The position numbers were made by a program, and so were the translations under genes. Below are positions 1 through 64,000 of a stretch of 64,000 nucleotides of DNA, piece by piece (the stretch's first letter is position 1; every line of letters starts with the position of its first letter). The notes below the pieces were generated by a model. It did not search any database, was not told where the DNA came from, and saw only the letters and a program-made list of their open reading frames with translations. Source of the DNA: Paraglaciecola arctica BSs20135 (GTDB taxonomy: Bacteria; Pseudomonadota; Gammaproteobacteria; Enterobacterales; Alteromonadaceae); contig NZ_BAEO01000056.1 in assembly GCF_000314995.1 (NCBI RefSeq), positions 1-64,000 of the forward strand, in the 5' to 3' direction.

Positions 1-607
1 TTGATACAAAGTTAAATAGTTCGTTTGCAGAATTAATTGCGTATAACAACGTAATTCCTTTTGCAAAAAACACATCATAATTTTCTGATAAATCAGTCAA
101 TACTGTGCCTGTATTAACTTTATATTCTTTATGCATTTTTTTTGCCATAAAGTTAAAGAATGGAGATATATCTAAACCAAACCAATTAACGTTTTCTAAA
201 CTATTCGCTTTTCCAAGGTGTGGTAATAAGAATTTTTCAAGCCTATTTATAAACTCAATGGTATCTATACAACCAAAAAGTGTTTGTCCCAACTCAAGAA
301 AAGAGCCACCGGAAATATCCAACGCAATTTTTTTATTTAGGTTGAAAATAAAATCATTTTCATGATGGATCTCACTTTTAAATAAGTAAATTATGTCGTC
401 AATATTTCCAGCCTTTAACGCATCAGTCATCTGTTTATATGCAAAGATGTCATTAGAATACCGAGCGTGCATGAGCCAATCATAAGCTTTTTCATTGACC
501 CGAAAATCGTATACTTCCTTATTGCCTTTATGAGAATCGATAGAACCAAACTCAAGGTAGGTAAATATCTGTTTTGGCGATAGTTGATTATTTCCTTTCG
601 AGTTCAT
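1..607 (-). CDS. Probable SAM-dependent methyltransferase, cut by the window edge
   Basis: The frame is open for 202 codons from an ATG at 607 and runs off the left edge, so the C-terminus is missing. An AAAAGG stretch precedes the start. Residues 102-112 (SFLELGQTLFG) resemble the glycine-containing SAM-binding loop, residues 141-148 (NWFGLDIS) resemble the following strand with its acidic residue, and residues 177-191 contain a hydrophobic YDVFFAKGITLLYAI strand. That order is typical of class I methyltransferases. Its place at the end of a glycan operon suggests a sugar methyltransferase. The family is inferred from motif shape only; no specific substrate can be given. Confidence 0.5.
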   Translation of the reverse strand, partial: MNSKGNNQLSPKQIFTYLEFGSIDSHKGNKEVYDFRVNEKAYDWLMHARYSNDIFAYKQMTDALKAGNIDDIIYLFKSEIHHENDFIFNLNKKIALDISGGSFLELGQTLFGCIDTIEFINRLEKFLLPHLGKANSLENVNWFGLDISPFFNFMAKKMHKEYKVNTGTVLTDLSENYDVFFAKGITLLYAINSANELFNFVS

Positions 608-701
608 AACAAGTACCTTTTATATATTTTTTAATGTAAGAATTAAATGGGATATCAATTACTGACTTAAAAGAAGCGACAGCTACCACATTGGCGAATA
701 A

Positions 702-2600
702 CTAATTTTTAGCTAATAAATTTAACAAAAAATTATTAATTGGATCATTCACAAACCCAAACAATTTATTTTTGACATTTTTATTGATAATTAAAGAATT
801 TACAATTTCAGTCACAGAACCTTGTGAACCAATGATGATATCTTGTGAAAAGTATTCTATTTTATCAGGGTGAAAGACTGGGATACCCATAAATAAACTA
901 TTTTGCTTTAATTCATCACCATCAAAAATTGCAATAGGATTGAAGTTTCTATTACATTGATTGGACAAGATAATAGACTCTGTAAAAGCGCCCGCACCGT
1001 AAAAAAGAATATCACCACATTGAACATTCGAACCATCATAAAAATTAATGATTTTCAAATCATTGCGCACAACATCATTAATCTCTTCCACACTTTCTAT
1101 CGAAACCTGATAATGGTCCCGTAACCACATTAATTCATGTGTGACGCTAATTTCACCATTGTCAATGGCATCGCAACAGAACTCAAACGCCACTTCCCCC
1201 CTTATTTTCCACCAAACCTTACTTTCTACTGAAAGCAAGTCAAAGTCTTCATGATGAACTAGCTTATAAAAAGCAGTAAAGCCTAAAGGATAGTAATACT
1301 CCCTTACATTACTGTTTCTAATATAGTTTTCTGCTAATAATAAAAGTGATAACGCAGAATGATTTGCCATCACTCCAAAAGCCATAGCAAAAGGCCCAAA
1401 CGGTCGGTTTGAAACGATTAATTGACGTAACTTAAAATCAACATCTTTTGAAGTTCCTTCGTTTAGAAAATAGGTAGTCCATTCTGGTAACACTTGACCA
1501 CTAACAATATGTTCAATATTGTCGACGAGGTAATCAAAAGAAGCGCCAGGGTTGTATATACCCGCAGCTAAACATCTTTTTTTCCGGCACTCCTCTGAAG
1601 TATCAAAACGACTATTAAGTGCTTGATTTAATACATCAATAAAATGAATTTTATCTGTAGTAAAGTAACGTCCATCATGCCCATACTGCAATGAATAACT
1701 GGGATCCAATTTATAAACTATCGTTGGACAACCCGTAGCAAGGTCAAAAAGATGATTATAGTACTCCCTATGAGTGACCATAACGGCCCCCCTTGCGTAA
1801 TCATCAATATATGAATCTGCATCGCTGTAATAAAAATTTGAATATCCTCTGCCCAAGTTAAGACATTCTATGACCTTAGGATGCTTATTATTAAAATGAT
1901 GGACTCGGAAAATGATCGTTTTATCAGGAAATTCATCCAGCAATGTTTTTAATGTTTCAAAAATAACATCCACTACCCAATATTCTTCAACGCTTAATAA
2001 AGAAAGATGATAAATAATAGCTTTTTTAGGGCCTGTCAGTTTTGATACTGCATTAAAAAACTTGTCGAGCTTTGGGAAACCAAAAGGCAATTCCGAAACG
2101 AAAGGCTGTTGATGCAAGCGCATCACTGCTGGAAAACTGTTGATGTATTTCTGTGTTGTTAATTTAGGCTGTTTCCTTGCGCCTAATACATAGTCAAAAT
2201 AGAAGCCTCCCCCATAGACACAAAGTGTAGATTCTATGGGAACATCAGTGCCATGTGGTAAACCGATTCTAGTTATTTTTGATGGTATATACTCATAAAT
2301 CGATTTATTAGACTCAGGGATAACTATGACATCCAATAAATCTATTTCTTTACACTCATCTCGACGGCAAAATAAAAAGGGCACTTCCGGATAATGCTTT
2401 TCAAACCATTGTCTATGAATATTATTTTCATCATCAACAATAATTCCTATACTATCTACTGATGAATACTCATTTAAATCTTCAATGTATTGAATTAATT
2501 GATTAGCAATTGCTGAATACTCAACAATAACACCTATTTTATAAATATTAGAATCCAGTTTTTTCCAATATTTTTTTTGTAAACCAATACCTGAAATCAA
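702..2600 (-). CDS. CDP-glycerol glycerophosphotransferase-like GT-B protein with a C-terminal Rossmann-like domain
   Basis: This 632-residue protein starts at a TTG (2598-2600); no in-frame ATG lies nearby and AAAGGG sits just upstream. Residues 114-119 (LPHGTD), 174-179 (GFPKLD) and about 232-300 (RVHHFNNKHP, then VMVTHREYYNHLFDLATG and PTIVYKLDP) follow the motif order of TagB/TagF-type teichoic-acid polymerases, which move polyol phosphates from CDP-linked donors and have a GT-B fold. Residues about 540-620 form a separate block (GDILFYGAGAF, then AIFDGDELKQNSLFMGIPVF) resembling a PglD-type nucleotide-binding domain. The gene is last but one in the minus-strand glycan run. The donor is unknown; an ordinary glycosyltransferase is possible. 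Confidence 0.5.
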   Translation of the reverse strand: MISGIGLQKKYWKKLDSNIYKIGVIVEYSAIANQLIQYIEDLNEYSSVDSIGIIVDDENNIHRQWFEKHYPEVPFLFCRRDECKEIDLLDVIVIPESNKSIYEYIPSKITRIGLPHGTDVPIESTLCVYGGGFYFDYVLGARKQPKLTTQKYINSFPAVMRLHQQPFVSELPFGFPKLDKFFNAVSKLTGPKKAIIYHLSLLSVEEYWVVDVIFETLKTLLDEFPDKTIIFRVHHFNNKHPKVIECLNLGRGYSNFYYSDADSYIDDYARGAVMVTHREYYNHLFDLATGCPTIVYKLDPSYSLQYGHDGRYFTTDKIHFIDVLNQALNSRFDTSEECRKKRCLAAGIYNPGASFDYLVDNIEHIVSGQVLPEWTTYFLNEGTSKDVDFKLRQLIVSNRPFGPFAMAFGVMANHSALSLLLLAENYIRNSNVREYYYPLGFTAFYKLVHHEDFDLLSVESKVWWKIRGEVAFEFCCDAIDNGEISVTHELMWLRDHYQVSIESVEEINDVVRNDLKIINFYDGSNVQCGDILFYGAGAFTESIILSNQCNRNFNPIAIFDGDELKQNSLFMGIPVFHPDKIEYFSQDIIIGSQGSVTEIVNSLIINKNVKNKLFGFVNDPINNFLLNLLAKN

Positions 2601-2636
2601 CGATTCATCCCTTTGACAAATACCAAAACAACTTTC

Positions 2637-3410
2637 TTATTTGATTCTTTTCAAAAATCCATCAGGGGCAACGGTAATCAGTAATTTATTTTGGATACTC
2701 TTATCAATCTCAAATTCAGAGTGTGATTTAAGATACTCCCAAACAGCTGTTTTAGGATTATTTCCACGTCCCCATGGACGGTCTGGAAACATATTTTCAG
2801 GCATATCTTCAATGATGGTATCGAAAACCACACAGTAGCTACCAACACTTGTTAAGGACGCGTAAGCATTTAGCTCAGCGATAACATGATCATGAGTATG
2901 ATTAGAATCAAGACAAATCAAAACCCGCGAATAATTCGCAGCGAAAGCTTTAGTTTGAGCAATAATATCAGGGTCGATGCTAGAACCTTGTATCATTTCA
3001 ATCCGCGAAGACATGGGGTGCGCTTCAATGGCTTCTCGGTTATGTGCGCGGATATCAATGTCTATACCTAACACTTTGCGCTTTGATTTTTTAGGATCCA
3101 GCATTTTGCCTGACTCGATCGCTTCGCACATATCGAGTTGAGCTAACATAGAAGCACTAAAAATTAGAGAGCCGCCATGAGCAATGCCTGTTTCAATTAT
3201 AAGATCAGGCTTTACTTCCCAAATTATTTCTTGCATGGCGACAATATCTTGTGGGTACTGAATTATAGGCCGACTTTGCCAAGTAAAGTGATAAGAGTAT
3301 TTAAATTCATTTGCCAACGTAAACCACATATTGGTCTGCTTTAAAAGGCCATCACTTTTCGCCATGCCCTCTATTTCAGAAGAACATTCTTTAAAAAAAT
3401 TATTATTCAC
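2637..3410 (-). CDS. CmcI/cephalosporin hydroxylase-family SAM methyltransferase
   Basis: This 257-residue protein has the motifs of the cephalosporin-hydroxylase (CmcI) and rhamnosyl O-methyltransferase family: LIIETGIAHGGSL (SAM loop), KVLGIDIDIRAHNREAI (acidic ribose-binding strand), and ICLDSNHTHDHVIAEL followed by YCVVFDTIIED. Members in polysaccharide clusters are usually sugar O-methyltransferases. The start is a GTG at 3408-3410 overlapping the upstream formyltransferase stop (GTGA), so translation is probably coupled. Within this locus it is the second recognisable methyltransferase. The acceptor sugar cannot be read from sequence. Confidence 0.75.
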   Translation of the reverse strand: MNNNFFKECSSEIEGMAKSDGLLKQTNMWFTLANEFKYSYHFTWQSRPIIQYPQDIVAMQEIIWEVKPDLIIETGIAHGGSLIFSASMLAQLDMCEAIESGKMLDPKKSKRKVLGIDIDIRAHNREAIEAHPMSSRIEMIQGSSIDPDIIAQTKAFAANYSRVLICLDSNHTHDHVIAELNAYASLTSVGSYCVVFDTIIEDMPENMFPDRPWGRGNNPKTAVWEYLKSHSEFEIDKSIQNKLLITVAPDGFLKRIK

Positions 3411-4144
3411 TTTGCAACCTTTTTAATTTTAATAGTTACTTCATACTTACTACCATCATCAACAAACCAGCAAGATGGATGGCCACTAAATGTTCTGGCT
3501 CGTAAAAGATTTAATAAATCACGAGCTCTATATTGTTTCTCTAGGTTAATTTGACTCGCTTGCTCGAGTTCAGATGATTGGTGAAAACTACCCATGCTAA
3601 TATCCTGTGGTTTACACGCTGTGTGACCACTTTTTAATTTTATATATGCAAGTTGAAACAAATCAACCATCGATGAACTAGCTTTCTTATATAAGCTTTC
3701 ACCATTATCTGTCCAATCGTAAGGGATCTTTTTCTGCAGAAGAATCGCACCAGAATCAATTGATAAGTCAACAAAATGTATACTTACTCCGAATGGTACT
3801 TGCTCGACTAACGCCCAGAAATTATAATTTTTACCTCGATTAAATGGTAAATAACTAGGGTGGGTATTAATAAAACCCTGTTTTGCTGATTTAATTAACT
3901 TTTTTGTTATGATGTGTGGCCACCAAGCTAGAATCCCTAGATCAATATCACAAGGTAATCTTTCATAGAAGTTCTTATCCTCTTTATAGAAAACATGCGT
4001 TTCTATTTCATTTTCTTTGGCAAGAACTGATATATTATTTTCAGATGCGGTGATGACCATAATAAGATCATCAATATAGTTACTTATCAAATAGGATACT
4101 ATTTTTTCCCCCACGTCCCCATCAGCAAAAATCACAACGTTCAT
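3407..4144 (-). CDS. Formyltransferase family protein, probable sugar N-formyltransferase
   Basis: The 245-residue product has the formyl-transferase fold motifs: N93 and H95 in GFINTHPSYLPFNRGKN, and D130 in VDLSIDSGAILLQ. These match the Asn-His-Asp catalytic triad of enzymes using N10-formyltetrahydrofolate. It is much shorter than tRNA-Met formyltransferase and lacks its C-terminal domain, as in sugar N-formyltransferases. The ATG overlaps the stop of the preceding aminotransferase (ATGA), which fits a two-step route: aminate at C4, then N-formylate. The sugar substrate is inferred. Confidence 0.78.
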   Translation of the reverse strand: MNVVIFADGDVGEKIVSYLISNYIDDLIMVITASENNISVLAKENEIETHVFYKEDKNFYERLPCDIDLGILAWWPHIITKKLIKSAKQGFINTHPSYLPFNRGKNYNFWALVEQVPFGVSIHFVDLSIDSGAILLQKKIPYDWTDNGESLYKKASSSMVDLFQLAYIKLKSGHTACKPQDISMGSFHQSSELEQASQINLEKQYRARDLLNLLRARTFSGHPSCWFVDDGSKYEVTIKIKKVAK

Positions 4145-5247
4145 GATATAACCCTTTGTATGACCTGAATCACTCTATTTTGATCTGTAATGGTCATATC
4201 AAAATAACTCGGGAGATTTATTGCTCTAGAGTTTATTTTCCATGAGATGGAATTATGATGAGGTCGGTCAAACATAGGCAAGCTTGAAAGTGGATAGAAA
4301 AACACTCTAGCATCAATATTTTCTTCGGCAAAGGCGAACTGTAGCCGTTCACTAGTTACCTCTGATTCTTCTGTAAAAACCACTGTAGGCATCCATACTC
4401 CATTGACAACTCCGTCTGGCTCAGGGTTCATGGTTAAACTGGGAAATGATGATAGATGATCTCGATAATATGTAAAAATTTCTCGCTTTCGGTCTGTCAA
4501 TTCTTCAATACGTTCCATCTGCGCGCAACCCATAGCAGCTTGAATATTCGACATCTTATATTTGAAACCAATTAAATCAGGCCAAAACTGCTTCGTTTGC
4601 CCACGGGCGCGACCATGATTGCTCAGTGTAAGCACGTGTTCATACAATTCAGCGTCATTGGTGACAAATATTCCACCTTCACCAGTCGTAATGGTTTTAG
4701 TGCCATGAAATGAAAAAGCACCAAACTTGCCCATTGAGCCTGCTCGCTTACCGTGGTAGACGGAGCCTATCGCTTCAGCAGCGTCTTCAATCACCGGAAT
4801 GCTATACTTTTCACCTATGGCTAATAGCTCATTCATTTCACACAAGTTGCCATAAATATGCACAGCAACAATCGCTTTGGTCCGAGGAGTTATAGCTTTT
4901 TCAACTAAATCAGGATCTAAACACCAACTGTCGGCTAGAATATCCACAAAAACAGGTTGTGCACCAAGATGGATTATTGGAGAGGCGGTGGCTATCCAAT
5001 TAGTATCGGCCAAAATTACTTCATCGCCTTCACCTATGCCTAAGGCGGCCATACCCATATGGAGCGCGCCGGTGCAGCTAGAAGTAGCAATAGCGTATTT
5101 AACACCTAGATGCGCCTTAAATACTTGCTCAAAACGTTCAATATATTCATAACACTTTTCGCCCCACCCATTTTGAGCAGCATCTGTGGCATAACGAACT
5201 TCTAGTTCAGTGATCGACGGTTTAGTGTAGTGAATTCGATTAGTCAT
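4141..5247 (-). CDS. DegT/DnrJ/EryC1/StrS aminotransferase, perosamine-synthase-like
   Basis: This 368-residue PLP enzyme has SSCTGALHMGMAALG (phosphate-binding region), VIEDAAEAIGS (PLP-ring Asp155) and FSFHGTKTITTGEGG with the Schiff-base Lys184. The KTITTGEGG signature is typical of GDP-perosamine synthase-type sugar 4-aminotransferases, which use glutamate to aminate a 4-keto-6-deoxy sugar nucleotide. No GDP-mannose genes occur here, but CDP-glucose genes do, so the substrate may be a CDP-4-keto-6-deoxysugar (inference). It overlaps the formyltransferase start by 4 bases. Confidence 0.82.
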   Translation of the reverse strand: MTNRIHYTKPSITELEVRYATDAAQNGWGEKCYEYIERFEQVFKAHLGVKYAIATSSCTGALHMGMAALGIGEGDEVILADTNWIATASPIIHLGAQPVFVDILADSWCLDPDLVEKAITPRTKAIVAVHIYGNLCEMNELLAIGEKYSIPVIEDAAEAIGSVYHGKRAGSMGKFGAFSFHGTKTITTGEGGIFVTNDAELYEHVLTLSNHGRARGQTKQFWPDLIGFKYKMSNIQAAMGCAQMERIEELTDRKREIFTYYRDHLSSFPSLTMNPEPDGVVNGVWMPTVVFTEESEVTSERLQFAFAEENIDARVFFYPLSSLPMFDRPHHNSISWKINSRAINLPSYFDMTITDQNRVIQVIQRVIS

Positions 5248-5285
5248 TGGTTTTATTGCTTATTTTTACAAAGTAGTTAGTTTGA

Positions 5286-6512
5286 TCAATCATAAATGGC
5301 TACTTGAGGAACTGCCGTTACAAATTTTGTACCTAGTTTAGAGAGTTTGTCATTTTGCTGTTTAATCTCTGTAGCAATATTCCAAGGAAGAATTAACAAA
5401 TAATCAGGAATAAACTTAGATAAAGAGTCTGGGTGCAAAATTGGAATATGGCTTCCTGGCATATACTTGCCTTGTTTTGCGGTTGCTGCATCACAAACGA
5501 ATGGCAGTAAATCTGGTTTAACTCCAGCAAAATTAAGTAGCGTATTGCCTTTAGCTGCAGCACCATAAGCTACGACAGTTTTTCCCCTGCGTTTTTGCTC
5601 AAGTAAAAAAGTTAGCAAATCATTCTTAACTTTATCTGCTCGTTTCTGAAATTGTTGATAAGGAGTTAAAGTTTGTAATTCATTCTGCATTTCTATATCT
5701 AACATATCATTGACGGCTTCGGAATTTGCACGCTTATCGTCTGAATGACAACCAAAAACCCGTAAACTTCCCCCATGAGTTGGCAATATTTCAACATCCC
5801 ATATTCGTAACCCCGCAGCTGCAAAGATGTGTGATACGGTATACAAAGACAAATAAGAAAAATGTTCATGGTAAATAGTGTCAAACTGAACCTGTTCAAT
5901 CAATTGCATTAGATGTGGAAATTCTAATGTAATAGTTCCGTCAATTTTTAAAGCCGCTTTCAGTCCTCTGGTAAAATCATTTATGTCAGGTACATGCGCA
6001 AAAACATTGTTGCCAATAATTAAATCAGCCTGTTTTTCCATTTCCGCAAATTGTTTACCTAAGGTTTCGCTAAAAAATTCACGTAATACAGGGATGCCTA
6101 TTTGTTCAGCAGCACTGGCAGTACTTGCTGTTGGTTCAATACCTAAACAAGGAATGTCAGCTTCTACAAAATTTTTCAGTAAATATCCGTCGTTTGAGGC
6201 AATTTCTATCACATGACTGTGCCTATCCAGTTTAAGACGCTTTATAATAGCCTTTGAATAATTAGCAGCATGAGTTAACCAACCACTTGAGGTGCTTGAA
6301 AAATAAGCATAATCGGCATTAAATAATTCATCAGCTTGCGCATAGTCTTCGGTTTGAACTAACCAACATTGATCGCACACTTTCACCTTGAGAGGAAAAT
6401 AAAGCTCTGGTTGTTTAAGTTGCTCAACAGTTAAGTAGGCATTTGATGGCGGTGCAAAACCTAAGTCTATAAAATTGTGGATTAACTTTGTATGGCAGTG
6501 TCTGCATTTCAT
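5286..6512 (-). CDS. Zinc-binding sugar C-methyltransferase (TcaB9/NovU type)
   Basis: The 408-residue protein shows all three parts of this family. An N-terminal zinc module has C3 and C6 (MKCRHC) and C46 and C49 (VCDQC). A SAM domain has VIEIASNDGYLL at 101-112 and a YHEH motif at 214-217, which lines the active site in TcaB9-type enzymes. A C-terminal Rossmann-like domain starts near residue 311 (KTVVAYGAAAKGNTLLNFAG). Known members methylate C3 or C5 of 4-keto-deoxysugar nucleotides. It follows an RmlC-type epimerase with a short overlap, so a C-methylated CDP-6-deoxyhexose is the likely product. The methylated carbon is not determined by sequence. Confidence 0.82.
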   Translation of the reverse strand: MKCRHCHTKLIHNFIDLGFAPPSNAYLTVEQLKQPELYFPLKVKVCDQCWLVQTEDYAQADELFNADYAYFSSTSSGWLTHAANYSKAIIKRLKLDRHSHVIEIASNDGYLLKNFVEADIPCLGIEPTASTASAAEQIGIPVLREFFSETLGKQFAEMEKQADLIIGNNVFAHVPDINDFTRGLKAALKIDGTITLEFPHLMQLIEQVQFDTIYHEHFSYLSLYTVSHIFAAAGLRIWDVEILPTHGGSLRVFGCHSDDKRANSEAVNDMLDIEMQNELQTLTPYQQFQKRADKVKNDLLTFLLEQKRRGKTVVAYGAAAKGNTLLNFAGVKPDLLPFVCDAATAKQGKYMPGSHIPILHPDSLSKFIPDYLLILPWNIATEIKQQNDKLSKLGTKFVTAVPQVAIYD

Positions 6513-7072
6513 TTACGTGCAACTCCTGAATATTCTACATCTAAAGGGGGAAATGCTTGATCTCGTGCAGAACACTCACTAACAGGCAATGGCCAATTAA
6601 TGGCTAATCGAGGTTCAAAGATGTTAATTCCAGCTTCAGCATTTGGCTCATAAGCCGCAGAATGGCAATAAAGTAATTCAACGTCATCACACAATGTTTG
6701 AAAACCATGGGCAAAACCTTCAGGGATCAACAGACCGCTCCCATCTTCACTGCTTAACGTTTCCCCATACCATTGTAAAAAAGTAGGCGAATCGGCCCTT
6801 AAGTCGACTACGACATCCCATATATGACCTTTTAAACAACTCACCAACTTCATTTCGCTAAAAGGAGCATGTTGAAAATGTAATCCTCGCACTGTGCCTT
6901 TTTTAGCTGTAAAGGTATGATTGATTTGAGCAACAGGTCCATGCCAACCGCATGTTGCTAATTCAGAGGCGCAAAATATCCGAGATAAAAAACCACGCTC
7001 ATCACCAAGTAGTTGACGTTCAACTTTTTTTACCCCCTCTAGTGGTAAATCAGTGATATTAAAACGACTCAC
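6509..7072 (-). CDS. RmlC-type sugar-nucleotide 3,5-epimerase-like protein
   Basis: This 187-residue cupin matches the dTDP-4-dehydrorhamnose 3,5-epimerase family in length and motifs: GDERGFLSRIF, INHTFTAKKGTVRGLHFQ with the catalytic-type His65, and IWDVVVDLRADSPTF. The later LLIPEGFAHGFQTL segment is also family-typical. No rmlA, rmlB or rmlD is present; the neighbours are rfbF and rfbG, so the substrate is probably a CDP-4-keto-6-deoxysugar, epimerised at C3 and/or C5. Start and stop overlap both neighbours by 4 bases, indicating one transcription unit. Confidence 0.85.
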   Translation of the reverse strand: MSRFNITDLPLEGVKKVERQLLGDERGFLSRIFCASELATCGWHGPVAQINHTFTAKKGTVRGLHFQHAPFSEMKLVSCLKGHIWDVVVDLRADSPTFLQWYGETLSSEDGSGLLIPEGFAHGFQTLCDDVELLYCHSAAYEPNAEAGINIFEPRLAINWPLPVSECSARDQAFPPLDVEYSGVARK

Positions 7073-8133
7073 AACAAAGCCTCATAAGCTTCGATATCAG
7101 TGGTGCATAAATCGAATGCAGTTTTCCCTTGATTTTCGGCTCGATACCAATCAAAGGTTCTTTGTATTGTTTGGTTTAATGGCCAAACCGGCTGATTTTG
7201 CAACAGATTAGTAATCTTGCTTGTATCTAACATCAGCACCCCCGCTTCATGTAAGCCTTTATTCTCCTGATGATAATTAACTTCACCAGTACCATAAACA
7301 TTGCGTGCGATGTCAATAACTTCACGTACAGTCACAGCTTCATTAGCATTAGGACCAAAATTATATGCACCAGCCAACTCAGGTTGTAAATACAACTTTT
7401 TCGCTAATTGCATATAACCGAATAACGGCTCTAATACATGTTGCCATGGGCGAATTGCCTCAGGGAGTCGTATTTCTAAGGGCTTTTTATTTTGCCAAGC
7501 ACGCACTGCATCGGGAATAAGTCGATCTTCCGACCAATCCCCACCACCAATAACATTTCCTGCGCGAGCCGTGGCTAAGGCAACGCCCCGTTCAGCTAAA
7601 AAGGCTTGTCTATAACTGGCAATGACTAATTCACTTGCCGCTTTACTAGCACTGTATGGGTCATGCCCCCCTAGACGAGCATCTTCATTGTAAGGATGTA
7701 AACACTCGTTATTGTGATAAACCTTATCTGTTGTAACCATAACTACCGACTTAACAGTATCCACTTCTCGTAGAGCTTGCAGTAGATTAGCCGCCCCCAT
7801 TATATTGGTTGAAAAAGTATCTAATGGTTGCAGATAGCTAGCACGCACAAGTGGCTGAGCGGCAAGATGAAAAATAATTTCAGGCTTTGCTTTTTGTACT
7901 AAAAAAGTCAGCGCAGCTGAATCTCGAATATCACAAACGTGGTGTTCGCATAAAAGTTCGATATTTGCTCTAGAAAACAAATTAGGTTCGGTAATAGGTG
8001 AGAGACTAATTCCAGTAACTTCTGCACCTAGCCTATGTAACCAAAGAGTCAACCAACTACCTTTAAATCCGGTGTGCCCTGTAATTAGTACTTTTCGTCC
8101 ACGGAAAAAGTTGGCAGATGAGGGCATTACCAT
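7069..8133 (-). CDS. rfbG: CDP-glucose 4,6-dehydratase
   Basis: This is an extended short-chain dehydrogenase converting CDP-glucose to CDP-4-keto-6-deoxyglucose. VLITGHTGFKGSWLTLWL is the NAD-binding loop, VVMVTTDKVYHN holds the catalytic Thr region, and PYSASKAASE gives the Tyr and Lys. RPWQHVLEPLFGYM is typical of RfbG. The frame reaches upstream to a TTG at 8142, but ATG codons at 8133 and 8127 are more likely starts and overlap the rfbF stop; none has a good ribosome-binding site. It acts directly after RfbF and feeds the epimerase, methyltransferase and aminotransferase downstream. Confidence 0.9.
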   Translation of the reverse strand: MVMPSSANFFRGRKVLITGHTGFKGSWLTLWLHRLGAEVTGISLSPITEPNLFSRANIELLCEHHVCDIRDSAALTFLVQKAKPEIIFHLAAQPLVRASYLQPLDTFSTNIMGAANLLQALREVDTVKSVVMVTTDKVYHNNECLHPYNEDARLGGHDPYSASKAASELVIASYRQAFLAERGVALATARAGNVIGGGDWSEDRLIPDAVRAWQNKKPLEIRLPEAIRPWQHVLEPLFGYMQLAKKLYLQPELAGAYNFGPNANEAVTVREVIDIARNVYGTGEVNYHQENKGLHEAGVLMLDTSKITNLLQNQPVWPLNQTIQRTFDWYRAENQGKTAFDLCTTDIEAYEALL

Positions 8134-8894
8134 AATTTCCAAGGAGGGCTTTTAGATTGCCATAAATCTTCGAGCTGATTTTTATCGCGCAAAGTATCCA
8201 TCGCTTGCCAGAATCCATGGTGTTGATAAGAACTCAATTGACTTTGTGCAGCGAGGTGGTGCAATGGCTCACCTTCAAAACTACTTTTATCATTTTCAAT
8301 CAAGTCAAATATTGTTGGTTCAAGTACAAAAAAGCCTCCATTTATCCAAGACCCGTCACCTGCAGGTTTTTCTTTGAATGTTTGCACTATTCCGTCCTTG
8401 ATATTCAAAGCACCATAACGCCCGGGAGGCTGAATAGCGGTAACAGTGGCTATCTTCCCATTGCTTTTATGATGCGCTAATAGTTGAGCTAAATCGATAT
8501 CAGCAACACCATCACCATAAGTAAAACAAAATGTTTCATCACCAATATAGTCTTTTACTCTTTTCAAACGCCCGCCTGTCATACTGTGCTCGCCAGTATC
8601 AACTAAAGTTACACGCCAAGGCTCTGCATGTTCTTGATGCACTTCCATCTGATTAGTACGCATGTCAAAGGTCACGTCAGACATATGTAAGAAGTAGTTA
8701 GCAAAGTACTCTTTGATAATATAGCCTTTGTATCCAAGGCAAATCACAAAATCATTAATTCCATGATGTGAATATATTTTCATGATATGCCACAGAATAG
8801 GTTTACCACCAATTTCAATCATAGGCTTTGGCTTCAGATGTGATTCTTCGCTAATTCGTGTTCCTAAACCGCCTGCGAGAATAACTGCTTTCAT
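8127..8894 (-). CDS. rfbF: Glucose-1-phosphate cytidylyltransferase
   Basis: This 255-residue nucleotidyltransferase makes CDP-glucose from CTP and glucose-1-phosphate. The N-terminal AVILAGGLGTRISEESH loop and KPKPMIEIGGKPILWHIM are diagnostic of RfbF, as is FCFTYGDGVADIDLAQLL with the metal-binding Asp. Length equals that of known RfbF proteins. It is the first enzyme of a CDP-6-deoxysugar branch and overlaps rfbG. Confidence 0.92.
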   Translation of the reverse strand: MKAVILAGGLGTRISEESHLKPKPMIEIGGKPILWHIMKIYSHHGINDFVICLGYKGYIIKEYFANYFLHMSDVTFDMRTNQMEVHQEHAEPWRVTLVDTGEHSMTGGRLKRVKDYIGDETFCFTYGDGVADIDLAQLLAHHKSNGKIATVTAIQPPGRYGALNIKDGIVQTFKEKPAGDGSWINGGFFVLEPTIFDLIENDKSSFEGEPLHHLAAQSQLSSYQHHGFWQAMDTLRDKNQLEDLWQSKSPPWKLW

Positions 8895-8907
8895 AAATTG
8901 AAGATCC

Positions 8908-9771
8908 CTAAATTACACCGTCATTAGGTATAAGTGATAAAACTCCAAAGCGACGTTGAAGTATGTCTATTATTTCATGCTCAACATAACGCTGCATTCT
9001 TTCATCACCATCATATAAAAGTGCAAAATCATCAAGATAATAGTTAATAAAATCATAATTGCTCAAATACTCATCTGTTCCTGAGATTCTTTTTGTATAA
9101 GCGTTATATGAAGGATCTCTATCTTCAAAGAATCTACGAAAATAAGATTGGTCTTGCATCAATTTTAGTGAACCAAACCATAACAATCGACTTATAATCA
9201 CATGGTCGCAAGATTTCGTTCCTTTGAATGTAAATCCATCAAGATGTTGTCTTCTAAATACAGATTGGATAATTGTACAATCTGACAATTGTCGAACCGA
9301 CTGAATATAACGACCTAGTTTTTTGGGGCTAAAGTTATATATTGCAGAGTGTGAGATTGAAGGTTCTTCATCCCCTTTGAAATTGCAAGGGATGCCACAA
9401 GCCATTGCTACTTCTGGTTTTGAATCCAAAATATCGATAGCTTTATTTAAATAGCCATCGCTTATACAGTCGTGTCCACCTAACCACATAAAGTATTCCG
9501 ACTGACTAATATCAAACAGTGATTTTAAATTTATAAATGCACCAACATTTTCATTCTGCTTCAATAATAAAAACCTGGGATCATCTTCGATAACTCGACG
9601 ACAAATATCCCAAGAGTCATCTGTTGATGCATTGTCAGAAACAATAAAAAGTACATCTGAAGAACATTCTTGTATTTTTAAAGACATTAACGTTTTTTCA
9701 ATATATGCAGCTTCATTATAAAGAGGAACACCAACACATAATTTATAATTTTTCTCGAGTTTATTTTTCAT
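8908..9771 (-). CDS. Family 2 glycosyltransferase
   Basis: This 287-residue GT-A protein has LCVGVPLYNEAAYIEKTL at the N-terminus, FIVSDNASTDDSW (nucleotide-binding Asp) and FMWLGGHDCISDGYL, where the usual DXD metal site is replaced by a GGHD-type motif. It probably adds one sugar in the glycan made by this locus. It lies 13 bases before rfbF and is likely cotranscribed. No membrane segment is visible. Donor and acceptor are unknown. Confidence 0.82.
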   Translation of the reverse strand: MKNKLEKNYKLCVGVPLYNEAAYIEKTLMSLKIQECSSDVLFIVSDNASTDDSWDICRRVIEDDPRFLLLKQNENVGAFINLKSLFDISQSEYFMWLGGHDCISDGYLNKAIDILDSKPEVAMACGIPCNFKGDEEPSISHSAIYNFSPKKLGRYIQSVRQLSDCTIIQSVFRRQHLDGFTFKGTKSCDHVIISRLLWFGSLKLMQDQSYFRRFFEDRDPSYNAYTKRISGTDEYLSNYDFINYYLDDFALLYDGDERMQRYVEHEIIDILQRRFGVLSLIPNDGVI

Positions 9772-10013
9772 ATTTTTCTTTTCATCGAAGGTTTAACAAC
9801 AACCAGATATTCACCTTACTTGTTCTAACCTGCTACTTAACACTTAGCATATTATAAGACCCCCCAATAAGGTCTTTAACTTGCGGAAAGGTCGCGTAAA
9901 TTACCTAATAATACTTTCTTTACTGTCGAATAGTTATCGGAAAACTACATTAATACTTTAGAAAGTCTAACAGGGTGACTTTGAGTTAATTTCTTACGCC
10001 TAAGCTTTAACAC
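9772..10013. other. Intergenic region between two glycosyltransferase genes
   Basis: No open frame of useful length was seen. The minus strand can form a weak stem (AAGACC with GGTCTT near 9865-9885) followed by ATAATATG, which might slow transcription from the upstream gene, but it lacks a good U-tract. A promoter for the downstream rfbF run may lie here; no clear box was recognised. Confidence 0.3.
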
Positions 10014-11240
10014 CTAGAAAAATATAACTTTATCTATTGCTTGCGGAAAAGCCTGCTTAAGTTCTGACATCATCTCTGGTCGGTGTTTATCAGTAGCTAA
10101 AATAATGGCATCAGTCTGCCTCATTTCTGTATCGTTCATTGACTGGATTGTTTTCATGTTTACACCTAGAAAACTATTATTGTCTTTTGTGGCATTTGAA
10201 TCGATTATATTAGTAATGACTAGGTCAATTCTCTCTCTTTTTATAATTGACCTAGCATAGTTATTCGCCCCCCAAATCATAATATTTTTCGCCTCCCGCT
10301 TTTTACAAACTTTCAGAACATTTCTCAGTCGTATACGCCACTTAGTTTTCAGATATATAAAAGAACTTAAACTTTTTAAACTAGAAAATGGAGTATAAAA
10401 TAAGGTTCGAAAAAACAAGCGATTAAATATAATGCCGTAGATAGTAGAAGATATATATGCACGCTGTAGTATTACTCGCTGATAAAAATATAATGCAGAC
10501 TCATGATCAAAGTAATGTGAAACATGTTTGTAAAACCAAAGTGAATAATGCCAATCGAGGCTCCTTACAACGCTGTCCGGCGAGTTTTGATAACGTACGG
10601 TAAGTGGCTCTTGGATAAAATAAAAATCATCAGTCACCGCACCTAATCTCAGAGTAAAGTCCCAATCCTGATGACCTCGCATTCTTTCATCAAACAAAAC
10701 ATTAAGAGCTAAACTTCTTGGTACGCAGATCGTGCTTGATTGAATACCTCCAACATTATTAGTAACAAAAGAGTAATGTGCCACTGACTCATTTTTATTT
10801 TTCGAACTCACTGGCAAAGGCAGTGAACACCTTTCGTTGATTGAATTACAATATTGGTGATGAATAACAAAAGCATTTTTGTCCGTAATGGTATTAATTA
10901 GTGCTGCTACTTTAGCAAGCTTTGTTGACTCCCAAATATCGTCGGAGTCTAATAGACAAATAAACTCACCGATTGCAGCTTTAATCCCCGTATTTCTCGC
11001 CGCAGCACCATTTCTATTGATTTCATGTCGTATAATACTAATACGACTATCATTCAGTTTATCAGCCAAACTCCTTATCTTTGCTGACGATGCGAATTCT
11101 GACCCATCATCAATTATTACAATTTCGAAATCTTGATATGTTTGATTTAAAACAGAATCTAATGCTCGTAATAGGACCTGTTCTCGATTATAAACCGGAA
11201 TAATAATGGAAAAAACTGGCACTCTAGCATTACTCAACAT
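10014..11240 (-). CDS. Family 2 glycosyltransferase with C-terminal nucleotide-binding-like domain
   Basis: The first ~230 of 408 residues are a classic GT2 domain: VFSIIIPVYNREQVLLRALD, FEIVIIDDGSEFASS, and FICLLDSDDIWESTKL, which holds the DXD metal site (DSDD). MRGHQDWDFTLRLG is the usual acceptor-side motif. Residues from about 312 (AKNIMIWGANNYARSIIKRE, then NIIDSNATKDNNSFLGV and DAIILATDKHRPEM) form a second Rossmann-like domain like those in other proteins of this cluster. Gaps of about 240 and 320 bases flank the gene. Specificity is unknown. Confidence 0.85.
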   Translation of the reverse strand: MLSNARVPVFSIIIPVYNREQVLLRALDSVLNQTYQDFEIVIIDDGSEFASSAKIRSLADKLNDSRISIIRHEINRNGAAARNTGIKAAIGEFICLLDSDDIWESTKLAKVAALINTITDKNAFVIHHQYCNSINERCSLPLPVSSKNKNESVAHYSFVTNNVGGIQSSTICVPRSLALNVLFDERMRGHQDWDFTLRLGAVTDDFYFIQEPLTVRYQNSPDSVVRSLDWHYSLWFYKHVSHYFDHESALYFYQRVILQRAYISSTIYGIIFNRLFFRTLFYTPFSSLKSLSSFIYLKTKWRIRLRNVLKVCKKREAKNIMIWGANNYARSIIKRERIDLVITNIIDSNATKDNNSFLGVNMKTIQSMNDTEMRQTDAIILATDKHRPEMMSELKQAFPQAIDKVIFF

Positions 11241-11559
11241 AATTATTGTTCCTTGCGTTGCCTGCTGACTCTTTCCCCAAAAAAGCTACAAATAACGTTT
11301 GGGATTTAGACTTAAAGAAATAGACTTTTTCTCAGGCCAAATACCACCTAACCAAAGACAAGTTTTGAAAAAATATTTGATACATTACCTTTATCGTTGG
11401 TTAAAAAACTGCATTTTTTTCGACTTAACAACACCTTAGTCAATATGTACTCGTAAATTATAATTGCCGTGCGTTAAATCATTACTAAACTGAAACATCT
11501 CTTAGTATCGGCTAGTGAAAATAGTTCTTGAGACATATGCCCTATTTACAGATTGCAAC
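11241..11559. other. Intergenic region, no gene seen
   Basis: About 320 bases of AT-rich DNA separate two minus-strand glycan genes. No reading frame, tRNA or strong stem-loop terminator was found by eye. An 11-base string, TATCGGCTAGT, near 11505 recurs near 15506 in another gap of the cluster; this may be chance. Confidence 0.4.
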
Positions 11560-13272
11560 TTACAGCATCTCTAAACTGTTAACATCTATTAAGAAAAACT
11601 TAAACTCACATAGGCTTTCTTGTTGTAATTTTTCAATGTGATAAAAAGTTTTATCGTGCATATCCTGGCCTCCAATCTCTGCTATTAACTTAAGACATTT
11701 ATCCTTTGGCCAACAAATTAATATCACTTGATGCTCGGTAATTAATTGCTGTTCTAAAAGCTGCACCGGATGGTGTTGAACTGAAAGTTGACAGTCTGCA
11801 GGCAGATCAGAACAAAATGTGATGTCGAGTGCAGTTGATGACACTAAATATTGTGCAAAAGTCCCCACTCCAACGACTAGTAACGACTTGCTTTGAAGTA
11901 TGTCATCAGGGATAAGCAATTCAACTCGCCCAACTTGTGCATTGGGCATAATAGTCAATTTATTTTGTATATTTTTCTTGACTATTTTGGCCGTATTCTG
12001 GTTTTGCAAGGCACTAAAACCGGGAACGTTATCTAGTTTCTGGTAAACATCAGCTTTATTTCGTCGACATAGATGATTAAAAATCAAACCACATAGATAT
12101 TGTTTAGCCACCACTAGTTTTTCTTCACTGGGACACCAACCACTCAGTAATTTGCTTAGCTGAACTTGAATGGTTTCTTTGTCCGTCGCCTGTAAACAAA
12201 ATTGTTCGACCGCATAATAAGGATTGCCACAAACTAAAACAGGCTTATCACGGTAAATCATTTCAAGCCCACTTTGACTATTCGCTACAACACCAAAGTC
12301 AGCAAAAGACATGATTTGATAAGTGTTGCAATCGTCTCCACTGAGCAACAGTACTTGAGGGTTATCACCAAAGAGTTTCTGCAATTCTTTGGCTGTACCG
12401 TTACCCTGCTTTGCTTCCAAAGGGTGTAATCTGCAAACAATTAAATCATCGCTAGTAGATTGCATAAGAAACTGTTCAATGACAAAACGTAAAAATAAAA
12501 TCTGTTCTGAAAATGCGAGAAGGTCATTTACAATCACAGCATCATAAGACACTTGTCCAAGAACTAATCCTACCTTTCCTTTACACTTTTTAATTTTCTG
12601 CAATTTGCTGGATAAATTTTCACTGGCCACCGGCATAGAAATATAACCATTTAATAATCCATGACTTTCTCGTTCACGCATTAAACTATCTAGCATATCA
12701 AATTGCTCTTGTGGCACTCTAAGATTGCGAATAAAGGGCCACTTGTGAACAAAAGCATGATGATTAGCAATTTGAGTACTGTTAGGTTCGAGATAAAAAT
12801 AATTTTGTAAAAAGAAGCTTTCAATACAAATTAACTGAACTTGATATTTGTGACTAAAATAGGCACCTAACTTAGTTTCAATTCGATAATTACCAAAAAT
12901 GACCACAGCTTTAACATTGTGAGTAGAAAATTGCTGTTCCAGCTTTTTAGCATAATCTTTAAAACAACTTATTAACTTTGCCTTTTCTTCTTTAGTTTCT
13001 ATGTAATACCCATACTGGCCATTCAAACGAGCGACGGTATGCCTAATCATTTCATCCCAATCTAACTCATTGAGATAATCTTCAGCAATATCGCTGTACT
13101 TTGATAACAATAGGTTTTCCTTCCAAGGAGGAAGTTCCCCTCCAAGAATAGTGAAACCTTTTTCAAAAAAATATTCTCGCAGCCACAAGTGCACCATACC
13201 TGCGGCAAAAGGTTGATCCAGAAAAAGAACACTAGGAATGCTATTTGATGACTGCGGTAATTGAAGTTGCAT
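11560..13272 (-). CDS. Capsule-type GT-B glycosyltransferase-like protein with C-terminal Rossmann-like domain
   Basis: The 570-residue protein has a central region resembling the capsule polysaccharide (KpsC/KpsS, Capsule_synth) GT-B family: VVIFGNYRIETKLGAYFSH, ICIESFFLQNYF, DDLIVCRLHPLEAKQ and FADFGVVANSQSGLEMIYRD followed by KPVLVCGNPYY. Relatives transfer Kdo, an acidic nine-relative keto-sugar, so transfer of pseudaminic acid is an attractive guess. From about residue 465 (SKSLLVVGVGTFAQYLVSST) a separate nucleotide-binding-like domain follows. No signal peptide or membrane helix was seen. Family assignment is moderate, substrate is inference. Confidence 0.55.
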   Translation of the reverse strand: MQLQLPQSSNSIPSVLFLDQPFAAGMVHLWLREYFFEKGFTILGGELPPWKENLLLSKYSDIAEDYLNELDWDEMIRHTVARLNGQYGYYIETKEEKAKLISCFKDYAKKLEQQFSTHNVKAVVIFGNYRIETKLGAYFSHKYQVQLICIESFFLQNYFYLEPNSTQIANHHAFVHKWPFIRNLRVPQEQFDMLDSLMRERESHGLLNGYISMPVASENLSSKLQKIKKCKGKVGLVLGQVSYDAVIVNDLLAFSEQILFLRFVIEQFLMQSTSDDLIVCRLHPLEAKQGNGTAKELQKLFGDNPQVLLLSGDDCNTYQIMSFADFGVVANSQSGLEMIYRDKPVLVCGNPYYAVEQFCLQATDKETIQVQLSKLLSGWCPSEEKLVVAKQYLCGLIFNHLCRRNKADVYQKLDNVPGFSALQNQNTAKIVKKNIQNKLTIMPNAQVGRVELLIPDDILQSKSLLVVGVGTFAQYLVSSTALDITFCSDLPADCQLSVQHHPVQLLEQQLITEHQVILICWPKDKCLKLIAEIGGQDMHDKTFYHIEKLQQESLCEFKFFLIDVNSLEML

Positions 13273-13358
13273 TAGCTAGACACCTACCTCAAGTTGACAT
13301 GCATAGTCAAAATGCGACAACTGATTTACATAAACTTGGCAAAATTTCGAACATTGAT

Positions 13359-14453
13359 TCATTGTGTAACTTCAATTTGAAGGATTTTTTGCATCGCATC
13401 ATCAACAGGAATTATAGTCGGATTGTCTACCGCACCATTCCAAGTTTTAACTGGTACCTTCCAATCTCCATAATGTTCCTGTAAAAATATTTCAGGATAA
13501 TCTGGAAATAACATTTCACCAGCAGTAGTCGATTTTAAGGAGCAAGGTAAAAATCCTTTAGTACTAATCACATTTGCGGCAGGTTCAAACCAGTAGGTTT
13601 TATCGCCTCGAACGTAATGCATAATAAAATCAAACATCACTCCATTTTTATAGAGTTGCATCGATCCTATCGTTCTACCTTCACTAAATCTAGCTAAGGG
13701 TTTAGCCTGCCAATTGCTGCCAAAGCGAGCTAGTAAAAAGGCTTCTGTATTAGCAGGTCCGAAATAGCAACAATCACCAATAGCATAGTTTTGTGCGGGG
13801 AATAAGGGCTGGTCAAACCAATGTTCACAGTTTAAATCACGCCAGCCAAAGCCTTTTTCCTCGTTGATATACAAGAAAAAATTCACTCGCCATTGGCCTA
13901 TTACCAACATCATGCTTTTAATATGTTTGTTACTGTAACTTAAGGATACATCGCCTAATATTCTTAAGCTTTTTAGCAAATTATCTAAGTGATCGTCATC
14001 TTCAGGGTTTATTAATATTCCTAGCGTATCTGTTTCAGCAAAAAGGGCTCTATCTCTGTATAAATTTAATAGCGCACCGCCAATTAAGCAGTGTTCTATA
14101 GCTCGCTCTTTCATTAAATTTGTTACTTGAAATATTAAATTTAATCCAGCGTCTAATTCCTTTGGACTTCTCACTCCCAAGTGGTGAACCCTGCATTCAT
14201 AGCCAATTTCGCGATAGCTAGATTCGAGTGCAAGAGTCGCTTCGAAATCCGCTTCAAAAACAGCAAAGTCTAGATCTTTATCCCAAGGTAAAAAATCACC
14301 ATCACGGACCATGCCTAATAAAGAACCACCAATCAGAACGGCTTCAATTGCTGATTGATTAGAGACATCTAAAACTTCTCTACATATTTGATGGACATTA
14401 GCGTAATCGGAATAAATTTTATTTAAGGTGTATTGCATATGATGACTACTCAA
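13359..14453 (-). CDS. LicD-family protein with a duplicated nucleotidyltransferase-like region
   Basis: The 364-residue product carries a LicD motif near residues 42-65 (GGSLLGMVRDGDFLPWDKDL, then DFAVF), the metal-binding part of a nucleotidyltransferase fold. A second GGALLNLYRDRAL motif occurs near residue 122 but lacks the paired acidic residues (TDTLGILI follows), so it looks degenerate. The LicD-type end (HYGDWKVPVKTWN) is present. LicD proteins attach phosphocholine or related phospho-groups to surface sugars. The reported start is a TTG at 14453 with GAAGG nearby; an ATG at 14438 is possible. It neighbours a second LicD gene. Confidence 0.72.
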   Translation of the reverse strand: MSSHHMQYTLNKIYSDYANVHQICREVLDVSNQSAIEAVLIGGSLLGMVRDGDFLPWDKDLDFAVFEADFEATLALESSYREIGYECRVHHLGVRSPKELDAGLNLIFQVTNLMKERAIEHCLIGGALLNLYRDRALFAETDTLGILINPEDDDHLDNLLKSLRILGDVSLSYSNKHIKSMMLVIGQWRVNFFLYINEEKGFGWRDLNCEHWFDQPLFPAQNYAIGDCCYFGPANTEAFLLARFGSNWQAKPLARFSEGRTIGSMQLYKNGVMFDFIMHYVRGDKTYWFEPAANVISTKGFLPCSLKSTTAGEMLFPDYPEIFLQEHYGDWKVPVKTWNGAVDNPTIIPVDDAMQKILQIEVTQ

Positions 14454-14522
14454 TAACCTTCACTATCTCTGCACGTACAACACTAACCTTGAAACTAGAT
14501 GTAGCGGCAATTAATTTATTTT

Positions 14523-15422
14523 TCATAACGTCTGCCCCTTAAAAACCGTGGCAGATTTAACATCACTGAGTGACCATTCTTTTTGAGGTGTTTGCCAATC
14601 GCCGTAATGGCCATTTAAGTAAGCTTCAACATGATTGGGTAAATACACTTCACCACCAGCAAAGGTGTGGCTTTGGGTTTTGCTAAAATGACGAGAAGGC
14701 ATACGAAACCCGCGGGAAGCTAAGCAATAGTCCATATGTTCGCCGTGAATATATTTTACAAAAAAGTCGATACCAGGAAAGTCCCCAGAGTCGTCATTAG
14801 GGAGTAATTTAAGTGCCCGAATGGCTCCTATTGGCACAGCGCCATAGGTTTGTTGATTAATATATTGGTGTAAGGTCCAAGTTACATCGGTTATCTCAAA
14901 CATCTTGGGTAAAAGCTGCTCTACAACCTTGATGGTTTGGGTTAAATGATTGGCATCAACAGAAAAATCCAAATCATCATCCCAAGGAATAAGCGCATTG
15001 TCTCTATACACGCCGAGTAAAGTGCCGGCATCAATATAATGAGGCACATGGTGCAGTTTTAAGTTCTCAGACAACATCAACAGCAAGTCTACTGCGGTTT
15101 GACCTTGTCTATGGGAATTTTTAAGCTGTATTGGTTTAATCAGTCTTGCAGGTAATACTTCGACTATTATTTCAGGAACTAACAGTTTCAACTGTTGTTG
15201 TATCTGTTCAAAAAACTCACTGGCAATCAAAATTTTATCAGGTTTTAGTGTAGCTATGTCTGACGCTGCAATGACGGGGATATTTTGAATACTAGAGCCG
15301 TGTTTCTTACTGTCGTTATCAACAAATGCGAGCACATCATATAATTCGGATATACCAGAAAGTGCAGAGCGCCCTGACAAACTTGCGCCAAATATCACAA
15401 CCTTTATTGTTTGGTCGCTCAC
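14523..15422 (-). CDS. Rossmann-like domain fused to a LicD-family domain
   Basis: This 299-residue protein begins (GTG at 15420-15422) with a nucleotide-binding-like domain: KVVIFGASLSGRSAL, VLAFVDNDSKKHGSS, and PDKILIASEFFEQ in residues 5-75. A LicD domain follows: PHYIDAGTLLGVYRDNALIP, WDDDLDFSVD and the C-terminal NGHYGDWQTPQKEWS. Both acidic metal residues are intact, unlike the second half of its neighbour. The domain order is the reverse of the fusions elsewhere in the cluster. A role in adding a phospho-substituent to the flagellar glycan is inference from family and place. Confidence 0.75.
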   Translation of the reverse strand: MSDQTIKVVIFGASLSGRSALSGISELYDVLAFVDNDSKKHGSSIQNIPVIAASDIATLKPDKILIASEFFEQIQQQLKLLVPEIIVEVLPARLIKPIQLKNSHRQGQTAVDLLLMLSENLKLHHVPHYIDAGTLLGVYRDNALIPWDDDLDFSVDANHLTQTIKVVEQLLPKMFEITDVTWTLHQYINQQTYGAVPIGAIRALKLLPNDDSGDFPGIDFFVKYIHGEHMDYCLASRGFRMPSRHFSKTQSHTFAGGEVYLPNHVEAYLNGHYGDWQTPQKEWSLSDVKSATVFKGQTL

Positions 15423-15550
15423 AATTTTTGATACTCATTTGAAAGCTTCTGCATATTTAGCTCTTCATTAAATAATGGGGATCTAGCTTTGGCTATAGTT
15501 TATTATCGGCTAGTACTGTAGCGACTTTAATCGCTTCCTACTCGCAACAC

Positions 15551-16276
15551 CTAAGCAGTACTACCCGCATCCACAGTCATCACAGTGCCTGTGATGGCCG
15601 AGGCTTGTTCTCCGAGCAAATAAATCACCATAGCCGCGGCATCGTCCACTGTGGCTAACTTACCCAAAGGGCTACGACGTTTTACACTTTCTAATTTATC
15701 ACCTTGTAAACTGCTGGTCATATCGGTTTGCATGTAGCCAGGGGCGACACAATTAACTGTGATCCCTGCTTTGCCTACTTCACGGGCTAAAGAGTGGCTA
15801 AAGCCTTCTAATGCGGCCTTACTGGCCGCATACACACTCAGGCCATTAAAACCTGTCTTGGCAATAATCGACGATATATTGATGATCCGCCCTTTGCGAT
15901 TCAACAACATCGAACGTACTAAGTATTTACTGAGTAAAATCGGTGCTTGAATATTCAAACGCATCAAGTGTTCAATGGCAGAATTAGGCATAGTTGCCAA
16001 AACACCATCATGTCCCGCGGCAGCGTTATTCACTAAGGCATAAGGTCGGCCATATTGTTTAATCAGTTGTTTGCATAGCTGAGATAAATTGTCTACGTCG
16101 GCTAGATCCGCAGGGTGAAAATGAACTAGATCAGGATAGTCTTGTTGTAATGCTTTAAAAGCTTCAGAAAGTTGCCTCGCAATGGCAATCACACCGTAAC
16201 CCTGTTTTGCCGCTTGTTGGCAAATGGCTAATCCTAAACCTTTGCTGGCACCTGTTACTATGACGTAATCAGTCAT
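15551..16276 (-). CDS. Short-chain dehydrogenase, FabG-like (3-oxoacyl-ACP reductase family)
   Basis: The 241-residue protein is a classical SDR: VTGASKGLGLAICQQA (NADP loop), LVNNAAAGHDG, GRIINISSIIAKTGF (Ser) and SVYAASKAALEGFSHSLARE (Tyr-x3-Lys), with VNCVAPGYMQTDM. It resembles FabG. The ATG overlaps the end of the acyl ligase gene, and an acyl carrier protein lies just beyond, so it probably reduces an ACP-bound 3-oxoacyl group to a 3-hydroxyacyl group for sugar acylation (inference). A sugar reductase role is the alternative. Confidence 0.82.
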   Translation of the reverse strand: MTDYVIVTGASKGLGLAICQQAAKQGYGVIAIARQLSEAFKALQQDYPDLVHFHPADLADVDNLSQLCKQLIKQYGRPYALVNNAAAGHDGVLATMPNSAIEHLMRLNIQAPILLSKYLVRSMLLNRKGRIINISSIIAKTGFNGLSVYAASKAALEGFSHSLAREVGKAGITVNCVAPGYMQTDMTSSLQGDKLESVKRRSPLGKLATVDDAAAMVIYLLGEQASAITGTVMTVDAGSTA

Positions 16277-17585
16277 GCTGTTGCTTCCTGTTTAACTTTC
16301 TATTTAACTTGCCGCTCGGATCATGGGCTATGTTATTTACTATGTTGATTTTGGTAGGTATTTCAAAGCGTTGCAATTGGTTTTTGCAATTGATCAAAAT
16401 TTGCGTTTTAAGCTGTTGCGGGTCGTCTGCGTTTAGCACTGTTATATCAGCTACCACTAACTCCCCCATTAAAGCACTTTTTTTTGGGTACACTTTTGCT
16501 TGGCTAACATTAGCGCTTTGCATCAGTACTTGTTCAACTTTCTCTGGATACACTTTATTGCCACCAACATTAATGGTACCTGTAGCGCGTCCAATAAACA
16601 GCACTCTATGTTCTTTGATTTCAACTATATCTAGCGTATCCACAAAGCCTTGGGGATCGGTTTGCGCACTTAATGTTTGGCAAACCTTAAAATTAGGTTT
16701 AACCATTAAATGTTGTGTATCTGAGACTTTCAAAGCAACCGGCAGGGCTAGGCTTTCAAGCCAAGTAAGCGGGAATCCAGCCAAGCCATCACTGACCACA
16801 AGGCCGACTCCAGTTTCTGTCGAAGCGTAAATATGCCGTAATTTTGCCTTGGGAAACAAACGGCTTAAATTATCTAAAACACTTTGATCGGCAATTTCAC
16901 CCCCTAAGGTAATATATTGAAGCTTTAAATCACCCAACTGCCCTGTCATTAATAGTTGTCGCCACAAACTTGGTGTCGCAGAAATTGCCGTTGTTTTGTT
17001 TTGTTTTAATAATGCAATTTGTACAAGGGGTTCATTTTCAGCGGCATCCACTAAATTCGCACCACTCAATAATGCTTGTAATACTACTTGTAACCCAGCA
17101 AATCTAAAGGGTTGATACAACAATGCCCAACACATACTCTGAAGTTGTTCACTGTATTTACTGCTAGCCGTTAAAGACTCAAAAGAGTGTGAATACCATT
17201 TTGGCTCCCCAGTAGTGCCTGATGTAGCCATATACCACTTAGTTTGCACAACTTCAGAAGAACTAAAAACCGGCTGCTTTTTGGTGGCATCATCCATAGC
17301 TGCATCGCCGCTTAGCGGCCATTTAATGAGTTCTCCCTGAGGAATAGCAACATTAGGAGGGCATAAATAAATCGCTGAACACCAGCCATCAAACGCAATC
17401 AACGCAGTAACAAATTCAGCTAAATGTGTATAACCAAGTGCAATATCACCTTGATAAAGCTGTGGGTTCTGGTGTTTTATTTCAGCAGCTTTTTGGATCA
17501 GTTCAGATACAGCACAACTTTCACCTTCGTAGGTTATCACCCCAGTTTTGGGTAGATTTTTTAATTGCTGAAGCAGGCTTTGCAT
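16269..17585 (-). CDS. AMP-forming acyl-adenylate ligase
   Basis: The 438-residue protein belongs to the ANL superfamily. WYMATSGTTGEPKWYSHS is the P-loop (A3), ITLGGEIAD and YASTETGVGLVV are A4/A5, GRATGTINVGGNKVYPEKVE is A8, and DPSGKLNRKLNR holds the A10 catalytic Lys. It is shorter than typical 500-residue members. Lying between an acyl carrier protein and a FabG-like reductase, it probably loads a carboxylic acid onto that carrier rather than onto CoA (inference). Overlap with the reductase indicates coupled expression. Confidence 0.85.
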   Translation of the reverse strand: MQSLLQQLKNLPKTGVITYEGESCAVSELIQKAAEIKHQNPQLYQGDIALGYTHLAEFVTALIAFDGWCSAIYLCPPNVAIPQGELIKWPLSGDAAMDDATKKQPVFSSSEVVQTKWYMATSGTTGEPKWYSHSFESLTASSKYSEQLQSMCWALLYQPFRFAGLQVVLQALLSGANLVDAAENEPLVQIALLKQNKTTAISATPSLWRQLLMTGQLGDLKLQYITLGGEIADQSVLDNLSRLFPKAKLRHIYASTETGVGLVVSDGLAGFPLTWLESLALPVALKVSDTQHLMVKPNFKVCQTLSAQTDPQGFVDTLDIVEIKEHRVLFIGRATGTINVGGNKVYPEKVEQVLMQSANVSQAKVYPKKSALMGELVVADITVLNADDPQQLKTQILINCKNQLQRFEIPTKINIVNNIAHDPSGKLNRKLNRKQQHD

Positions 17586-17592
17586 AATAAAA

Positions 17593-17850
17593 TTACTGGT
17601 TGTTAGCGCATTGTTGGTAAATAGCTAAAAACTCAGCAAAGGTGCTGGGATAAATATCGATTTGTAACTCAGTAAAAGGGTCAAAACCTAAGTCTTCTTC
17701 AAGCTGGGCCACTAACATAGCATAACCAAGAGAGTCCAAACCACACTCAAGCAACAAGGTAGTTGGCTCAATGGGTTCAACTAAGGCGCAATCACTCAAA
17801 TCGGCAACCTGTTGCATAGCGTGTTTAATTTGTTGTTCTAAATTCGTCAT
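17593..17850 (-). CDS. Acyl carrier protein
   Basis: This 85-residue acidic protein has LLECGLDSLGYAMLVAQLEE, where the Ser of the DSL motif is the phosphopantetheine attachment site. It is not the housekeeping fatty-acid ACP, which lies beside fabD/fabG/fabF; here it sits 7 bases before an acyl-adenylate ligase and 16 bases after the PseH-like acyltransferase. This suggests a dedicated carrier delivering an acyl group to the amino sugar. The attached acyl group is unknown. Confidence 0.88.
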   Translation of the reverse strand: MTNLEQQIKHAMQQVADLSDCALVEPIEPTTLLLECGLDSLGYAMLVAQLEEDLGFDPFTELQIDIYPSTFAEFLAIYQQCANNQ

Positions 17851-17866
17851 TGTTATTTTTTTAAAC

Positions 17867-18448
17867 CTATCCTAAAAATCTAATCTGGGCAGCAGCAAGT
17901 GCAATATTTTTGGGCAACTTGGTGAGTATTTTGTCACGCTTTTGAGGCCACTGCTTAAGTTCGTAACTGTAATGTAAGATATCAAAATCTAGGCCGTTAC
18001 GTTCACCGCCTTTTTCCATGCTTACTTGTTCATATTCAAACACTTTATGCATTTTATTGGCAGAGTTATTGAACGACAATACTTGAGCCAATAAATGACT
18101 AAACTGGTTACAACTCGCTGTATAATCTAAAGCCGCCACTTCTAAGATAATACCACTTCCCGGCCACACATTGGTCTCACCTAAATAACAGCCCCATTCA
18201 GGCGTAGCTGTATTCATATCTGAAAAATTAAGCACACCTATAGGCCGTTGATTTTGCAAAAACACAAAAAATGTTCGGCTGTCATCACCTTCAAGCTTTT
18301 CAAACCAAGCACAGTGTTCTTGCCATTTTACAGGGGCACTATTATGCATGTTTTGCATAATCCTTGGACTGTTTCGCCATTGCAAAACTAGCTTCAAGTG
18401 TTCTTTTTGAAGCGGTATAAAGGCATGTTCAGGTAGCGATGCTTTCAT
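17867..18448 (-). CDS. pseH: PseH-like GNAT N-acyltransferase
   Basis: The 193-residue protein resembles PseH, the GNAT enzyme that N-acetylates C4 of the amino-altrose intermediate. Family-typical parts are LVLQWRNSPRIMQNMHNSAP, RTFFVFLQNQRPIGVLNFSD and WGCYLGETNVWPGSGIILEV, followed by VFEYEQVSMEKGGERNGLDF. Its start overlaps the pseG stop. Usual PseH uses acetyl-CoA; the adjacent ACP, acyl ligase and reductase raise the possibility that this one uses an acyl-ACP. That switch is inference. Confidence 0.8.
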   Translation of the reverse strand: MKASLPEHAFIPLQKEHLKLVLQWRNSPRIMQNMHNSAPVKWQEHCAWFEKLEGDDSRTFFVFLQNQRPIGVLNFSDMNTATPEWGCYLGETNVWPGSGIILEVAALDYTASCNQFSHLLAQVLSFNNSANKMHKVFEYEQVSMEKGGERNGLDFDILHYSYELKQWPQKRDKILTKLPKNIALAAAQIRFLG

Positions 18449-19494
18449 TACAAATTATTACTTGCTGTTATATTTTCAGACATTAGTTTTACAATATTAA
18501 GGGCTCCATCAACTACAGGGAGCTGCAATGCCTTTTTATGCATAGAGTGCAACAACTCAGGTTGTTGCCACAAGGATAAACACTGCATGACTAATTCATC
18601 AGCGCTTAAATCATCGCTATAAACTAGCTGGCACCAACCTTGACTGGCCGCATCTTGACTGGCATTTTTTTGGTTATCAGCCACCACCACCAATATTGAT
18701 GGCGTAGCACAAGCGAGCAACTCAAACTGGCTGCCCCCTGCTGCTGAAATGGCTAATTTAGTGTTTACTAACACTGAGGCCATATCTTGGCAGTCATGGT
18801 GATGAGTGATATGCAAATTGCAGTTTTTGATTAAGTCAGTCAACTCATGCAATCCTTCATAGGCTGCACCAGTTATAATAGTGATTGGCATACTAGCATT
18901 AACGTTATGCAAAGATTGTAATGTCAGAAGCGTCAATTTAGTGGGGTCACTTGCGCCGAACATAATAGTTAAGTTGTTACGTTCTGACCATTTTAGATTG
19001 GTAAGCTGCAGGAATTCCTGCCGTAACACCTGATAGTCTCGACCTATTGCCAATAACGCTTTAGGAGCGGTAAGTTGATAACCATTTAAACCCGCATTTT
19101 GCGCTCCGTTGATAACCATATCTGCAAACAGCGCACCACTGTTATTCATATCATCGAAAACGGCGAACTTAAACTTATTGGAATGAAGCGACTGACGATA
19201 CGCTTGATCAAACTGATACCCATCAAGCACTAACCAATCCGTTCGTAAATTTGTACATTGCTTGACTAACCATTCTGGCTCTAGGCTTTTATCCATATCG
19301 GTAATGGGTAAAATGGGTGCAGGCCAATCAGTTCTATTACCACAAAAATGCTGCGAACCTTGCGACATAAAAAAAAACACCTCATGGCCGCATTTCACTA
19401 AACTCTGTGCTAAAGCCATACAACGCATAACATGACCTAGTCCGATGCTTGGTTCGCCTTCGACTCTAAAGACCACACGCATTATGGGCTTCAC
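18448..19494 (-). CDS. pseG: UDP-2,4-diacetamido-2,4,6-trideoxy-altropyranose hydrolase
   Basis: PseG removes UDP from the diacetamido-altrose intermediate before condensation with phosphoenolpyruvate. The 348-residue protein has the diagnostic N-terminal FRVEGEPSIGLGHVMRCMAL with the catalytic-type His, WLVLDGYQFD, and a MurG-like second half with IMFGASDPTKLTLLTL and ISAAGGSQFELLACATPSIL. The start is a GTG at 19492-19494 overlapping the pseI stop; an ATG at 19482 is an alternative. Confidence 0.9.
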   Translation of the reverse strand: MKPIMRVVFRVEGEPSIGLGHVMRCMALAQSLVKCGHEVFFFMSQGSQHFCGNRTDWPAPILPITDMDKSLEPEWLVKQCTNLRTDWLVLDGYQFDQAYRQSLHSNKFKFAVFDDMNNSGALFADMVINGAQNAGLNGYQLTAPKALLAIGRDYQVLRQEFLQLTNLKWSERNNLTIMFGASDPTKLTLLTLQSLHNVNASMPITIITGAAYEGLHELTDLIKNCNLHITHHHDCQDMASVLVNTKLAISAAGGSQFELLACATPSILVVVADNQKNASQDAASQGWCQLVYSDDLSADELVMQCLSLWQQPELLHSMHKKALQLPVVDGALNIVKLMSENITASNNL

Positions 19495-20555
19495 TCAAAC
19501 ATCGACCAATCTAAGGGTGTACCTTTAACTAATGGTTGTTTAGCGACTTTACCTAATACCTTGTCCCAGTTTTTTGGAGCTAAGCCAAAGGCAGGCCGTA
19601 CAATTCTCAAGTTTTGAGTACTTAATATTTGCCCCTGTTGTACATCTTCACACACGTATATTGAACGACGATATTGCTTGGATTTTTCTTCTGCAGCCGT
19701 GCCGCCATAAGTGACCTGTCCTAATGCTTGATGGGCTCTTTGTGTTTCTAACACCAACGCCCTTAGCTCATCTGGTTCTAAGGAAAAAGCAGCATCTACA
19801 CCACCGGCTTGTCGGTCTAATACAAAATGTTTTTCAATTACCGTTGCACCCAATGCAACAGCTGCAACCGACACACCAACACCTGCAGTATGATCTGAAA
19901 GGCCCACTTGGCAACCAAAGGCGTCTCGCAAATGAGGGATAGTCACAATATTGGACTGAGTAGGTTGTGCCGGATAAGTGCTGGTACATTTAAGTAAAAT
20001 AATATCCTTACAACCAGCTAGCCTAGCGACGTTAACGGCCTGTTCAATTTCAGTTAGACTCGCCATACCGGTTGACATAATCAAAGGTTTTTTCTTACTT
20101 GCCGCTTTGCGGATAAGGGGTAAATCGGTCAGTTCGAATGAAGCAATTTTAAAACAAGGCACATGCAAATCATCGAGGAAATCCACAGCTTGTTCATCAA
20201 AAGGCGAACTAAAAGCTAACATGCCTAGAGACTTAGCTTTATCAAACAATGGTTTGTGCCATTCGTAAGGTGTAGCGGCTTTTTGATATAAGGCGTGTAA
20301 CGATTGACCATGCCATAGGCTGTCTTTTTCTTGGATAACAAAATGTTCGCTGTCTACGTCTAATGTCATGCTATCAGCCGTAAAGGTTTGCAATTTTATG
20401 GCATGAGCACCGGCTTTCGCGGCCGCTTCCACCATATCCATAGCAAGGTCCAATTGCTGATTATGATTACCGCTCAACTCAGCTATGATAAAAGGAGGAA
20501 AACCTGCGCCTATACTTCGCCCGCCTATTTTAATGTCATTCATCCTGTTGTTCAC
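19491..20555 (-). CDS. pseI: Pseudaminic acid synthase
   Basis: PseI condenses the 6-deoxy-diacetamido-altrose with phosphoenolpyruvate to make pseudaminic acid. The protein (354 residues from GTG 20555, or 350 from ATG 20543, the better start) has FIIAELSGNHNQQLDLA, AHAIKLQTFTADSMTLD, KIASFELTDLPLIRKA, CTSTYPAQPT and VGLSDHTAGVGVSVAAVALG, all NeuB-family signatures. The C-terminal antifreeze-like SAF domain (RSIYVCEDVQQGQIL) is complete. It overlaps genes on both sides. Confidence 0.92.
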   Translation of the reverse strand: MNNRMNDIKIGGRSIGAGFPPFIIAELSGNHNQQLDLAMDMVEAAAKAGAHAIKLQTFTADSMTLDVDSEHFVIQEKDSLWHGQSLHALYQKAATPYEWHKPLFDKAKSLGMLAFSSPFDEQAVDFLDDLHVPCFKIASFELTDLPLIRKAASKKKPLIMSTGMASLTEIEQAVNVARLAGCKDIILLKCTSTYPAQPTQSNIVTIPHLRDAFGCQVGLSDHTAGVGVSVAAVALGATVIEKHFVLDRQAGGVDAAFSLEPDELRALVLETQRAHQALGQVTYGGTAAEEKSKQYRRSIYVCEDVQQGQILSTQNLRIVRPAFGLAPKNWDKVLGKVAKQPLVKGTPLDWSMFE

Positions 20556-21612
20556 TATCTTGTGGCTCTATGGCTAGATGAACAAAAATCGACTCGATGC
20601 TTTCTAGCAAATCCTCTGGTTTATCGCAGTTACACTCTAAAGCAGCAATATGACTTTCATTGTTGCCATGTTGCATACAGCTTGTAACAGGATCAGTTGC
20701 AAATTCCGGCATTAACAAAGCAGGCTCACTGACGCCACTTATCAATAAAGTCGGACACTCAACAGCTTGTGCATACCAGCGATATCCACTAGGTTTGCAT
20801 ACCGTTAGGTCACTGGCTTTGAGCATTTTTAATAACGAACGAATATCTCCTTTAGCATCCTCGTCATCCCAAACTACAAAACCTTTTTGTTCTAAAAGTT
20901 TCTTTAGACGACTTGTATAGGGATAAAGGTAGCCATCGTCAGATTGACCTAAACACAAACCAATCACTTTATTGGTTTTACCTTTTTTAGCCAATCGTTT
21001 GTCAGCACCAATCGTTATAGTTTGCTGTAATTTATCAACCACCAATCCACAACACTTGGTTAAATAAAACTCTGGGTATCCGCCTTCACCCTCAACATCA
21101 TATTGCCACCAAGGACCATACCACTTGTGCATATTGACAAACGAACTCGCCATAAAAGCCGCTGTTGAATTAACGTAGTCTGCTTGCAGACTTGTGTCTT
21201 GGACTTGCTGCAATAACAACTGAATCGACATATTCAAATAATTACCACTGACGGGTTCGCCGGCATCAGCAAGAAAACGCGCCAAAAAGCACGGCATAAA
21301 AGTGGTATCTAAATTAATTATTTGAGTGTAATTTTCGCCGATAATATCTTCGGCTAATCCTAAGAATGACTCCATGGCTTGGAAAAACTCATCTGGCCAC
21401 TGCTGCTGAGTCACATGTATTACCTGCACGCTTGGCTCGGCTAATTTAAGCAGCTCAGCACCATCACCAAAGCTCAAAAAATGTATCTCTGCATTCGGAT
21501 GGGTTTTCTGAAAATAGCGCAATACCGGAAGGCCTATCGCGCAGACATCGCCCGAACTTAACATTCTGATCAATAATATTTTTTCGGTTTTAGACTCTAA
21601 CAACTCATTCAC
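20536..21612 (-). CDS. GT9 (heptosyltransferase-like) glycosyltransferase
   Basis: This 358-residue protein begins ILLIRMLSSGDVCAIGLPVL and continues HPNAEIHFLSFGDGAELLKL, the opening pattern of the GT9 ADP-heptose transferase family. The second half has VIGLCLGQSDDGYLYP and SLLKMLKASDLTVCKPSGYR, comparable to the nucleotide-binding part of GT9. It starts at a GTG overlapping the pseF stop and ends inside the pseI start. Being locked between pseudaminic acid genes, it is a candidate pseudaminic acid transferase (inference). No housekeeping heptosyltransferase context is present. Confidence 0.65.
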   Translation of the reverse strand: MNELLESKTEKILLIRMLSSGDVCAIGLPVLRYFQKTHPNAEIHFLSFGDGAELLKLAEPSVQVIHVTQQQWPDEFFQAMESFLGLAEDIIGENYTQIINLDTTFMPCFLARFLADAGEPVSGNYLNMSIQLLLQQVQDTSLQADYVNSTAAFMASSFVNMHKWYGPWWQYDVEGEGGYPEFYLTKCCGLVVDKLQQTITIGADKRLAKKGKTNKVIGLCLGQSDDGYLYPYTSRLKKLLEQKGFVVWDDEDAKGDIRSLLKMLKASDLTVCKPSGYRWYAQAVECPTLLISGVSEPALLMPEFATDPVTSCMQHGNNESHIAALECNCDKPEDLLESIESIFVHLAIEPQDSEQQDE

Positions 21613-22306
21613 TTTTTAGCCTCTGAACGTAAGCTTGATACATCAATTCTGCCTGTAGCCAATCTTCTGGGGTATCGATATCTTGGACTAAGTGACGAGG
21701 CAAAACCACAGCTAAACTATGTTGACTAAAAATCTTTTTATTAGATAAATAATTATCGCTTCTACCCCAATAAAACTGGCCAGCATCATGGTAGGCCTCT
21801 TGCAAATCCTGAGAACGTTTACCTATATCTTCAGGAAACATCGCTGATATACCTGCTTGGTCTATTTTCAGAGCCCGTTGTACCGGAAAAGGAAAACTGG
21901 TAACTGAGAACGCAAAAGACTTTTCACTATCTTGTTTAAGTAAGTCCAAGCCTTGTTGCAGATATTTAGCCTGTAAAAACGGCGCAGTTGCATAAATACA
22001 ACAACAAAATTCTGGTTTATAAAAATGTTCAATACAATACTTGATACCGTGATTTGTGACCGGCCTTGTACCCACAAAATCATTAGAAAGCTCTTGAGGT
22101 CGGATAAAAGGCACATCAGCACCATAGGATTTCGCTACCTCTGCGACTTCTTCACTGTCCGTAGATATTAAGATTTTATCAAACAAACCTGATTCTTTGG
22201 CCGCCTCAATCGAGTAGGCGATAAGTGGCTTGCCAGCAAACATTTTAATATTTTTACCTGGGATCCGCTTACTTCCACCACGTGCGGGAATAATAGCGAT
22301 ATTCAC
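21605..22306 (-). CDS. pseF: CMP-pseudaminic acid cytidylyltransferase
   Basis: PseF activates pseudaminic acid with CTP. The 233-residue protein has IAIIPARGGSKRIPGKNIKM, the CMP-nonulosonate synthetase loop, then GKPLIAYSIEAAKESGLFD, LISTDSEEVAEVAKSYGADV and YATAPFLQAKYL, and ends with VQDIDTPEDWLQAELMYQA. The start is a GTG overlapping the pseC stop. Length matches PseF rather than longer NeuA fusions. Confidence 0.9.
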   Translation of the reverse strand: MNIAIIPARGGSKRIPGKNIKMFAGKPLIAYSIEAAKESGLFDKILISTDSEEVAEVAKSYGADVPFIRPQELSNDFVGTRPVTNHGIKYCIEHFYKPEFCCCIYATAPFLQAKYLQQGLDLLKQDSEKSFAFSVTSFPFPVQRALKIDQAGISAMFPEDIGKRSQDLQEAYHDAGQFYWGRSDNYLSNKKIFSQHSLAVVLPRHLVQDIDTPEDWLQAELMYQAYVQRLKSE

Positions 22307-23448
22307 AGCAACACCTGGTGTAGCGTATCAATCACTTTGGTTTGTTCTGTAGCAGTTAAACTGGGGAACAACGGCAAGGTCAAAGCGTTTTGATAAAAGT
22401 GCTCAGACACAGGAAAATCGCCTTGTTTAAAACCAAATTGTTGATAGAAAGGCTGTAAATGAATAGGGATATAATGCACATTCACACCCACTCCTTTGTT
22501 ATGCAGTTGCTGGTAAACGTCTAGGCGCTGATGTTGCGTTAGTTCGACCATATACAGATGCCAAGCACTTTGAGACTGAGTCTGAACAATTGGCAATTTT
22601 AAGGGTAAATCAGCTAGTTCTTTATCATATACTTTGGCGAGTTCAGAGCGTTTTTGAATAAATACATCCAGCTTTTTGAGCTGTGACAAACCAAGGGCCG
22701 CTTGCATGTCACTTAGGCGATAATTGTAACCCAATTCAATTTGCTGATAATACCAAGGCCCGTGACTTTCACCTTGGTATTGCGAAGCATCTTTAGTGAC
22801 ACCATGCTTAGCAAATAATTTAAGTTTTTCATGAAGCTGGCTTTGATTAGTTAATACTGCGCCACCTTCAGCACTAGTGATAGACTTTACTGGATGGAAA
22901 CTTAATACTGTCATATCAGAATAGACACAACTACCAATCTTAGACTGCTGATAACTCCCGCCCAATCCATGAGCGGCGTCTTCAATTAAAACAATAGAAT
23001 ACACCTGGGTGAGCCTGTGAATAGCTTGCATATCACAGCTAAGGCCAGAAAAATGCACTAGGATCAAAGCTTTAGGTAGACGATTCAGATTTGCTGCATT
23101 AAGTAATTTTTGCTCAAGAGCGTCAATATCAATATTGCGGGTATCAGGGTCGATATCCACAAAATCAATACTTGCGCCGCAGTAAAGCGCACAATTTGCC
23201 GACGCGACAAAGGAATTAGGGACGGTCCAGACTGAATCACCCGCGACCACACCAGCAGCCAAACATGCCACATGTAATCCTGACGTGGCACTGTTAACAG
23301 CAACACAATGCTTAGCCTTGGTATATTCACATAAAGCTTGTTCAAATTGGGGAACAACAGTGCCTTGGGTCAAAAATTGGTTGCGTAACACATCCACAAC
23401 CGCATCTATATCATCTTCATCAACCAAATGTTTACCATAAGGGATCAT
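22303..23448 (-). CDS. pseC: UDP-4-amino-4,6-dideoxy-N-acetyl-altrosamine transaminase
   Basis: PseC is a PLP aminotransferase acting on the 4-keto product of PseB. The 381-residue DegT-family protein starts MIPYGKHLVDEDDIDAVVDV and has AVNSATSGLHVACLAAGV, VLIEDAAHGLGGSYQ and TVLSFHPVKSITSAEGGAVL with the internal aldimine Lys in HPVKSIT. YNYRLSDMQAALGLSQL is typical of PseC. It lies 11 bases after pseB. Confidence 0.92.
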   Translation of the reverse strand: MIPYGKHLVDEDDIDAVVDVLRNQFLTQGTVVPQFEQALCEYTKAKHCVAVNSATSGLHVACLAAGVVAGDSVWTVPNSFVASANCALYCGASIDFVDIDPDTRNIDIDALEQKLLNAANLNRLPKALILVHFSGLSCDMQAIHRLTQVYSIVLIEDAAHGLGGSYQQSKIGSCVYSDMTVLSFHPVKSITSAEGGAVLTNQSQLHEKLKLFAKHGVTKDASQYQGESHGPWYYQQIELGYNYRLSDMQAALGLSQLKKLDVFIQKRSELAKVYDKELADLPLKLPIVQTQSQSAWHLYMVELTQHQRLDVYQQLHNKGVGVNVHYIPIHLQPFYQQFGFKQGDFPVSEHFYQNALTLPLFPSLTATEQTKVIDTLHQVLL

Positions 23449-23459
23449 GTAAACGCCCC

Positions 23460-24458
23460 TTACAAGGTCACTTTATCAAGTGTTTTTAATTCATCGATGG
23501 TCAAAAAGTGTGGATTAGTACCTGAGTGATATTCAAATTTATCTGCCACTGGTTGCCCTTCTTCACCCAACTTATTCTTTTGATAATTGATGGTTTTATC
23601 AAAAAACTTTATTGCAGGAGTAATGACATAATGGTCTTCAAATTCAAGAGAATGATGAGCCATTTCTTCTGGTACCATCACCTCATGCAACTTTTCGCCA
23701 GGGCGAATACCCACAACCTCATATTCTCGTGTACCGCTAATCGATTCAACTAAATCTAAGATACGAATAGAAGGAATTTTAGGTACAAATATCTCCCCTC
23801 CCTGCATACGCTGAAAGTTTTGCACGACAAATTCAACACCATTATCTAAGGTGATCCAAAAACGAGTCATTTCTTCGTGAGTCACCGGCAGCTTAGTCAC
23901 ACCATCTTTCAATAATTTATGGAAAAATGGCACAACTGATCCTCTAGAACCTACAACATTACCGTAACGAACCACGGCGAATCTAGGGCCTTTAGCACCT
24001 GAGATATTGTTGGCAGCCACAAATAATTTGTCTGAAGCAAGCTTAGTGGCACCATACAAGTTAACCGGATTGGCCGCTTTATCAGTAGACAATGCAATCA
24101 CCCGGCTCACATCAGCTGCGATAGCCGCTTCAATGACATTTTGTGCACCATATATATTGGTTTTTATACATTCATTAGGATTGTATTCAGCCGCTGGCAC
24201 TTGCTTAAGCGCCGCTGCGTGGACCACATAATCCACATCACGCATAGCTGATATTAGGCGTTCTTTATCCCGCACATCACCAATAAAATAACGCATACAT
24301 GAAGAGTTAAATGTTTGCTGCATTTCAAATTGTTTTAACTCATCTCGTGAGTAAATAATCACTTTTTTAGGAGAATAATTTTTTGTCAGGTACGCTGAAA
24401 AACACTTACCAAATGAACCCGTGCCGCCTGTAATTAGAATAGATTTATTATTAAACAT
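23460..24458 (-). CDS. pseB: UDP-N-acetylglucosamine 4,6-dehydratase (inverting)
   Basis: PseB dehydrates and C5-epimerises UDP-GlcNAc, the first step to pseudaminic acid. The 332-residue SDR has ILITGGTGSFGKCFSAYL, VIYSRDELKQFEMQ, IGDVRDKERL, AALKQVPAAEYNPNECIKTN and NLYGATKLASDKL (Tyr and Lys). The DELKQ and ALKQVPA motifs are diagnostic of PseB. About 80 bases separate it from fliT with no strong terminator, so expression with the fliDST genes is possible. Confidence 0.93.
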   Translation of the reverse strand: MFNNKSILITGGTGSFGKCFSAYLTKNYSPKKVIIYSRDELKQFEMQQTFNSSCMRYFIGDVRDKERLISAMRDVDYVVHAAALKQVPAAEYNPNECIKTNIYGAQNVIEAAIAADVSRVIALSTDKAANPVNLYGATKLASDKLFVAANNISGAKGPRFAVVRYGNVVGSRGSVVPFFHKLLKDGVTKLPVTHEEMTRFWITLDNGVEFVVQNFQRMQGGEIFVPKIPSIRILDLVESISGTREYEVVGIRPGEKLHEVMVPEEMAHHSLEFEDHYVITPAIKFFDKTINYQKNKLGEEGQPVADKFEYHSGTNPHFLTIDELKTLDKVTL

Positions 24459-24538
24459 ACACAGCCTTTAATCGCATTTTTATCAGACAGGTTATATTGG
24501 TTATTATTGACCCGCCCATTTGTCAATATATCAGATAT

Positions 24539-24847
24539 TCATCGATATTTATTTACAGCTTTACGTCCTCGCACTAAACCGCTTAGTTGTTTTAATGACG
24601 CATTAAACAGTTCTTCAGCATAAGCAACTAATGCGCCATTTACTTTTAATTCGGCAGTCACAAAATTATTTTTTTCTTGCTCAGGAAGGTCTTCCAAAAA
24701 CTTTTGAATAAAGTCATCTCGTTCATTCACGAGTTTCAAAAAAATAGACTCATCAGGATCATTTTCAGTTGTCAGTTCTGACAGATCTCGATTAATACTT
24801 TTTAATGGGGAAGGAGTAAAAGAATGATCTAATATTAGTTTTTTCAA
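24539..24847 (-). CDS. fliT: FliT-like flagellar chaperone
   Basis: This 102-residue, mostly helical and charged protein starts at a TTG overlapping the fliS stop by 4 bases. The sequence (DESIFLKLVNERDDFIQKFL, VTAELKVNGALVAYAEELFN) has no catalytic motif. FliT proteins, small chaperones of FliD, usually follow fliS, so the name rests mainly on place and size. Confidence 0.6.
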   Translation of the reverse strand: MKKLILDHSFTPSPLKSINRDLSELTTENDPDESIFLKLVNERDDFIQKFLEDLPEQEKNNFVTAELKVNGALVAYAEELFNASLKQLSGLVRGRKAVNKYR

Positions 24848-25275
24848 ATCACTGCTTGACGTTTTTGCCTTTGCATTTCATAAGCCTCTTCTTTAGCTGA
24901 CTCAGGAATTTGCGACCAGGCTGTTTTAATGGGTAAAAGCAGAGTAATCACTTCATCAACAATCTTCAAGCTATTCTGTACATTAGCGTCAATCAATCTT
25001 TGTATCATATAATCGTAAAGTGCAAATAAATTATCAGCCACCTCTGCGCCTTCCTTTAATTCTAAGGTTTCACGGAGGTTGAGCAATATAGCGGTAGCAC
25101 GAGAAATATGCTCTGACTTACCGGCATAATCTTTTCGCTCAATACAGCCTTTGCTATAAGCCAGTTTATCTAAGGTGCCCTGCATTAACATCAAAGTTAA
25201 CTTGTGAGGATCTGCTTGACTAATTTCTTGTTTCAAGTTGCCTTTTTTGTAGGCATTGATACCTTTTAACGCCAT
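24844..25275 (-). CDS. fliS: Flagellin export chaperone FliS
   Basis: FliS binds flagellin in the cytoplasm before export. The 143-residue protein has GINAYKKGNLKQEISQADPH, KLTLMLMQGTLDKLAYSKGC, ISRATAILLNLRETLEL, and NLFALYDYMIQRLIDANVQN, all typical FliS segments. It follows fliD by about 40 bases and overlaps fliT. Confidence 0.92.
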   Translation of the reverse strand: MALKGINAYKKGNLKQEISQADPHKLTLMLMQGTLDKLAYSKGCIERKDYAGKSEHISRATAILLNLRETLELKEGAEVADNLFALYDYMIQRLIDANVQNSLKIVDEVITLLLPIKTAWSQIPESAKEEAYEMQRQKRQAVI

Positions 25276-25316
25276 GCTGATATTCCGTGTTGTTGATATT
25301 TAAATTGCACTAAATT

Positions 25317-26762
25317 CTAACCTAAGGTTGCCAGCAATGCCGCACCTGTCGAATTTAAACTTGATACTGTTTGGTCTAAATTTAAGTATTTGGCACGCAA
25401 AATTTGTTCTGTACCAGCCAACCTTAACTCCAACGATAACCTTTCATCAAATATCTGTTCTCTTTGATCTTTAGCACTATTTTCTCTAGATTTAAGTAAT
25501 CCACTATAACTTGTATATTCTTCAACGTAATCATAAAGACGAACGGCAATACCTTGTTCTTCGTCGGTAAATAAAGCCGCAATTTGATCGAAGTTATCAT
25601 CTAATGCGTTTTGGAGACGCTCATCACCACTGCCTAAACCAATTTTGTCGCTAGTACTAATTTCTAATTCGTTGTTATCGTTATATTCAATACCTAACTG
25701 GAAAAGACCACCCAAAGTTGATGAATCAATAGAAGAAAACAGAATATTGTTAATACCAGTTTGTATGCCTCTAACCAAAGAATCGCCGGCCAATGACCCA
25801 TCATCTTCTAAGTCAGATTCACCGTATTTGGTTAGTAGCTTTATCTCAGCTTGAAGGGCGTTAAAGTTTGTTACGAACTCTCTGATAGTTTCTTCAACAG
25901 CTTCTTTATCAAAGCCAATACTCAGTCTAGAGGTTTGAAAAGTAATGCCATCAGCTTTTAAATCAGAAATTTCGGATGCTTCGAAACTGACGTTTTCTAT
26001 TACATTCTTAAATTTATTGGTTTTACTTTCTACGTCAATACCATCGATAGTGGCTTTGGCATTTTGCGCCGAGGTAACGGGCGCTAAATAAGTTGCACCT
26101 TCGGTAGAGTCAGTTGTAGAAACAATATTCAATTCAGCCACATCGTTATCGTTGACAATAACTAAATCATTTCCATCACCTGCAGTACTCGATGTGAATA
26201 CTAATTTGGCGCCACCCGCTACTGTACCCGTATCAATAATGCTGGCAGTTACACCAAAGTTATTCTCAGAAGAATTGATAGCATTTCGCAAGTCTTGTAA
26301 TGAATCACCTGCGTTTAAATCAATTGTAAATGAGTCGGCAGTTGCATTAATTTTAAAAGTGAGGCTCGCGGTACCGGCACTTAAAACAGTGTCAGCAGAA
26401 CTCGCAAAATCAGCATCTGCAGTTTCAATTCGACTACCGCTAGCGAGTTGTGTCACAGCTATATTATAATCACCTTCTAAGGCACTATTACTAGCTTCAG
26501 CGGTAAAGGGCTCAATATCTGATGGGTTTTTTATGGTCGGCTCACGACCTTTCAGGTTGGTTTCGCTGCGCAAGTCATCGAGTGTCTCTTGAAAATCTTC
26601 AAGTTTGGACTTTAACTTACCAATACCTGATATTTCCGCTTCAACCGAGTTTTCTCTAGCATCTAATGCTGCAGTTTTTGGTTTGCTCTCGGCCTCGAGT
26701 AATTGCGTCACAAGACTTTCTAGATCTAAACCTGAACCTACACCTAATGACGAAATTGACAT
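25317..26762 (-). CDS. fliD: Flagellar cap protein FliD
   Basis: FliD (HAP2) caps the filament and assists flagellin folding. The 481-residue protein has the conserved start ISSLGVGSGLDLESLVTQLL, an N-terminal coiled coil, a Ser/Thr-rich middle, and the C-terminal GIAVRLYDYVEEYTSYSGLL and AKYLNLDQTVSSLNSTGAAL. Length is normal. It is followed by fliS and fliT and preceded by flaG, the usual order. Confidence 0.95.
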   Translation of the reverse strand: MSISSLGVGSGLDLESLVTQLLEAESKPKTAALDARENSVEAEISGIGKLKSKLEDFQETLDDLRSETNLKGREPTIKNPSDIEPFTAEASNSALEGDYNIAVTQLASGSRIETADADFASSADTVLSAGTASLTFKINATADSFTIDLNAGDSLQDLRNAINSSENNFGVTASIIDTGTVAGGAKLVFTSSTAGDGNDLVIVNDNDVAELNIVSTTDSTEGATYLAPVTSAQNAKATIDGIDVESKTNKFKNVIENVSFEASEISDLKADGITFQTSRLSIGFDKEAVEETIREFVTNFNALQAEIKLLTKYGESDLEDDGSLAGDSLVRGIQTGINNILFSSIDSSTLGGLFQLGIEYNDNNELEISTSDKIGLGSGDERLQNALDDNFDQIAALFTDEEQGIAVRLYDYVEEYTSYSGLLKSRENSAKDQREQIFDERLSLELRLAGTEQILRAKYLNLDQTVSSLNSTGAALLATLG

Positions 26763-26819
26763 ATCACACCCTCTTCCAATAATATTTCAAAGGATAACGT
26801 TTACATTAATAAAATGATA

Positions 26820-27239
26820 TTAAACCTGTTTATTAAAGAGTAAACCTACCGCTGTGCCGACCTCTGTTTGCAAGTCCTGTAAACGTTCTGAGAGTTTTAA
26901 CACCTCTTCAGTAGGGATTTGCCGAATAATCTTTCCAGACTCAGAATCGGTTACTTTTACTACTTGTTTGTTACTGCCTTCATCAACTGAAAAATTAAGC
27001 TGCCTACTATTGTTTTTTACAAATTCACTTAGTTGTGAAACAGCATTTTCAATTTGCTCAGCGCTAACATCAATCGACTCTTGTTCCTCTATTTCGGCTG
27101 AAACAGATAAATCTTTAGCTTGTTGTTGTCCAGCTTCCGAAATATTCTCTGTTGTACGATTGCCTCGAATTGACTCTGGTGCGACATCTACTTTTTGCAA
27201 AGCAAAATTTTGGCCAACTTGTGATGCATTAATTTCCAT
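26820..27239 (-). CDS. flaG: FlaG family flagellar protein
   Basis: The 139-residue protein has the FlaG core: NFSVDEGSNKQVVKVTDSES, then KIIRQIPTEEVLKLSERLQD. FlaG influences filament length in polar flagella; its biochemistry is unclear. An AGGAGGTGA ribosome-binding site precedes the ATG. It lies between flagellin 1 and fliD; a perfect stem-loop separates it from flagellin 1. Confidence 0.92.
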   Translation of the reverse strand: MEINASQVGQNFALQKVDVAPESIRGNRTTENISEAGQQQAKDLSVSAEIEEQESIDVSAEQIENAVSQLSEFVKNNSRQLNFSVDEGSNKQVVKVTDSESGKIIRQIPTEEVLKLSERLQDLQTEVGTAVGLLFNKQV

Positions 27240-27259
27240 AAATCACCTCCTAATATAAT

Positions 27260-27289
27260 ACTAGTGGCTACTCAATTGTAGCCACTAGA
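27260..27289 (-). terminator. Perfect 11-bp stem-loop between flagellin 1 and flaG
   Basis: CTAGTGGCTAC (27261-27271) and GTAGCCACTAG (27278-27288) are exact inverted repeats with a 6-base loop. On the minus strand the stem is followed by TATTATATT, a weak U-rich tail. It lies 26 bases after the flagellin 1 stop and could end most flagellin transcripts while letting some continue into flaG-fliD. Confidence 0.6.
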
Positions 27290-27314
27290 TGCATTATTGT
27301 GAAAATGTTAAATT

Positions 27315-28139
27315 TTAGCTCAGTAATGACAAGGCAGATTGCGGTCTTTGGTTGGCTTGACTTAATACCGACAAAGACGCCTGCTGAATTATCTGATTTC
27401 TGGTCAATTCAGCCGTTTCAACAGCAAAATCAGTATCACGTATACGTGAACGAGCACCTGCAATGTTCTCAGATATATTGCTCAAGTTACGAATAGTAGA
27501 TTGAAAACGGTTTTGCAAGGCCCCTAAATCGGCTCGTGCACCACCTATAGCTGAAATGGCTTTATCTATCGCAGTTAACGCTCCCGATGCCCCTGCAGTA
27601 GTAGCAACAGTTGTATCAGCTAGACTTAGACCTGAAGCGCCAAAACCACCGGTTCGCTGTAGAGAGACAGTGATGTTCTGCCCGCCATTTGCTCCAACCA
27701 AAAAAGTAGAAGAATAAGTTCCATTTAATAGTTCGGTATTAGCAAACTGAGTATCAGAGGCGATCCTGCTGATTTCATTTTTTAATGCCTTGACTTCTTT
27801 CTGCAACGCGTTGCGGTCAGCAGACGAGTTGATACCATTTTGCGATTGCACTGCTAAAGTACGAATACGTTGTAATGAAGTAGTCACTTCACCTAACGCA
27901 CCTTCCGCTGTTTGCGTAAGTGAAATAGCATCATTGGCATTTCGAACGGCTTGATTCAAACCTTGAACTTGTGTGGTTAAACGGTCTGAGATCTGCAAAC
28001 CAGCGGCATCATCTGCGGCACGATTTATCCTAAAACCTGAAGACAATCTTTCGAAAGATGTATTCAAAGATTGCCCTGAACTAAACAGCTGGCGCTGAGC
28101 ATTCAAAGACGAAACATTTGTATTAACAAATAAACTCAT
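27315..28139 (-). CDS. Flagellin 1
   Basis: The frame is open to 28259, but the flagellin start is the ATG at 28139 (MSLFVNTNVSSLNAQRQLF), with AGGAGG 6 bases upstream; this gives 274 residues, like the other three. The N-terminal D0/D1 part (LSSGFRINRAADDAAGLQIS) and the C-terminal part (RSRIRDTDFAVETAELTR, IIQQASLSVLSQANQRPQSA) are conserved; the centre is short and rich in Ser, Thr and Gly. Such exposed residues are the expected O-glycosylation sites. A strong sigma-28 promoter lies at 28314-28340. It belongs with flagellin 4 by sequence (SLNAQR, LTRNQ). Confidence 0.96.
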   Translation of the reverse strand: MSLFVNTNVSSLNAQRQLFSSGQSLNTSFERLSSGFRINRAADDAAGLQISDRLTTQVQGLNQAVRNANDAISLTQTAEGALGEVTTSLQRIRTLAVQSQNGINSSADRNALQKEVKALKNEISRIASDTQFANTELLNGTYSSTFLVGANGGQNITVSLQRTGGFGASGLSLADTTVATTAGASGALTAIDKAISAIGGARADLGALQNRFQSTIRNLSNISENIAGARSRIRDTDFAVETAELTRNQIIQQASLSVLSQANQRPQSALSLLS

Positions 28140-28204
28140 AAAAACCTCCTGAAAACTCACCACACGCCGATAACGTGTTTGTACCAGTAAGTTTGCCTCA
28201 AATT

Positions 28205-28234
28205 TGACGGTCAAGAACCTCTTCTTGGCCGTCA
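28205..28234 (-). promoter_or_regulatory. Hairpin in the flagellin 1 5' untranslated leader
   Basis: TGACGG-x-CAAGAA and TTCTTG-x-CCGTCA form a 12-pair stem with one mismatch and a 4-base loop. It sits in the predicted 167-base leader between the sigma-28 start point and the flagellin 1 ATG, where it could affect stability or translation of the mRNA. Confidence 0.55.
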
Positions 28235-28313
28235 CCTCACTTACCTCCATTAGCGGCACCTCTACCGCTAAAAGAGACTAAAAGTGATCAATTAGACCAC
28301 CCCTCGACTAACG

Positions 28314-28340
28314 TTATCGACCCTCACTAGAGAAACTTTA
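28314..28340 (-). promoter_or_regulatory. Sigma-28 (FliA) promoter of flagellin 1
   Basis: Read on the minus strand: TAAAGTTT, 11 bases, GTCGATAA. The -35 box is an exact match to the FliA consensus and the -10 box matches 7 of 8 bases of GCCGATAA with ideal spacing. Start of transcription is expected near 28307. Confidence 0.85.
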
Positions 28341-28670
28341 GTTTTTTTTACGTTTTTATTTTGGCAGCTCAATCGGGGCTATTTAATTGGACTCAATGAT
28401 ATAAATAATATTGCTGCTTTTGGTCTTCACCCTATTTCAATATTGATTGTCAGCCAACCAAGAAATAACAGAACATTTAGGTAAGAGTATTATTTTGTGC
28501 TGCATTTTCGCTGCTTGAAAAGAAATATCCATTTCTGCATAGCGACGTATTGCCTAAAAACGACAGAGGCTTGCTGATCGACTGAAGCTCTCTGAGAGAA
28601 CAATTATTCATACGGATTGGTATTAACAGGAATGAGTATTACAACTGCGGAAAAATGTAGAAATAAATTT
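28341..28670. other. Flagellin intergenic DNA, no gene seen
   Basis: These 330 bases upstream of the flagellin 1 promoter hold no convincing frame, tRNA or strong stem. The right end borders a plus-strand sigma-54 match. Confidence 0.4.
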
Positions 28671-28686
28671 TGGCACGCTACATGCT
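28671..28686 (+). promoter_or_regulatory. Sigma-54 promoter match, plus strand, opposite to the flagellins
   Basis: TGGCAC, then ATGCT, with exactly 10 bases between the GG and GC pairs, fits the -24/-12 consensus. It points right, toward the 3' end of flagellin 2, with no plus-strand protein gene within 4 kb. It agrees with the site at 30141-30156 in 14 of 16 positions. A transcript would begin near 28698. Confidence 0.55.
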
Positions 28687-28697
28687 TTAGTAATTGG

Positions 28698-28901
28698 GAT
28701 AGCTGACTAGTTGTGAAAACATTAAGTCGCTAATGAAAAAAGGCCGGGGAAAAAACCCTTTCAGGTGTCCCCGACCAACTTGCTCACGTTAGGAGATGGA
28801 GCAAATAAGGTTTCTGTCCGACTGGCAGGGTTAGAAGAGCTGAATACTGGCCTCTCAACCAAACTTCTACACTCTCGGTCTTGTTAGTCGGCGTTTTAAT
28901 T
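28698..28901 (+). ncRNA. Candidate small RNA A between flagellins 1 and 2
   Basis: Proposed from the plus-strand sigma-54 site at 28671 to an inverted repeat CCGACT (28818-28823) / AGTCGG (28886-28891) followed by CGTTTTAATTT, with an inner TAGAAG/CTTCTA pair. The span includes hairpins with AGGAG in a 13-base loop. No frame codes for protein. The end is less certain than for candidate B. Confidence 0.3.
28735..28806 (-). repeat. Hairpin-plus-terminator module, copy 1
   Basis: Read on the minus strand: TTGCTC, 13-base loop with CTCCTAACG, GAGCAA (28780-28804), then a GGTCGGGGA/TCCCCGGCC stem (28742-28776) and a run of T. This is a Rho-independent terminator with a second hairpin just before it. 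Copy 2 lies 249 bases to the right. The loop can pair over 11 bases with the ribosome-binding site of flagellin 3. Confidence 0.7.
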
Positions 28902-28983
28902 TACACATCTAAGATGTAAACCAAAACAGAAATTTTGTTTGTACCGCAAGGCTTGCATACAATGCGCCTTAGGCTGTTTGTTT

Positions 28984-29055
28984 AAAAAAGGCCGGGGCAA
29001 AACCTTTTACAAGGCGTCCCCGACCAACTTGCTCACGTTAGGAGTTGGAGCAAAC
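28984..29055 (-). repeat. Hairpin-plus-terminator module, copy 2 (flagellin 2 terminator)
   Basis: Same layout as copy 1: stem TTGCTC/GAGCAA at 29029-29053 and GC-rich stem GGCCGGGG (28990-28997) with TCCCCGACC (29017-29025), followed on the minus strand by six T. It is about 165 bases after the flagellin 2 stop and is probably its main terminator. Confidence 0.75.
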
Positions 29056-29063
29056 TTGGTACT

Positions 29064-29094
29064 GGCTATGGTACAAACTCAGATCAACCATAGC
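29064..29094. repeat. 8-bp inverted repeat in the flagellin 2 3' region
   Basis: GCTATGGT (29064-29071) and ACCATAGC (29087-29094) are exact inverted repeats around a 15-base loop. It lies between the flagellin 2 stop and its terminator, so it would form a hairpin in the 3' untranslated region. Confidence 0.5.
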
Positions 29095-29217
29095 TTATAA
29101 ATAGCGCCCTCCCTAGCATAACATAGCAACAATCCATCATTGCTTTTTTAGGGCAAAGCCCCGGGTGGCCTCTCATTTCCTACCCTCTAGATTTTTTACT
29201 TTTACCTTACCAACTGA

Positions 29218-30042
29218 CTAACCCAACAACTGCAATGTGGCTTGTGGACGCTGATTCGCCTGCCCTAATACCGTAATACTCGCTTGTTGAATGATCTGCC
29301 AGCGGGTTAATTCTGCCGTTTCTACGGCAAAGTCTGTATCCCGAATACGACTTCTTGCCGCTGATACATTTTCAGAAATATTACTTAAATTTCTGATCGT
29401 TGACTGAAAACGATTTTGTAGCGCACCTAAATCCGCGCGCTGGGCATCGACAATCGAAATCGCTTCCGATATTGCTGTCATTGCTGCCGAGGCCTGTGCT
29501 TCAGTCAGTACAGAAGTATCAGCTACAAATAATCCAGAAGCTCCAAATCCACCGCTTCGCTCAACATTGACATTGATAGTTTGCCCCGCGTTAGCACCTA
29601 CCAAAAATGCCGATGAAAATACGCCATCTAATACGTTCACCCCGCCAAATTGCGTTGTGGATGCAATACGACTCATTTCATTCTTCAATGCTGTCACTTC
29701 TTTTTGTAATGCGACCCTGTCAGCAGATGAATTAATACCATTTTGAGACTGTATCGCTAACACCCGAATACGTTGTAATGCAGTAGTCGTTTCGGCTAAT
29801 GCCCCCTCAATAGTCTGCGACAAAGATATACCATCATTGGCGTTTCTAACGGCTTGATCTAGACCCAAAACCTGAGTCGTTAAGCGGTTTGAGATCTGTA
29901 GCCCTGCGGCATCATCTTTTGCGCTATTAATTCGAAAGCCCGACGATAATCGTTCAAAAGCCGTATTTAAATTATTATTCGAGGTAAACAACTGACGAGT
30001 TGCATTCAACGACGACACATTAGTATTAACAAATAAACTCAT
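29218..30042 (-). CDS. Flagellin 2
   Basis: A 274-residue flagellin with SLNATRQLFTSNNNLNTAFE near the start and LTRWQIIQQASITVLGQANQ near the end. It pairs with flagellin 3 (these two share SLNATR, LTRW and a VDAQRADLGALQNRF segment) and differs from flagellins 1 and 4. The ribosome-binding site is GGTTAGGAGA. No clear sigma-28 or minus-strand sigma-54 promoter was found upstream; a hairpin sits in the leader at 30061-30093. Confidence 0.96.
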   Translation of the reverse strand: MSLFVNTNVSSLNATRQLFTSNNNLNTAFERLSSGFRINSAKDDAAGLQISNRLTTQVLGLDQAVRNANDGISLSQTIEGALAETTTALQRIRVLAIQSQNGINSSADRVALQKEVTALKNEMSRIASTTQFGGVNVLDGVFSSAFLVGANAGQTINVNVERSGGFGASGLFVADTSVLTEAQASAAMTAISEAISIVDAQRADLGALQNRFQSTIRNLSNISENVSAARSRIRDTDFAVETAELTRWQIIQQASITVLGQANQRPQATLQLLG

Positions 30043-30060
30043 TTTTCTCTCCTAACCGTA

Positions 30061-30093
30061 CACTGACTTTTATTTTTGTTTTTAATGTCAGTG
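30061..30093 (-). promoter_or_regulatory. Leader hairpin upstream of flagellin 2
   Basis: CACTGAC (30061-30067) and GTCAGTG (30087-30093) are exact 7-bp inverted repeats with an AT-rich 19-base loop, ending about 18 bases upstream of the flagellin 2 ATG. The stem lies close to the GGTTAGGAGA ribosome-binding site. Confidence 0.45.
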
Positions 30094-30140
30094 ATATTCT
30101 GATATTGCTAAAATTATAATTGACATATTTTGTGCGTAAT

Positions 30141-30156
30141 TGGCACGCCATATGCT
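30141..30156 (+). promoter_or_regulatory. Sigma-54 promoter match, plus strand, upstream of candidate small RNA B
   Basis: TGGCAC and ATGCT with exactly 10 bases between GG and GC. It reads away from flagellin 2 and toward the 3' end of flagellin 3. Start expected near 30167. No plus-strand protein gene follows; a plus-strand terminator does, at 30421-30468. Confidence 0.6.
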
Positions 30157-30328
30157 GTATATCAATTGCTAGCTGGTACCCTGGTTAGCATTTTTGTTGA
30201 GTGTTAGATACACAAAAAACAAATGCAAAAAGTGTGAGCTTATGCTCTAGCTGACAGACAGAATTGATGGCCTAAACCTCAATACCTCACTACCTCCTGG
30301 CGTCTGTTCTGTCTGTTAGCGATTTAAC

Positions 30329-30345
30329 AAAAAAAGCCTCGGCTT
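30329..30345 (-). terminator. Possible flagellin 3 terminator
   Basis: On the minus strand AAGCC-GA-GGCTT is followed by seven T. The stem is short (5 bp), so efficiency may be modest. It lies about 235 bases after the flagellin 3 stop, inside the region of candidate RNA B on the other strand. Confidence 0.5.
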
Positions 30346-30420
30346 AATTTGCTAAACCTAATAAATCTCACCCTAAAACTTGTTGTAACGTGTTGATAAT
30401 ATTTAATAATATAAATCCCT

Positions 30421-30468
30421 CGGTCGGTTGCAGCCTGTCCCCACAATTTGCAATTCGACCGTTTTTTG
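30421..30468 (+). terminator. Plus-strand Rho-independent terminator
   Basis: CGGTCG (30421-30426) pairs with CGACCG (30456-30461) and TTGCA with TGCAA inside it; TTTTTTG follows. The direction is plus, although all flagellin genes here are minus, so it implies a plus-strand transcript. Confidence 0.65.
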
Positions 30469-30580
30469 TTTATCTACCTGGCTATATATTCTAGATAAAT
30501 AGCGACTATCCTCGTATTCTTAGTTGCAGCCTGCCCCCGCAATTGCTCAACAATATTGCACATAATTAGTCTCTATTTAA

Positions 30581-31408
30581 TTAACCTTGTAATAACTGTA
30601 ATGCTGCTTGTGGCCGCTGATTAGCTTGTCCTAACACAGTAATACTAGCTTGCTGAATGATCTGCCAGCGGGTCAACTCTGCCGTTTCAACGGCAAAATC
30701 AGTATCACGTATACGGCTTCTTGCCGCTGAGACATTTTCAGAAATATTACTTAAATTCCTGATAGTGGATTGAAAACGGTTTTGTAGCGCACCTAAATCC
30801 GCGCGCTGGGCATCAACAATTGAGATAGCTTCGGTTACAGCTGTCATGGCGGCCGATGCTTGTGCTTCTGTTAGTACAGATGCATCTGCCACAAATAATC
30901 CAGAAGCACCAAAACCTCCGGCTCGCTGAACATTGACACTAATGGTTTGACCTGCGTTAGCGCCTACCAAAAAAGCTGATGAAAATATGCCGTCTAAGAC
31001 GTTCACACCACCAAATTGTGATGTGGAGGCAATTCGACTCATCTCATTCTTCAATGCCGTCACTTCTTTTTGCAGTGCAACCCTGTCTGCAGAAGAGTTA
31101 ATGCCATTTTGAGATTGTATCGCCAACACCCGTATTCTTTGTAAAGCGGATGTAGTTTCGGCGAGTGCGCCTTCTATAGTTTGAGACAAAGAAATACCAT
31201 CGTTAGCATTTCTAACAGCTTGGTCTAAACCCAGAATTTGTGTGGTAAGACGGTTGGATATTTGTAAGCCTGCAGCATCGTCTTTCGCATTATTGATACG
31301 AAAACCAGATGACAAGCGTTCAAACGCGGTACTTAAATTATTGTTCGACGTAAACAACTGACGAGTTGCATTCAACGACGACACATTCGTGTTAACGAAT
31401 AAGCTCAT
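30581..31408 (-). CDS. Flagellin 3
   Basis: A 275-residue flagellin nearly identical to flagellin 2 in both ends and most of the middle, pointing to a recent duplication. Conserved ends: SLNATRQLFTSNNNLSTAFE and LTRWQIIQQASITVLGQANQ. The ribosome-binding site lies in CGTTAGGAGAT, fully complementary to the loop of the module at 28780-28804. A possible sigma-28 promoter is at 31561-31588. Confidence 0.96.
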   Translation of the reverse strand: MSLFVNTNVSSLNATRQLFTSNNNLSTAFERLSSGFRINNAKDDAAGLQISNRLTTQILGLDQAVRNANDGISLSQTIEGALAETTSALQRIRVLAIQSQNGINSSADRVALQKEVTALKNEMSRIASTSQFGGVNVLDGIFSSAFLVGANAGQTISVNVQRAGGFGASGLFVADASVLTEAQASAAMTAVTEAISIVDAQRADLGALQNRFQSTIRNLSNISENVSAARSRIRDTDFAVETAELTRWQIIQQASITVLGQANQRPQAALQLLQG

Positions 31409-31560
31409 TTTAAATCTCCTAACGATTTTTTTGTAAACACCACCCGGCTATTTTTATTATTAGTTGCCTTGATGGTTACAGAGCCTTTCTTTTATTATTA
31501 TTCAGCTTCTGTAAAGGCGTTCGCTTATATTTTTATTAGATGCGTAACGTCTATGTACAT

Positions 31561-31588
31561 GTATCGTGCTTTGATTAAAAATTCTTTA
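31561..31588 (-). promoter_or_regulatory. Possible sigma-28 promoter of flagellin 3
   Basis: On the minus strand TAAAGAAT, 12 bases, CACGATAC. The -35 box keeps TAAAG; the -10 box matches 5 of 8 consensus bases and spacing is one longer than ideal. It would give a leader of about 150 bases. Confidence 0.45.
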
Positions 31589-31642
31589 GGAGAAAAACAA
31601 ACTACTTTTTTAATTTCTTATATTTCAAATAGTTAGACAACG

Positions 31643-31668
31643 AAAAAAGCCGGAGAAATTCTCCGGCT
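31643..31668 (-). terminator. Rho-independent terminator of flagellin 4
   Basis: AGCCGGAGAA (31648-31657) and TTCTCCGGCT (31659-31668) are exact inverted repeats; on the minus strand six T follow. It leaves a 160-base 3' untranslated region after the flagellin 4 stop. Confidence 0.85.
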
Positions 31669-31829
31669 GAGCTCTTTTTCATTAGAGAGAGTGAGCGAAA
31701 CTCTCAACTGTTCGGTTCTTATCAACCCAGTGCACTACCTCCTGGCTTCTAAGTCCCTAAACAGAAGAAGGGTCTCGAAACCTAGGCCAATCGAAGGTTA
31801 GTCTGAATAAATGACTAACCCAGCAAAGA

Positions 31830-32654
31830 TTAACCTAGTAAAGATAGAGCCGATTGTGGACGCTGATTTGCCTGACTTAATACTGTCAAACTAGCCTGTT
31901 GAATAATCTGGTTACGGGTTAATTCCGCAGTTTCAGAGGCAAAATCAGTATCTTTGATCCGGCTTCTTGCGCCAGAAACATTCTCAGAAATGTTGGTCAA
32001 GTTACGAATTGTTGATTGGAAACGGTTTTGTAATGCACCTAAATCGGCACGTACACCACCAACAGCAGAGATGGCTGTTGTAATAGCCGTAAGAGCTGCT
32101 GACGCACCGCCTACAGTAGATACATCAGTTGTGTTCACGCCTAAACCAGATGAACCGTATCCCTGCGATCTTTCCAAATTAACAGAAATATTCTGACCAC
32201 CATTAGCTCCTACTAAGAACTTAGCTGAATAGCTACCATCCAAAATATTTAAATTTCCGAACTGTGAATCAGTTGATATACGAGTAATTTCAGTTTTAAG
32301 GGCTGACACCTCTTTCTGCAACGCAACACGGTCAGCAGATGAGTTGATACCATTTTGGGATTGTACTGCAAGTGTACGGATACGTTGCAGTGATGTAGTT
32401 ACTTCGCCTAACGCGCCCTCAGCTGTTTGCACTAATGAAATAGCATCATTAGCGTTACGTGCTGCTTGGTTAAGGCCTTGTATTTGGGTAGTTAATCTGT
32501 CAGTGATCTGCAAACCTGCAGCATCATCAGCCGCACGGTTAATACGGAAACCTGAAGACAAACGTTCAAAAGACGTATTTAAAGATTGCGCTGAATTGAA
32601 CAAATTACGTTGCGCGTTTAATGATGATACATTGGTATTTACGAATAAACCCAT
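31830..32654 (-). CDS. Flagellin 4
   Basis: A 274-residue flagellin starting MGLFVNTNVSSLNAQRNLFN and ending RSRIKDTDFASETAELTRNQ, then IIQQASLTVLSQANQRPQSA. It belongs with flagellin 1. The middle keeps VGANGGQNISVNLERSQGYG. It is the flagellin nearest the hook-junction genes and has its own sigma-28 promoter and terminator. The site TAGGAGAAAAACC precedes the ATG. Confidence 0.96.
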   Translation of the reverse strand: MGLFVNTNVSSLNAQRNLFNSAQSLNTSFERLSSGFRINRAADDAAGLQITDRLTTQIQGLNQAARNANDAISLVQTAEGALGEVTTSLQRIRTLAVQSQNGINSSADRVALQKEVSALKTEITRISTDSQFGNLNILDGSYSAKFLVGANGGQNISVNLERSQGYGSSGLGVNTTDVSTVGGASAALTAITTAISAVGGVRADLGALQNRFQSTIRNLTNISENVSGARSRIKDTDFASETAELTRNQIIQQASLTVLSQANQRPQSALSLLG

Positions 32655-32791
32655 GGTTTTTCTCCTACACTCTCAGTCCAGACGATGCTGGCGACTGAAT
32701 AATTCTTATAATTATTCAGCTGGTTAATTAACACTAATAGAGTAACGATTTTGTATTTAAAAAATCATTACTACTGGCTCTCTCACAGATT

Positions 32792-32818
32792 GTATCGACC
32801 CATTTAAAATTCCCTTTA
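32792..32818 (-). promoter_or_regulatory. Probable sigma-28 promoter of flagellin 4
   Basis: Minus strand: TAAAGGGA, 11 bases, GTCGATAC. TAAAG and CGATA are conserved and the spacing is ideal for FliA. Start near 32785, giving a leader of about 130 bases. Confidence 0.65.
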
Positions 32819-32844
32819 ACAAGAATTTGCCATTTTTCTCATTA

Positions 32845-32862
32845 GCGGCAAAATTTTGCCGC
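32845..32862. promoter_or_regulatory. 18-bp perfect palindrome GCGGCAAAATTTTGCCGC
   Basis: A fully symmetric site between two divergent genes, flagellin 4 (minus) and the sialidase-like gene (plus, starting 32923). It could be a regulator's operator, or a hairpin in the flagellin 4 upstream region. No T-run follows on either strand that would make a strong terminator. Confidence 0.5.
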
Positions 32863-32922
32863 CTTTGCATTTAGTTTTCACTTGAGTTTCAATGGGTTAA
32901 ATTAGATAAAAAAGTTTTTAAT

Positions 32923-33879
32923 ATGCAGCTAAATTGGTTAAAAAAGATTGGAAATAAGGCAGTTCACAATGCTTTTGTAGATTTATGTGAGTTTAATCAA
33001 CAATTATTTTGCTGCTATAGAGAAGCAAAAAATCACATTAGTGCTGAAGCTGGAATTTGTATTCTTACTCTCAATAAAGAAGGTAAAGTATGTAATATAA
33101 ATCGACTTAAAATGGCTAATGTGGATCTTCGTGATCCTAAGTTAAGTATCACCCCTGATGGTCGTCTGTTACTCATCGCCTATGCACGGAAAACTAATCA
33201 TAACAATGGCACCTTGTCCGTAAGAAATTTATGTTGGGTATCTCAAACAGGGCATAGTTGGTCATCCCATAGAGAATTTGCAGCAAAAGGAGGCTGGTTG
33301 TGGCGAGTGAGATGGCAACAAGATATTGCCTATGGTTTTGCTTATAGCAAAAAGAACAATACCATCCATTTGTATTCTGGCGATCCTAGGCGTAGCTTCC
33401 ATTGCCACCAGCCCAATGCCCTTAGTTTACAAAAACATAATAAGGGTTACCCTAACGAGAGCGATTTGTTGTTTGAAGACGATAACGCTTACGCAATTGT
33501 TAGGAGAGATGCAGATAGTTATTCAGCACAGTTAGGTACAAGTGGTTACCCCTACAAAAAATGGCAGTGGCTTGATCTTGGCTTATATATTGGCGGGCCT
33601 GTCATGCTAAAAATCGCACCAAAGGTTGCCATAGTAGCGGGTAGGATAATAAAAAAAGGAAAGCTGGTAACGGGTTTAATGCAACTAAATTTATCTAATG
33701 GCAAATTATTTGAGTTAGGAATATTACCTTCGGCTGGCGACAATAGTTACCCTGGTTTAGTACTTGATGGGCAAATACTTTATGTCAGTTATTATTCATC
33801 ACATCAAGATAACAAAAGTAGCGTATATTTAGCGCAACTAGATCTCAGTTTACTTATAAACAAAGATGAACTGGCTTAG
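32923..33879 (+). CDS. Sialidase-like (BNR/Asp-box) six-bladed beta-propeller protein
   Basis: This 318-residue protein is the only plus-strand gene between the flagellins and flgL. It shows the repeating pattern of the exo-sialidase fold: QLFCCYREAKNHIS (place of the first Arg of the arginine triad), DLRDPKLSITPDGRLLLIAY, YAIVRRDADSYSAQLGTSGY (place of the second Arg, ending in an Asp-box-like turn), GPVMLKIAPKVAIVAGRI, and DNSYPGLVLDGQILYVSYYS, the usual final-blade motif. No signal peptide is visible. Asp-boxes are degenerate. It might bind or cleave the nonulosonic acid of flagellin, but catalytic residues cannot be confirmed by eye. Confidence 0.55.
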   Translation: MQLNWLKKIGNKAVHNAFVDLCEFNQQLFCCYREAKNHISAEAGICILTLNKEGKVCNINRLKMANVDLRDPKLSITPDGRLLLIAYARKTNHNNGTLSVRNLCWVSQTGHSWSSHREFAAKGGWLWRVRWQQDIAYGFAYSKKNNTIHLYSGDPRRSFHCHQPNALSLQKHNKGYPNESDLLFEDDNAYAIVRRDADSYSAQLGTSGYPYKKWQWLDLGLYIGGPVMLKIAPKVAIVAGRIIKKGKLVTGLMQLNLSNGKLFELGILPSAGDNSYPGLVLDGQILYVSYYSSHQDNKSSVYLAQLDLSLLINKDELA

Positions 33880-33905
33880 TGTTGAAACACAGCCGTAAAC
33901 CCAAA

Positions 33906-35129
33906 TTAGATATAATCAAAAAGAGTGGTGCCTGTTACCAAAGAAAATGTGGCTTGAGCTGCTTGTAACGCAGTCTCTTGCCGACTCAATTCCGATACTG
34001 CCTCGGCATAATCAACTTCTTCAATATTTGACCTAGATGTCTTATTGGCAATTTCTAAATCCATATTCGAAGAACGTACAGAGTCTGCCACGTTCCTTCT
34101 GCCACCGATTGCAGATATAGCGTTACCCATAGCTGTCAATGAATTATCTACACCAATTACGGCATCTGATAACGCTTCATCAAAATTACTGTCGGAGATA
34201 TCTTTGTTATAAAGGGCGTTTACAAAATCATTTAGGGTTTCTGCAATATTCTTTTTTGCTGGAGGCTCTAGTTGAAAATCTACTGTGTCGCCTGTAGTGC
34301 CTGTTATTTCAATTTCCAAACCATTAAATAAAAACCCATCGCCACTAGAAAAATCAACGGTGTCGATTATAGCTCCAGTACCTACATTGGTGACTTGCGC
34401 CTGAGTGGCAGATAATACTGTTACTCTAAAATCATTATTTGTCGCATTCACAGCATCATAATTAGCAGTGTGAAATTTATCGAAAGCCGTTTGTCCCTGT
34501 ATAGTTAACTTAGAAGATGTGGCACCAACAGAACCTGTAATGTCGGCTTTAAATCGTGAAAATACATCTTCAAATACATCCCGACCTGAATTATTAGCCT
34601 GCAAAGTAACAGTGTCTGAAACCTTAATTTCCATTTCGCCTTGGTCGCCTTCAAAGTTATATTTGTTACCCGTGGCACTGGCGTTATAACTAAAAGCAGG
34701 GGAAGCCGATTGAAAACCGGCAAATATATATTCCCCTGCTGGGTTGCGGCTATTCATTAAGTCAAAGATGTGATCTCGAATTTGCTCCATTTCAATAGCT
34801 ATCGCTTGTCTATCGTCAGCGCTAATAATGCCATTACCTGATTCAATCATCAGCACTCTAGCCTTATTCACTGATGTATTAATACTGCTTAGTACGGTTT
34901 CTTCCTGCTCTAAGCTGTTAGTTAGCAGGTTATTATTCTTGTTATATTGTTCTAGAAGGCTTATTTCTTCAGTTAGACGTAATAGCTGAGAAGTGCCTAC
35001 GGGGTCATCCGATGGACGTAGTAGTTTTTTACCTGATGCAAGCTGTGTTTGAATATCCGACAAAGTACCTTGGTTATCCAATACCGATTGGATACTGCGG
35101 TTATAAAGTTGTTCTGTTGAAATACGCAT
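33906..35129 (-). CDS. flgL: Hook-filament junction protein FlgL
   Basis: FlgL (HAP3) joins hook-associated FlgK to the filament. The 407-residue protein has MRISTEQLYNRSIQSVLDNQ, LASGKKLLRPSDDPVGTSQL at the N-terminus and SRSNIEEVDYAEAVSELSRQ, ETALQAAQATF at the C-terminus, both flagellin-like helices. It is about 90 residues longer than the E. coli protein, from an expanded middle. It follows flgK by about 20 bases. Confidence 0.95.
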   Translation of the reverse strand: MRISTEQLYNRSIQSVLDNQGTLSDIQTQLASGKKLLRPSDDPVGTSQLLRLTEEISLLEQYNKNNNLLTNSLEQEETVLSSINTSVNKARVLMIESGNGIISADDRQAIAIEMEQIRDHIFDLMNSRNPAGEYIFAGFQSASPAFSYNASATGNKYNFEGDQGEMEIKVSDTVTLQANNSGRDVFEDVFSRFKADITGSVGATSSKLTIQGQTAFDKFHTANYDAVNATNNDFRVTVLSATQAQVTNVGTGAIIDTVDFSSGDGFLFNGLEIEITGTTGDTVDFQLEPPAKKNIAETLNDFVNALYNKDISDSNFDEALSDAVIGVDNSLTAMGNAISAIGGRRNVADSVRSSNMDLEIANKTSRSNIEEVDYAEAVSELSRQETALQAAQATFSLVTGTTLFDYI

Positions 35130-35148
35130 AATTTACCTAACTTGTGTT

Positions 35149-37302
35149 TTAACTAACTACGCTAAGAATTGTATTGAATAAGTCCTGTGCTGTACTTAAT
35201 AATCTGGCTGCCGCTTGATACGACTGTTGATATTTAATCAAGTTAGCGGCCTCTTCATCCAAACTCACTCCAGATACCGATAGAAACCAATCTTCAGAGC
35301 TAGCTTTTAGTGCGTTGGCAGATTGTAAGGCAATGTCTGCACTGGCCGTTTTTTGACCTACATCACTCACTATATTGGCATAAGCTTCATGAAAACTAAC
35401 GGTTTCACCCGAGCCACTGTTATCAACTTGCAAATTCGTGACATTTTGTAAGTCCGCCATTAACAAGCCGTTACGGTTGTCGTTCACCCCATCGGTATTA
35501 AATCCAATGGTAAAGCTATCTCCCGCTTTGGGAATACCTGCCAAAGAAAAATCATATCCTGGGTAGTCATCTAAAGCACTAAAAGCAGCAGGCCATGTGG
35601 GGCCAGCTCCAGAACTTTCAGCTTGGGCCAGTAAATTGCTCATATCTGTAATTCCAGAAACCACAGTAATAACAGTGCCTGCACTATCCAATACTTGAAA
35701 TTCATCACTGGCTGTAAATACAATTTGCGCTGGCGCGCCGACTGTGCCACCAGGAGCGGCTCCTGGTCCATGAATATCACCATTGCCATCGAAAGCTGAC
35801 ACTCTGTTATCAGCAAGAGTGTTGTCAACATAAGTATTGCTGACAGTAGTAGAAAGAAGCTCTGCATCACCCAAATTGCCTGCAGCTGCATCAATTCTAA
35901 GGGGGCCAGCAAGGGCCAAATCTTCCGGCCGGGTCATTGTAACTTCAATTAAATCAGCAGTATTTTTAGTAGGTTGAATTAAAAATTGATCGCCGACAGT
36001 GTAGTTAGTACCAGTTGAAAATTCTAATTCTAAACCACCAATCACAGAGGTAAATGTGCCATCTGCGGCTTCAACACCAGTAAAAGTTTGACTAATCGCC
36101 ACGCCATTTGTATCTGTGACCGCACTACCATCAGCATTGAGCGCGGATACAGTAATTCCCAGAGTAGGAGGCGCTCCAGGGGTCACACTGTCGATGGTTA
36201 TTTCATAATCAGCACTGCTGATATCAGCAGCTGCTCCTGGAGCAATACGCCCAGTGACAATACTATTTGTATTGCTATTACCTTGATAATCTAAACCAAT
36301 AAAGTCAGGCAAGGTAAATATATTGCTACCCAACTGTTTGTCATAATCCATACCTTGACGATTTTGGGTATTCATTGTTTCGGTAATAGCTAAAGCAATT
36401 TGTCCTAGTTCTCTACGACTAGTCTCTAACACTTCATCACGAAACCTAAACAACCCACCTATAGAACCGCCTAAATCTGTTTCTAATATCGACAGCGTAG
36501 TAGGTTTACCATTACTCGTCAGTTCTAATGATTTAGCATTTAAGTCGGCATCATTACTGACATCAAATACACTAAATGAGCCATCCTCCATGACTAATGA
36601 TTCACCCGAAGTTAAATTGACCATAATAGCGCCGCTATTGTTAGAGCTTGCACGGGTTTCAATAGATACCAGGCTGGCCAAATCTAATATTGCTTTGTCC
36701 CTTTGATTTAATAAGGCTCCAGGTTCATCATTTCTCAGATTGGCCTCAGCAATCACAATTGATTTATTGAGGTCGGAGATTGTTTGTATTAGGCCATTAA
36801 CTTGATCAATATTAGTTTCGAGTTCTAAATTAAACTCTTCTTCTTTTTGTCGCAAAAATCCGCTCACAGTACCTATTTGACCAACCATGGACTGGGCTTC
36901 AGTAAGAACTGATTGTCTTGATGCGATACTAGTTGGATCGTCTGATGCAGTTTGTATGGCTGCAAAAAAACGGCTCATGCTGCTAGCAATACTATTTGAT
37001 TCACTAGCAAACATATTATCTAAAACCGAAGTTTTAGTATAAAAAGCCTCAAACTCACTTTGCATAGTGGTATCACGACGCAACTGGTTTTGAGCAAAAA
37101 CATTCAGCACTCGTTCTGTGGTTGACTGTCCCACCCCACCCGTTAATTGGGTTACAAAATTAGTACGCTCACGAACAAAACCTTCTGTATTAACATTGGC
37201 AATGTTGTTACCGGCAGTGGTTAATAATTGGTTACTTGCATTAACACCACTGGTCGCAATTGAAAACAAGTCGGTATTACGAGTCGTTGAATTAGTATAC
37301 AA
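35149..37302 (-). CDS. flgK: Hook-filament junction protein FlgK
   Basis: FlgK (HAP1) is the first hook-filament junction protein. The conserved N-terminus (FSIATSGVNASNQLLTTAGN, NIANVNTEGFVRERTNF) and C-terminus (SGVSLDEEAANLIKYQQSYQ, AAARLLSTAQDLFNTIL) are clear. At 717 residues it is much longer than the E. coli protein (547), with an enlarged variable middle. The start is a TTG at 37300-37302 with GGGAG upstream; no in-frame ATG is near. It lies 37 bases after flgJ. Confidence 0.95.
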   Translation of the reverse strand: MYTNSTTRNTDLFSIATSGVNASNQLLTTAGNNIANVNTEGFVRERTNFVTQLTGGVGQSTTERVLNVFAQNQLRRDTTMQSEFEAFYTKTSVLDNMFASESNSIASSMSRFFAAIQTASDDPTSIASRQSVLTEAQSMVGQIGTVSGFLRQKEEEFNLELETNIDQVNGLIQTISDLNKSIVIAEANLRNDEPGALLNQRDKAILDLASLVSIETRASSNNSGAIMVNLTSGESLVMEDGSFSVFDVSNDADLNAKSLELTSNGKPTTLSILETDLGGSIGGLFRFRDEVLETSRRELGQIALAITETMNTQNRQGMDYDKQLGSNIFTLPDFIGLDYQGNSNTNSIVTGRIAPGAAADISSADYEITIDSVTPGAPPTLGITVSALNADGSAVTDTNGVAISQTFTGVEAADGTFTSVIGGLELEFSTGTNYTVGDQFLIQPTKNTADLIEVTMTRPEDLALAGPLRIDAAAGNLGDAELLSTTVSNTYVDNTLADNRVSAFDGNGDIHGPGAAPGGTVGAPAQIVFTASDEFQVLDSAGTVITVVSGITDMSNLLAQAESSGAGPTWPAAFSALDDYPGYDFSLAGIPKAGDSFTIGFNTDGVNDNRNGLLMADLQNVTNLQVDNSGSGETVSFHEAYANIVSDVGQKTASADIALQSANALKASSEDWFLSVSGVSLDEEAANLIKYQQSYQAAARLLSTAQDLFNTILSVVS

Positions 37303-37338
37303 AGTGTGTTCTCCCAGACTTGATAATTAATACATTAT

Positions 37339-38292
37339 TCATGGCAAATAGCGCTTTAATTGTTCGCCATCGAGTACAGATAGCACCTTATTCGCATAGT
37401 CTGGATCAGTGGCATAACCGGCTTTTTGCAATTCTGTAAAATAATCCTGTGGCGATTGGCTTTGCTTTACCGCCTCTTCATATCGTGGGTTTTGTTTTAC
37501 AAACCCCACATAGTCTTGCATTGAATCAGCAAATGAGTCGTAAACTCTAAATGGCGCTCTTTTTGTTGCCGGCACTCCTTGTTCAAACTCGATAGTCTTT
37601 ACCATCGCCCGGTCCCCCTGCCAACGTCGGTCTGCTTTAATACCAAACAAGTTATGGGAGTTTTGACCTGAAGTATTGTGGATCATGTGTTGACCCCAAC
37701 CAGTTTCAATTGCGGCTTGTGCCAATAGTGCTTTGGGGTCAATACCTAACTCTGCTGCAGCCTCTTGTGCAACTGGGTAAAGTTGTTCGATAAAAGACTT
37801 AGCATCGTCAAAAGCAGCTGTTTTAAAAGACTGAAATGTTTTTATTGGCTGATTACCCAATACTTCGTCTTGGGCTTTTTGAGTACTAACGATAGTATTT
37901 CGATTAATGCTGGAAAGGTTACCGTCATTACGCAAGGCGCCAGCAGGCATATACCCATCACCGGTTTTACCTAATTGGCGCACAATAATATCAGCTAAAC
38001 CAATACTGCCATTGCTGGCTAAATCACTGGCTATCTGGGTATCATGCATATCCCGATAGAATTTAACTTGCTCTGAATTAAATGGGCTGTCTTTATCCGC
38101 CATCACATCTTGCGCTTTACGCATAGACTTAAGCATCATCTGTACAAAGATAGCCTCAAATTGTTTGGCTGCTTCATCAAGCGCCTTACTATCACCACTT
38201 TGCGCTGCACGGCGCAACGCATCCAAGCCTTTAATATCATTAGCATTTCTGGATAATTCGAGAGGATTTTGAGTGACAATAGACTGGTCCAT
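37339..38292 (-). CDS. flgJ: Flagellar rod-cap and peptidoglycan hydrolase FlgJ
   Basis: The 317-residue protein has both FlgJ parts: an N-terminal rod-scaffold domain (KALDEAAKQFEAIFVQMMLK, MRKAQDVM, FYRDMHDTQIASDLASNG) and, from about residue 165, a muramidase/glucosaminidase domain (LLAQAAIETGWGQHMIHNTS, HNLFGIKADRRW, YATDPDYANKVLSVL). The Glu in the AIETGWG motif is the catalytic-type residue. It acts in the periplasm to let the rod cross the cell wall. Confidence 0.95.
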   Translation of the reverse strand: MDQSIVTQNPLELSRNANDIKGLDALRRAAQSGDSKALDEAAKQFEAIFVQMMLKSMRKAQDVMADKDSPFNSEQVKFYRDMHDTQIASDLASNGSIGLADIIVRQLGKTGDGYMPAGALRNDGNLSSINRNTIVSTQKAQDEVLGNQPIKTFQSFKTAAFDDAKSFIEQLYPVAQEAAAELGIDPKALLAQAAIETGWGQHMIHNTSGQNSHNLFGIKADRRWQGDRAMVKTIEFEQGVPATKRAPFRVYDSFADSMQDYVGFVKQNPRYEEAVKQSQSPQDYFTELQKAGYATDPDYANKVLSVLDGEQLKRYLP

Positions 38293-38301
38293 TATAATAT
38301 C

Positions 38302-39414
38302 CTAAATAACCACTAAGTCGCCTTGTAAGGCTCCCGCTTCACGCAATGCTTCTAAAATAGCCATCAAATCACCAGGGGCAGCACCGACTTCATTCACAGC
38401 CCTGACCAACTCATCTAAGGTAACGCCAGGATTAAAATTAAACATACGTGTATCGTCTAGATTCACGTCAATAATGGATTGTGTAGTCACTACAGTTTCG
38501 CCGTCTGCTAGGGCATTAGGTTGAGTCACCATTTGATTCTCAGCAATGGTCACTGTTAGTCCACCATGAGTAATGGCGGCAGGTAAAAGACGCACATCTT
38601 GGCCAATCACTATGGTGCCAGTACGACTATTAATGACCACTTTCGCAGAGGCTTTTGCTGGGGTAAATTCGAAATTTTCTAAGGTTGCGAGAAACCCTAC
38701 TCTATCGCCTACACCTCTAGGGGCAGACACCCTCACAGAAGCAGCATCAATGGGTGTAGCAATGGTATAACCTTTATCAGGATCTGCACCTAATCGAGCA
38801 TTAATAGTATCAGCCAATATTTTTGCGGTTGAAAAATCAGGATATTTTAAATTTAGGGTTAAAAAATCACCTTCCATAAAACCGCTAGGCACCGCCCGCT
38901 CAACTAAGGCACCATTGGCTATACGCCCAACAGTAGGTGTATTTACCACAATTTTAGAACCATCACCGCCTTGTGCACCAAAACCACTGACCACTAAGCT
39001 ACCTTGCGCTATCGCATAAACCTTGCCGTCTAGGCCTTTCAAAAAGGTTTGGATCAGCGTACCGCCTTGCAAACTGGCAGCCTCTCCTATAGACGACACA
39101 GTTACGTCTATAGTTTGGCCTGGTTTAATAAAGGGAGGCAGTAAAGCATGTACAGCTACAGCGGCAACGTTTTTAATTTTAGGTTTAAGACTACTATCTA
39201 AACTGATGCCAAAATTAGATAACATAGTTCGAAAACTTTGTTCAGTAAACGGACTCTGCTCACCTGTTCCGGGCAAACCTACAACCAAACCATAACCCAC
39301 TAGCTGGTTACTTCTGACGCCTTGAACAGAAGCGAGATCCTTTATTCTCTGCCCATAAGTCATAGGCGACAAGATTAAACAGCAAACCACCATCAGGGTA
39401 ATAAAAGACTTCAT
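38302..39414 (-). CDS. flgI: Flagellar P-ring protein FlgI
   Basis: FlgI forms the periplasmic P ring. The start is set at the ATG at 39414, 9 bases after GGAG, rather than a GTG at 39426; this gives 370 residues and a clean signal peptide ([20 protein letters not shown]). [39 protein letters not shown] and [18 protein letters not shown] are FlgI signatures, and the C-terminus ends [10 protein letters not shown]. It follows flgH with no gap for a promoter. Confidence 0.95.
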
Positions 39415-39427
39415 GTAATTCTCCACG

Positions 39428-40135
39428 CTAAAACGGCCAATATTCGGATGAGAAAAAGCCGCTTAACCAGCCTTCCTGTTGTGCACTATCAAAACTACCC
39501 GAACCACTATATTGAATGCGGGCATTGGCTATTTTGGTTGACTCAATTTCATTGCTTGGGCTTACATCAGCTGGGCGAACCACACCTGTTAAGCGAATAT
39601 ATTCATCACCATTGTTTAAGGTCAGCCATTTTTCCCCCCTAACTAACAAGTTTTGATTAACCAAAACTTGTACCACTGTTACTGAAATACTCCCGGTTAA
39701 ATTGTTACTTTGATTGGCTGAAGAATCACCTTCAAAATCATTACTAGTATCCAATCCCAGCTGTATCGATTCGTTGCCAATATTGAGCGCATTGCCGCCT
39801 AATCCTATTATTGGATTTACCGCGACTCCGGTTTCTTTAGAGGTACTAGTGCCTGCTGATTTAGTCGCTCGGGTGTTCTCTAAAAGGTTGACAGTAATAA
39901 TGTCACCAACACGCCTTGCTTTTACATCTGAGAAAAGGTTATTGGCCATATCAGCTTGAAAAATAGAACCATCATCGGCCACTTTTTGCCGTGGGATCTC
40001 GGGCATAATAGGTGCATAAAACGGGTCATTAGGCAGTGGCTCTCGACTGTTAGTTGATTGACAACCACTTAACAACATTATGCTGAGGCTGAAGCATAGA
40101 TAAAATAATTTTAATAACCTTGTTTGAATCATCAT
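39428..40135 (-). CDS. flgH: Flagellar L-ring lipoprotein FlgH
   Basis: FlgH forms the outer-membrane L ring. The frame extends to 40186, but ATG codons at 40135 and 40132 give a proper lipoprotein signal ([19 protein letters not shown] region; lipobox LLSGC). [35 protein letters not shown] and [20 protein letters not shown] are typical FlgH segments, and the C-terminus ends FFSSEYWPF. The start lies just past the flgG stop. Confidence 0.94.
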
Positions 40136-40148
40136 TGTTTGACTCTCA

Positions 40149-40937
40149 TTAAAGCTGCTGAATAACCTGACCCAACATTGAGTCAACGGCTGAAATTACT
40201 TTTGAGTTCATCTCGTACAGTCGTTGGCTTTCAATCAAGTTAACTAATTCTTCTGTGACATTAACGTTAGAGGTTTCAAGTGCACCTTGAATAATAGTAC
40301 CAATGCCTTCTAAGCCTGGAACACCTTGAAGTGGCGCGCCACTTACAGCCGTTTCAACATACAAATTCTGGCCTGTAGGTTGCAAACCTGAAGGGTTAAT
40401 AAAATCAGACAAACTAAGCTGCCCTAACACTTGTGGATCTGCCTGCCCTCTAATAGAAGCTGACACCTCTCCGTCTTGGGAAATAGTTATTTGCTGAGCA
40501 TCTTCAGGAACTGTAATAGTGGGTTGCAGTAAAAAACCTGCGCCAGGTGTTACAATCTGCCCTTGATCATTAAGGGTAAATTGGCCATTTCTAGTGTAAG
40601 CATTACTACCGTCTGGTTGTAATATTTCAAAAAAACCCTCGCCTTGTACCATCATATCCAAAGAGTTTTCAGTAGTGAGCATATTGCCTTGTGTATGAGC
40701 CTTTTGTGTTGCCACCACCTTACTACCCGCACCTAACATCAATCCTGAAGGCAATTCTGTGTCTGCCGAAGAACGACCACCTGGTTGATTAATGTTTTGG
40801 TACAGTAAGTCTTCGAAAATAGCGCGATCTTTTTTGAAACCTACAGTACTGGCGTTAGCCAAGTTATTAGATATGACCGCGACATCAGTTTGTGCGGCAT
40901 CTAAACCTGTTTTACTTATCCATAATGCTGGATGCAT
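40149..40937 (-). CDS. flgG: Distal rod protein FlgG
   Basis: The 262-residue protein starts MHPALWISKTGLDAAQTDVA and has VISNNLANASTVGFKKDRAI (the flagella basal-body rod signature), DMMVQGEGFFEI, AYTRNGQFTLNDQGQIVT and the C-terminal SNVNVTEELVNLIESQRLYE. Together these are diagnostic of FlgG. It follows flgF by about 75 bases. Confidence 0.96.
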   Translation of the reverse strand: MHPALWISKTGLDAAQTDVAVISNNLANASTVGFKKDRAIFEDLLYQNINQPGGRSSADTELPSGLMLGAGSKVVATQKAHTQGNMLTTENSLDMMVQGEGFFEILQPDGSNAYTRNGQFTLNDQGQIVTPGAGFLLQPTITVPEDAQQITISQDGEVSASIRGQADPQVLGQLSLSDFINPSGLQPTGQNLYVETAVSGAPLQGVPGLEGIGTIIQGALETSNVNVTEELVNLIESQRLYEMNSKVISAVDSMLGQVIQQL

Positions 40938-41012
40938 AGATTGTCTCCTAAAAATTCATTTATTTACCAGCGTCGCTAATTGCGATGCTGATCAACCGAG
41001 CTAAAAATCGGG

Positions 41013-41756
41013 TTATATAATGCGCAACAACTGGTTACCACGGGTATCAAGATCTTCTGCTTGTTTCATCATTTTCACCTGCATTTCATAATGTCGTTGC
41101 AGGTTAATCATATTAACCATTTCTTCCACAGGGTTGACATTACTACCTTCGAGCATACCTGTGCGGATACTCACCTGTGGATCTTCTTGCGCAAGTTCAC
41201 CACTTTTTAATCTAAATAAGCCATCAGTGCCCCGCTCCATATCACGTACATTTGGATTCACAAATTTCAATCGGCCTACTTCTTCCAACACAGTTTCCGG
41301 AGCACCTTGAGGTTGAACCGAGAGTGTACCGTCATTGGCTATATTCACATTGGATAGTGGAACCGGTAAATAAATCGGGCCAAAATCGCCAATAATAGTA
41401 TTGCCATGGGTATCTTTGAGTGCACCGTCAGGCCCTAACTCAAAACTACCATTACGGCTATATGCTTCATTGCCTTGTGCATCAAGCACTGAAAACCAAC
41501 CATCACCTTGTATCGCTAAATCCAGTTCACGGCCGGTCTGGATCATGGCACCACCTTCATAATTATTGGTGACATTTTCGGTCATAGAAAACACTCGAGT
41601 AGGCAAACCTTCGCCGAAAGCAGGCATAGCACGAGCTTGTTCTAACTGGGATTTAAAACCAGTGGTTTGTGCATTCGCCAAGTTATTGGCACGCACTCCA
41701 GCGCCAAGTAAATCTTGTTTGGCGCCACTAGCGGCAATGTAAAGTAGTTTATCCAT
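41013..41756 (-). CDS. flgF: Proximal rod protein FlgF
   Basis: The 247-residue rod protein starts MDKLLYIAASGAKQDLLGAG and has VRANNLANAQTTGFKSQLEQ, LDLAIQGDGWFSV, AYSRNGSFELGPDGALKD and GSNVNPVEEMVNMINLQRHY. Its own sigma-54 promoter at 41796-41811 starts a flgFGHIJ(KL) unit after the flgE terminator. Confidence 0.95.
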   Translation of the reverse strand: MDKLLYIAASGAKQDLLGAGVRANNLANAQTTGFKSQLEQARAMPAFGEGLPTRVFSMTENVTNNYEGGAMIQTGRELDLAIQGDGWFSVLDAQGNEAYSRNGSFELGPDGALKDTHGNTIIGDFGPIYLPVPLSNVNIANDGTLSVQPQGAPETVLEEVGRLKFVNPNVRDMERGTDGLFRLKSGELAQEDPQVSIRTGMLEGSNVNPVEEMVNMINLQRHYEMQVKMMKQAEDLDTRGNQLLRII

Positions 41757-41795
41757 GACAGAATCTTGACTTTGTTGGATCTTGGTTAAGATATC

Positions 41796-41811
41796 TGCAA
41801 GTACGATGCCA
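41796..41811 (-). promoter_or_regulatory. Sigma-54 promoter of flgF
   Basis: On the minus strand TGGCAT, 5 bases, TTGCA, with 10 bases between GG and GC. It lies 40 bases upstream of the flgF ATG, in the usual place for a class III rod/hook promoter. Confidence 0.75.
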
Positions 41812-41842
41812 TCTAAGGCTATTAAGGGATTTACATTTCAGA

Positions 41843-41871
41843 TATAAAAAAGGCTGCTCGAAAGCAGCCTA
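41843..41871 (-). terminator. Rho-independent terminator after flgE
   Basis: Minus strand: GGCTGCT-TTCG-AGCAGCC followed by TTTTTT. It separates the flgBCDE unit from flgF onward. Confidence 0.85.
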
Positions 41872-41897
41872 ATAAAGACTTATATATCAGTATGTTA

Positions 41898-43259
41898 TTA
41901 ACGAATATTAAGTATAGTTTGATTTAACTGGTTATTAATTTCCAAAGCTCTTGAGTTGGCTTGGAAGTTTCTTTGGGCAATAATCAGGTCAATCAGCTCG
42001 GTGGTGAGGTTAACGTTTGCCTGCTCTAAAGCCGATGAGTTGATATCACCAAAAGTACCAGTGGTCGCTTCACCTGCTAGAGCTTCACCAGAATCAATAC
42101 TTTCTTGCCATTGGGTATTACTTTGTTGATTTAAGCCTTGATCGTTTGCAAAACGTACTAAGGCAACGCGGATAATGGGTTCTGATGTACCGTTTGAATA
42201 AGTCGCCCGCACCAAACCGTCGGTATCAATATCAATACCAGTTAAACGCCCTACTGCTAAACCGTCTTGCTCTAATGAAGTGACCTCAAAAGCTGAAGCA
42301 TACTGAGTGGGTTCATCAATTGTCGAACCAGTGGCTTCTAAAGCAAAGTTTGTGGTAATAGTTTGAGTAGGATCCGAGCCATTGGTTAATATAGTGGCAC
42401 CTAATGCAACTGAAGTGGCATCACCTAAAGGCAAAGAAGTGTCATCAGAGTCATACATTGCTTGAAAATCACCACCGGTACTAAATTCTAACCTCATGGC
42501 TCGTATAGGAGTACCCAAGCCAACAGCGCCTACTGTATTAGCTGCGGCACCTGTAGCACCATCTTCTAAAGGTTGGTCATCCACATAAGTCACAGCTAAC
42601 CATTCGTTTGCATTACCACTGTCCTTTATGAAGTAATAGGTCTGAACATGACTGTCACCTAATGAATCATATATGGTGACTGATGTCGCAGAGTTATAAG
42701 TTGTAGTGTCATCTGGGTTAAAGAAATCAGGATCCTTTGCTTCATCACCAGCGGGTAAATTCATTTTGAGTTTAACTTCAGTGGTGGCTGTGGGCGAACC
42801 TGAAGAATCTGGAATGCTAACAGGTTCAGTGGTACTTAAGGCAACTGACGACGACGTACCATCGGAATTAACGGGGAAACCGAGTAAATTGTCACCATTA
42901 GAATTTACAACAAAGTTGCTCGAGTCTAACTTAAACATTCCTGCACGAGTATAAGAGAAATCCCGAGAGTCTAAGCCTGGTACTGTGGCAAAAAAGCCAT
43001 TACCTGTAATGGCTAAGTCAAGAGAGTTATTAGTAAACTGCAAGCTACCTTGAGAAAATTGCTGCGCTACTTCTTGTGCAATAACACCGTCACCAACTTT
43101 AGTTTTGCCACCCGCCAGTAAAGACTGAGCGTACACATCACCAAACTCTGCTCGAGACTCTTTAAATCCCACGGTATTCACGTTAGCAATATTATTTGCT
43201 GTTGTATCTAAGTCTCTTTGTGCTGCTGACACACCACTTAATGCTATGTTAAAAGACAT
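41898..43259 (-). CDS. flgE: Flagellar hook protein FlgE
   Basis: FlgE builds the hook. The 453-residue protein starts MSFNIALSGVSAAQRDLDTT with ANNIANVNTVGFKESRAEFG, and ends with ALEQANVNLTTELIDLIIAQ, RNFQANSRALEINNQ, the rod/hook family signatures. The acidic middle (D1/D2) is typical of FlgE. It follows flgD by 15 bases and is followed by a terminator. Confidence 0.95.
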   Translation of the reverse strand: MSFNIALSGVSAAQRDLDTTANNIANVNTVGFKESRAEFGDVYAQSLLAGGKTKVGDGVIAQEVAQQFSQGSLQFTNNSLDLAITGNGFFATVPGLDSRDFSYTRAGMFKLDSSNFVVNSNGDNLLGFPVNSDGTSSSVALSTTEPVSIPDSSGSPTATTEVKLKMNLPAGDEAKDPDFFNPDDTTTYNSATSVTIYDSLGDSHVQTYYFIKDSGNANEWLAVTYVDDQPLEDGATGAAANTVGAVGLGTPIRAMRLEFSTGGDFQAMYDSDDTSLPLGDATSVALGATILTNGSDPTQTITTNFALEATGSTIDEPTQYASAFEVTSLEQDGLAVGRLTGIDIDTDGLVRATYSNGTSEPIIRVALVRFANDQGLNQQSNTQWQESIDSGEALAGEATTGTFGDINSSALEQANVNLTTELIDLIIAQRNFQANSRALEINNQLNQTILNIR

Positions 43260-43274
43260 ATTTTATTTCTCCTG

Positions 43275-43958
43275 TTAACCGCCGATTTGAATGACATCAC
43301 TAAGTGTGACACTTACATTACCATCCAAATTAAGAATAATACCTTGATTACTTGCTGCCAAACTGACGCTATCGACATGCCTATTGATTGCTGTAGGCAA
43401 TGAGATTGGCTCTCCTGCTACATTACCTTGTGCACGCACCACATAATTACCTACCGGCATAGTTTTGCCACTTGCATCGGTTCCATCCCAAGTAAATTCA
43501 ACATTGCCGGCAGCCTGAGTACCCGCATTAATGGTTTTAATAATTTCACCCACTTCATTCTCAATGGTGATATTTAAATTTTGTACACTTTGCTCAGAAA
43601 TAACCACACCGTCGACTCCCTGCCCTTCAGCAGAGATGTAGCCGATGTCACCTTGTAACAACACTTCTTGTCCAATCAAACTAGATGCCTGCAAAGCTTG
43701 GTTAGAAGTCATGGAGGTCGCAAAGCTACTAAATTTATCATTAAGCTGCTCGATACCATCAGCCATAGTAAAGCTGGTCATTTGAGCTACCATTTGATCG
43801 TTATCAACTGGTTTGGTTGGATCTTGGTTTGCTAACTGCTCAGTCAATAAAGAGAAAAAATCTTCTTGGCTCAGCGTCTGATTGCTGCCATCAGCCTCTG
43901 GAACCTTTTCAGGCTGCCAATAAAGTGAGCTGTTTAAGCCATTACTTACTGTATCCAC
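43275..43958 (-). CDS. flgD: Hook-cap scaffold protein FlgD
   Basis: FlgD caps the growing hook. The 227-residue protein has NQTLSQEDFFSLLTEQLANQ, DPTKPVDNDQMVAQMTSFTM and SLIGQEVLLQGD, and a C-terminal FlgD Ig-like region (VEFTWDGTDASGKTMPVGNY). The start is a GTG with GAGAGG upstream. Confidence 0.94.
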   Translation of the reverse strand: MDTVSNGLNSSLYWQPEKVPEADGSNQTLSQEDFFSLLTEQLANQDPTKPVDNDQMVAQMTSFTMADGIEQLNDKFSSFATSMTSNQALQASSLIGQEVLLQGDIGYISAEGQGVDGVVISEQSVQNLNITIENEVGEIIKTINAGTQAAGNVEFTWDGTDASGKTMPVGNYVVRAQGNVAGEPISLPTAINRHVDSVSLAASNQGIILNLDGNVSVTLSDVIQIGG

Positions 43959-44036
43959 AATTATTCCTCTCTATAAATCATGCTGTCAGTCAGCATTACT
44001 AGAAGCCTTAGCAAAGGCCTCGGCTATACGTCACGG

Positions 44037-44459
44037 CTAGCTGCCTTGACCCAGTCTTAATACGCTTCTAAAAATTCGTTTGGTAGTATCTGCTACCTGC
44101 ACGTTTGTTTCGTAGGCTTTTGATGCTGACATCATATCTGCCATTTCCTCAACGACATTGACGTTGGGTTTATAGATATAGCCATTTTCGTCTGACATAG
44201 GATGACCTGGACTATATTCAATTTGCAGCGGAGCAGAGCTTTCCACTACACCTAATACGCTAACTCGAGAGCCCACACTTTGTTGTTGTGATGCCTGTTG
44301 TAATTCAGCAGCAAAAACTGGATGGCGAGCTTTATAAGTTTCGTCATAACTACTACTAACACTATTAGCATTAGCTACATTACTAGCAGTGGTATTCAAA
44401 CGTACACTTTGTGCACTCATACCGGTACTGGCAATATCCATTACATTAAATAGACTCAT
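44037..44459 (-). CDS. flgC: Flagellar rod protein FlgC
   Basis: The 140-residue rod protein has LFNVMDIASTGMSAQSVRLN, TTASNVANANSVSSSYDETY, YKARHPVFAAELQQ and NVNVVEEMADMMSASKAYET. Its ATG overlaps the flgB stop. Confidence 0.95.
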   Translation of the reverse strand: MSLFNVMDIASTGMSAQSVRLNTTASNVANANSVSSSYDETYKARHPVFAAELQQASQQQSVGSRVSVLGVVESSAPLQIEYSPGHPMSDENGYIYKPNVNVVEEMADMMSASKAYETNVQVADTTKRIFRSVLRLGQGS

Positions 44460-44860
44460 TATTGCTGACCTCCAGTTATGGCTTTTTTCATGCTTTTAAT
44501 TTTTCCATTTAAAAACTCCATTCCAGCTTGATAACGTAAGCCGTTATCTAGGAAGGTATTTCTTTCAATTTGCACATCGACAGTATTGCCATCACCTGTA
44601 TCAGGCTGATTTGGGATGCGGAACTGTAATTCACCAGTGCCTTGCATTGCGCCCTTAATATGGTTGTCGTTGGTGCGAGTTAAATTATGATCTCTGGAAT
44701 GCTGGGCGCTTTTCATCGCTTTTTGAAAGTCAATGTCCCTAGCTTTATAGCCAGGTGTATTAGCATTCGCTAAGTTTCCCGCAATAACTTCCATACGGTC
44801 AGTCCGAACCTGCAGGGCTTTATGATGAAAGCCCATTAATTTGTCTAGGTTGATAGCCAT
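44459..44860 (-). CDS. flgB: Flagellar rod protein FlgB
   Basis: The 133-residue rod protein has KLMGFHHKALQVRTDRMEVI, AGNLANANTPGYKARDIDFQ and DNGLRYQAGMEFLNGKIKSM. It is the first gene of the flgBCDE unit; GAGGAG lies before the ATG and a sigma-54 promoter is at 44888-44903. Confidence 0.95.
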   Translation of the reverse strand: MAINLDKLMGFHHKALQVRTDRMEVIAGNLANANTPGYKARDIDFQKAMKSAQHSRDHNLTRTNDNHIKGAMQGTGELQFRIPNQPDTGDGNTVDVQIERNTFLDNGLRYQAGMEFLNGKIKSMKKAITGGQQ

Positions 44861-44887
44861 ATATTTCTCCTCTATATATCGAGTTAA

Positions 44888-44903
44888 AGCAAAGGCTGTG
44901 CCA
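44888..44903 (-). promoter_or_regulatory. Sigma-54 promoter of flgB
   Basis: On the minus strand TGGCAC, 5 bases, TTGCT: a full -24 box, a near-perfect -12 box and ideal 10-base spacing between GG and GC. It lies about 28 bases upstream of the flgB ATG. Confidence 0.88.
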
Positions 44904-44954
44904 TATGCATTACTAAACTAGATTAATATAGAGGTAGCGAACTAAAGTGAGGTT

Positions 44955-45788
44955 TTATAGAGGTTTTTTAAGGTAATAAAGGCCGGGGTTACATCTGACC
45001 ATAGTAAATTTATCGCTCAAACCTGAGAGAGATTCAGAGGCACCGAGGAATAATATGCCGTCATCTTGCAGGCAAGCGGCAATCTTTTGCAGTATTTGCT
45101 TTTTCACTTCATTGGAGAAATAAATCAGCACATTACGGCAAAAAATAATTTCAAACTTACCAAGAGAAGAATAACTATCTAACAAGTTAATAGATTTAAA
45201 GTTGGTCAAAGCTTTAACTTGTGATTTTAATCTCAGTTTGCCGTGATCTGCAGGTTCAAAATAATCTTTTTTGAACTGCTCTGGTAAGCCACGAGAAATG
45301 GCCATTTGATCATATTCACCTAATCGGCATCGCTGCAACATCTCTTCGGAAATATCTGTCCCGAGGATCTCGATACCTGCACGAAAACTATTAGCCTGTT
45401 GTTTTTTAAAATTCAAAATAGTCATAGCTATTGAGTTAGCTTCTTGTCCAGACGAACATGCTGAACTCCAGATACGCAATGGTTTAGCTTTACTAGAAAA
45501 CTGACTAAGTATGTTTTTTTCAAGCAGCTTAAAAGGGTAGTCATCACGAAACCACATGGTTTCATTAGTCGTCATGGCTTCAATGGCGGCAGCTTGGTGC
45601 TGCCTATTACCTTTAACTACCGAGTCAATGTAGGTATTAATAGAGGCAAAATGGCCCTGTTTGACTAAAGGTGTTAATCTACTGCGAACTAAATACTGCT
45701 TATTTTCCCCTAAAACAATGCCACAAGCTCGTTCCAAAAAATAACTAAATGAAACATAATGTTGCTGATCAAATTCTTTTTCCGTCAC
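44955..45788 (-). CDS. cheR: Chemotaxis protein methyltransferase CheR
   Basis: CheR methylates glutamates of chemoreceptors using SAM. The 277-residue protein has TTNETMWFRDDYPFKLLEKN, LRIWSSACSSGQEANSIAMT (SAM loop), EILGTDISEEMLQRCR and KFEIIFCRNVLIYFSNEVKK. The start is a GTG. It follows cheV by about 75 bases, the usual order in polar flagellar clusters. Confidence 0.94.
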   Translation of the reverse strand: MTEKEFDQQHYVSFSYFLERACGIVLGENKQYLVRSRLTPLVKQGHFASINTYIDSVVKGNRQHQAAAIEAMTTNETMWFRDDYPFKLLEKNILSQFSSKAKPLRIWSSACSSGQEANSIAMTILNFKKQQANSFRAGIEILGTDISEEMLQRCRLGEYDQMAISRGLPEQFKKDYFEPADHGKLRLKSQVKALTNFKSINLLDSYSSLGKFEIIFCRNVLIYFSNEVKKQILQKIAACLQDDGILFLGASESLSGLSDKFTMVRCNPGLYYLKKPL

Positions 45789-45865
45789 TCAATACTCTCT
45801 ATCAACTTGCCTTTGTATAGACAACTTTTTCTCATTAACTTAATCAACAATTATTTACGCATTGA

Positions 45866-46789
45866 CTAGTCGTTTCCAAACCACTTCTGCACTGAGGTAG
45901 CTAACTCATCTGGGTGAAACTTAGCAATAAAATCGTCAGCGCCCACTTTTTCGACCATTGCTTGATTAAACACACCACTTAATGATGTATGTAAAATCAC
46001 GTGAAGGTTTTTTAACTCTGGGGTATTTCTAATCTCTGCAGTTAGCGTGTAACCATCCATTTCAGGCATTTCGATATCTGATATCAAAACCCCTACTTTA
46101 TCGGTTATCTCTCCTGTTTCGGCGGCGATTTCTTTTAACCTTTGTAAGGCTTCAAGACCATTTTTTGCTAATTCAATTTTCAATCCAAGTGACGATAGCG
46201 CTTTCTTAATTTGATTTCGAGCCACTGAAGAGTCATCTGCAATAAATATAATTTTTTCTTGTTTATTTTCAACTTGCATAGTTTTCGCAAGGTCGTCACT
46301 CAAATCAGTATTAACGGGTGAAATGTCGTTTAGAATTTTTTCAACATCCAAAATTTCTATTAATTCTTCGTCAATGTGAGTTACCGCAGTCAAATAACTT
46401 GCCCTACCACTTCCCTTAGGGGGCGGCATAATGGACTGCCAGTTAGTGTTAATAATACGCTCTACTGAGCACACTAAAAAACCTTGTACTGAACTGTTAT
46501 ATTCGGCAATTATAACAAACGCAGTGCTCAAGTCGTCAATTCTTTTACCGCCAACTGCCAAGCTCATATCAATCACAGAAATAGTTTGTCCACGAATATG
46601 AGCAATCCCCCTAACTAACTTATTTAATCTAGGCATAGAGGTTAATGGCGGGCACTGCAACACTTCACGCACTTTAAATACGTTAATACCAAATCGTTGT
46701 CTTGAATTGAGTTTAAATAACAACAATTCTAATCTATTTTCACCAACTAGTTGGGTACGTTGATTGACCGAGTTAAGAATTCCAGACAT
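45866..46789 (-). CDS. cheV: Chemotaxis coupling protein CheV
   Basis: CheV is a CheW domain fused to a response-regulator receiver. The frame reaches a TTG at 46801, but the ATG at 46789 has GGAG 9 bases upstream and gives 307 residues. The CheW part has LLLFKLNSRQRFGINVFKVR, VREVLQCPPLTSMP and GIAHIRGQTISVIDMSLAVG. The receiver has IIFIADDSSVARNQIKKAL and GVLISDIEMPEMDGYTL, whose Asp in ISDIEMP is the phosphorylation site. Confidence 0.94.
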   Translation of the reverse strand: MSGILNSVNQRTQLVGENRLELLLFKLNSRQRFGINVFKVREVLQCPPLTSMPRLNKLVRGIAHIRGQTISVIDMSLAVGGKRIDDLSTAFVIIAEYNSSVQGFLVCSVERIINTNWQSIMPPPKGSGRASYLTAVTHIDEELIEILDVEKILNDISPVNTDLSDDLAKTMQVENKQEKIIFIADDSSVARNQIKKALSSLGLKIELAKNGLEALQRLKEIAAETGEITDKVGVLISDIEMPEMDGYTLTAEIRNTPELKNLHVILHTSLSGVFNQAMVEKVGADDFIAKFHPDELATSVQKWFGND

Positions 46790-46801
46790 GTATGACTCCA
46801 A

Positions 46802-47029
46802 TACGAATTAAAAGCGGCGTAACTTTTGCTTATATCTTGTTTTAAGTACAACTAAGTACCATTAAACCTCAACTTCACTGCGTAGAACCGCAACAAATTG
46901 ACACTTAATGTCACTCATAGCAGAGCAGAATAATAGAAATTGTAAAATTACTATTATAGCGACCGAATATTGACGCTTTATGCTCTGTTTAATATGTCCA
47001 TAGCATAGACAACTTAACAACAAGAGAAC
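46802..47029. other. Divergent intergenic region cheV / flgA
   Basis: About 230 AT-rich bases separate the divergent cheV and flgA genes. No sigma-28 or sigma-54 box was recognised; ordinary promoters may be present. No frame or terminator was seen. Confidence 0.35.
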
Positions 47030-47740
47030 ATGATTAAATCACATTATTATCAAGCATTCGTCAGACTGTTCGCAATAACTACTTATATGTATATTGGTAT
47101 AACGGCGGCAGATGAAAATAATTTAATTAAACAGCAATTGAGTAGCCAAGCCGAACAATTTGTTTTAGGTCAACTTGACCCTAACAATGACAAAACCATT
47201 GATGCAGTAGCCATGCCTATTGATGAACGCGTTCATGTACCTGTATGTAGCTCTGAATTGACCTTTTCATCGAGTCCAGAAGCACTTAGTCAATCGAATG
47301 TTATGGTAAAAGCCCAGTGTAGTGATAACGACTGGTATATGTTTATGGTGGTCAAAGCCACCGAAACGCAACCTGTTGTAATATTATCGAGTGCGGTCAG
47401 CCCGGGCACATTATTAACCACTGATAATGTTCATGTGGTTAAAATGGATAAAAAACGTTTAAGAAGTACCACATTTGCCGATATAGAAGACGTAGTTGGA
47501 GCCAGAATAAAACGTCGAGTCTCTGCAGGCAGACCAGTTAACCCGAATAACTTATGTTACGTATGTAAAGGCGACAACGTGACTATTTCTGCTGGCAATC
47601 TCAGTATGCGTGTAAAAACCAATGGTTTCGCGCTAGAAGACGGCAGAATGGGTGAAACCATTCAGGTTGAAAATAGACGTTCGAGTAAAAAGATATACGC
47701 ACGAGTTGTGGGTACAGGGCAAGTGGAAATAGGTATTTAA
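47030..47740 (+). CDS. flgA: P-ring assembly chaperone FlgA
   Basis: FlgA helps P-ring formation in the periplasm. The 236-residue protein has an N-terminal hydrophobic export signal, and a C-terminal SAF-type part with VVILSSAVSPGTLLTTDNVH, IEDVVGARIKRRVSAGRPVN, CYVCKGDNVTISAGNLSMRV and GRMGETIQVENRRSSKKIYA, ending in VGTGQVEIGI. It is divergent from cheV and upstream of flgM. Confidence 0.93.
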   Translation: MIKSHYYQAFVRLFAITTYMYIGITAADENNLIKQQLSSQAEQFVLGQLDPNNDKTIDAVAMPIDERVHVPVCSSELTFSSSPEALSQSNVMVKAQCSDNDWYMFMVVKATETQPVVILSSAVSPGTLLTTDNVHVVKMDKKRLRSTTFADIEDVVGARIKRRVSAGRPVNPNNLCYVCKGDNVTISAGNLSMRVKTNGFALEDGRMGETIQVENRRSSKKIYARVVGTGQVEIGI

Positions 47741-47802
47741 GATATATTCAAACGACAGATTTAAGTCTCTATTCATTTAGTGCTGTTATTTGTTTTTTTT
47801 GT

Positions 47803-47829
47803 TAAAGTATTCGGGATCATGGCCGATAA
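47803..47829 (+). promoter_or_regulatory. Sigma-28 promoter of flgM
   Basis: TAAAGTAT, 11 bases, GCCGATAA: 7 of 8 at -35 and 8 of 8 at -10 with ideal spacing. Start near 47836, about 32 bases before the flgM ATG. FliA thus drives its own inhibitor. Confidence 0.92.
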
Positions 47830-47867
47830 CTAAAATGAGGTTAAATAAAAGGGAGTGGGTATTAATC

Positions 47868-48203
47868 ATGTCTATTAGCAATATAAACAACGGTAGCCCT
47901 AAGGCATCTGTTGATAATCAAAAGCTTAGTCAGCAACAGCAGGCTTTGAATAATGGCAATGCGCAACAAACAAACACGCAAAAAGCTGCCACTGTCGGTG
48001 TTCGTCAGGATTCAGTTTCGTTGACATCATCTGCACAGCAACTTAGTCAGGTTCAGAGGAAAGGTACAGAAGCACCAGTCAACCAGGAAAAGGTTGATCG
48101 ATTGAAAAAAGCAATCCAAAGTGGTGAGTATAAAATTAATCCTGAATCACTTGCGCAAAAGATTTCAACATTAGAATCAGAAATATATGGCACAAAAGCA
48201 TAA
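47868..48203 (+). CDS. flgM: Anti-sigma-28 factor FlgM
   Basis: FlgM holds FliA inactive until it is exported through the finished hook. The frame opens at 47790, but the real start is the ATG at 47868 (MSISNINNGSPKAS), giving 111 residues, because the sigma-28 promoter lies inside the longer frame. The C-terminal part (QEKVDRLKKAIQSGEYKINP, ESLAQKISTLE) is the sigma-binding FlgM domain; the Gln-rich N-terminal half is expected to be unfolded. Confidence 0.93.
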   Translation: MSISNINNGSPKASVDNQKLSQQQQALNNGNAQQTNTQKAATVGVRQDSVSLTSSAQQLSQVQRKGTEAPVNQEKVDRLKKAIQSGEYKINPESLAQKISTLESEIYGTKA

Positions 48204-48229
48204 AGACAGCATAATGGATGCTGTCTTTT
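48202..48229 (+). terminator. Stem-loop between flgM and flgN
   Basis: AAAGACAGCAT and ATGCTGTCTTT are exact 11-base inverted repeats around an AATGG loop, beginning in the flgM stop codon. The T-run after it is short (TTTTA), so it may stop only part of the transcripts before flgN. Confidence 0.65.
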
Positions 48230-48244
48230 ACTGTGATAAAGCTT

Positions 48245-48673
48245 ATGTCTGAATTAAAAAAAGCAATTTTAAACCAACAAAAACTCTTATTAGATTTGCA
48301 ACATATTCTTGAAACTGAACTTCATCTTATCAGTAGCAGAGATGCTGAATCACTGATCAACATGTTAAAAACCAAAGAAGCCCTACTTGATTCAGTTCAA
48401 CAACAAGATACTGTTATTGCCAACCTGTATACAAAAGCAAGCCAAGAACAAAAAGATGATGAAGAGGTTGTTGCGCTATTTAATCAAGCAAAAGAAATAG
48501 TTTCCCAATGCCAGTTCCGCACTCAAATTAATCAAACCGCAGTAGAACAAGGCCAATTGCGCCTAGAACACCTACGTAACCTTTTATTAGAATCAAGAGC
48601 CAAAGAGTCGATGACCTATGATAAAACCGGTCGTACTCAAGGTGGTAGTTCTAGTGGTGGGATCAGCGCTTAG
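48245..48673 (+). CDS. flgN: Flagellar export chaperone FlgN
   Basis: FlgN is the chaperone of FlgK and FlgL. The start is taken as the ATG at 48245 (MSELKKAILNQQKLL), giving 142 residues; the longer frame from 48218 runs through the stem-loop. The protein is helical and coiled-coil-rich (LSSRDAESLINMLKTKEALL-like region, QQDTVIANLYTKASQEQ) and ends in a Gly/Ser-rich tail. Placement after flgM is the normal order. Confidence 0.88.
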   Translation: MSELKKAILNQQKLLLDLQHILETELHLISSRDAESLINMLKTKEALLDSVQQQDTVIANLYTKASQEQKDDEEVVALFNQAKEIVSQCQFRTQINQTAVEQGQLRLEHLRNLLLESRAKESMTYDKTGRTQGGSSSGGISA

Positions 48674-48695
48674 GCTTCGAGCTTCGAGCTTCGAG
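48674..48695. repeat. Three tandem copies of GCTTCGA
   Basis: Three exact 7-base copies begin 1 base after the flgN stop, between the convergent flgN and flgP genes. A degenerate inverted counterpart (CTCGTAGCTGCTC) lies near 48788, so the pair may form a loose stem. Confidence 0.6.
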
Positions 48696-48801
48696 TTGAA
48701 TAGTAAAAAGCCCAGTGAAAAACATCTACCCTCTTTAATACTTTTTTAAACATATTTTATCTTTAAGCTAAACCCTAGAAGCTCACCACTCGTAGCTGCT
48801 C

Positions 48802-49293
48802 TTAGTAATAATGAACTTTTTTAACACGCTTAGGACGTGCCGTGGATAAGTAAATATCATTAACCAATTTAAAGTCTAGTTCTAGTTCAGTCGCGTAAGT
48901 ATCATTCCCTACTGGATAACTTTTTACCACTTTAGCTCCTCTTATCACTCCTTGTACTGAACTATCTAAATGCGTATCTTGCATAATTAAGCTTGAAAGA
49001 GACTGACCACCCTCGACCTTTTGTCCATATACTTGCTCAGTCAATTCGCGATATGCATCTAATTTTGAAGCTTTGAGTGCCATCAACATTTTACTGGACT
49101 CACTTGCGCCTTTTTGATCTGAAATAGGTGCATAACCAATAGCCAAAATAACAGGATAAGTTTCAGGAGCGACAGTTTCCCATTCAACATGTTTATTAAA
49201 TAGGTTTGAACAGCCAGTCAAACATACACTTAACATTGCTGTTAAAGCTAAAAATCGACTGCTTAGTTTGTTAACCCTTAGTATATTTACCAT
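48802..49293 (-). CDS. flgP: Flagellar outer-membrane lipoprotein FlgP
   Basis: The 163-residue protein has a lipoprotein signal ending in CLTGC (residues 24-28) and the LPP20/FlgP domain: VILAIGYAPISDQKGASESS, LMALKASKLDAYRELTEQVY, GQKVEGGQSLSSLIMQD and VIRGAKVVKSYPVGNDTYAT. In Vibrio it forms the basal disk of the polar flagellum with FlgT and MotX/MotY nearby. The usual partner flgO is not next to it here. Confidence 0.88.
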   Translation of the reverse strand: MVNILRVNKLSSRFLALTAMLSVCLTGCSNLFNKHVEWETVAPETYPVILAIGYAPISDQKGASESSKMLMALKASKLDAYRELTEQVYGQKVEGGQSLSSLIMQDTHLDSSVQGVIRGAKVVKSYPVGNDTYATELELDFKLVNDIYLSTARPKRVKKVHYY

Positions 49294-49527
49294 TTTTCTA
49301 ACACCCTACTGTTCACTGTTTTAATATCACTATTCTAGGTTTTGGTCTGCAATAACCATACCTAAAAACCATTATGCTCATATAGGTACGATTTGTGCTT
49401 AAAGATTTGTACTTATATAAGAATAGCTAAACATAACTAATCAAAGTTAAACATATTAGAAAATCTGACTGAAATTTGACTATGTATTATCACAAGAACC
49501 ACTTTACGCATGTTAGAAAGGCAAATT

Positions 49528-50685
49528 ATGCACCTAGGTAGAATAATACAAATAAGCGCCGTTTTAATGCTACTTGTTAGCAGCAGCCCTGCATTGGCCA
49601 TTTGGTTCGAGGCCACAGGTCAAGCCGTTATCCACAATGGCGAAAAAGAAGCAGCACGGCAACAAGCCACTCAAGAAGCCATTAAACAAGCGCTACTGTT
49701 CTCAGGCGCGTCAGTTAAAAGTATCCAGTCTCTTGTTAATGGATTGCTTGAAGACGACCGCTTTGAAATTCGCGCTTCAGGCGAAGTTAATAACATTGAG
49801 TTGATTGATGAAATTTACCACGACGACTTTGTAACAGTTTCCATAAGAGCAGATATATTCCCACAAGAAGCATTATGTTCTGCCTCAGATTACAAAAAAA
49901 ATATTGTCACCACATGGTATAACATCAATAAACGGCAACAAGCTGCCGTCGGCAACCTTTATGACTTTGGTAAGGTGCTAGCTGAAAAGATACAAGAAGA
50001 AGCCCAAAACCATGCTAGATATTCATTTATTAACCGAGTTGAGCCCTACTATTTAAACCCACTAGATAAAGACAAAAAATCAACTGCATTTACCTTAGCG
50101 CAAAAAACCAATGCTCAGTACGTGCTTTTTGGTGAAATTGTAGAGTTTGCAGTAGAAACCTCTACCACCTCAGCCATGCAATTTTGGAAAAGTGACCAAA
50201 GCAAACGAAACCTGACACTGTCCTTTTCAATGTATGATGGCAACTCTGGTGAAATGGTTTTTCAAGATACACAAAACATTTCAGCTTTATGGGACTTTGA
50301 CCCATACAAATCCATAGACAGTAATAGTCGGCTATTGTGGGGATCTACATTTGGCTTGGCTACTGAAAAGATTATCCAAGAAGTAGTGCAATCAATAGAC
50401 GACTCTGTAAGTTGTCTCCCTGCATTTGGACGAGTAATAAAGGTGACAGGTGAGAGCCTAAGCATTAACATTGGCAAACACAATGGCGTAAAACAAGGTG
50501 ACAAATTAACCCTATTTCAAATGAATCAGTTTTTTGACACCCAAAATTTCCCACACCGACAATTTCAGTTACACCCTGAACAAGTGATAGTTAGACAAGT
50601 ATATGCCGAAACAGCAGTGGTAGAGTCAATTACAGGCGCCCCTTTGGCTAATATTCAACCAAACGATTTTGTAGCACGCAGATAA
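49528..50685 (+). CDS. flgT: Flagellar H-ring protein FlgT
   Basis: FlgT builds the H ring around the LP ring in sodium-driven polar flagella. The ATG at 49528 is chosen over 49510 because AAAGG lies 10 bases before it; it gives 385 residues with a clear signal peptide ending SSSPALA. WFEATGQAVIHNGEKEAARQ, ATQEAIKQALLFSGASVKSI and the C-terminal VIKVTGESLSINIGKHNGVK are typical of FlgT. It diverges from flgP. Confidence 0.9.
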   Translation: MHLGRIIQISAVLMLLVSSSPALAIWFEATGQAVIHNGEKEAARQQATQEAIKQALLFSGASVKSIQSLVNGLLEDDRFEIRASGEVNNIELIDEIYHDDFVTVSIRADIFPQEALCSASDYKKNIVTTWYNINKRQQAAVGNLYDFGKVLAEKIQEEAQNHARYSFINRVEPYYLNPLDKDKKSTAFTLAQKTNAQYVLFGEIVEFAVETSTTSAMQFWKSDQSKRNLTLSFSMYDGNSGEMVFQDTQNISALWDFDPYKSIDSNSRLLWGSTFGLATEKIIQEVVQSIDDSVSCLPAFGRVIKVTGESLSINIGKHNGVKQGDKLTLFQMNQFFDTQNFPHRQFQLHPEQVIVRQVYAETAVVESITGAPLANIQPNDFVARR

Positions 50686-50744
50686 ATACTAAGAAGGGTT
50701 TAAATCCAAGTGCGACTGGGACATAATGCCCCGCGCTAAACTCA

Positions 50745-50819
50745 GTCCCTGTAGTTTAATGGATAAAACAAGGCCCTCCTAAGGCTTAGATCTTGGTTCG
50801 ATTCCAGGTGGGGACGCCA
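50745..50819 (+). tRNA. tRNA-Arg (anticodon CCU)
   Basis: A 75-base cloverleaf ending in an encoded CCA. The acceptor stem pairs GTCCCTG with TGGGGAC (two wobbles), the anticodon stem AGGCC/GGCTT holds the loop CTCCTAA with anticodon CCT, and the T arm is CTTGG-TTCGATT-CCAGG. The D stem is weak (GTTT/AAAC). It resembles E. coli argW. No integrase gene lies beside it. Confidence 0.95.
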
Positions 50820-51282
50820 TAGCGCATTATCAGCATATACCTTCGTTAACCTAAAACCACTCAAGACCAATAAAAACAAGGCCTTCAGCCACTCCACCTG
50901 AATATCTCATGTCAAGAAAAGTCAGCCCAAAAGGCTATTTGTTAAAACTATTGATACTCTTGTGTAGCACAGGATTATCAGAAGCGGATAAGCTAGTTAA
51001 ATGTTAAGTTGATTGATAGGGTTATTATGCATGTGCTGATTATTCGCATTAGCTTACCTCACAAAAAACATCACTTATTTGTGTGTCACTCACCCGCCTC
51101 ACAAAAAAGAGCACTAATTTGTGCGCTAGTCGCCAATCTCACAAATACACCATTTAGCCTAACATTCGCTCTTCCTTTTTTAAGGTTTATTGCCTTAGTT
51201 AAAAACATTCTAGATAACCACTATCCCAATATTAATTTAGCTATGTATAATCAAATACATATTCACTTTATTAAAGAATGAT
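50820..51282. other. Intergenic region after tRNA-Arg with short repeats
   Basis: No convincing gene. A 90-codon frame at 51009-51281 runs through the 40-base repeats and has no recognisable features. A 32-codon frame at 50909-51007 looks signal-peptide-like but is too short to call. The repeats are listed separately. Confidence 0.5.
51058..51159 (+). repeat. Tandem 40-base repeat, 2.5 copies, each with a CACAAA/TTTGTG dyad
   Basis: Units start at 51058, 51098 and 51138. Each begins CTCACAAA; units 1 and 2 each carry CACAAAAAA followed by TTTGTG some 10 bases on, making an inverted repeat. The unit length is not a multiple of 3 and bases between differ, so the pattern is not coding. Confidence 0.65.
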
Positions 51283-52041
51283 ATGCCAACCGACCCGTTA
51301 GATGACATGCCGAAAATCAGGCTAGAAAAAGATGACTTGGAATCTTTTCATCGCACTAGAGCACAAGCTACTAATAAAAGCTCAAAAAAAGGTAAAGAGC
51401 CTGATGAGCCACGCCCAGCATCTAACTCCCCTTCTTGGTTTGCTTTTTTGTTTTTACTTATCATTATTGTAGGTGCAACTGGTTATTGGTCGTTTCAACA
51501 ATATAAAGTATTACAGCAAGCACAAAGTCGTATTACAGAACTAGAGAGTCGTTTGTCTGCAACGGGTGAAGATATGGATCAATCAGCGGCTGCATTACAA
51601 GTTAAAGTATCTGAACTCAGTTCAAAAACAGAACATTTGTGGTCCGAAATGGACAAACTTTGGGCTTCGGCTTGGCGACGTAACCAGTCTGAAATCGGCG
51701 ATTTAGATAAAACGGTTAAGGCGCTAAAAGTCGCTAATGAAAAAAGTGCAAAAAATCTGAGTAACGAAACTGCGGAAAATATTACCAGTATTGGCTTGGT
51801 GAAAGAGCAATTGGAAAATCAGGCCAAGGTGCTAAATCAATTAAATAAACAATTTAACCAAGTCAGTAGCATAGATGCTGATTTTGAACAGCAACTTGCG
51901 AGTTTACGTGAAAAGCTTATTTCCACTGCATTAGCTAATAATGGCTTAACCGATCAAATTGATGAGCTACGCCGAAGAGTGACTGCTGCAGAGAAAAAAA
52001 CCAATCAAGTAGAAAACATGCTTACTGGGCCAACTTCGTAG
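51283..52041 (+). CDS. Single-pass membrane protein with a long coiled coil, function unknown
   Basis: The 252-residue protein has a charged N-terminal cytoplasmic part (residues 1-48), one membrane helix near 49-70 (WFAFLFLLIIIVGATGYW) and a long helical region rich in heptads (LQQAQSRITELESRLSATGE, TDQIDELRRRVTAAEKKTNQ). No enzyme motif is present. Topology suggests the coiled coil is periplasmic. It is followed by a bidirectional terminator shared with grxD. I do not recognise the family. Confidence 0.75.
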   Translation: MPTDPLDDMPKIRLEKDDLESFHRTRAQATNKSSKKGKEPDEPRPASNSPSWFAFLFLLIIIVGATGYWSFQQYKVLQQAQSRITELESRLSATGEDMDQSAAALQVKVSELSSKTEHLWSEMDKLWASAWRRNQSEIGDLDKTVKALKVANEKSAKNLSNETAENITSIGLVKEQLENQAKVLNQLNKQFNQVSSIDADFEQQLASLREKLISTALANNGLTDQIDELRRRVTAAEKKTNQVENMLTGPTS

Positions 52042-52065
52042 CATTGGATAGGGTTATTTAAAGAT

Positions 52066-52096
52066 AAAAAAAAGAGCGCTAAGCGCTCTTTTTTTA
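52066..52096. terminator. Bidirectional Rho-independent terminator
   Basis: AAAGAGCGCT (52071-52080) and AGCGCTCTTT (52082-52091) are exact inverted repeats flanked by A-run and T-run, serving both the coiled-coil gene and grxD, which converge here. Confidence 0.9.
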
Positions 52097-52111
52097 TATC
52101 TGGCGTTGGAT

Positions 52112-52453
52112 TTATTCAGCTGGACTTTCATCTGCTCTTTTGGCTGCAGACTCTTTAATTAACGTCTGTAACTCGCCTTGTTGCGCCATTTCCATAATGA
52201 TGTCACAGCCACCAACTAGCTCGCCATCAACCCATAGCTGCGGAAAAGTAGGCCAATCAGCGTATTTAGGTAACTCAGCGCGGATATCAGGGTTTTGTAA
52301 AATATCGACATAAGCGAACTGCTCACCACAAGACATTAACGCTTGGGTGGCCTGAGCAGAAAAACCACAATTAGGTAATTTAGGTGAGCCTTTCATATAT
52401 AAAAGTATGGGATTTTCTTCGATTTGTTGCTTAATTTTTTCAATAGTGTCCAT
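52112..52453 (-). CDS. grxD: Monothiol glutaredoxin
   Basis: A 113-residue class II glutaredoxin. PILLYMKGSPKLPNCGFSAQ contains the CGFS active site; WPTFPQLWVDGELVGGCDII is the glutathione-binding part. Such proteins bind a [2Fe-2S] cluster and take part in iron-sulfur delivery. Length is normal. Confidence 0.95.
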   Translation of the reverse strand: MDTIEKIKQQIEENPILLYMKGSPKLPNCGFSAQATQALMSCGEQFAYVDILQNPDIRAELPKYADWPTFPQLWVDGELVGGCDIIMEMAQQGELQTLIKESAAKRADESPAE

Positions 52454-52759
52454 TGCGACTCTCTTTAAATTTTTGTGGTTAAGATCAATAGATCTATATC
52501 TGGCGACAAGTTTAACGTTTTCAACTAATGATTAATACTCTACTGATCTTTTGATGGCTGGTTTTAATCACTTACTTATTCCGAATTCAGCTTAATTAAC
52601 TAAATTTACACTTGAAAAACAGTATCAAGGCGCAATATCTGATGTATTGAAAAATTAGTTTTATCTAATAACAAACCAGCGCTTTTACATTGTTATATAA
52701 AGTACTAGCATTTACTGGTTATGAATTTAAATACACATCACCCTTTATGGAGAAACATC
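52454..52759. other. Divergent intergenic region grxD / sodB
   Basis: About 300 AT-rich bases with no gene seen. Ordinary promoters for both genes are expected; TATATAAAGT near 52695 could be part of the sodB promoter. No clear Fur box was recognised. Confidence 0.35.
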
Positions 52760-53341
52760 ATGGCTTTTGAATTACCAGCTCTTCCTTATGAAAAGAACGC
52801 GCTTGAACCACATATCTCTGCTGAAACCTTGGAATACCACTACGGTAAACACCACGCCACTTACGTAGCTAAGTTAAATGGTTTGGTTGAAGGTACAGAC
52901 TTGGCTAATAAAAGCCTAGAAGAGATAGTTAAGAATTCTGAAGGTGGCGTGTTTAACAATGCGGCCCAAATTTGGAATCACACTTTTTACTGGAACAGCC
53001 TTAGCCCGAATGGCGGCGGCGAACCTTCTGGTGCATTGGCTGATGCAATCAATGCAAAATGGGGCTCTTTCGCAGACTTCAAAGCAGCGTTGAATGACAA
53101 AGCAGTGAACAACTTTGGTTCTAGCTGGACTTGGTTAGTGAAAAAAGCTGACGGTAGCCTAGACATAGTTAACACTAGTAATGCAGCTACACCTTTGACT
53201 GATGCTAGCTTGACTCCTGTACTTACTGTTGATTTGTGGGAACACGCTTACTACATTGATTACCGTAACGTGCGTCCTAAGTACCTTGAAGGTTTCTGGG
53301 CATTGGCTAACTGGGATTTTGCTGCGGCAAATTTCGCTTAA
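52760..53341 (+). CDS. sodB: Superoxide dismutase [Fe]
   Basis: SodB converts superoxide to hydrogen peroxide and oxygen. The frame opens at 52721, but the ATG at 52760 ([18 protein letters not shown]) is the family start, with GGAGA upstream; 193 residues. Metal ligands are visible: His in [14 protein letters not shown], His in [14 protein letters not shown], and Asp and His in [14 protein letters not shown]. The [11 protein letters not shown] form favours iron. Confidence 0.96.
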
Positions 53342-53368
53342 TAGCTCAATATAAAAATAATAAATATT

Positions 53369-53396
53369 AGCCCTGTTAATCAGGGCTTTTTTTTTG
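53369..53396 (+). terminator. Rho-independent terminator after sodB
   Basis: AGCCCTG and CAGGGCT with a TTAAT loop, followed by nine T. Confidence 0.92.
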
Positions 53397-53433
53397 GTGT
53401 TTTTCAGCAGACAATGTTTGAACTAAGATTCCG

Positions 53434-53616
53434 ATGTTGCTACTGCTAACGCTCACTAAAGCCAAAGATTATGCGACCTTTTATTCACAAGGCTTTTTAG
53501 TGACTGTAACCAAAAAAGGTAAGTTTGTGTTATCTGACACCATCAGTTTTGAACGTTATTTTGCTGGTATTAATGTGCTACAAGCTTTGCATTATATAAA
53601 TAGCCTAGAAAAATAG
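53434..53616 (+). CDS. Small hypothetical protein, doubtful
   Basis: A 60-codon frame between the sodB terminator and the VF530-like gene. The product has a hydrophobic start and a SQGFLVTVTKKGKFVLSD segment, but no known motif, and no good ribosome-binding site precedes the ATG. It could be a real small protein, a remnant, or chance. The remaining bases of this gap hold nothing recognisable. Confidence 0.25.
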   Translation: MLLLLTLTKAKDYATFYSQGFLVTVTKKGKFVLSDTISFERYFAGINVLQALHYINSLEK

Positions 53617-53711
53617 CCGTAGCGCTGGGTCCAGCTAACTTCGCAACCAAATTCGATATTCAGGCTGGCGGTGAATGACGAATTGTAATTGTACTTAAAT
53701 AAAGAATTCTT

Positions 53712-54011
53712 ATGACTGAACAACAAAATAACCCTTTGCATGGGCTGACACTACAGACCATTCTCGAAACTCTGGTAGACAAACTTGGCTTTGAAAAAAT
53801 GGGCGAAGAAGTCAAAATAAATTGTTTCACCAGCGATCCATCGATTAAGTCTAGCTTAAAGTTTTTGCGTAAAACGCCTTGGGCAAGAGAAAAGGTAGAG
53901 CAACTGTATTTGTACACCCTTAAGACTCCAGCCAAACAAAAACCTAAGAAGCCAACGGAAGCCTTTGTTTGGCCAGATCTCACTAAAAACAATCCCGATA
54001 AAAATTCTTAA
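53712..54011 (+). CDS. VF530-family (DUF2132) small DNA-binding-like protein
   Basis: The 99-residue basic protein matches the VF530/DUF2132 family: [40 protein letters not shown] and [20 protein letters not shown]. The fold is a small helical one described as DNA-binding; the biological role is not established. The C-terminal extension is Lys/Pro-rich. Confidence 0.88.
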
Positions 54012-54054
54012 TTAACTTTTGTCACTGTACCTAAATCAATTTAAGGAAACCTAA

Positions 54055-55158
54055 ATGAGTAAAAATGCAGACTCACTTTTTAAACCTTTTAGCTTAAAAA
54101 GCTTGTCACTTAAAAATAGAATTGCCATGGCTCCCATGACCCGTAACTTCTCACCCGATGGCATACCTACTGAAGACGTAGCAGGTTATTATCGTCGCCG
54201 TGCAGAGGGGGGGACGGGTTTAATCATTACCGAAGGCACAACTATTAACGATCCCGTCGCCACTATGGATGGAAAAGTCCCCAAAATACATGGTCAACAA
54301 GCACTAGCGGGTTGGGAAAATGTTGTAAAAGAAGTCCATGCTGCTGGAGGTAAAATCATGCCGCAACTCTGGCATGTTGGCATGGCACGTAATCCGCAAA
54401 AAGCCCCTTTCCCAGAATTACCAAGCGCTGGCCCTTCTGGATTATTATCACCTGGCAAACAAATCGCCGAACCAATGACAGTTGAGCATATTCACAGTGT
54501 TATTGATGGTTTTGCTGCAGCGGCTGCGGATGCCAAACGTATAGGTTTTGACGGGGTTGAAATTCATGGAGCTCATGGTTATCTCGTCGATCAATTTTTC
54601 TGGAGTGGTACCAACCAACGCACTGATGAATGGGGCGGTAGCATGGCTAACCGAAGTCGTTTTGGGGTAGAAATTATTAAAGCTATCCGTGCAGCCACTG
54701 ATCCTGACTTCCCAATTATTTTACGTTATTCACAATGGAAGCAGCAGGACTATACCGCTAGGTTGGCCGAGACCCCAGAGTTATTGGAACAGTTTTTAGC
54801 GCCACTAGCAGATGCAGGAGTGGATATCTTCCATTGTTCAACTAGGCGCTACTGGGAGCCAGAATTTGCAGGTTCAAACCTCAACCTAGCTGGCTGGACC
54901 AAAAAACTCACAGGCAAAGCCACGATAACAGTAGGCTCTGTAGGCTTAAACGGAGACTTCTTTGGCGCTTTTGCTGGCAAAGGATCAGAAACACGCTCAA
55001 TAGACGATTTAATCGAACGTCTAGATAAAGGCGAATTTGATTTAGTCGCTGTAGGACGGGCTATATTACAAGATCCAAATTGGGCGAATAAAATCCGCCA
55101 AGGTGAAATAGATAAACTAGAAACCTACTCTGGTGACGCGTTAGCAACCTTGTCATAA
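54055..55158 (+). CDS. Old Yellow Enzyme-family NADH:flavin oxidoreductase
   Basis: The 367-residue protein is a single FMN-binding TIM barrel. LKNRIAMAPMTRNFSPDGIP, GGTGLIITEGTTIND, PQLWHVGMARNPQ and DGVEIHGAHGYLVDQFFWSG followed by NQRTDEWGGS are OYE signatures; the last contains the substrate-binding His pair region. It probably reduces activated double bonds with NAD(P)H. The true substrate is unknown. It lacks the iron-sulfur and FAD domains of FadH farther along. Confidence 0.88.
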   Translation: MSKNADSLFKPFSLKSLSLKNRIAMAPMTRNFSPDGIPTEDVAGYYRRRAEGGTGLIITEGTTINDPVATMDGKVPKIHGQQALAGWENVVKEVHAAGGKIMPQLWHVGMARNPQKAPFPELPSAGPSGLLSPGKQIAEPMTVEHIHSVIDGFAAAAADAKRIGFDGVEIHGAHGYLVDQFFWSGTNQRTDEWGGSMANRSRFGVEIIKAIRAATDPDFPIILRYSQWKQQDYTARLAETPELLEQFLAPLADAGVDIFHCSTRRYWEPEFAGSNLNLAGWTKKLTGKATITVGSVGLNGDFFGAFAGKGSETRSIDDLIERLDKGEFDLVAVGRAILQDPNWANKIRQGEIDKLETYSGDALATLS

Positions 55159-55165
55159 AACATGT

Positions 55166-55197
55166 AAAAAAAGCGCCCATTAAAATGGGCGCTTTTA
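55166..55197. terminator. Bidirectional Rho-independent terminator
   Basis: AAAAGCGCCCATT and AATGGGCGCTTTT form a 13-bp stem between the converging oxidoreductase and M16 protease genes. Confidence 0.9.
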
Positions 55198-55222
55198 GTT
55201 AAATCAATATACTTTAAGTTAA

Positions 55223-57952
55223 TTAACCTTCCACTTTACTCATATCACCAGCTTTAATAATTGAGAAATTTTCAAGTGTAAGATACTTGTTCATCACACT
55301 TTTGACATCATCAGCAGTTAGAGCTTCAAGTTTTGCCTCATAGGCTTTGTTCCATTGCATAGTTCTATCTACTACTAAATTTCGGCGTAAGGTTCCCACC
55401 AACTCTCTGTCCTGTGCACGACTCACTTTTTTACCTTGTAACAGTCCAGATTTAGCGCTTTCAATTTCTTCGTCAGTAAAGCCATCTTTCAACATGCGAC
55501 TTAGCTCTTCCTTAAAGCCTATTTCGACTTTGGCTAGGTTTTGCGGTGCACATATCGCGTAAGCCCCTAAAGTGGCTTTGTCGTCTTGAGTGTTCATGTT
55601 TAGAAACGACCCCGCCCCATAACTTAATCCGTCTTTTTGTCTTAATCTTGTGGCTAAGCGACTATTTAAGAAGCCACCACCAAAAATATAGTTGCCTAAC
55701 TCTAGTGCTGGTGCATCATCACTATTTGTTCCAACAGGTAGCATAATGGCTGCAACAAATGTTGCATTTTCTTTGTCTGGCGTATCAAACGCAGTAGGGC
55801 TGGCAGTTACTTCCTTATACGGATCTGGTACACGCTCGTAAGTATTTTTAGCATTCCAATTACCGTAAAGGGTTTCTAACTCAGTTTTGATTTGATTTTG
55901 ATCGAAATCACCCACTACACCAATATTCATGTGATTGCCGCCAAAAAATGACTGATGGAAGGTTGTTAAATCACTTAATTTAAGCGCACTAAGTTCGTCT
56001 AAACTTTCTTGGAAGGTTTGTCGATAATGAGGGTGACCTTTTTCATATGGATTTTGTTTACGACTGTATTCGTTAAATGCCAGTCGCTGGGGATCTTGTA
56101 GATTTTTTTCAATATCTACCTTTAAGGTTGATTTGTATTGTTCAAACTCAGTTTTATCAAAAGCAGGATCGCTCAATACCTTATGCATTAACCTAAGTGC
56201 CGCTGGCAAGTTTTCATTAGTCGTGGTGATATTGGCCACTAACCAATCTGTCCCGCCTGCAACAGCAACCTGCGCTTTTAGCTTATCGAACTCATCCTGA
56301 ATTTCTTGGCGAGATAATTCACTGGTCCCCCGCATCAGCATTGCACTGGTAGCATTGCCAATTATACCAATGTTTTGCAAACTTTTTTCAGTACCTAGAC
56401 TCATCTTAATAGAAACGACGACAGATCCACCTCGGGTCTTTTTAGACAATAACGACAGTTCAGTGCCATTACTTAACTTTGTTTCAACTGTACGTGAGTC
56501 GATGTTATCAAAAGAGGGTTCGAATACTTCACCTGCGGCAATTTTTGCGCGACCTTTATAACCTTTGATCATGTCATTCACATTAGCTACAGCAGGGATC
56601 TCAACGCGATCAGGTGTATCTGTGGGGATAAAATGTCCAGCGGTACGGTTATTACGTTGTAAATAACTATTAGCTACGCGCTGCACATCTGCGGTATTGA
56701 CCTGTTCAATTCTGTCGCGGTGTAGAAAGTATAAACGCCAATCCCCCATACCCAGCCATTCACTTAGGTTTAATGCGATACGCTCTGATGAATTAAACGA
56801 TAACTCGATATTTTTTAATAAGGTACGTTTTGCTCGCTCTACTTCTTCATCGGTAATGGGTTGGCTATTTAAGTCCTCAAGTACCGCGACCATAGCGTCA
56901 GAGGCCTTGCTTAAATCTGCTTTTTTATCGACTTCGGCAAAATAAATCGCCAGCCCAGGTTCTTGCCACTGAAAGTTAAAGCCAAAAACACGACTGGCTA
57001 GTTTTTCTTCAACTAACGCTTTATGTAAACGACCACTAGGGGTATCGCCTAAAATTTGACTAAGTATATCAATGGCGGCGTAATCTTCATGGGAGCCTGC
57101 AGGAATATGATAAGCCGCACCTGTCATTTGAACGTCGCCCACACGTCTTATGGTCACACTTTTTTCACCATCTTGTGCTGGTTCAGCCGTGTATAAGGGC
57201 CTTATCACTCTGTCTGGTTTTGGAATAGGTGAAAAGTACTTATTCACTAATTCTAGCATATCTGCTTCTACAAACTTACCTGCCACAATTAAGGTCGCGT
57301 TGTCTGGTTGGTAGTACATTTTATAAAAAGCTTTTAATCTGTCGATAGGTACATTTTCTAGATCGGCTTTAGCACCAATAGTGGACTTTCCATAGTTATG
57401 CCACATGTAAGCAGCCGCAGAAATTTTTTGAAGAGTAATACCAAATGGGCTATTTTCACCACGTTCAAATTCATTTCGAACGACTGTCATTTCACTATCA
57501 AGATCTTTTTTGGCGATAAAAGAATTGACCATACGATCTGATTCCATGCTTAACGCCCAATTGATATTTTCTTCATTAGCCGAAAAAGTTTCAAAATAGT
57601 TAGTGCGGTCGGTCCAAGTGGTGCCATTTGGACGAGCACCATGGGAGCTCAACTCTGCGGGAATATCTTTATGTTTAGGGCTACCTTTGAAAACCAAATG
57701 TTCCAGTAGGTGAGCCATGCCTGTTTCACCATAGTTTTCATGTTTTGAACCCACATGATAAGTAACGTTGACTGTTACTGTTTCTTTAGTTTGGTCAGGG
57801 AATAATAAAACACGTAAGCCGTTATCGAGATTATATTCGCTGATCCCTTCAACTTCGGTTATTTTCTCAAACTTTTCTTTGGCAAAAACCAAAGGTGATG
57901 CAACCAGAGTAATACTCAATAGTGCGCCAATAAATAATGATCTTTTGAACAT
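55223..57952 (-). CDS. M16 family zinc metallopeptidase (two-unit, pitrilysin-like)
   Basis: The 909-residue protein has a signal peptide (ISLTLVASPLVFA-type region, residues about 12-24). The inverted zinc motif HLLEH is in GETGMAHLLEHLVFKGSPKH near residue 82, with the downstream Glu ligand in VVRNEFERGENS. A second M16 unit in the C-terminal half (GGFLNSRLATRLRQKDGLSY, GAGSFLNM) lacks the HXXEH motif and is likely the inactive partner. Periplasmic peptide degradation is the probable role. Confidence 0.9.
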   Translation of the reverse strand: MFKRSLFIGALLSITLVASPLVFAKEKFEKITEVEGISEYNLDNGLRVLLFPDQTKETVTVNVTYHVGSKHENYGETGMAHLLEHLVFKGSPKHKDIPAELSSHGARPNGTTWTDRTNYFETFSANEENINWALSMESDRMVNSFIAKKDLDSEMTVVRNEFERGENSPFGITLQKISAAAYMWHNYGKSTIGAKADLENVPIDRLKAFYKMYYQPDNATLIVAGKFVEADMLELVNKYFSPIPKPDRVIRPLYTAEPAQDGEKSVTIRRVGDVQMTGAAYHIPAGSHEDYAAIDILSQILGDTPSGRLHKALVEEKLASRVFGFNFQWQEPGLAIYFAEVDKKADLSKASDAMVAVLEDLNSQPITDEEVERAKRTLLKNIELSFNSSERIALNLSEWLGMGDWRLYFLHRDRIEQVNTADVQRVANSYLQRNNRTAGHFIPTDTPDRVEIPAVANVNDMIKGYKGRAKIAAGEVFEPSFDNIDSRTVETKLSNGTELSLLSKKTRGGSVVVSIKMSLGTEKSLQNIGIIGNATSAMLMRGTSELSRQEIQDEFDKLKAQVAVAGGTDWLVANITTTNENLPAALRLMHKVLSDPAFDKTEFEQYKSTLKVDIEKNLQDPQRLAFNEYSRKQNPYEKGHPHYRQTFQESLDELSALKLSDLTTFHQSFFGGNHMNIGVVGDFDQNQIKTELETLYGNWNAKNTYERVPDPYKEVTASPTAFDTPDKENATFVAAIMLPVGTNSDDAPALELGNYIFGGGFLNSRLATRLRQKDGLSYGAGSFLNMNTQDDKATLGAYAICAPQNLAKVEIGFKEELSRMLKDGFTDEEIESAKSGLLQGKKVSRAQDRELVGTLRRNLVVDRTMQWNKAYEAKLEALTADDVKSVMNKYLTLENFSIIKAGDMSKVEG

Positions 57953-58122
57953 CCGTTTATCCTTCTAATAATTTCAACTACGACTTAAACGTAGCCACTT
58001 AGATTTAAGCCATTAGACAATAATTAACTTTGTTTGTTAAAACAACTTCAGATGTTATTTAATTGGGTAAATTTAATACCAATTAACCTAAGCTGAAGTA
58101 AAGAGAACAGTAAAAAAAACAC

Positions 58123-58149
58123 AAAAAAGCCGACTCATAGAGTCGGCTT
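58123..58149 (-). terminator. Rho-independent terminator after fadH
   Basis: Minus strand: AAGCCGACT-loop-AGTCGGCTT followed by six T. Confidence 0.9.
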
Positions 58150-58174
58150 GAACCTAGCTTTTTCAAATAACTAC

Positions 58175-60223
<2,049 letters not shown>

Positions 60224-60264
60224 TTAAATATTGTTCCTATTTTCTTGATTTTGTTTACGCTGAC

Positions 60265-61116
60265 TTACATGCCAGAAGATTTTTTGTGTAATTCGGCATA
60301 CACAGGCAAACGCCTTTGTTGCCCTGCGGCCATAGCTTCTTGTACATCAGGCATTTGGAACATACCGCTTTGCCATGTGGCCATATAAGTTAAGCTATCT
60401 GCTACATTGTGGTCACGTGTGTAGTTAATCATTTCTTTACAGCCAGCCACAGCCATTGGGGAATGCATGGCAATTTTGGCAGCTATTTTCATTACCGCTT
60501 CAAGCATTGTTTGTTGGTCGCTAAACACTTGATTTACAAAACCACAGGCTTTTGCCTCCTCGCTTTGCATGTTGCGGCCGGTGTAGGCCAATTCGCGGAT
60601 CAAACCTTGAGGCATAAGATGAGGTAAACGTTGTAATGTGCCTACATCTGCGGTCATACCTAATTCAGTTTCTTTAATAGTAAAATAGGCATCTTCAGTG
60701 CAATAACGACTATCTGCGGCACATATCATATCCACAGCACCACCGATTACTCCCCCCTGAACGGCCACTAACACTGGAATACGCACTTCTTCCATTGCAT
60801 TAAAACTATCTTGTAACTCAAGTACCAATCGACGAGTACGTTCTGCACGTCTTGCAGGTTCGCCTTGAAAATCTTTGGCCATATTAGTGAATACTGACAA
60901 ATCCATGCCGGCACTAAAATGTTTGCCTTGGGATGAGATAACAATCACCCGCGCTTGAGACTCAGCGTCAATTTTTCTCACAACAGCGGGCAGTTCTCGC
61001 CAAAACGCTGGCACCATACTGTTGAGTGCTTCAGGACGACTCAATTGGATATGAGCAATGTTATTCTCGATACTCACAGATAAGGTTTCTAGCGCTGAAA
61101 AATCAATATTCGGCAC
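60265..61116 (-). CDS. Delta3,5-Delta2,4-dienoyl-CoA isomerase (ECH1-like crotonase)
   Basis: The 283-residue crotonase has the oxyanion-hole segment SSQGKHFSAGMDLSVF and matches ECH1 in the three acidic positions used for isomerisation: Asp in GGAVDMICAADSRYC, Glu in TIKETELG and Asp in TADVGTLQRLPH. The TADVGTLQRLP string is diagnostic of ECH1 rather than ordinary enoyl-CoA hydratase. The start is a GTG with AAGGAG upstream. With FadH it completes the reductase-dependent route for odd-position double bonds. Confidence 0.88.
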   Translation of the reverse strand: MPNIDFSALETLSVSIENNIAHIQLSRPEALNSMVPAFWRELPAVVRKIDAESQARVIVISSQGKHFSAGMDLSVFTNMAKDFQGEPARRAERTRRLVLELQDSFNAMEEVRIPVLVAVQGGVIGGAVDMICAADSRYCTEDAYFTIKETELGMTADVGTLQRLPHLMPQGLIRELAYTGRNMQSEEAKACGFVNQVFSDQQTMLEAVMKIAAKIAMHSPMAVAGCKEMINYTRDHNVADSLTYMATWQSGMFQMPDVQEAMAAGQQRRLPVYAELHKKSSGM

Positions 61117-61197
61117 GGGTATTCTCCTTGGCTTAGTACGCGCTTATTACTGAAAGTCAGTAAATAAAGCCCAAACTGTTAACAAAAAATTAAACTA

Positions 61198-61233
61198 GAC
61201 AGCGTCAAGATAAAAGCATATGTTGACGCTGTC
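61198..61233. promoter_or_regulatory. Inverted repeat, probable TetR-family operator
   Basis: GACAGCGTCAA (61198-61208) and TTGACGCTGTC (61223-61233) are exact 11-base inverted repeats 14 bases apart, in the 150-base region between the isomerase gene and the divergent tetR-type gene. Both half-sites are followed by GATAA. It is the natural binding site for the adjacent regulator, controlling both directions. Confidence 0.75.
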
Positions 61234-61268
61234 AAGATAACAAACATCAAATTTATTAATAGTCGGTT

Positions 61269-61910
61269 ATGAGTCAACAAACAGCATTGAAACAAAAACA
61301 AAATAAGCCAAGTTATCATCATGGTGATTTACGCATCACACTGCTCAATGCCGCCAATGTATTGTTAAAAGAAACAGGTATTGAAGGTTTATCTCTACGT
61401 AAATTAGCTGACAAAGTGGGAGTATCTCGCACCGCCCCATATCACCACTTTAAAGATAAAAACCAATTGTTGTGTGCTATCGCTGAAAAAGGTTTTGTGC
61501 AATGGCAACAAGATGCGGCAAATATATTTAACCAAACCGGGTTATCTCCCAAAGAGAAATATCGTCAATTTTTTCATGGTTACATCAGTTATGCCGCTGA
61601 TAATCCAGAACTTTACGATTTAATGTTTGGTCGTACAATTTGGAAACAAAATAGTGCCACTAGCGAACTACGAAATGCGGCTTACCCAAGTTTTCACCAC
61701 CAAGTGAAAATGACCAAAAAATGGCAAGAACAAGGGTTAATGCCCAGCGGCGAAGATACTTTACGTTTGTCGCAGGTCACTTGGGGCACTATGCACGGTA
61801 TAGCACGATTATTGATCGATGGGATCTACGCTGACCGCAGTCATATAGATGAAATGTGTGATTGCGCGGTGAATTTGTTTACGCAACAAATTACCCAATC
61901 AGAAGATTAA
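61269..61910 (+). CDS. TetR/AcrR-family transcriptional regulator
   Basis: The 213-residue protein has SYHHGDLRITLLNAANVLLK, then the helix-turn-helix LSLRKLADKVGVSRTAPYHH with FKDKNQLLCAIAEKGF. The C-terminal part (YISYAADNPELYDLMFGRTI, SQVTWGTMHGIARLLIDGIY) is the WHG-type ligand domain. It diverges from the dienoyl-CoA genes and probably represses them until an acyl-CoA or fatty acid is bound (inference). Confidence 0.92.
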   Translation: MSQQTALKQKQNKPSYHHGDLRITLLNAANVLLKETGIEGLSLRKLADKVGVSRTAPYHHFKDKNQLLCAIAEKGFVQWQQDAANIFNQTGLSPKEKYRQFFHGYISYAADNPELYDLMFGRTIWKQNSATSELRNAAYPSFHHQVKMTKKWQEQGLMPSGEDTLRLSQVTWGTMHGIARLLIDGIYADRSHIDEMCDCAVNLFTQQITQSED

Positions 61911-61927
61911 AACTAAGGACTAAGACT

Positions 61928-62785
61928 ATGCAAGCCATCACCTTAAAAACTAAAAATAATAACGCTATTAAGGGTTACTGGTTTACGCCACAGGGCTTAG
62001 ATGCAAAACCAATTATAGGTCAAATAGTCATAGCTTCTGCTATGGGGGTGACTCAAGCCTACTACCAATCAATTGCCAACTGGCTAACTGAACAAGGCTA
62101 TTGTGTTTTAACCTTCGATTGCAGTGGCATCGGAGAAAGCAAAGATAAACATTTGAAAGAATACCGCTGCAATATTCTAGACTGGGCTACAGATGAATAT
62201 TCGGCCGCATTACAATTTGTGTTAGACACAGATTCAAGCTCCCCAATTTATTGGTTAGGTAATAGTTTAGGTGGCCAGATATTCCCATTAGTTGACAATA
62301 TTGAACAAGTTAAAAAGGTTATTACTGTATCCTCTGGTACAGGGTATTGGAAACACAACGCGCCTGCACTGCGTAAAAAAGCGCCTTTATTTTGGTATGT
62401 TATTATGCCCCTAGCCACCAGCTTATTGGGTTATTTCCCCGGGAAAAAGCTTGGCATGGTTGGCGATTTACCAAAACAAGTGATGTTTCAATGGCGACGT
62501 TGGTGCTTGCATCCCGAATACTGCGTAGGAGTTGAGTCAGAAAGTGTAAAAGCGAAGTTTCAACAACTTGAAGTGCCACTTGTTTCTGTTTGTTTTAGCG
62601 ACGATGAAATGTTGTCCTTAACTAATATGCATGACTTACATGCTTTATTTGGCAATAAAAACAAAGAGCTAAAGAATTTGCATCCTAGAGATTTAGGAGA
62701 AAAACGTATTGGTCATTTGGGTTTCTTTAGAGAACAATTTAAAGATAACTTATGGACTCGGTTGCTGTTAAGTGAATTAGGCTAA
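61928..62785 (+). CDS. Alpha/beta hydrolase
   Basis: The frame opens at 61862 inside the regulator gene, but the ATG at 61928 (MQAITLKTKNNNAIKGYW) with AAGGA upstream is the likely start; 285 residues. VIASAMGVTQAYYQSIANWL is the oxyanion-type segment, YWLGNSLGGQIFP holds the nucleophile Ser in GXSXG, SVCFSDDEMLS an Asp, and KRIGHLGFF the His. Serine-hydrolase family of unknown substrate. It lies 17 bases after the regulator gene, likely in one operon. Confidence 0.88.
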   Translation: MQAITLKTKNNNAIKGYWFTPQGLDAKPIIGQIVIASAMGVTQAYYQSIANWLTEQGYCVLTFDCSGIGESKDKHLKEYRCNILDWATDEYSAALQFVLDTDSSSPIYWLGNSLGGQIFPLVDNIEQVKKVITVSSGTGYWKHNAPALRKKAPLFWYVIMPLATSLLGYFPGKKLGMVGDLPKQVMFQWRRWCLHPEYCVGVESESVKAKFQQLEVPLVSVCFSDDEMLSLTNMHDLHALFGNKNKELKNLHPRDLGEKRIGHLGFFREQFKDNLWTRLLLSELG

Positions 62786-62789
62786 CAGC

Positions 62790-63005
62790 TCACTTCCAAC
62801 CTTGTAACCATTGCTCTGTATCTTTTAAGCTTGGCCAATGAATATGTGTTGAACGTTTAGAGATGATCGCTTCTAACAAACATGAAATGACAACCCCATC
62901 CTCATCATATTCCACCTCCGTAATAATAAAGTGCTTTTCTTTATTCAAAGGCACTACTGCAGTCCATTTACTGTTCTGTAGTTTTTTAGGAGAAATTATG
63001 TTCAA
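62790..63005 (-). CDS. Small Trp-rich protein of the TIGR02450 type
   Basis: A 71-residue protein with SPKKLQNSKWTAVVPLNKEK, HFIITEVEYDEDGVVISCLL, EAIISKRSTHIHWPSLKD and QWLQGWK, the conserved layout of the short tryptophan-rich TIGR02450 family of unknown function. The start is a TTG 13 bases after the motY stop; no ATG is available. Confidence 0.85.
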   Translation of the reverse strand: MNIISPKKLQNSKWTAVVPLNKEKHFIITEVEYDEDGVVISCLLEAIISKRSTHIHWPSLKDTEQWLQGWK

Positions 63006-63018
63006 TGGCTTAGCTAAA

Positions 63019-63897
63019 TTAAGGTTTTGACATTCTAATCACCACTCGGCGGTTTTTAGCTCGTGTGCTTTCGTTTGCGTTAGATGACACATGACGTCTT
63101 TCGCCATGCCCAGTGATTTCTATTCGTTCTGGTGCAACCCCCATAGAACTGAAAAACGCTTTTATTTCCACAGCTCTACGCACAGAAATCTGTTTATTGA
63201 TTTCTCTACCGCCATAACTGTCAGTATAACCGTCTAGCAACACCAATTCTAAATCTGTATCTTCTTTTAAGTATTCGCCAATCATAGCTAAACGTTTCTG
63301 GGAGTATTTAGTCAACTTAGTATTATTGAATTGATAATTAAGCACTGTATAGGCAATGTCTTGAAAACTATAAGGTAATAGATTTGCCACACATTCAGCA
63401 AATTGTGTGTAGGGCACAGCAAAATTACTGGCATTTAATCCCACAGCCACTTTGTCGTATTGGTTGTACCAATCCTGATAATAAATAGTTGGCCAAAACC
63501 CCTTCTCTAGCTCAGACAGCATAGTCCAAGCGGCTTGTTCAGGTAAGTCACCATTGTATTGTTTACGGATTGTCATATCGGCAATAGTGCGTTGCACTTG
63601 GCCAGGCATCCATTTTGGAGGCACTGAATACACAGCCGCTACGCCATAAGATTTAGGCAGTCGTAACATATCTAGTTCGAATTCCATATTTAGCTGTTTT
63701 GAGGCAAAACTGCTAAACATAGCCTCACCATAACCGGGAAGTTTATGACTTAAAGTGCACTGTAAACGAGTTTCATCTTTAAGCTGCCAATCTGAATTCT
63801 CAACTTTGGCAGTATATTGACGTAGCGCAGCGGCAGAATTAACCGACAGTGACACTAAGATGGCACAAAGAATGGATTTTAACATTTTATTCATCAT
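63019..63897 (-). CDS. motY: Sodium-type flagellar T-ring protein MotY
   Basis: MotY forms the T ring that holds the sodium-driven stator around the polar flagellar motor. The 292-residue protein has a signal peptide, an N-terminal MotY domain (ALRQYTAKVENSDWQLKDET, WTMLSELEKGFWPTIYYQDW, LLPYSFQDIAYTVLNYQFNN) and an OmpA-like peptidoglycan-binding domain (LVLLDGYTDSYGGREINKQI, RRAVEIKAFFSSMGV, GHGERRH, KNRRVVIRM). Length equals Vibrio MotY. It lies away from the main flagellar cluster, as is usual. Confidence 0.93.
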   Translation of the reverse strand: MMNKMLKSILCAILVSLSVNSAAALRQYTAKVENSDWQLKDETRLQCTLSHKLPGYGEAMFSSFASKQLNMEFELDMLRLPKSYGVAAVYSVPPKWMPGQVQRTIADMTIRKQYNGDLPEQAAWTMLSELEKGFWPTIYYQDWYNQYDKVAVGLNASNFAVPYTQFAECVANLLPYSFQDIAYTVLNYQFNNTKLTKYSQKRLAMIGEYLKEDTDLELVLLDGYTDSYGGREINKQISVRRAVEIKAFFSSMGVAPERIEITGHGERRHVSSNANESTRAKNRRVVIRMSKP

Positions 63898-64000
63898 GGA
63901 TTAAGGAGCCCCTCGCTTCTGTCAATTATATCGACAAAATTCAATAAACGTTTAGCTAATACCATTCAATATAAATAAGTGGCTTCTAATAATGGGCTCA

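Follow-up and report, generated by a model that had tools for sequence, protein, structure and literature searches.

A conserved RNA gene with a sigma-54-type promoter box in the flagellin cluster of Alteromonadaceae and its predicted flagellin mRNA partners

In many polar flagella, several flagellins are arranged in a fixed pattern. Rhizobial trans-sRNAs carry an anti-Shine-Dalgarno (anti-SD) motif, CCUCCUCCC, in hairpin loops. In Shewanella, sequential flagellin promoters have been proposed, and an unknown transcriptional and posttranscriptional mechanism has been hypothesised to limit flaA once flaB production starts (PMC6299084). In Campylobacter jejuni, RpoN and FliA integrate the sRNAs FlmE (CJnc230) and FlmR (CJnc170) into the flagellar cascade, where they tune flagellar genes; FlmE arises largely by processing of the flgE mRNA, and its targets of repression are flgM and Cj1387c (PMC11187230). 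The E. coli sRNAs UhpU, MotR, FliX and FlgO depend on sigma-28 and affect flagellin levels and the number of flagella (PMC10578931). Outside the flagellar system, the repressor sRNA ChiX of E. coli and Salmonella is titrated by a pairing site in the chb mRNA, by which the chitoporin mRNA is freed (PMC4098024). 

We analysed a 64,000-nucleotide stretch of DNA from Paraglaciecola arctica BSs20135 (contig NZ_BAEO01000056.1, positions 1 to 64,000), hereafter the window, which holds a flagellin cluster with a putative small RNA gene, RNA B. Like the rhizobial trans-sRNAs, RNA B displays an anti-SD motif in a hairpin loop; unlike them, it lacks CCUCCUCCC and has instead CUACCUCCUGGC, ACCUC repeats and a dedicated partner site. 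As with FlmE and FlmR, two sRNAs would tune flagellar genes within one cascade, but RNA B, unlike FlmE, is headed by a sigma-54-type box of its own within the flagellin cluster and has flagellin mRNAs as predicted partners. A flagellar sigma factor would control sRNAs acting on flagellin, as it does for UhpU, MotR, FliX and FlgO; whereas those are UTR-derived and use sigma-28, RNA B has a gene of its own, preceded by a sigma-54-type box. As for ChiX and chb, a decoy site is proposed in another mRNA of the same pathway; here, however, target and decoy belong to flagellin paralogues, and it is a 3'UTR that holds the decoy. Among the literature matches listed, we found no Alteromonadaceae flagellin sRNA of such a kind, no combination of a sigma-54 sRNA gene in a flagellin cluster with paralogue-specific SD loops and a 3'UTR decoy, and no matching case for FlaX. 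We have filed RNA B as a new sRNA family, an SD-blocking sRNA with an mRNA decoy, in which both the blocking and the decoy action are inferred. If true, the sigma-54 sRNA pair and the SD-imitating site in a flagellin 3'UTR would provide, in a related group, a concrete mechanism of the kind hypothesised for Shewanella, one found from sequence alone and open to point-mutation tests.

RNA B lies on the plus strand and comprises the following elements.

30140..30156 (+), sigma-54-type -24/-12 box of RNA B, TTGGCACGCCATATGCT
30167..30467 (+), proposed RNA B transcript, both ends inferred, supported by the fold and the limits of the DNA-search match
30167..30190 (+), 5' hairpin TGCTAGCTGGTACCCTGGTTAGCA, right at the proposed start
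30236..30320 (+), conserved core of RNA B, modelled as R1
30236-30247 (+), small hairpin GAGC..GCTC, part of the core
30250-30272 / 30299-30320 (+), long stem, part of the core
30273..30298 (+), exposed loop UAAACCUCAAUACCUCACUACCUCCU with three ACCUC
30290-30301 (+), pairing core CUACCUCCUGGC of the loop
30421..30467 (+), terminator-like hairpin CGGTCG...CGACCG followed by six T, read from the sequence

The box reads TTGGCAC-GCCAT-ATGCT, with 1 mismatch against TGGCAC-N5-TTGCW. Taken alone it is not significant: scanning the window with up to 2 mismatches gave 48 sites, against 40.1 +/- 6.6 expected, and we therefore rejected a single sigma-54 box as proof. Conservation, rather than the box by itself, settles the matter. 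A box with at most 2 substitutions occurs upstream of the RNA B core in 90/90 loci, compared with 178/3331 random 150-nt windows (5.3%), and a strict box pattern in 81/90 loci, compared with 42/3331 random 150-nt windows of the same loci. The pattern expected of a sigma-54-dependent gene, a -24/-12 box with GG and GC at the right spacing, is thus met in all 90, and loss of the box in close relatives, which would have counted against the sequence-only reading that first pointed out the site, did not happen. The conserved box is observed; transcription from it and dependence on RpoN are inferred. RpoN, FliA and a FleQ/FlrA-type regulator are encoded in the genome. On these grounds of conservation we regard 30140-30467 (+) as confirmed as a conserved RNA gene of Alteromonadaceae, its transcription and function remaining inferences.

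We placed the start 12 nt past the C of the -12 GC and the end at the T run. No plus-strand open reading frame of at least 60 aa overlaps 30141-30468, as had been claimed, and the conserved pattern is one of paired stems; on these grounds coding on this strand was rejected. In an alignment of 20 loci we found the box, the largely conserved 5' hairpin, a GAGC..GCTC-type hairpin and the long stem with its near-invariant loop. The terminator proposed earlier is present at 30421-30467 with its six T but proved less constant: a TTGCAGCCTG-type core lies downstream, within 330 nt of the loop, in 14/20 aligned loci, and the terminator type of the window was not found in the other 6/20. Inside the terminator, GTTGCAGCCTGYCCCCRCAATT at 30427-30448 (+) occurs again 96 nt downstream at 30523-30544 (+), near the flagellin 3 stop.

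In a DNA search of 60 genomes, the window's own included, the RNA B region was found in many genomes of the same genus. The match in G005 spans query 98-425, corresponding to window 30140-30467, that is, from the box to the T run, and five further diverged matches, in G002, G006, G007, G008 and G014, begin at query 98 too. A stretch matching query 479-515 was found in G055, of another family (E 5.7e-5). The covariance search that had been suggested as a check was run with a model built from 21 cores (alignment A2), under strict filters by which weak matches are lost, and recovered RNA B in 85/295 genomes of the family and 21/52 genera. The order sample gave 15/394 genomes and the class sample 2/369, all of them in the window's family, so that neither sample yielded a match in any genome outside Alteromonadaceae. 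Records with the loop motif, among the matches listed, came from Paraglaciecola, Alteromonas, Glaciecola, Aliiglaciecola, Aestuariibacter, Bowmanella, Lacimicrobium, Agaribacter, Opacimonas, Marisediminitalea, Salinimonas and Ningiella. Of 112 stretches, 80 were listed, and 13 of these belong to unrelated groups, for example actinobacteria, probably by chance. A dRNA-seq study of Alteromonas macleodii Te101 reports 127 chromosomal sRNAs (PMC5864184), among which transcripts of RNA B or its companion RNA A may be present if that strain carries B.

For the locus counts, we took the flagellin clusters from the window's own genome and from 89 others that had a model match and re-scored them, which gave 92 matches from 90 sources. 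Two matches, a second copy in L144 and a weak one at L100:6517, were left out of the 90-locus counts. The loci represent one per species, yet are not independent by descent. L144 (G170) has its two RNA B copies about 1.4 kb apart in one cluster and has no decoy site, as described below, in the flagellin 3'UTRs examined. The weak second match, L100:6517-6593 (+), has an E-value of 0.0014 and no sigma-54 box; it covers that locus's decoy site, so that the antisense of the site region may form a hairpin.

The predicted fold of 30167-30468 has an energy of -89.5 kcal/mol (z = -7.4), which 0/100 shuffles equalled. The 13-base stem described earlier is found where it had been placed, with halves CTGACAGACAGAA and TTCTGTCTGTTAG at 30251-30263 and 30307-30319, and the loop region holds ACCTCCTG; the loop itself is longer than had been implied, with 26 unpaired nucleotides (unpaired probability ~1.0) and three ACCUC. 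Contrary to the earlier description, the predicted fold places the last G of ACCTCCTG in a pair. From a MAFFT alignment of 64 cores, made without fitting to the covariance model, RNAalifold predicted 18 pairs. In this subset, both sides have changed in 13/18 pairs, and 97.0% of cells are paired. The 64 loci were hand-picked from the 90, leaving out near-duplicates and also some diverged loci (L135, L138, L143, L154, L155), and the covariation and loop analysis was therefore repeated on all 90. Over the 90 cores (86 distinct), both sides have changed in 15/18 pairs and 96.9% of cells are paired; 0/500 shuffles attain any of five covariation measures. The last part of the loop is near-invariant across the 90 loci. 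The covarying hairpin is shown by computation.

RNA B does not correspond to a described family. No Rfam model exceeds its gathering threshold at RNA B, the only such match in the window being a tRNA; of 7 matches up to E = 10 within 28200-32950, all below gathering, just one, Thr_leader on the minus strand (24 bits against a threshold of 55), lies over RNA B. As no Rfam family reaches threshold, we rejected RNA B as a member of a known one. A CsrA-decoy RNA of the CsrB/RsmZ type would carry several GGA motifs in loops. There are 0 GGA in 30167-30467, and this identity was rejected as well; the test concerns RNA B and not RNA A. As regards possible dependence on Hfq, RNA B has a U-rich 3' end.

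The strongest predicted partner of the loop, which the sequence-only reading had missed, is in the 3'UTR of flagellin 4.

31830..32654 (-), flagellin 4, 274 aa, whose mRNA bears the proposed decoy (ORF, Pfam)
32792-32818 (-), sigma-28-like box of flagellin 4 (loose pattern)
31733..31746 (-), decoy or target site GCCAGGAGGTAGTG in the flagellin-4 3'UTR, complementary to the RNA B loop

The site emerged from the list of repeats as a second CACTACCTCCTGGC at 31733, where the minus strand reads GCCAGGAGGUAGUG; the 3'UTR carries GCCAGGAGGUAG, complementary to the loop. Within the genome, CCAGGAGGTAGTG occurs in exactly two places, the RNA B loop and this site. The predicted duplex has an energy of -32.5 kcal/mol, as low as which 0/200 shuffles came. 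Against this stands the folding predicted for the 3'UTR of the window, in which part of the site is engaged in pairing (mean unpaired 0.41). The complementarity is conserved. The fetched DNA covered one or more flagellin 3'UTRs in 89 loci; in 78 of these a site pairs with the locus's own loop core at 11/12 positions or better, and in 72 at 12/12, whereas mononucleotide shuffles of the 3'UTRs gave 2.15 and 0 loci, respectively. Sites fall 15-87 nt past the stop codon. Of the cells in the 78 sites that depart from Watson-Crick pairing, 23 are wobbles and 6 are broken; each of the five wobble changes that the mRNA side allows is seen. In 72 loci the site is opposite to the sRNA strand, and in 6 loci, with clusters arranged otherwise, it is on the sRNA strand; the site thus tracks the strand of the flagellin mRNA and not that of the sRNA. 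Since it follows the flagellin strand in these six clusters too, a simple repeat was rejected as the origin of the second CACTACCTCCTGGC.

Eleven of the 89 loci lack a decoy site. The DNA of L029, L034, L148 and L159 ends before the expected place, and L117 has one flagellin 3'UTR without a site before its DNA ends; L091, L130, L137 and L146 have only degenerate forms, and L144 and L154 none. In family genomes without RNA B, 0/18 reach 11/12 in the flagellin 3'UTRs of the fetched loci. These negatives derive from 22 genomes, two of which had no flagellin, one (G004) has RNA B and one (G020) a degraded RNA B; the control covers only flagellin genes in fetched loci, and just three of the 18 are in the window's genus. 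In G020, of the same genus, RNA B is degraded (24.3 bits), with most of the last two repeats gone and the seed missing, and no decoy site is present. Decoy complementarity is therefore absent in the checked genomes in which RNA B is absent or broken. G009, also of the same genus and without a model match, has GCCAGGAAGAGU 48 nt past a flagellin stop, which may be a remnant of a decoy site. What a decoy of the ChiX/chb type requires, a better-matching second site in an mRNA of the pathway that is conserved with the sRNA, is met, while decoy action itself is inferred.

The second proposed partner is the ribosome-binding site of flagellin 1.

27315..28139 (-), flagellin 1, 274 aa, proposed repressed target (ORF, Pfam)
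28314-28340 (-), sigma-28-like box of flagellin 1 (loose pattern)
28144..28151 (-), flagellin 1 ribosome-binding site CAGGAGGT, 8 contiguous bases paired with the RNA B loop

Flagellin 1 has a CAGGAGGU-type ribosome-binding site, as had been guessed, and its leader forms a predicted duplex of -22.9 kcal/mol with the loop (1/200 shuffles as low). Exactly one gene has GGAGGU within 22 nt before a flagellin-type start in 76/90 loci, none does in 14 and two in 0; the stop of this gene lies 1.4-5.1 kb upstream of the loop in 75/76. The GGAGGU leaders of the 76 loci pair with the loop of their own genome over 8-11 contiguous bases, compared with 8/276 other flagellin-type leaders that pair over 8 or more, the latter set including FlgL and other flagellin-like tblastn matches. 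The earlier suggestion of a sigma-54-driven RNA of about 300 nt able to pair with CAGGAGGT is supported by the conserved box, hairpin and loop and by these 76/90 leaders, although transcription has not been shown. A trans-acting SD-blocking sRNA should present a conserved, accessible seed to the ribosome-binding site of its target. RNA B does so for flagellin 1, though SD sites are themselves constrained, and the companion RNA A does so for flagellin 4; repression is inferred. An ACCUCC loop pairs with any GGAGGU SD, so that the flagellin-1 pairing is only partly established, supportive and not decisive; it is the weakest part of our reading because GGAGGU is also simply a good SD and the sRNA-negative genome G074 has a flagellin with it. 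In the window, a sigma-28-like pattern precedes flagellins 1 and 4 and not flagellins 2 and 3. Across loci, such a box is found for 75/76 GGAGGU-leader genes, but 158/251 other flagellin-type leaders, again a set with FlgL and further flagellin-like tblastn matches in it, have it too, and the loose pattern is not specific.

Upstream of RNA B on the same strand, at 28670-28900 (+), is a second conserved sigma-54 RNA, RNA A, whose match to the flagellin-4 leader the sequence-only reading had missed and whose transcription and function are likewise inferred.

28670..28686 (+), sigma-54-type box of RNA A (box scan, conservation)
28697..28900 (+), companion RNA A, ends inferred, with an SD-mimic hairpin, then a partner-loop hairpin and a short T run
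28864-28880 (+), RNA A loop pairing with the flagellin-4 leader
32662..32678 (-), flagellin-4 leader GACTGAGAGTGTAGGAG, complementary to the RNA A loop over 17 positions, 2 of them wobble

The RNA A loop motif is found in 60/90 loci, with a box no more than 330 nt upstream in 59/60, and occurs in two or three copies in L035, L037, L038, L039, L100, L109, L110, L117 and L131. Its hairpin has 2/12 pairs double-changed (24 sequences). Loop and flagellin-4 leader match over at least 13 contiguous bases in 54/61 comparisons; both are present in 55 loci, and in the 52 pairs compared, 773/780 aligned cells are paired, with compensatory changes at positions 13, 14 and 15. The predicted duplex with the flagellin-4 leader reaches -33.8 kcal/mol (0/200 as low) and that with the flagellin-1 leader -23.5 kcal/mol (7/200 shuffles as low), indicating that the choice of partner by RNA A is not absolute. 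For RNA B, the loop gave -20.7 kcal/mol with the flagellin-4 leader (9/200 shuffles as low), and the two cross-pairings show that, by energy, pairing is not fully exclusive. Pfam confirms the four flagellins of the cluster together with FliS, FlaG, FliD and FlgK. A minus-strand terminator plus hairpin occurs twice in near-identical form, at 28736-28805 and, 249 nt away, at 28984-29054; read on the plus strand, the hairpin displays ACGUUAGGAGAUG or ACGUUAGGAGUUG, which come close to the SD of flagellins 2 and 3.

We favour, by a little more than indifference, a reading in which RNA B is a sigma-54 sRNA gating flagellin 1, the flagellin-4 mRNA is its decoy and RNA A gates flagellin 4. RNA B would be a trans-acting small RNA, dependent on sigma-54 and expressed together with the middle flagellar genes. 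The long hairpin would present the loop, three ACCUC repeats ending in CUACCUCCUGGC, and the loop would cover the ribosome-binding site of flagellin 1 and leave that flagellin untranslated, while RNA A would block the leader of flagellin 4. From the sigma-54-type boxes on the sRNAs and the sigma-28-like boxes on flagellins 1 and 4, the sRNAs should precede the rise of the flagellin mRNAs, a timing based on the general flagellar hierarchy as given in PMC6299084. Once sigma-28 is freed, flagellin-4 mRNA would come to exceed RNA A and flagellin 4 would be translated; as this mRNA builds up, its 3'UTR, in which GCCAGGAGGUAG(UG) is a better match to the loop and an imitation of the flagellin 1 ribosome-binding site, would titrate RNA B and release flagellin 1. 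RNA A and RNA B may thereby set a threshold and the order or ratio of flagellins around hook completion. The conserved 3'UTR complementarity is observed; repression, titration and flagellin order are inferred from sequence alone. RNA pairing may be a means by which these bacteria time their flagellins or keep them in balance. As a broader and tentative proposal, which we would sooner doubt than rely on, Alteromonadaceae would use an RNA address system in which every class of flagellin ribosome-binding site is matched by a complementary hairpin loop of its own (RNA B for GGAGGU of flagellin 1, RNA A for GAGAGUGUAGGAG of flagellin 4 and perhaps, in some flagellin 3'UTRs, CUCCUAACGU loops for GUUAGGAGA of flagellins 2 and 3). 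The mRNA of one flagellin would act as a decoy and thereby release the next, and the order or composition of the subunits in the filament would be set after transcription.

The main rival is that RNA B acts on the flagellin-4 mRNA itself. The 3'UTR would then be a regulated target and not a decoy: RNA B would bind just past the stop and alter mRNA stability, both sRNAs would silence leaky sigma-28 transcripts of one flagellin until the hook is done, and flagellin 1 would be no target. This account draws on the 3'UTR match being longer and of lower duplex energy than the flagellin-1 match, on RNA A pairing with the leader of the same mRNA and on the sigma-54-type boxes that both RNAs have. It leaves unexplained why the site should take the form of a ribosome-binding site (AGGAGG), something not needed if the 3'UTR were merely a target, and why 76/90 loci keep one GGAGGU flagellin leader with 8-11 bases paired to the loop. 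We consider it unlikely, if still a serious possibility.

Improbable, in our judgement, is that RNA B is a general anti-Shine-Dalgarno RNA directed at many GGAGGU mRNAs, with the flagellin cluster merely housing the gene and a sponge. Three ACCUC repeats in a loop could indeed pair with many SD sites, but the gene, its promoter type and both partners are all found within the flagellin cluster. A search for CAGGAGGTA-N3..9-ATG also returned just two sites in the genome (G000:C24:28102 and G000:C44:133096) and four in three genomes; the test is weak, since the pattern misses the window's own flagellin-1 leader, CAGGAGGUUUUU, and the two sites could be additional targets of RNA B.

The alternative function suggested earlier, cis-antisense action on the 3' end of the convergent flagellin 3 mRNA, gained no specific support, and we hold it to be very improbable. 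The RNA B T run (30467) ends 113 nt from the flagellin 3 stop (30581), and flagellin 3 transcripts may run on; yet loci differ in how far the loop lies from the next flagellin stop, and it is the loop that is near-invariant, not the part adjoining flagellin 3. That the repeated CACTACCTCCTGGC is a DNA element, a protein site or recombination footprint between flagellin genes, is scarcely credible: its position between flagellin paralogues and its likeness to a direct repeat fit this view, but it is flagellin-sense in the 3'UTR in 78/78 loci with the site, its other copy is in the loop of a covarying RNA hairpin, and its departures are mostly G-U wobbles (23/29).

Returning to the flagellin-4 3'UTRs, several of them, for example in L042, L043, L046 and L048, have a second conserved hairpin, GAGAGU..ACUCUC. 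In these four loci it is followed by CUCCUAACGU..GAGCG, which could pair with GUUAGGAGA leaders. This third pairing, of CUCCUAACGU loops with GUUAGGAGA leaders, is exact in 4/19 aligned flagellin-4 3'UTRs.
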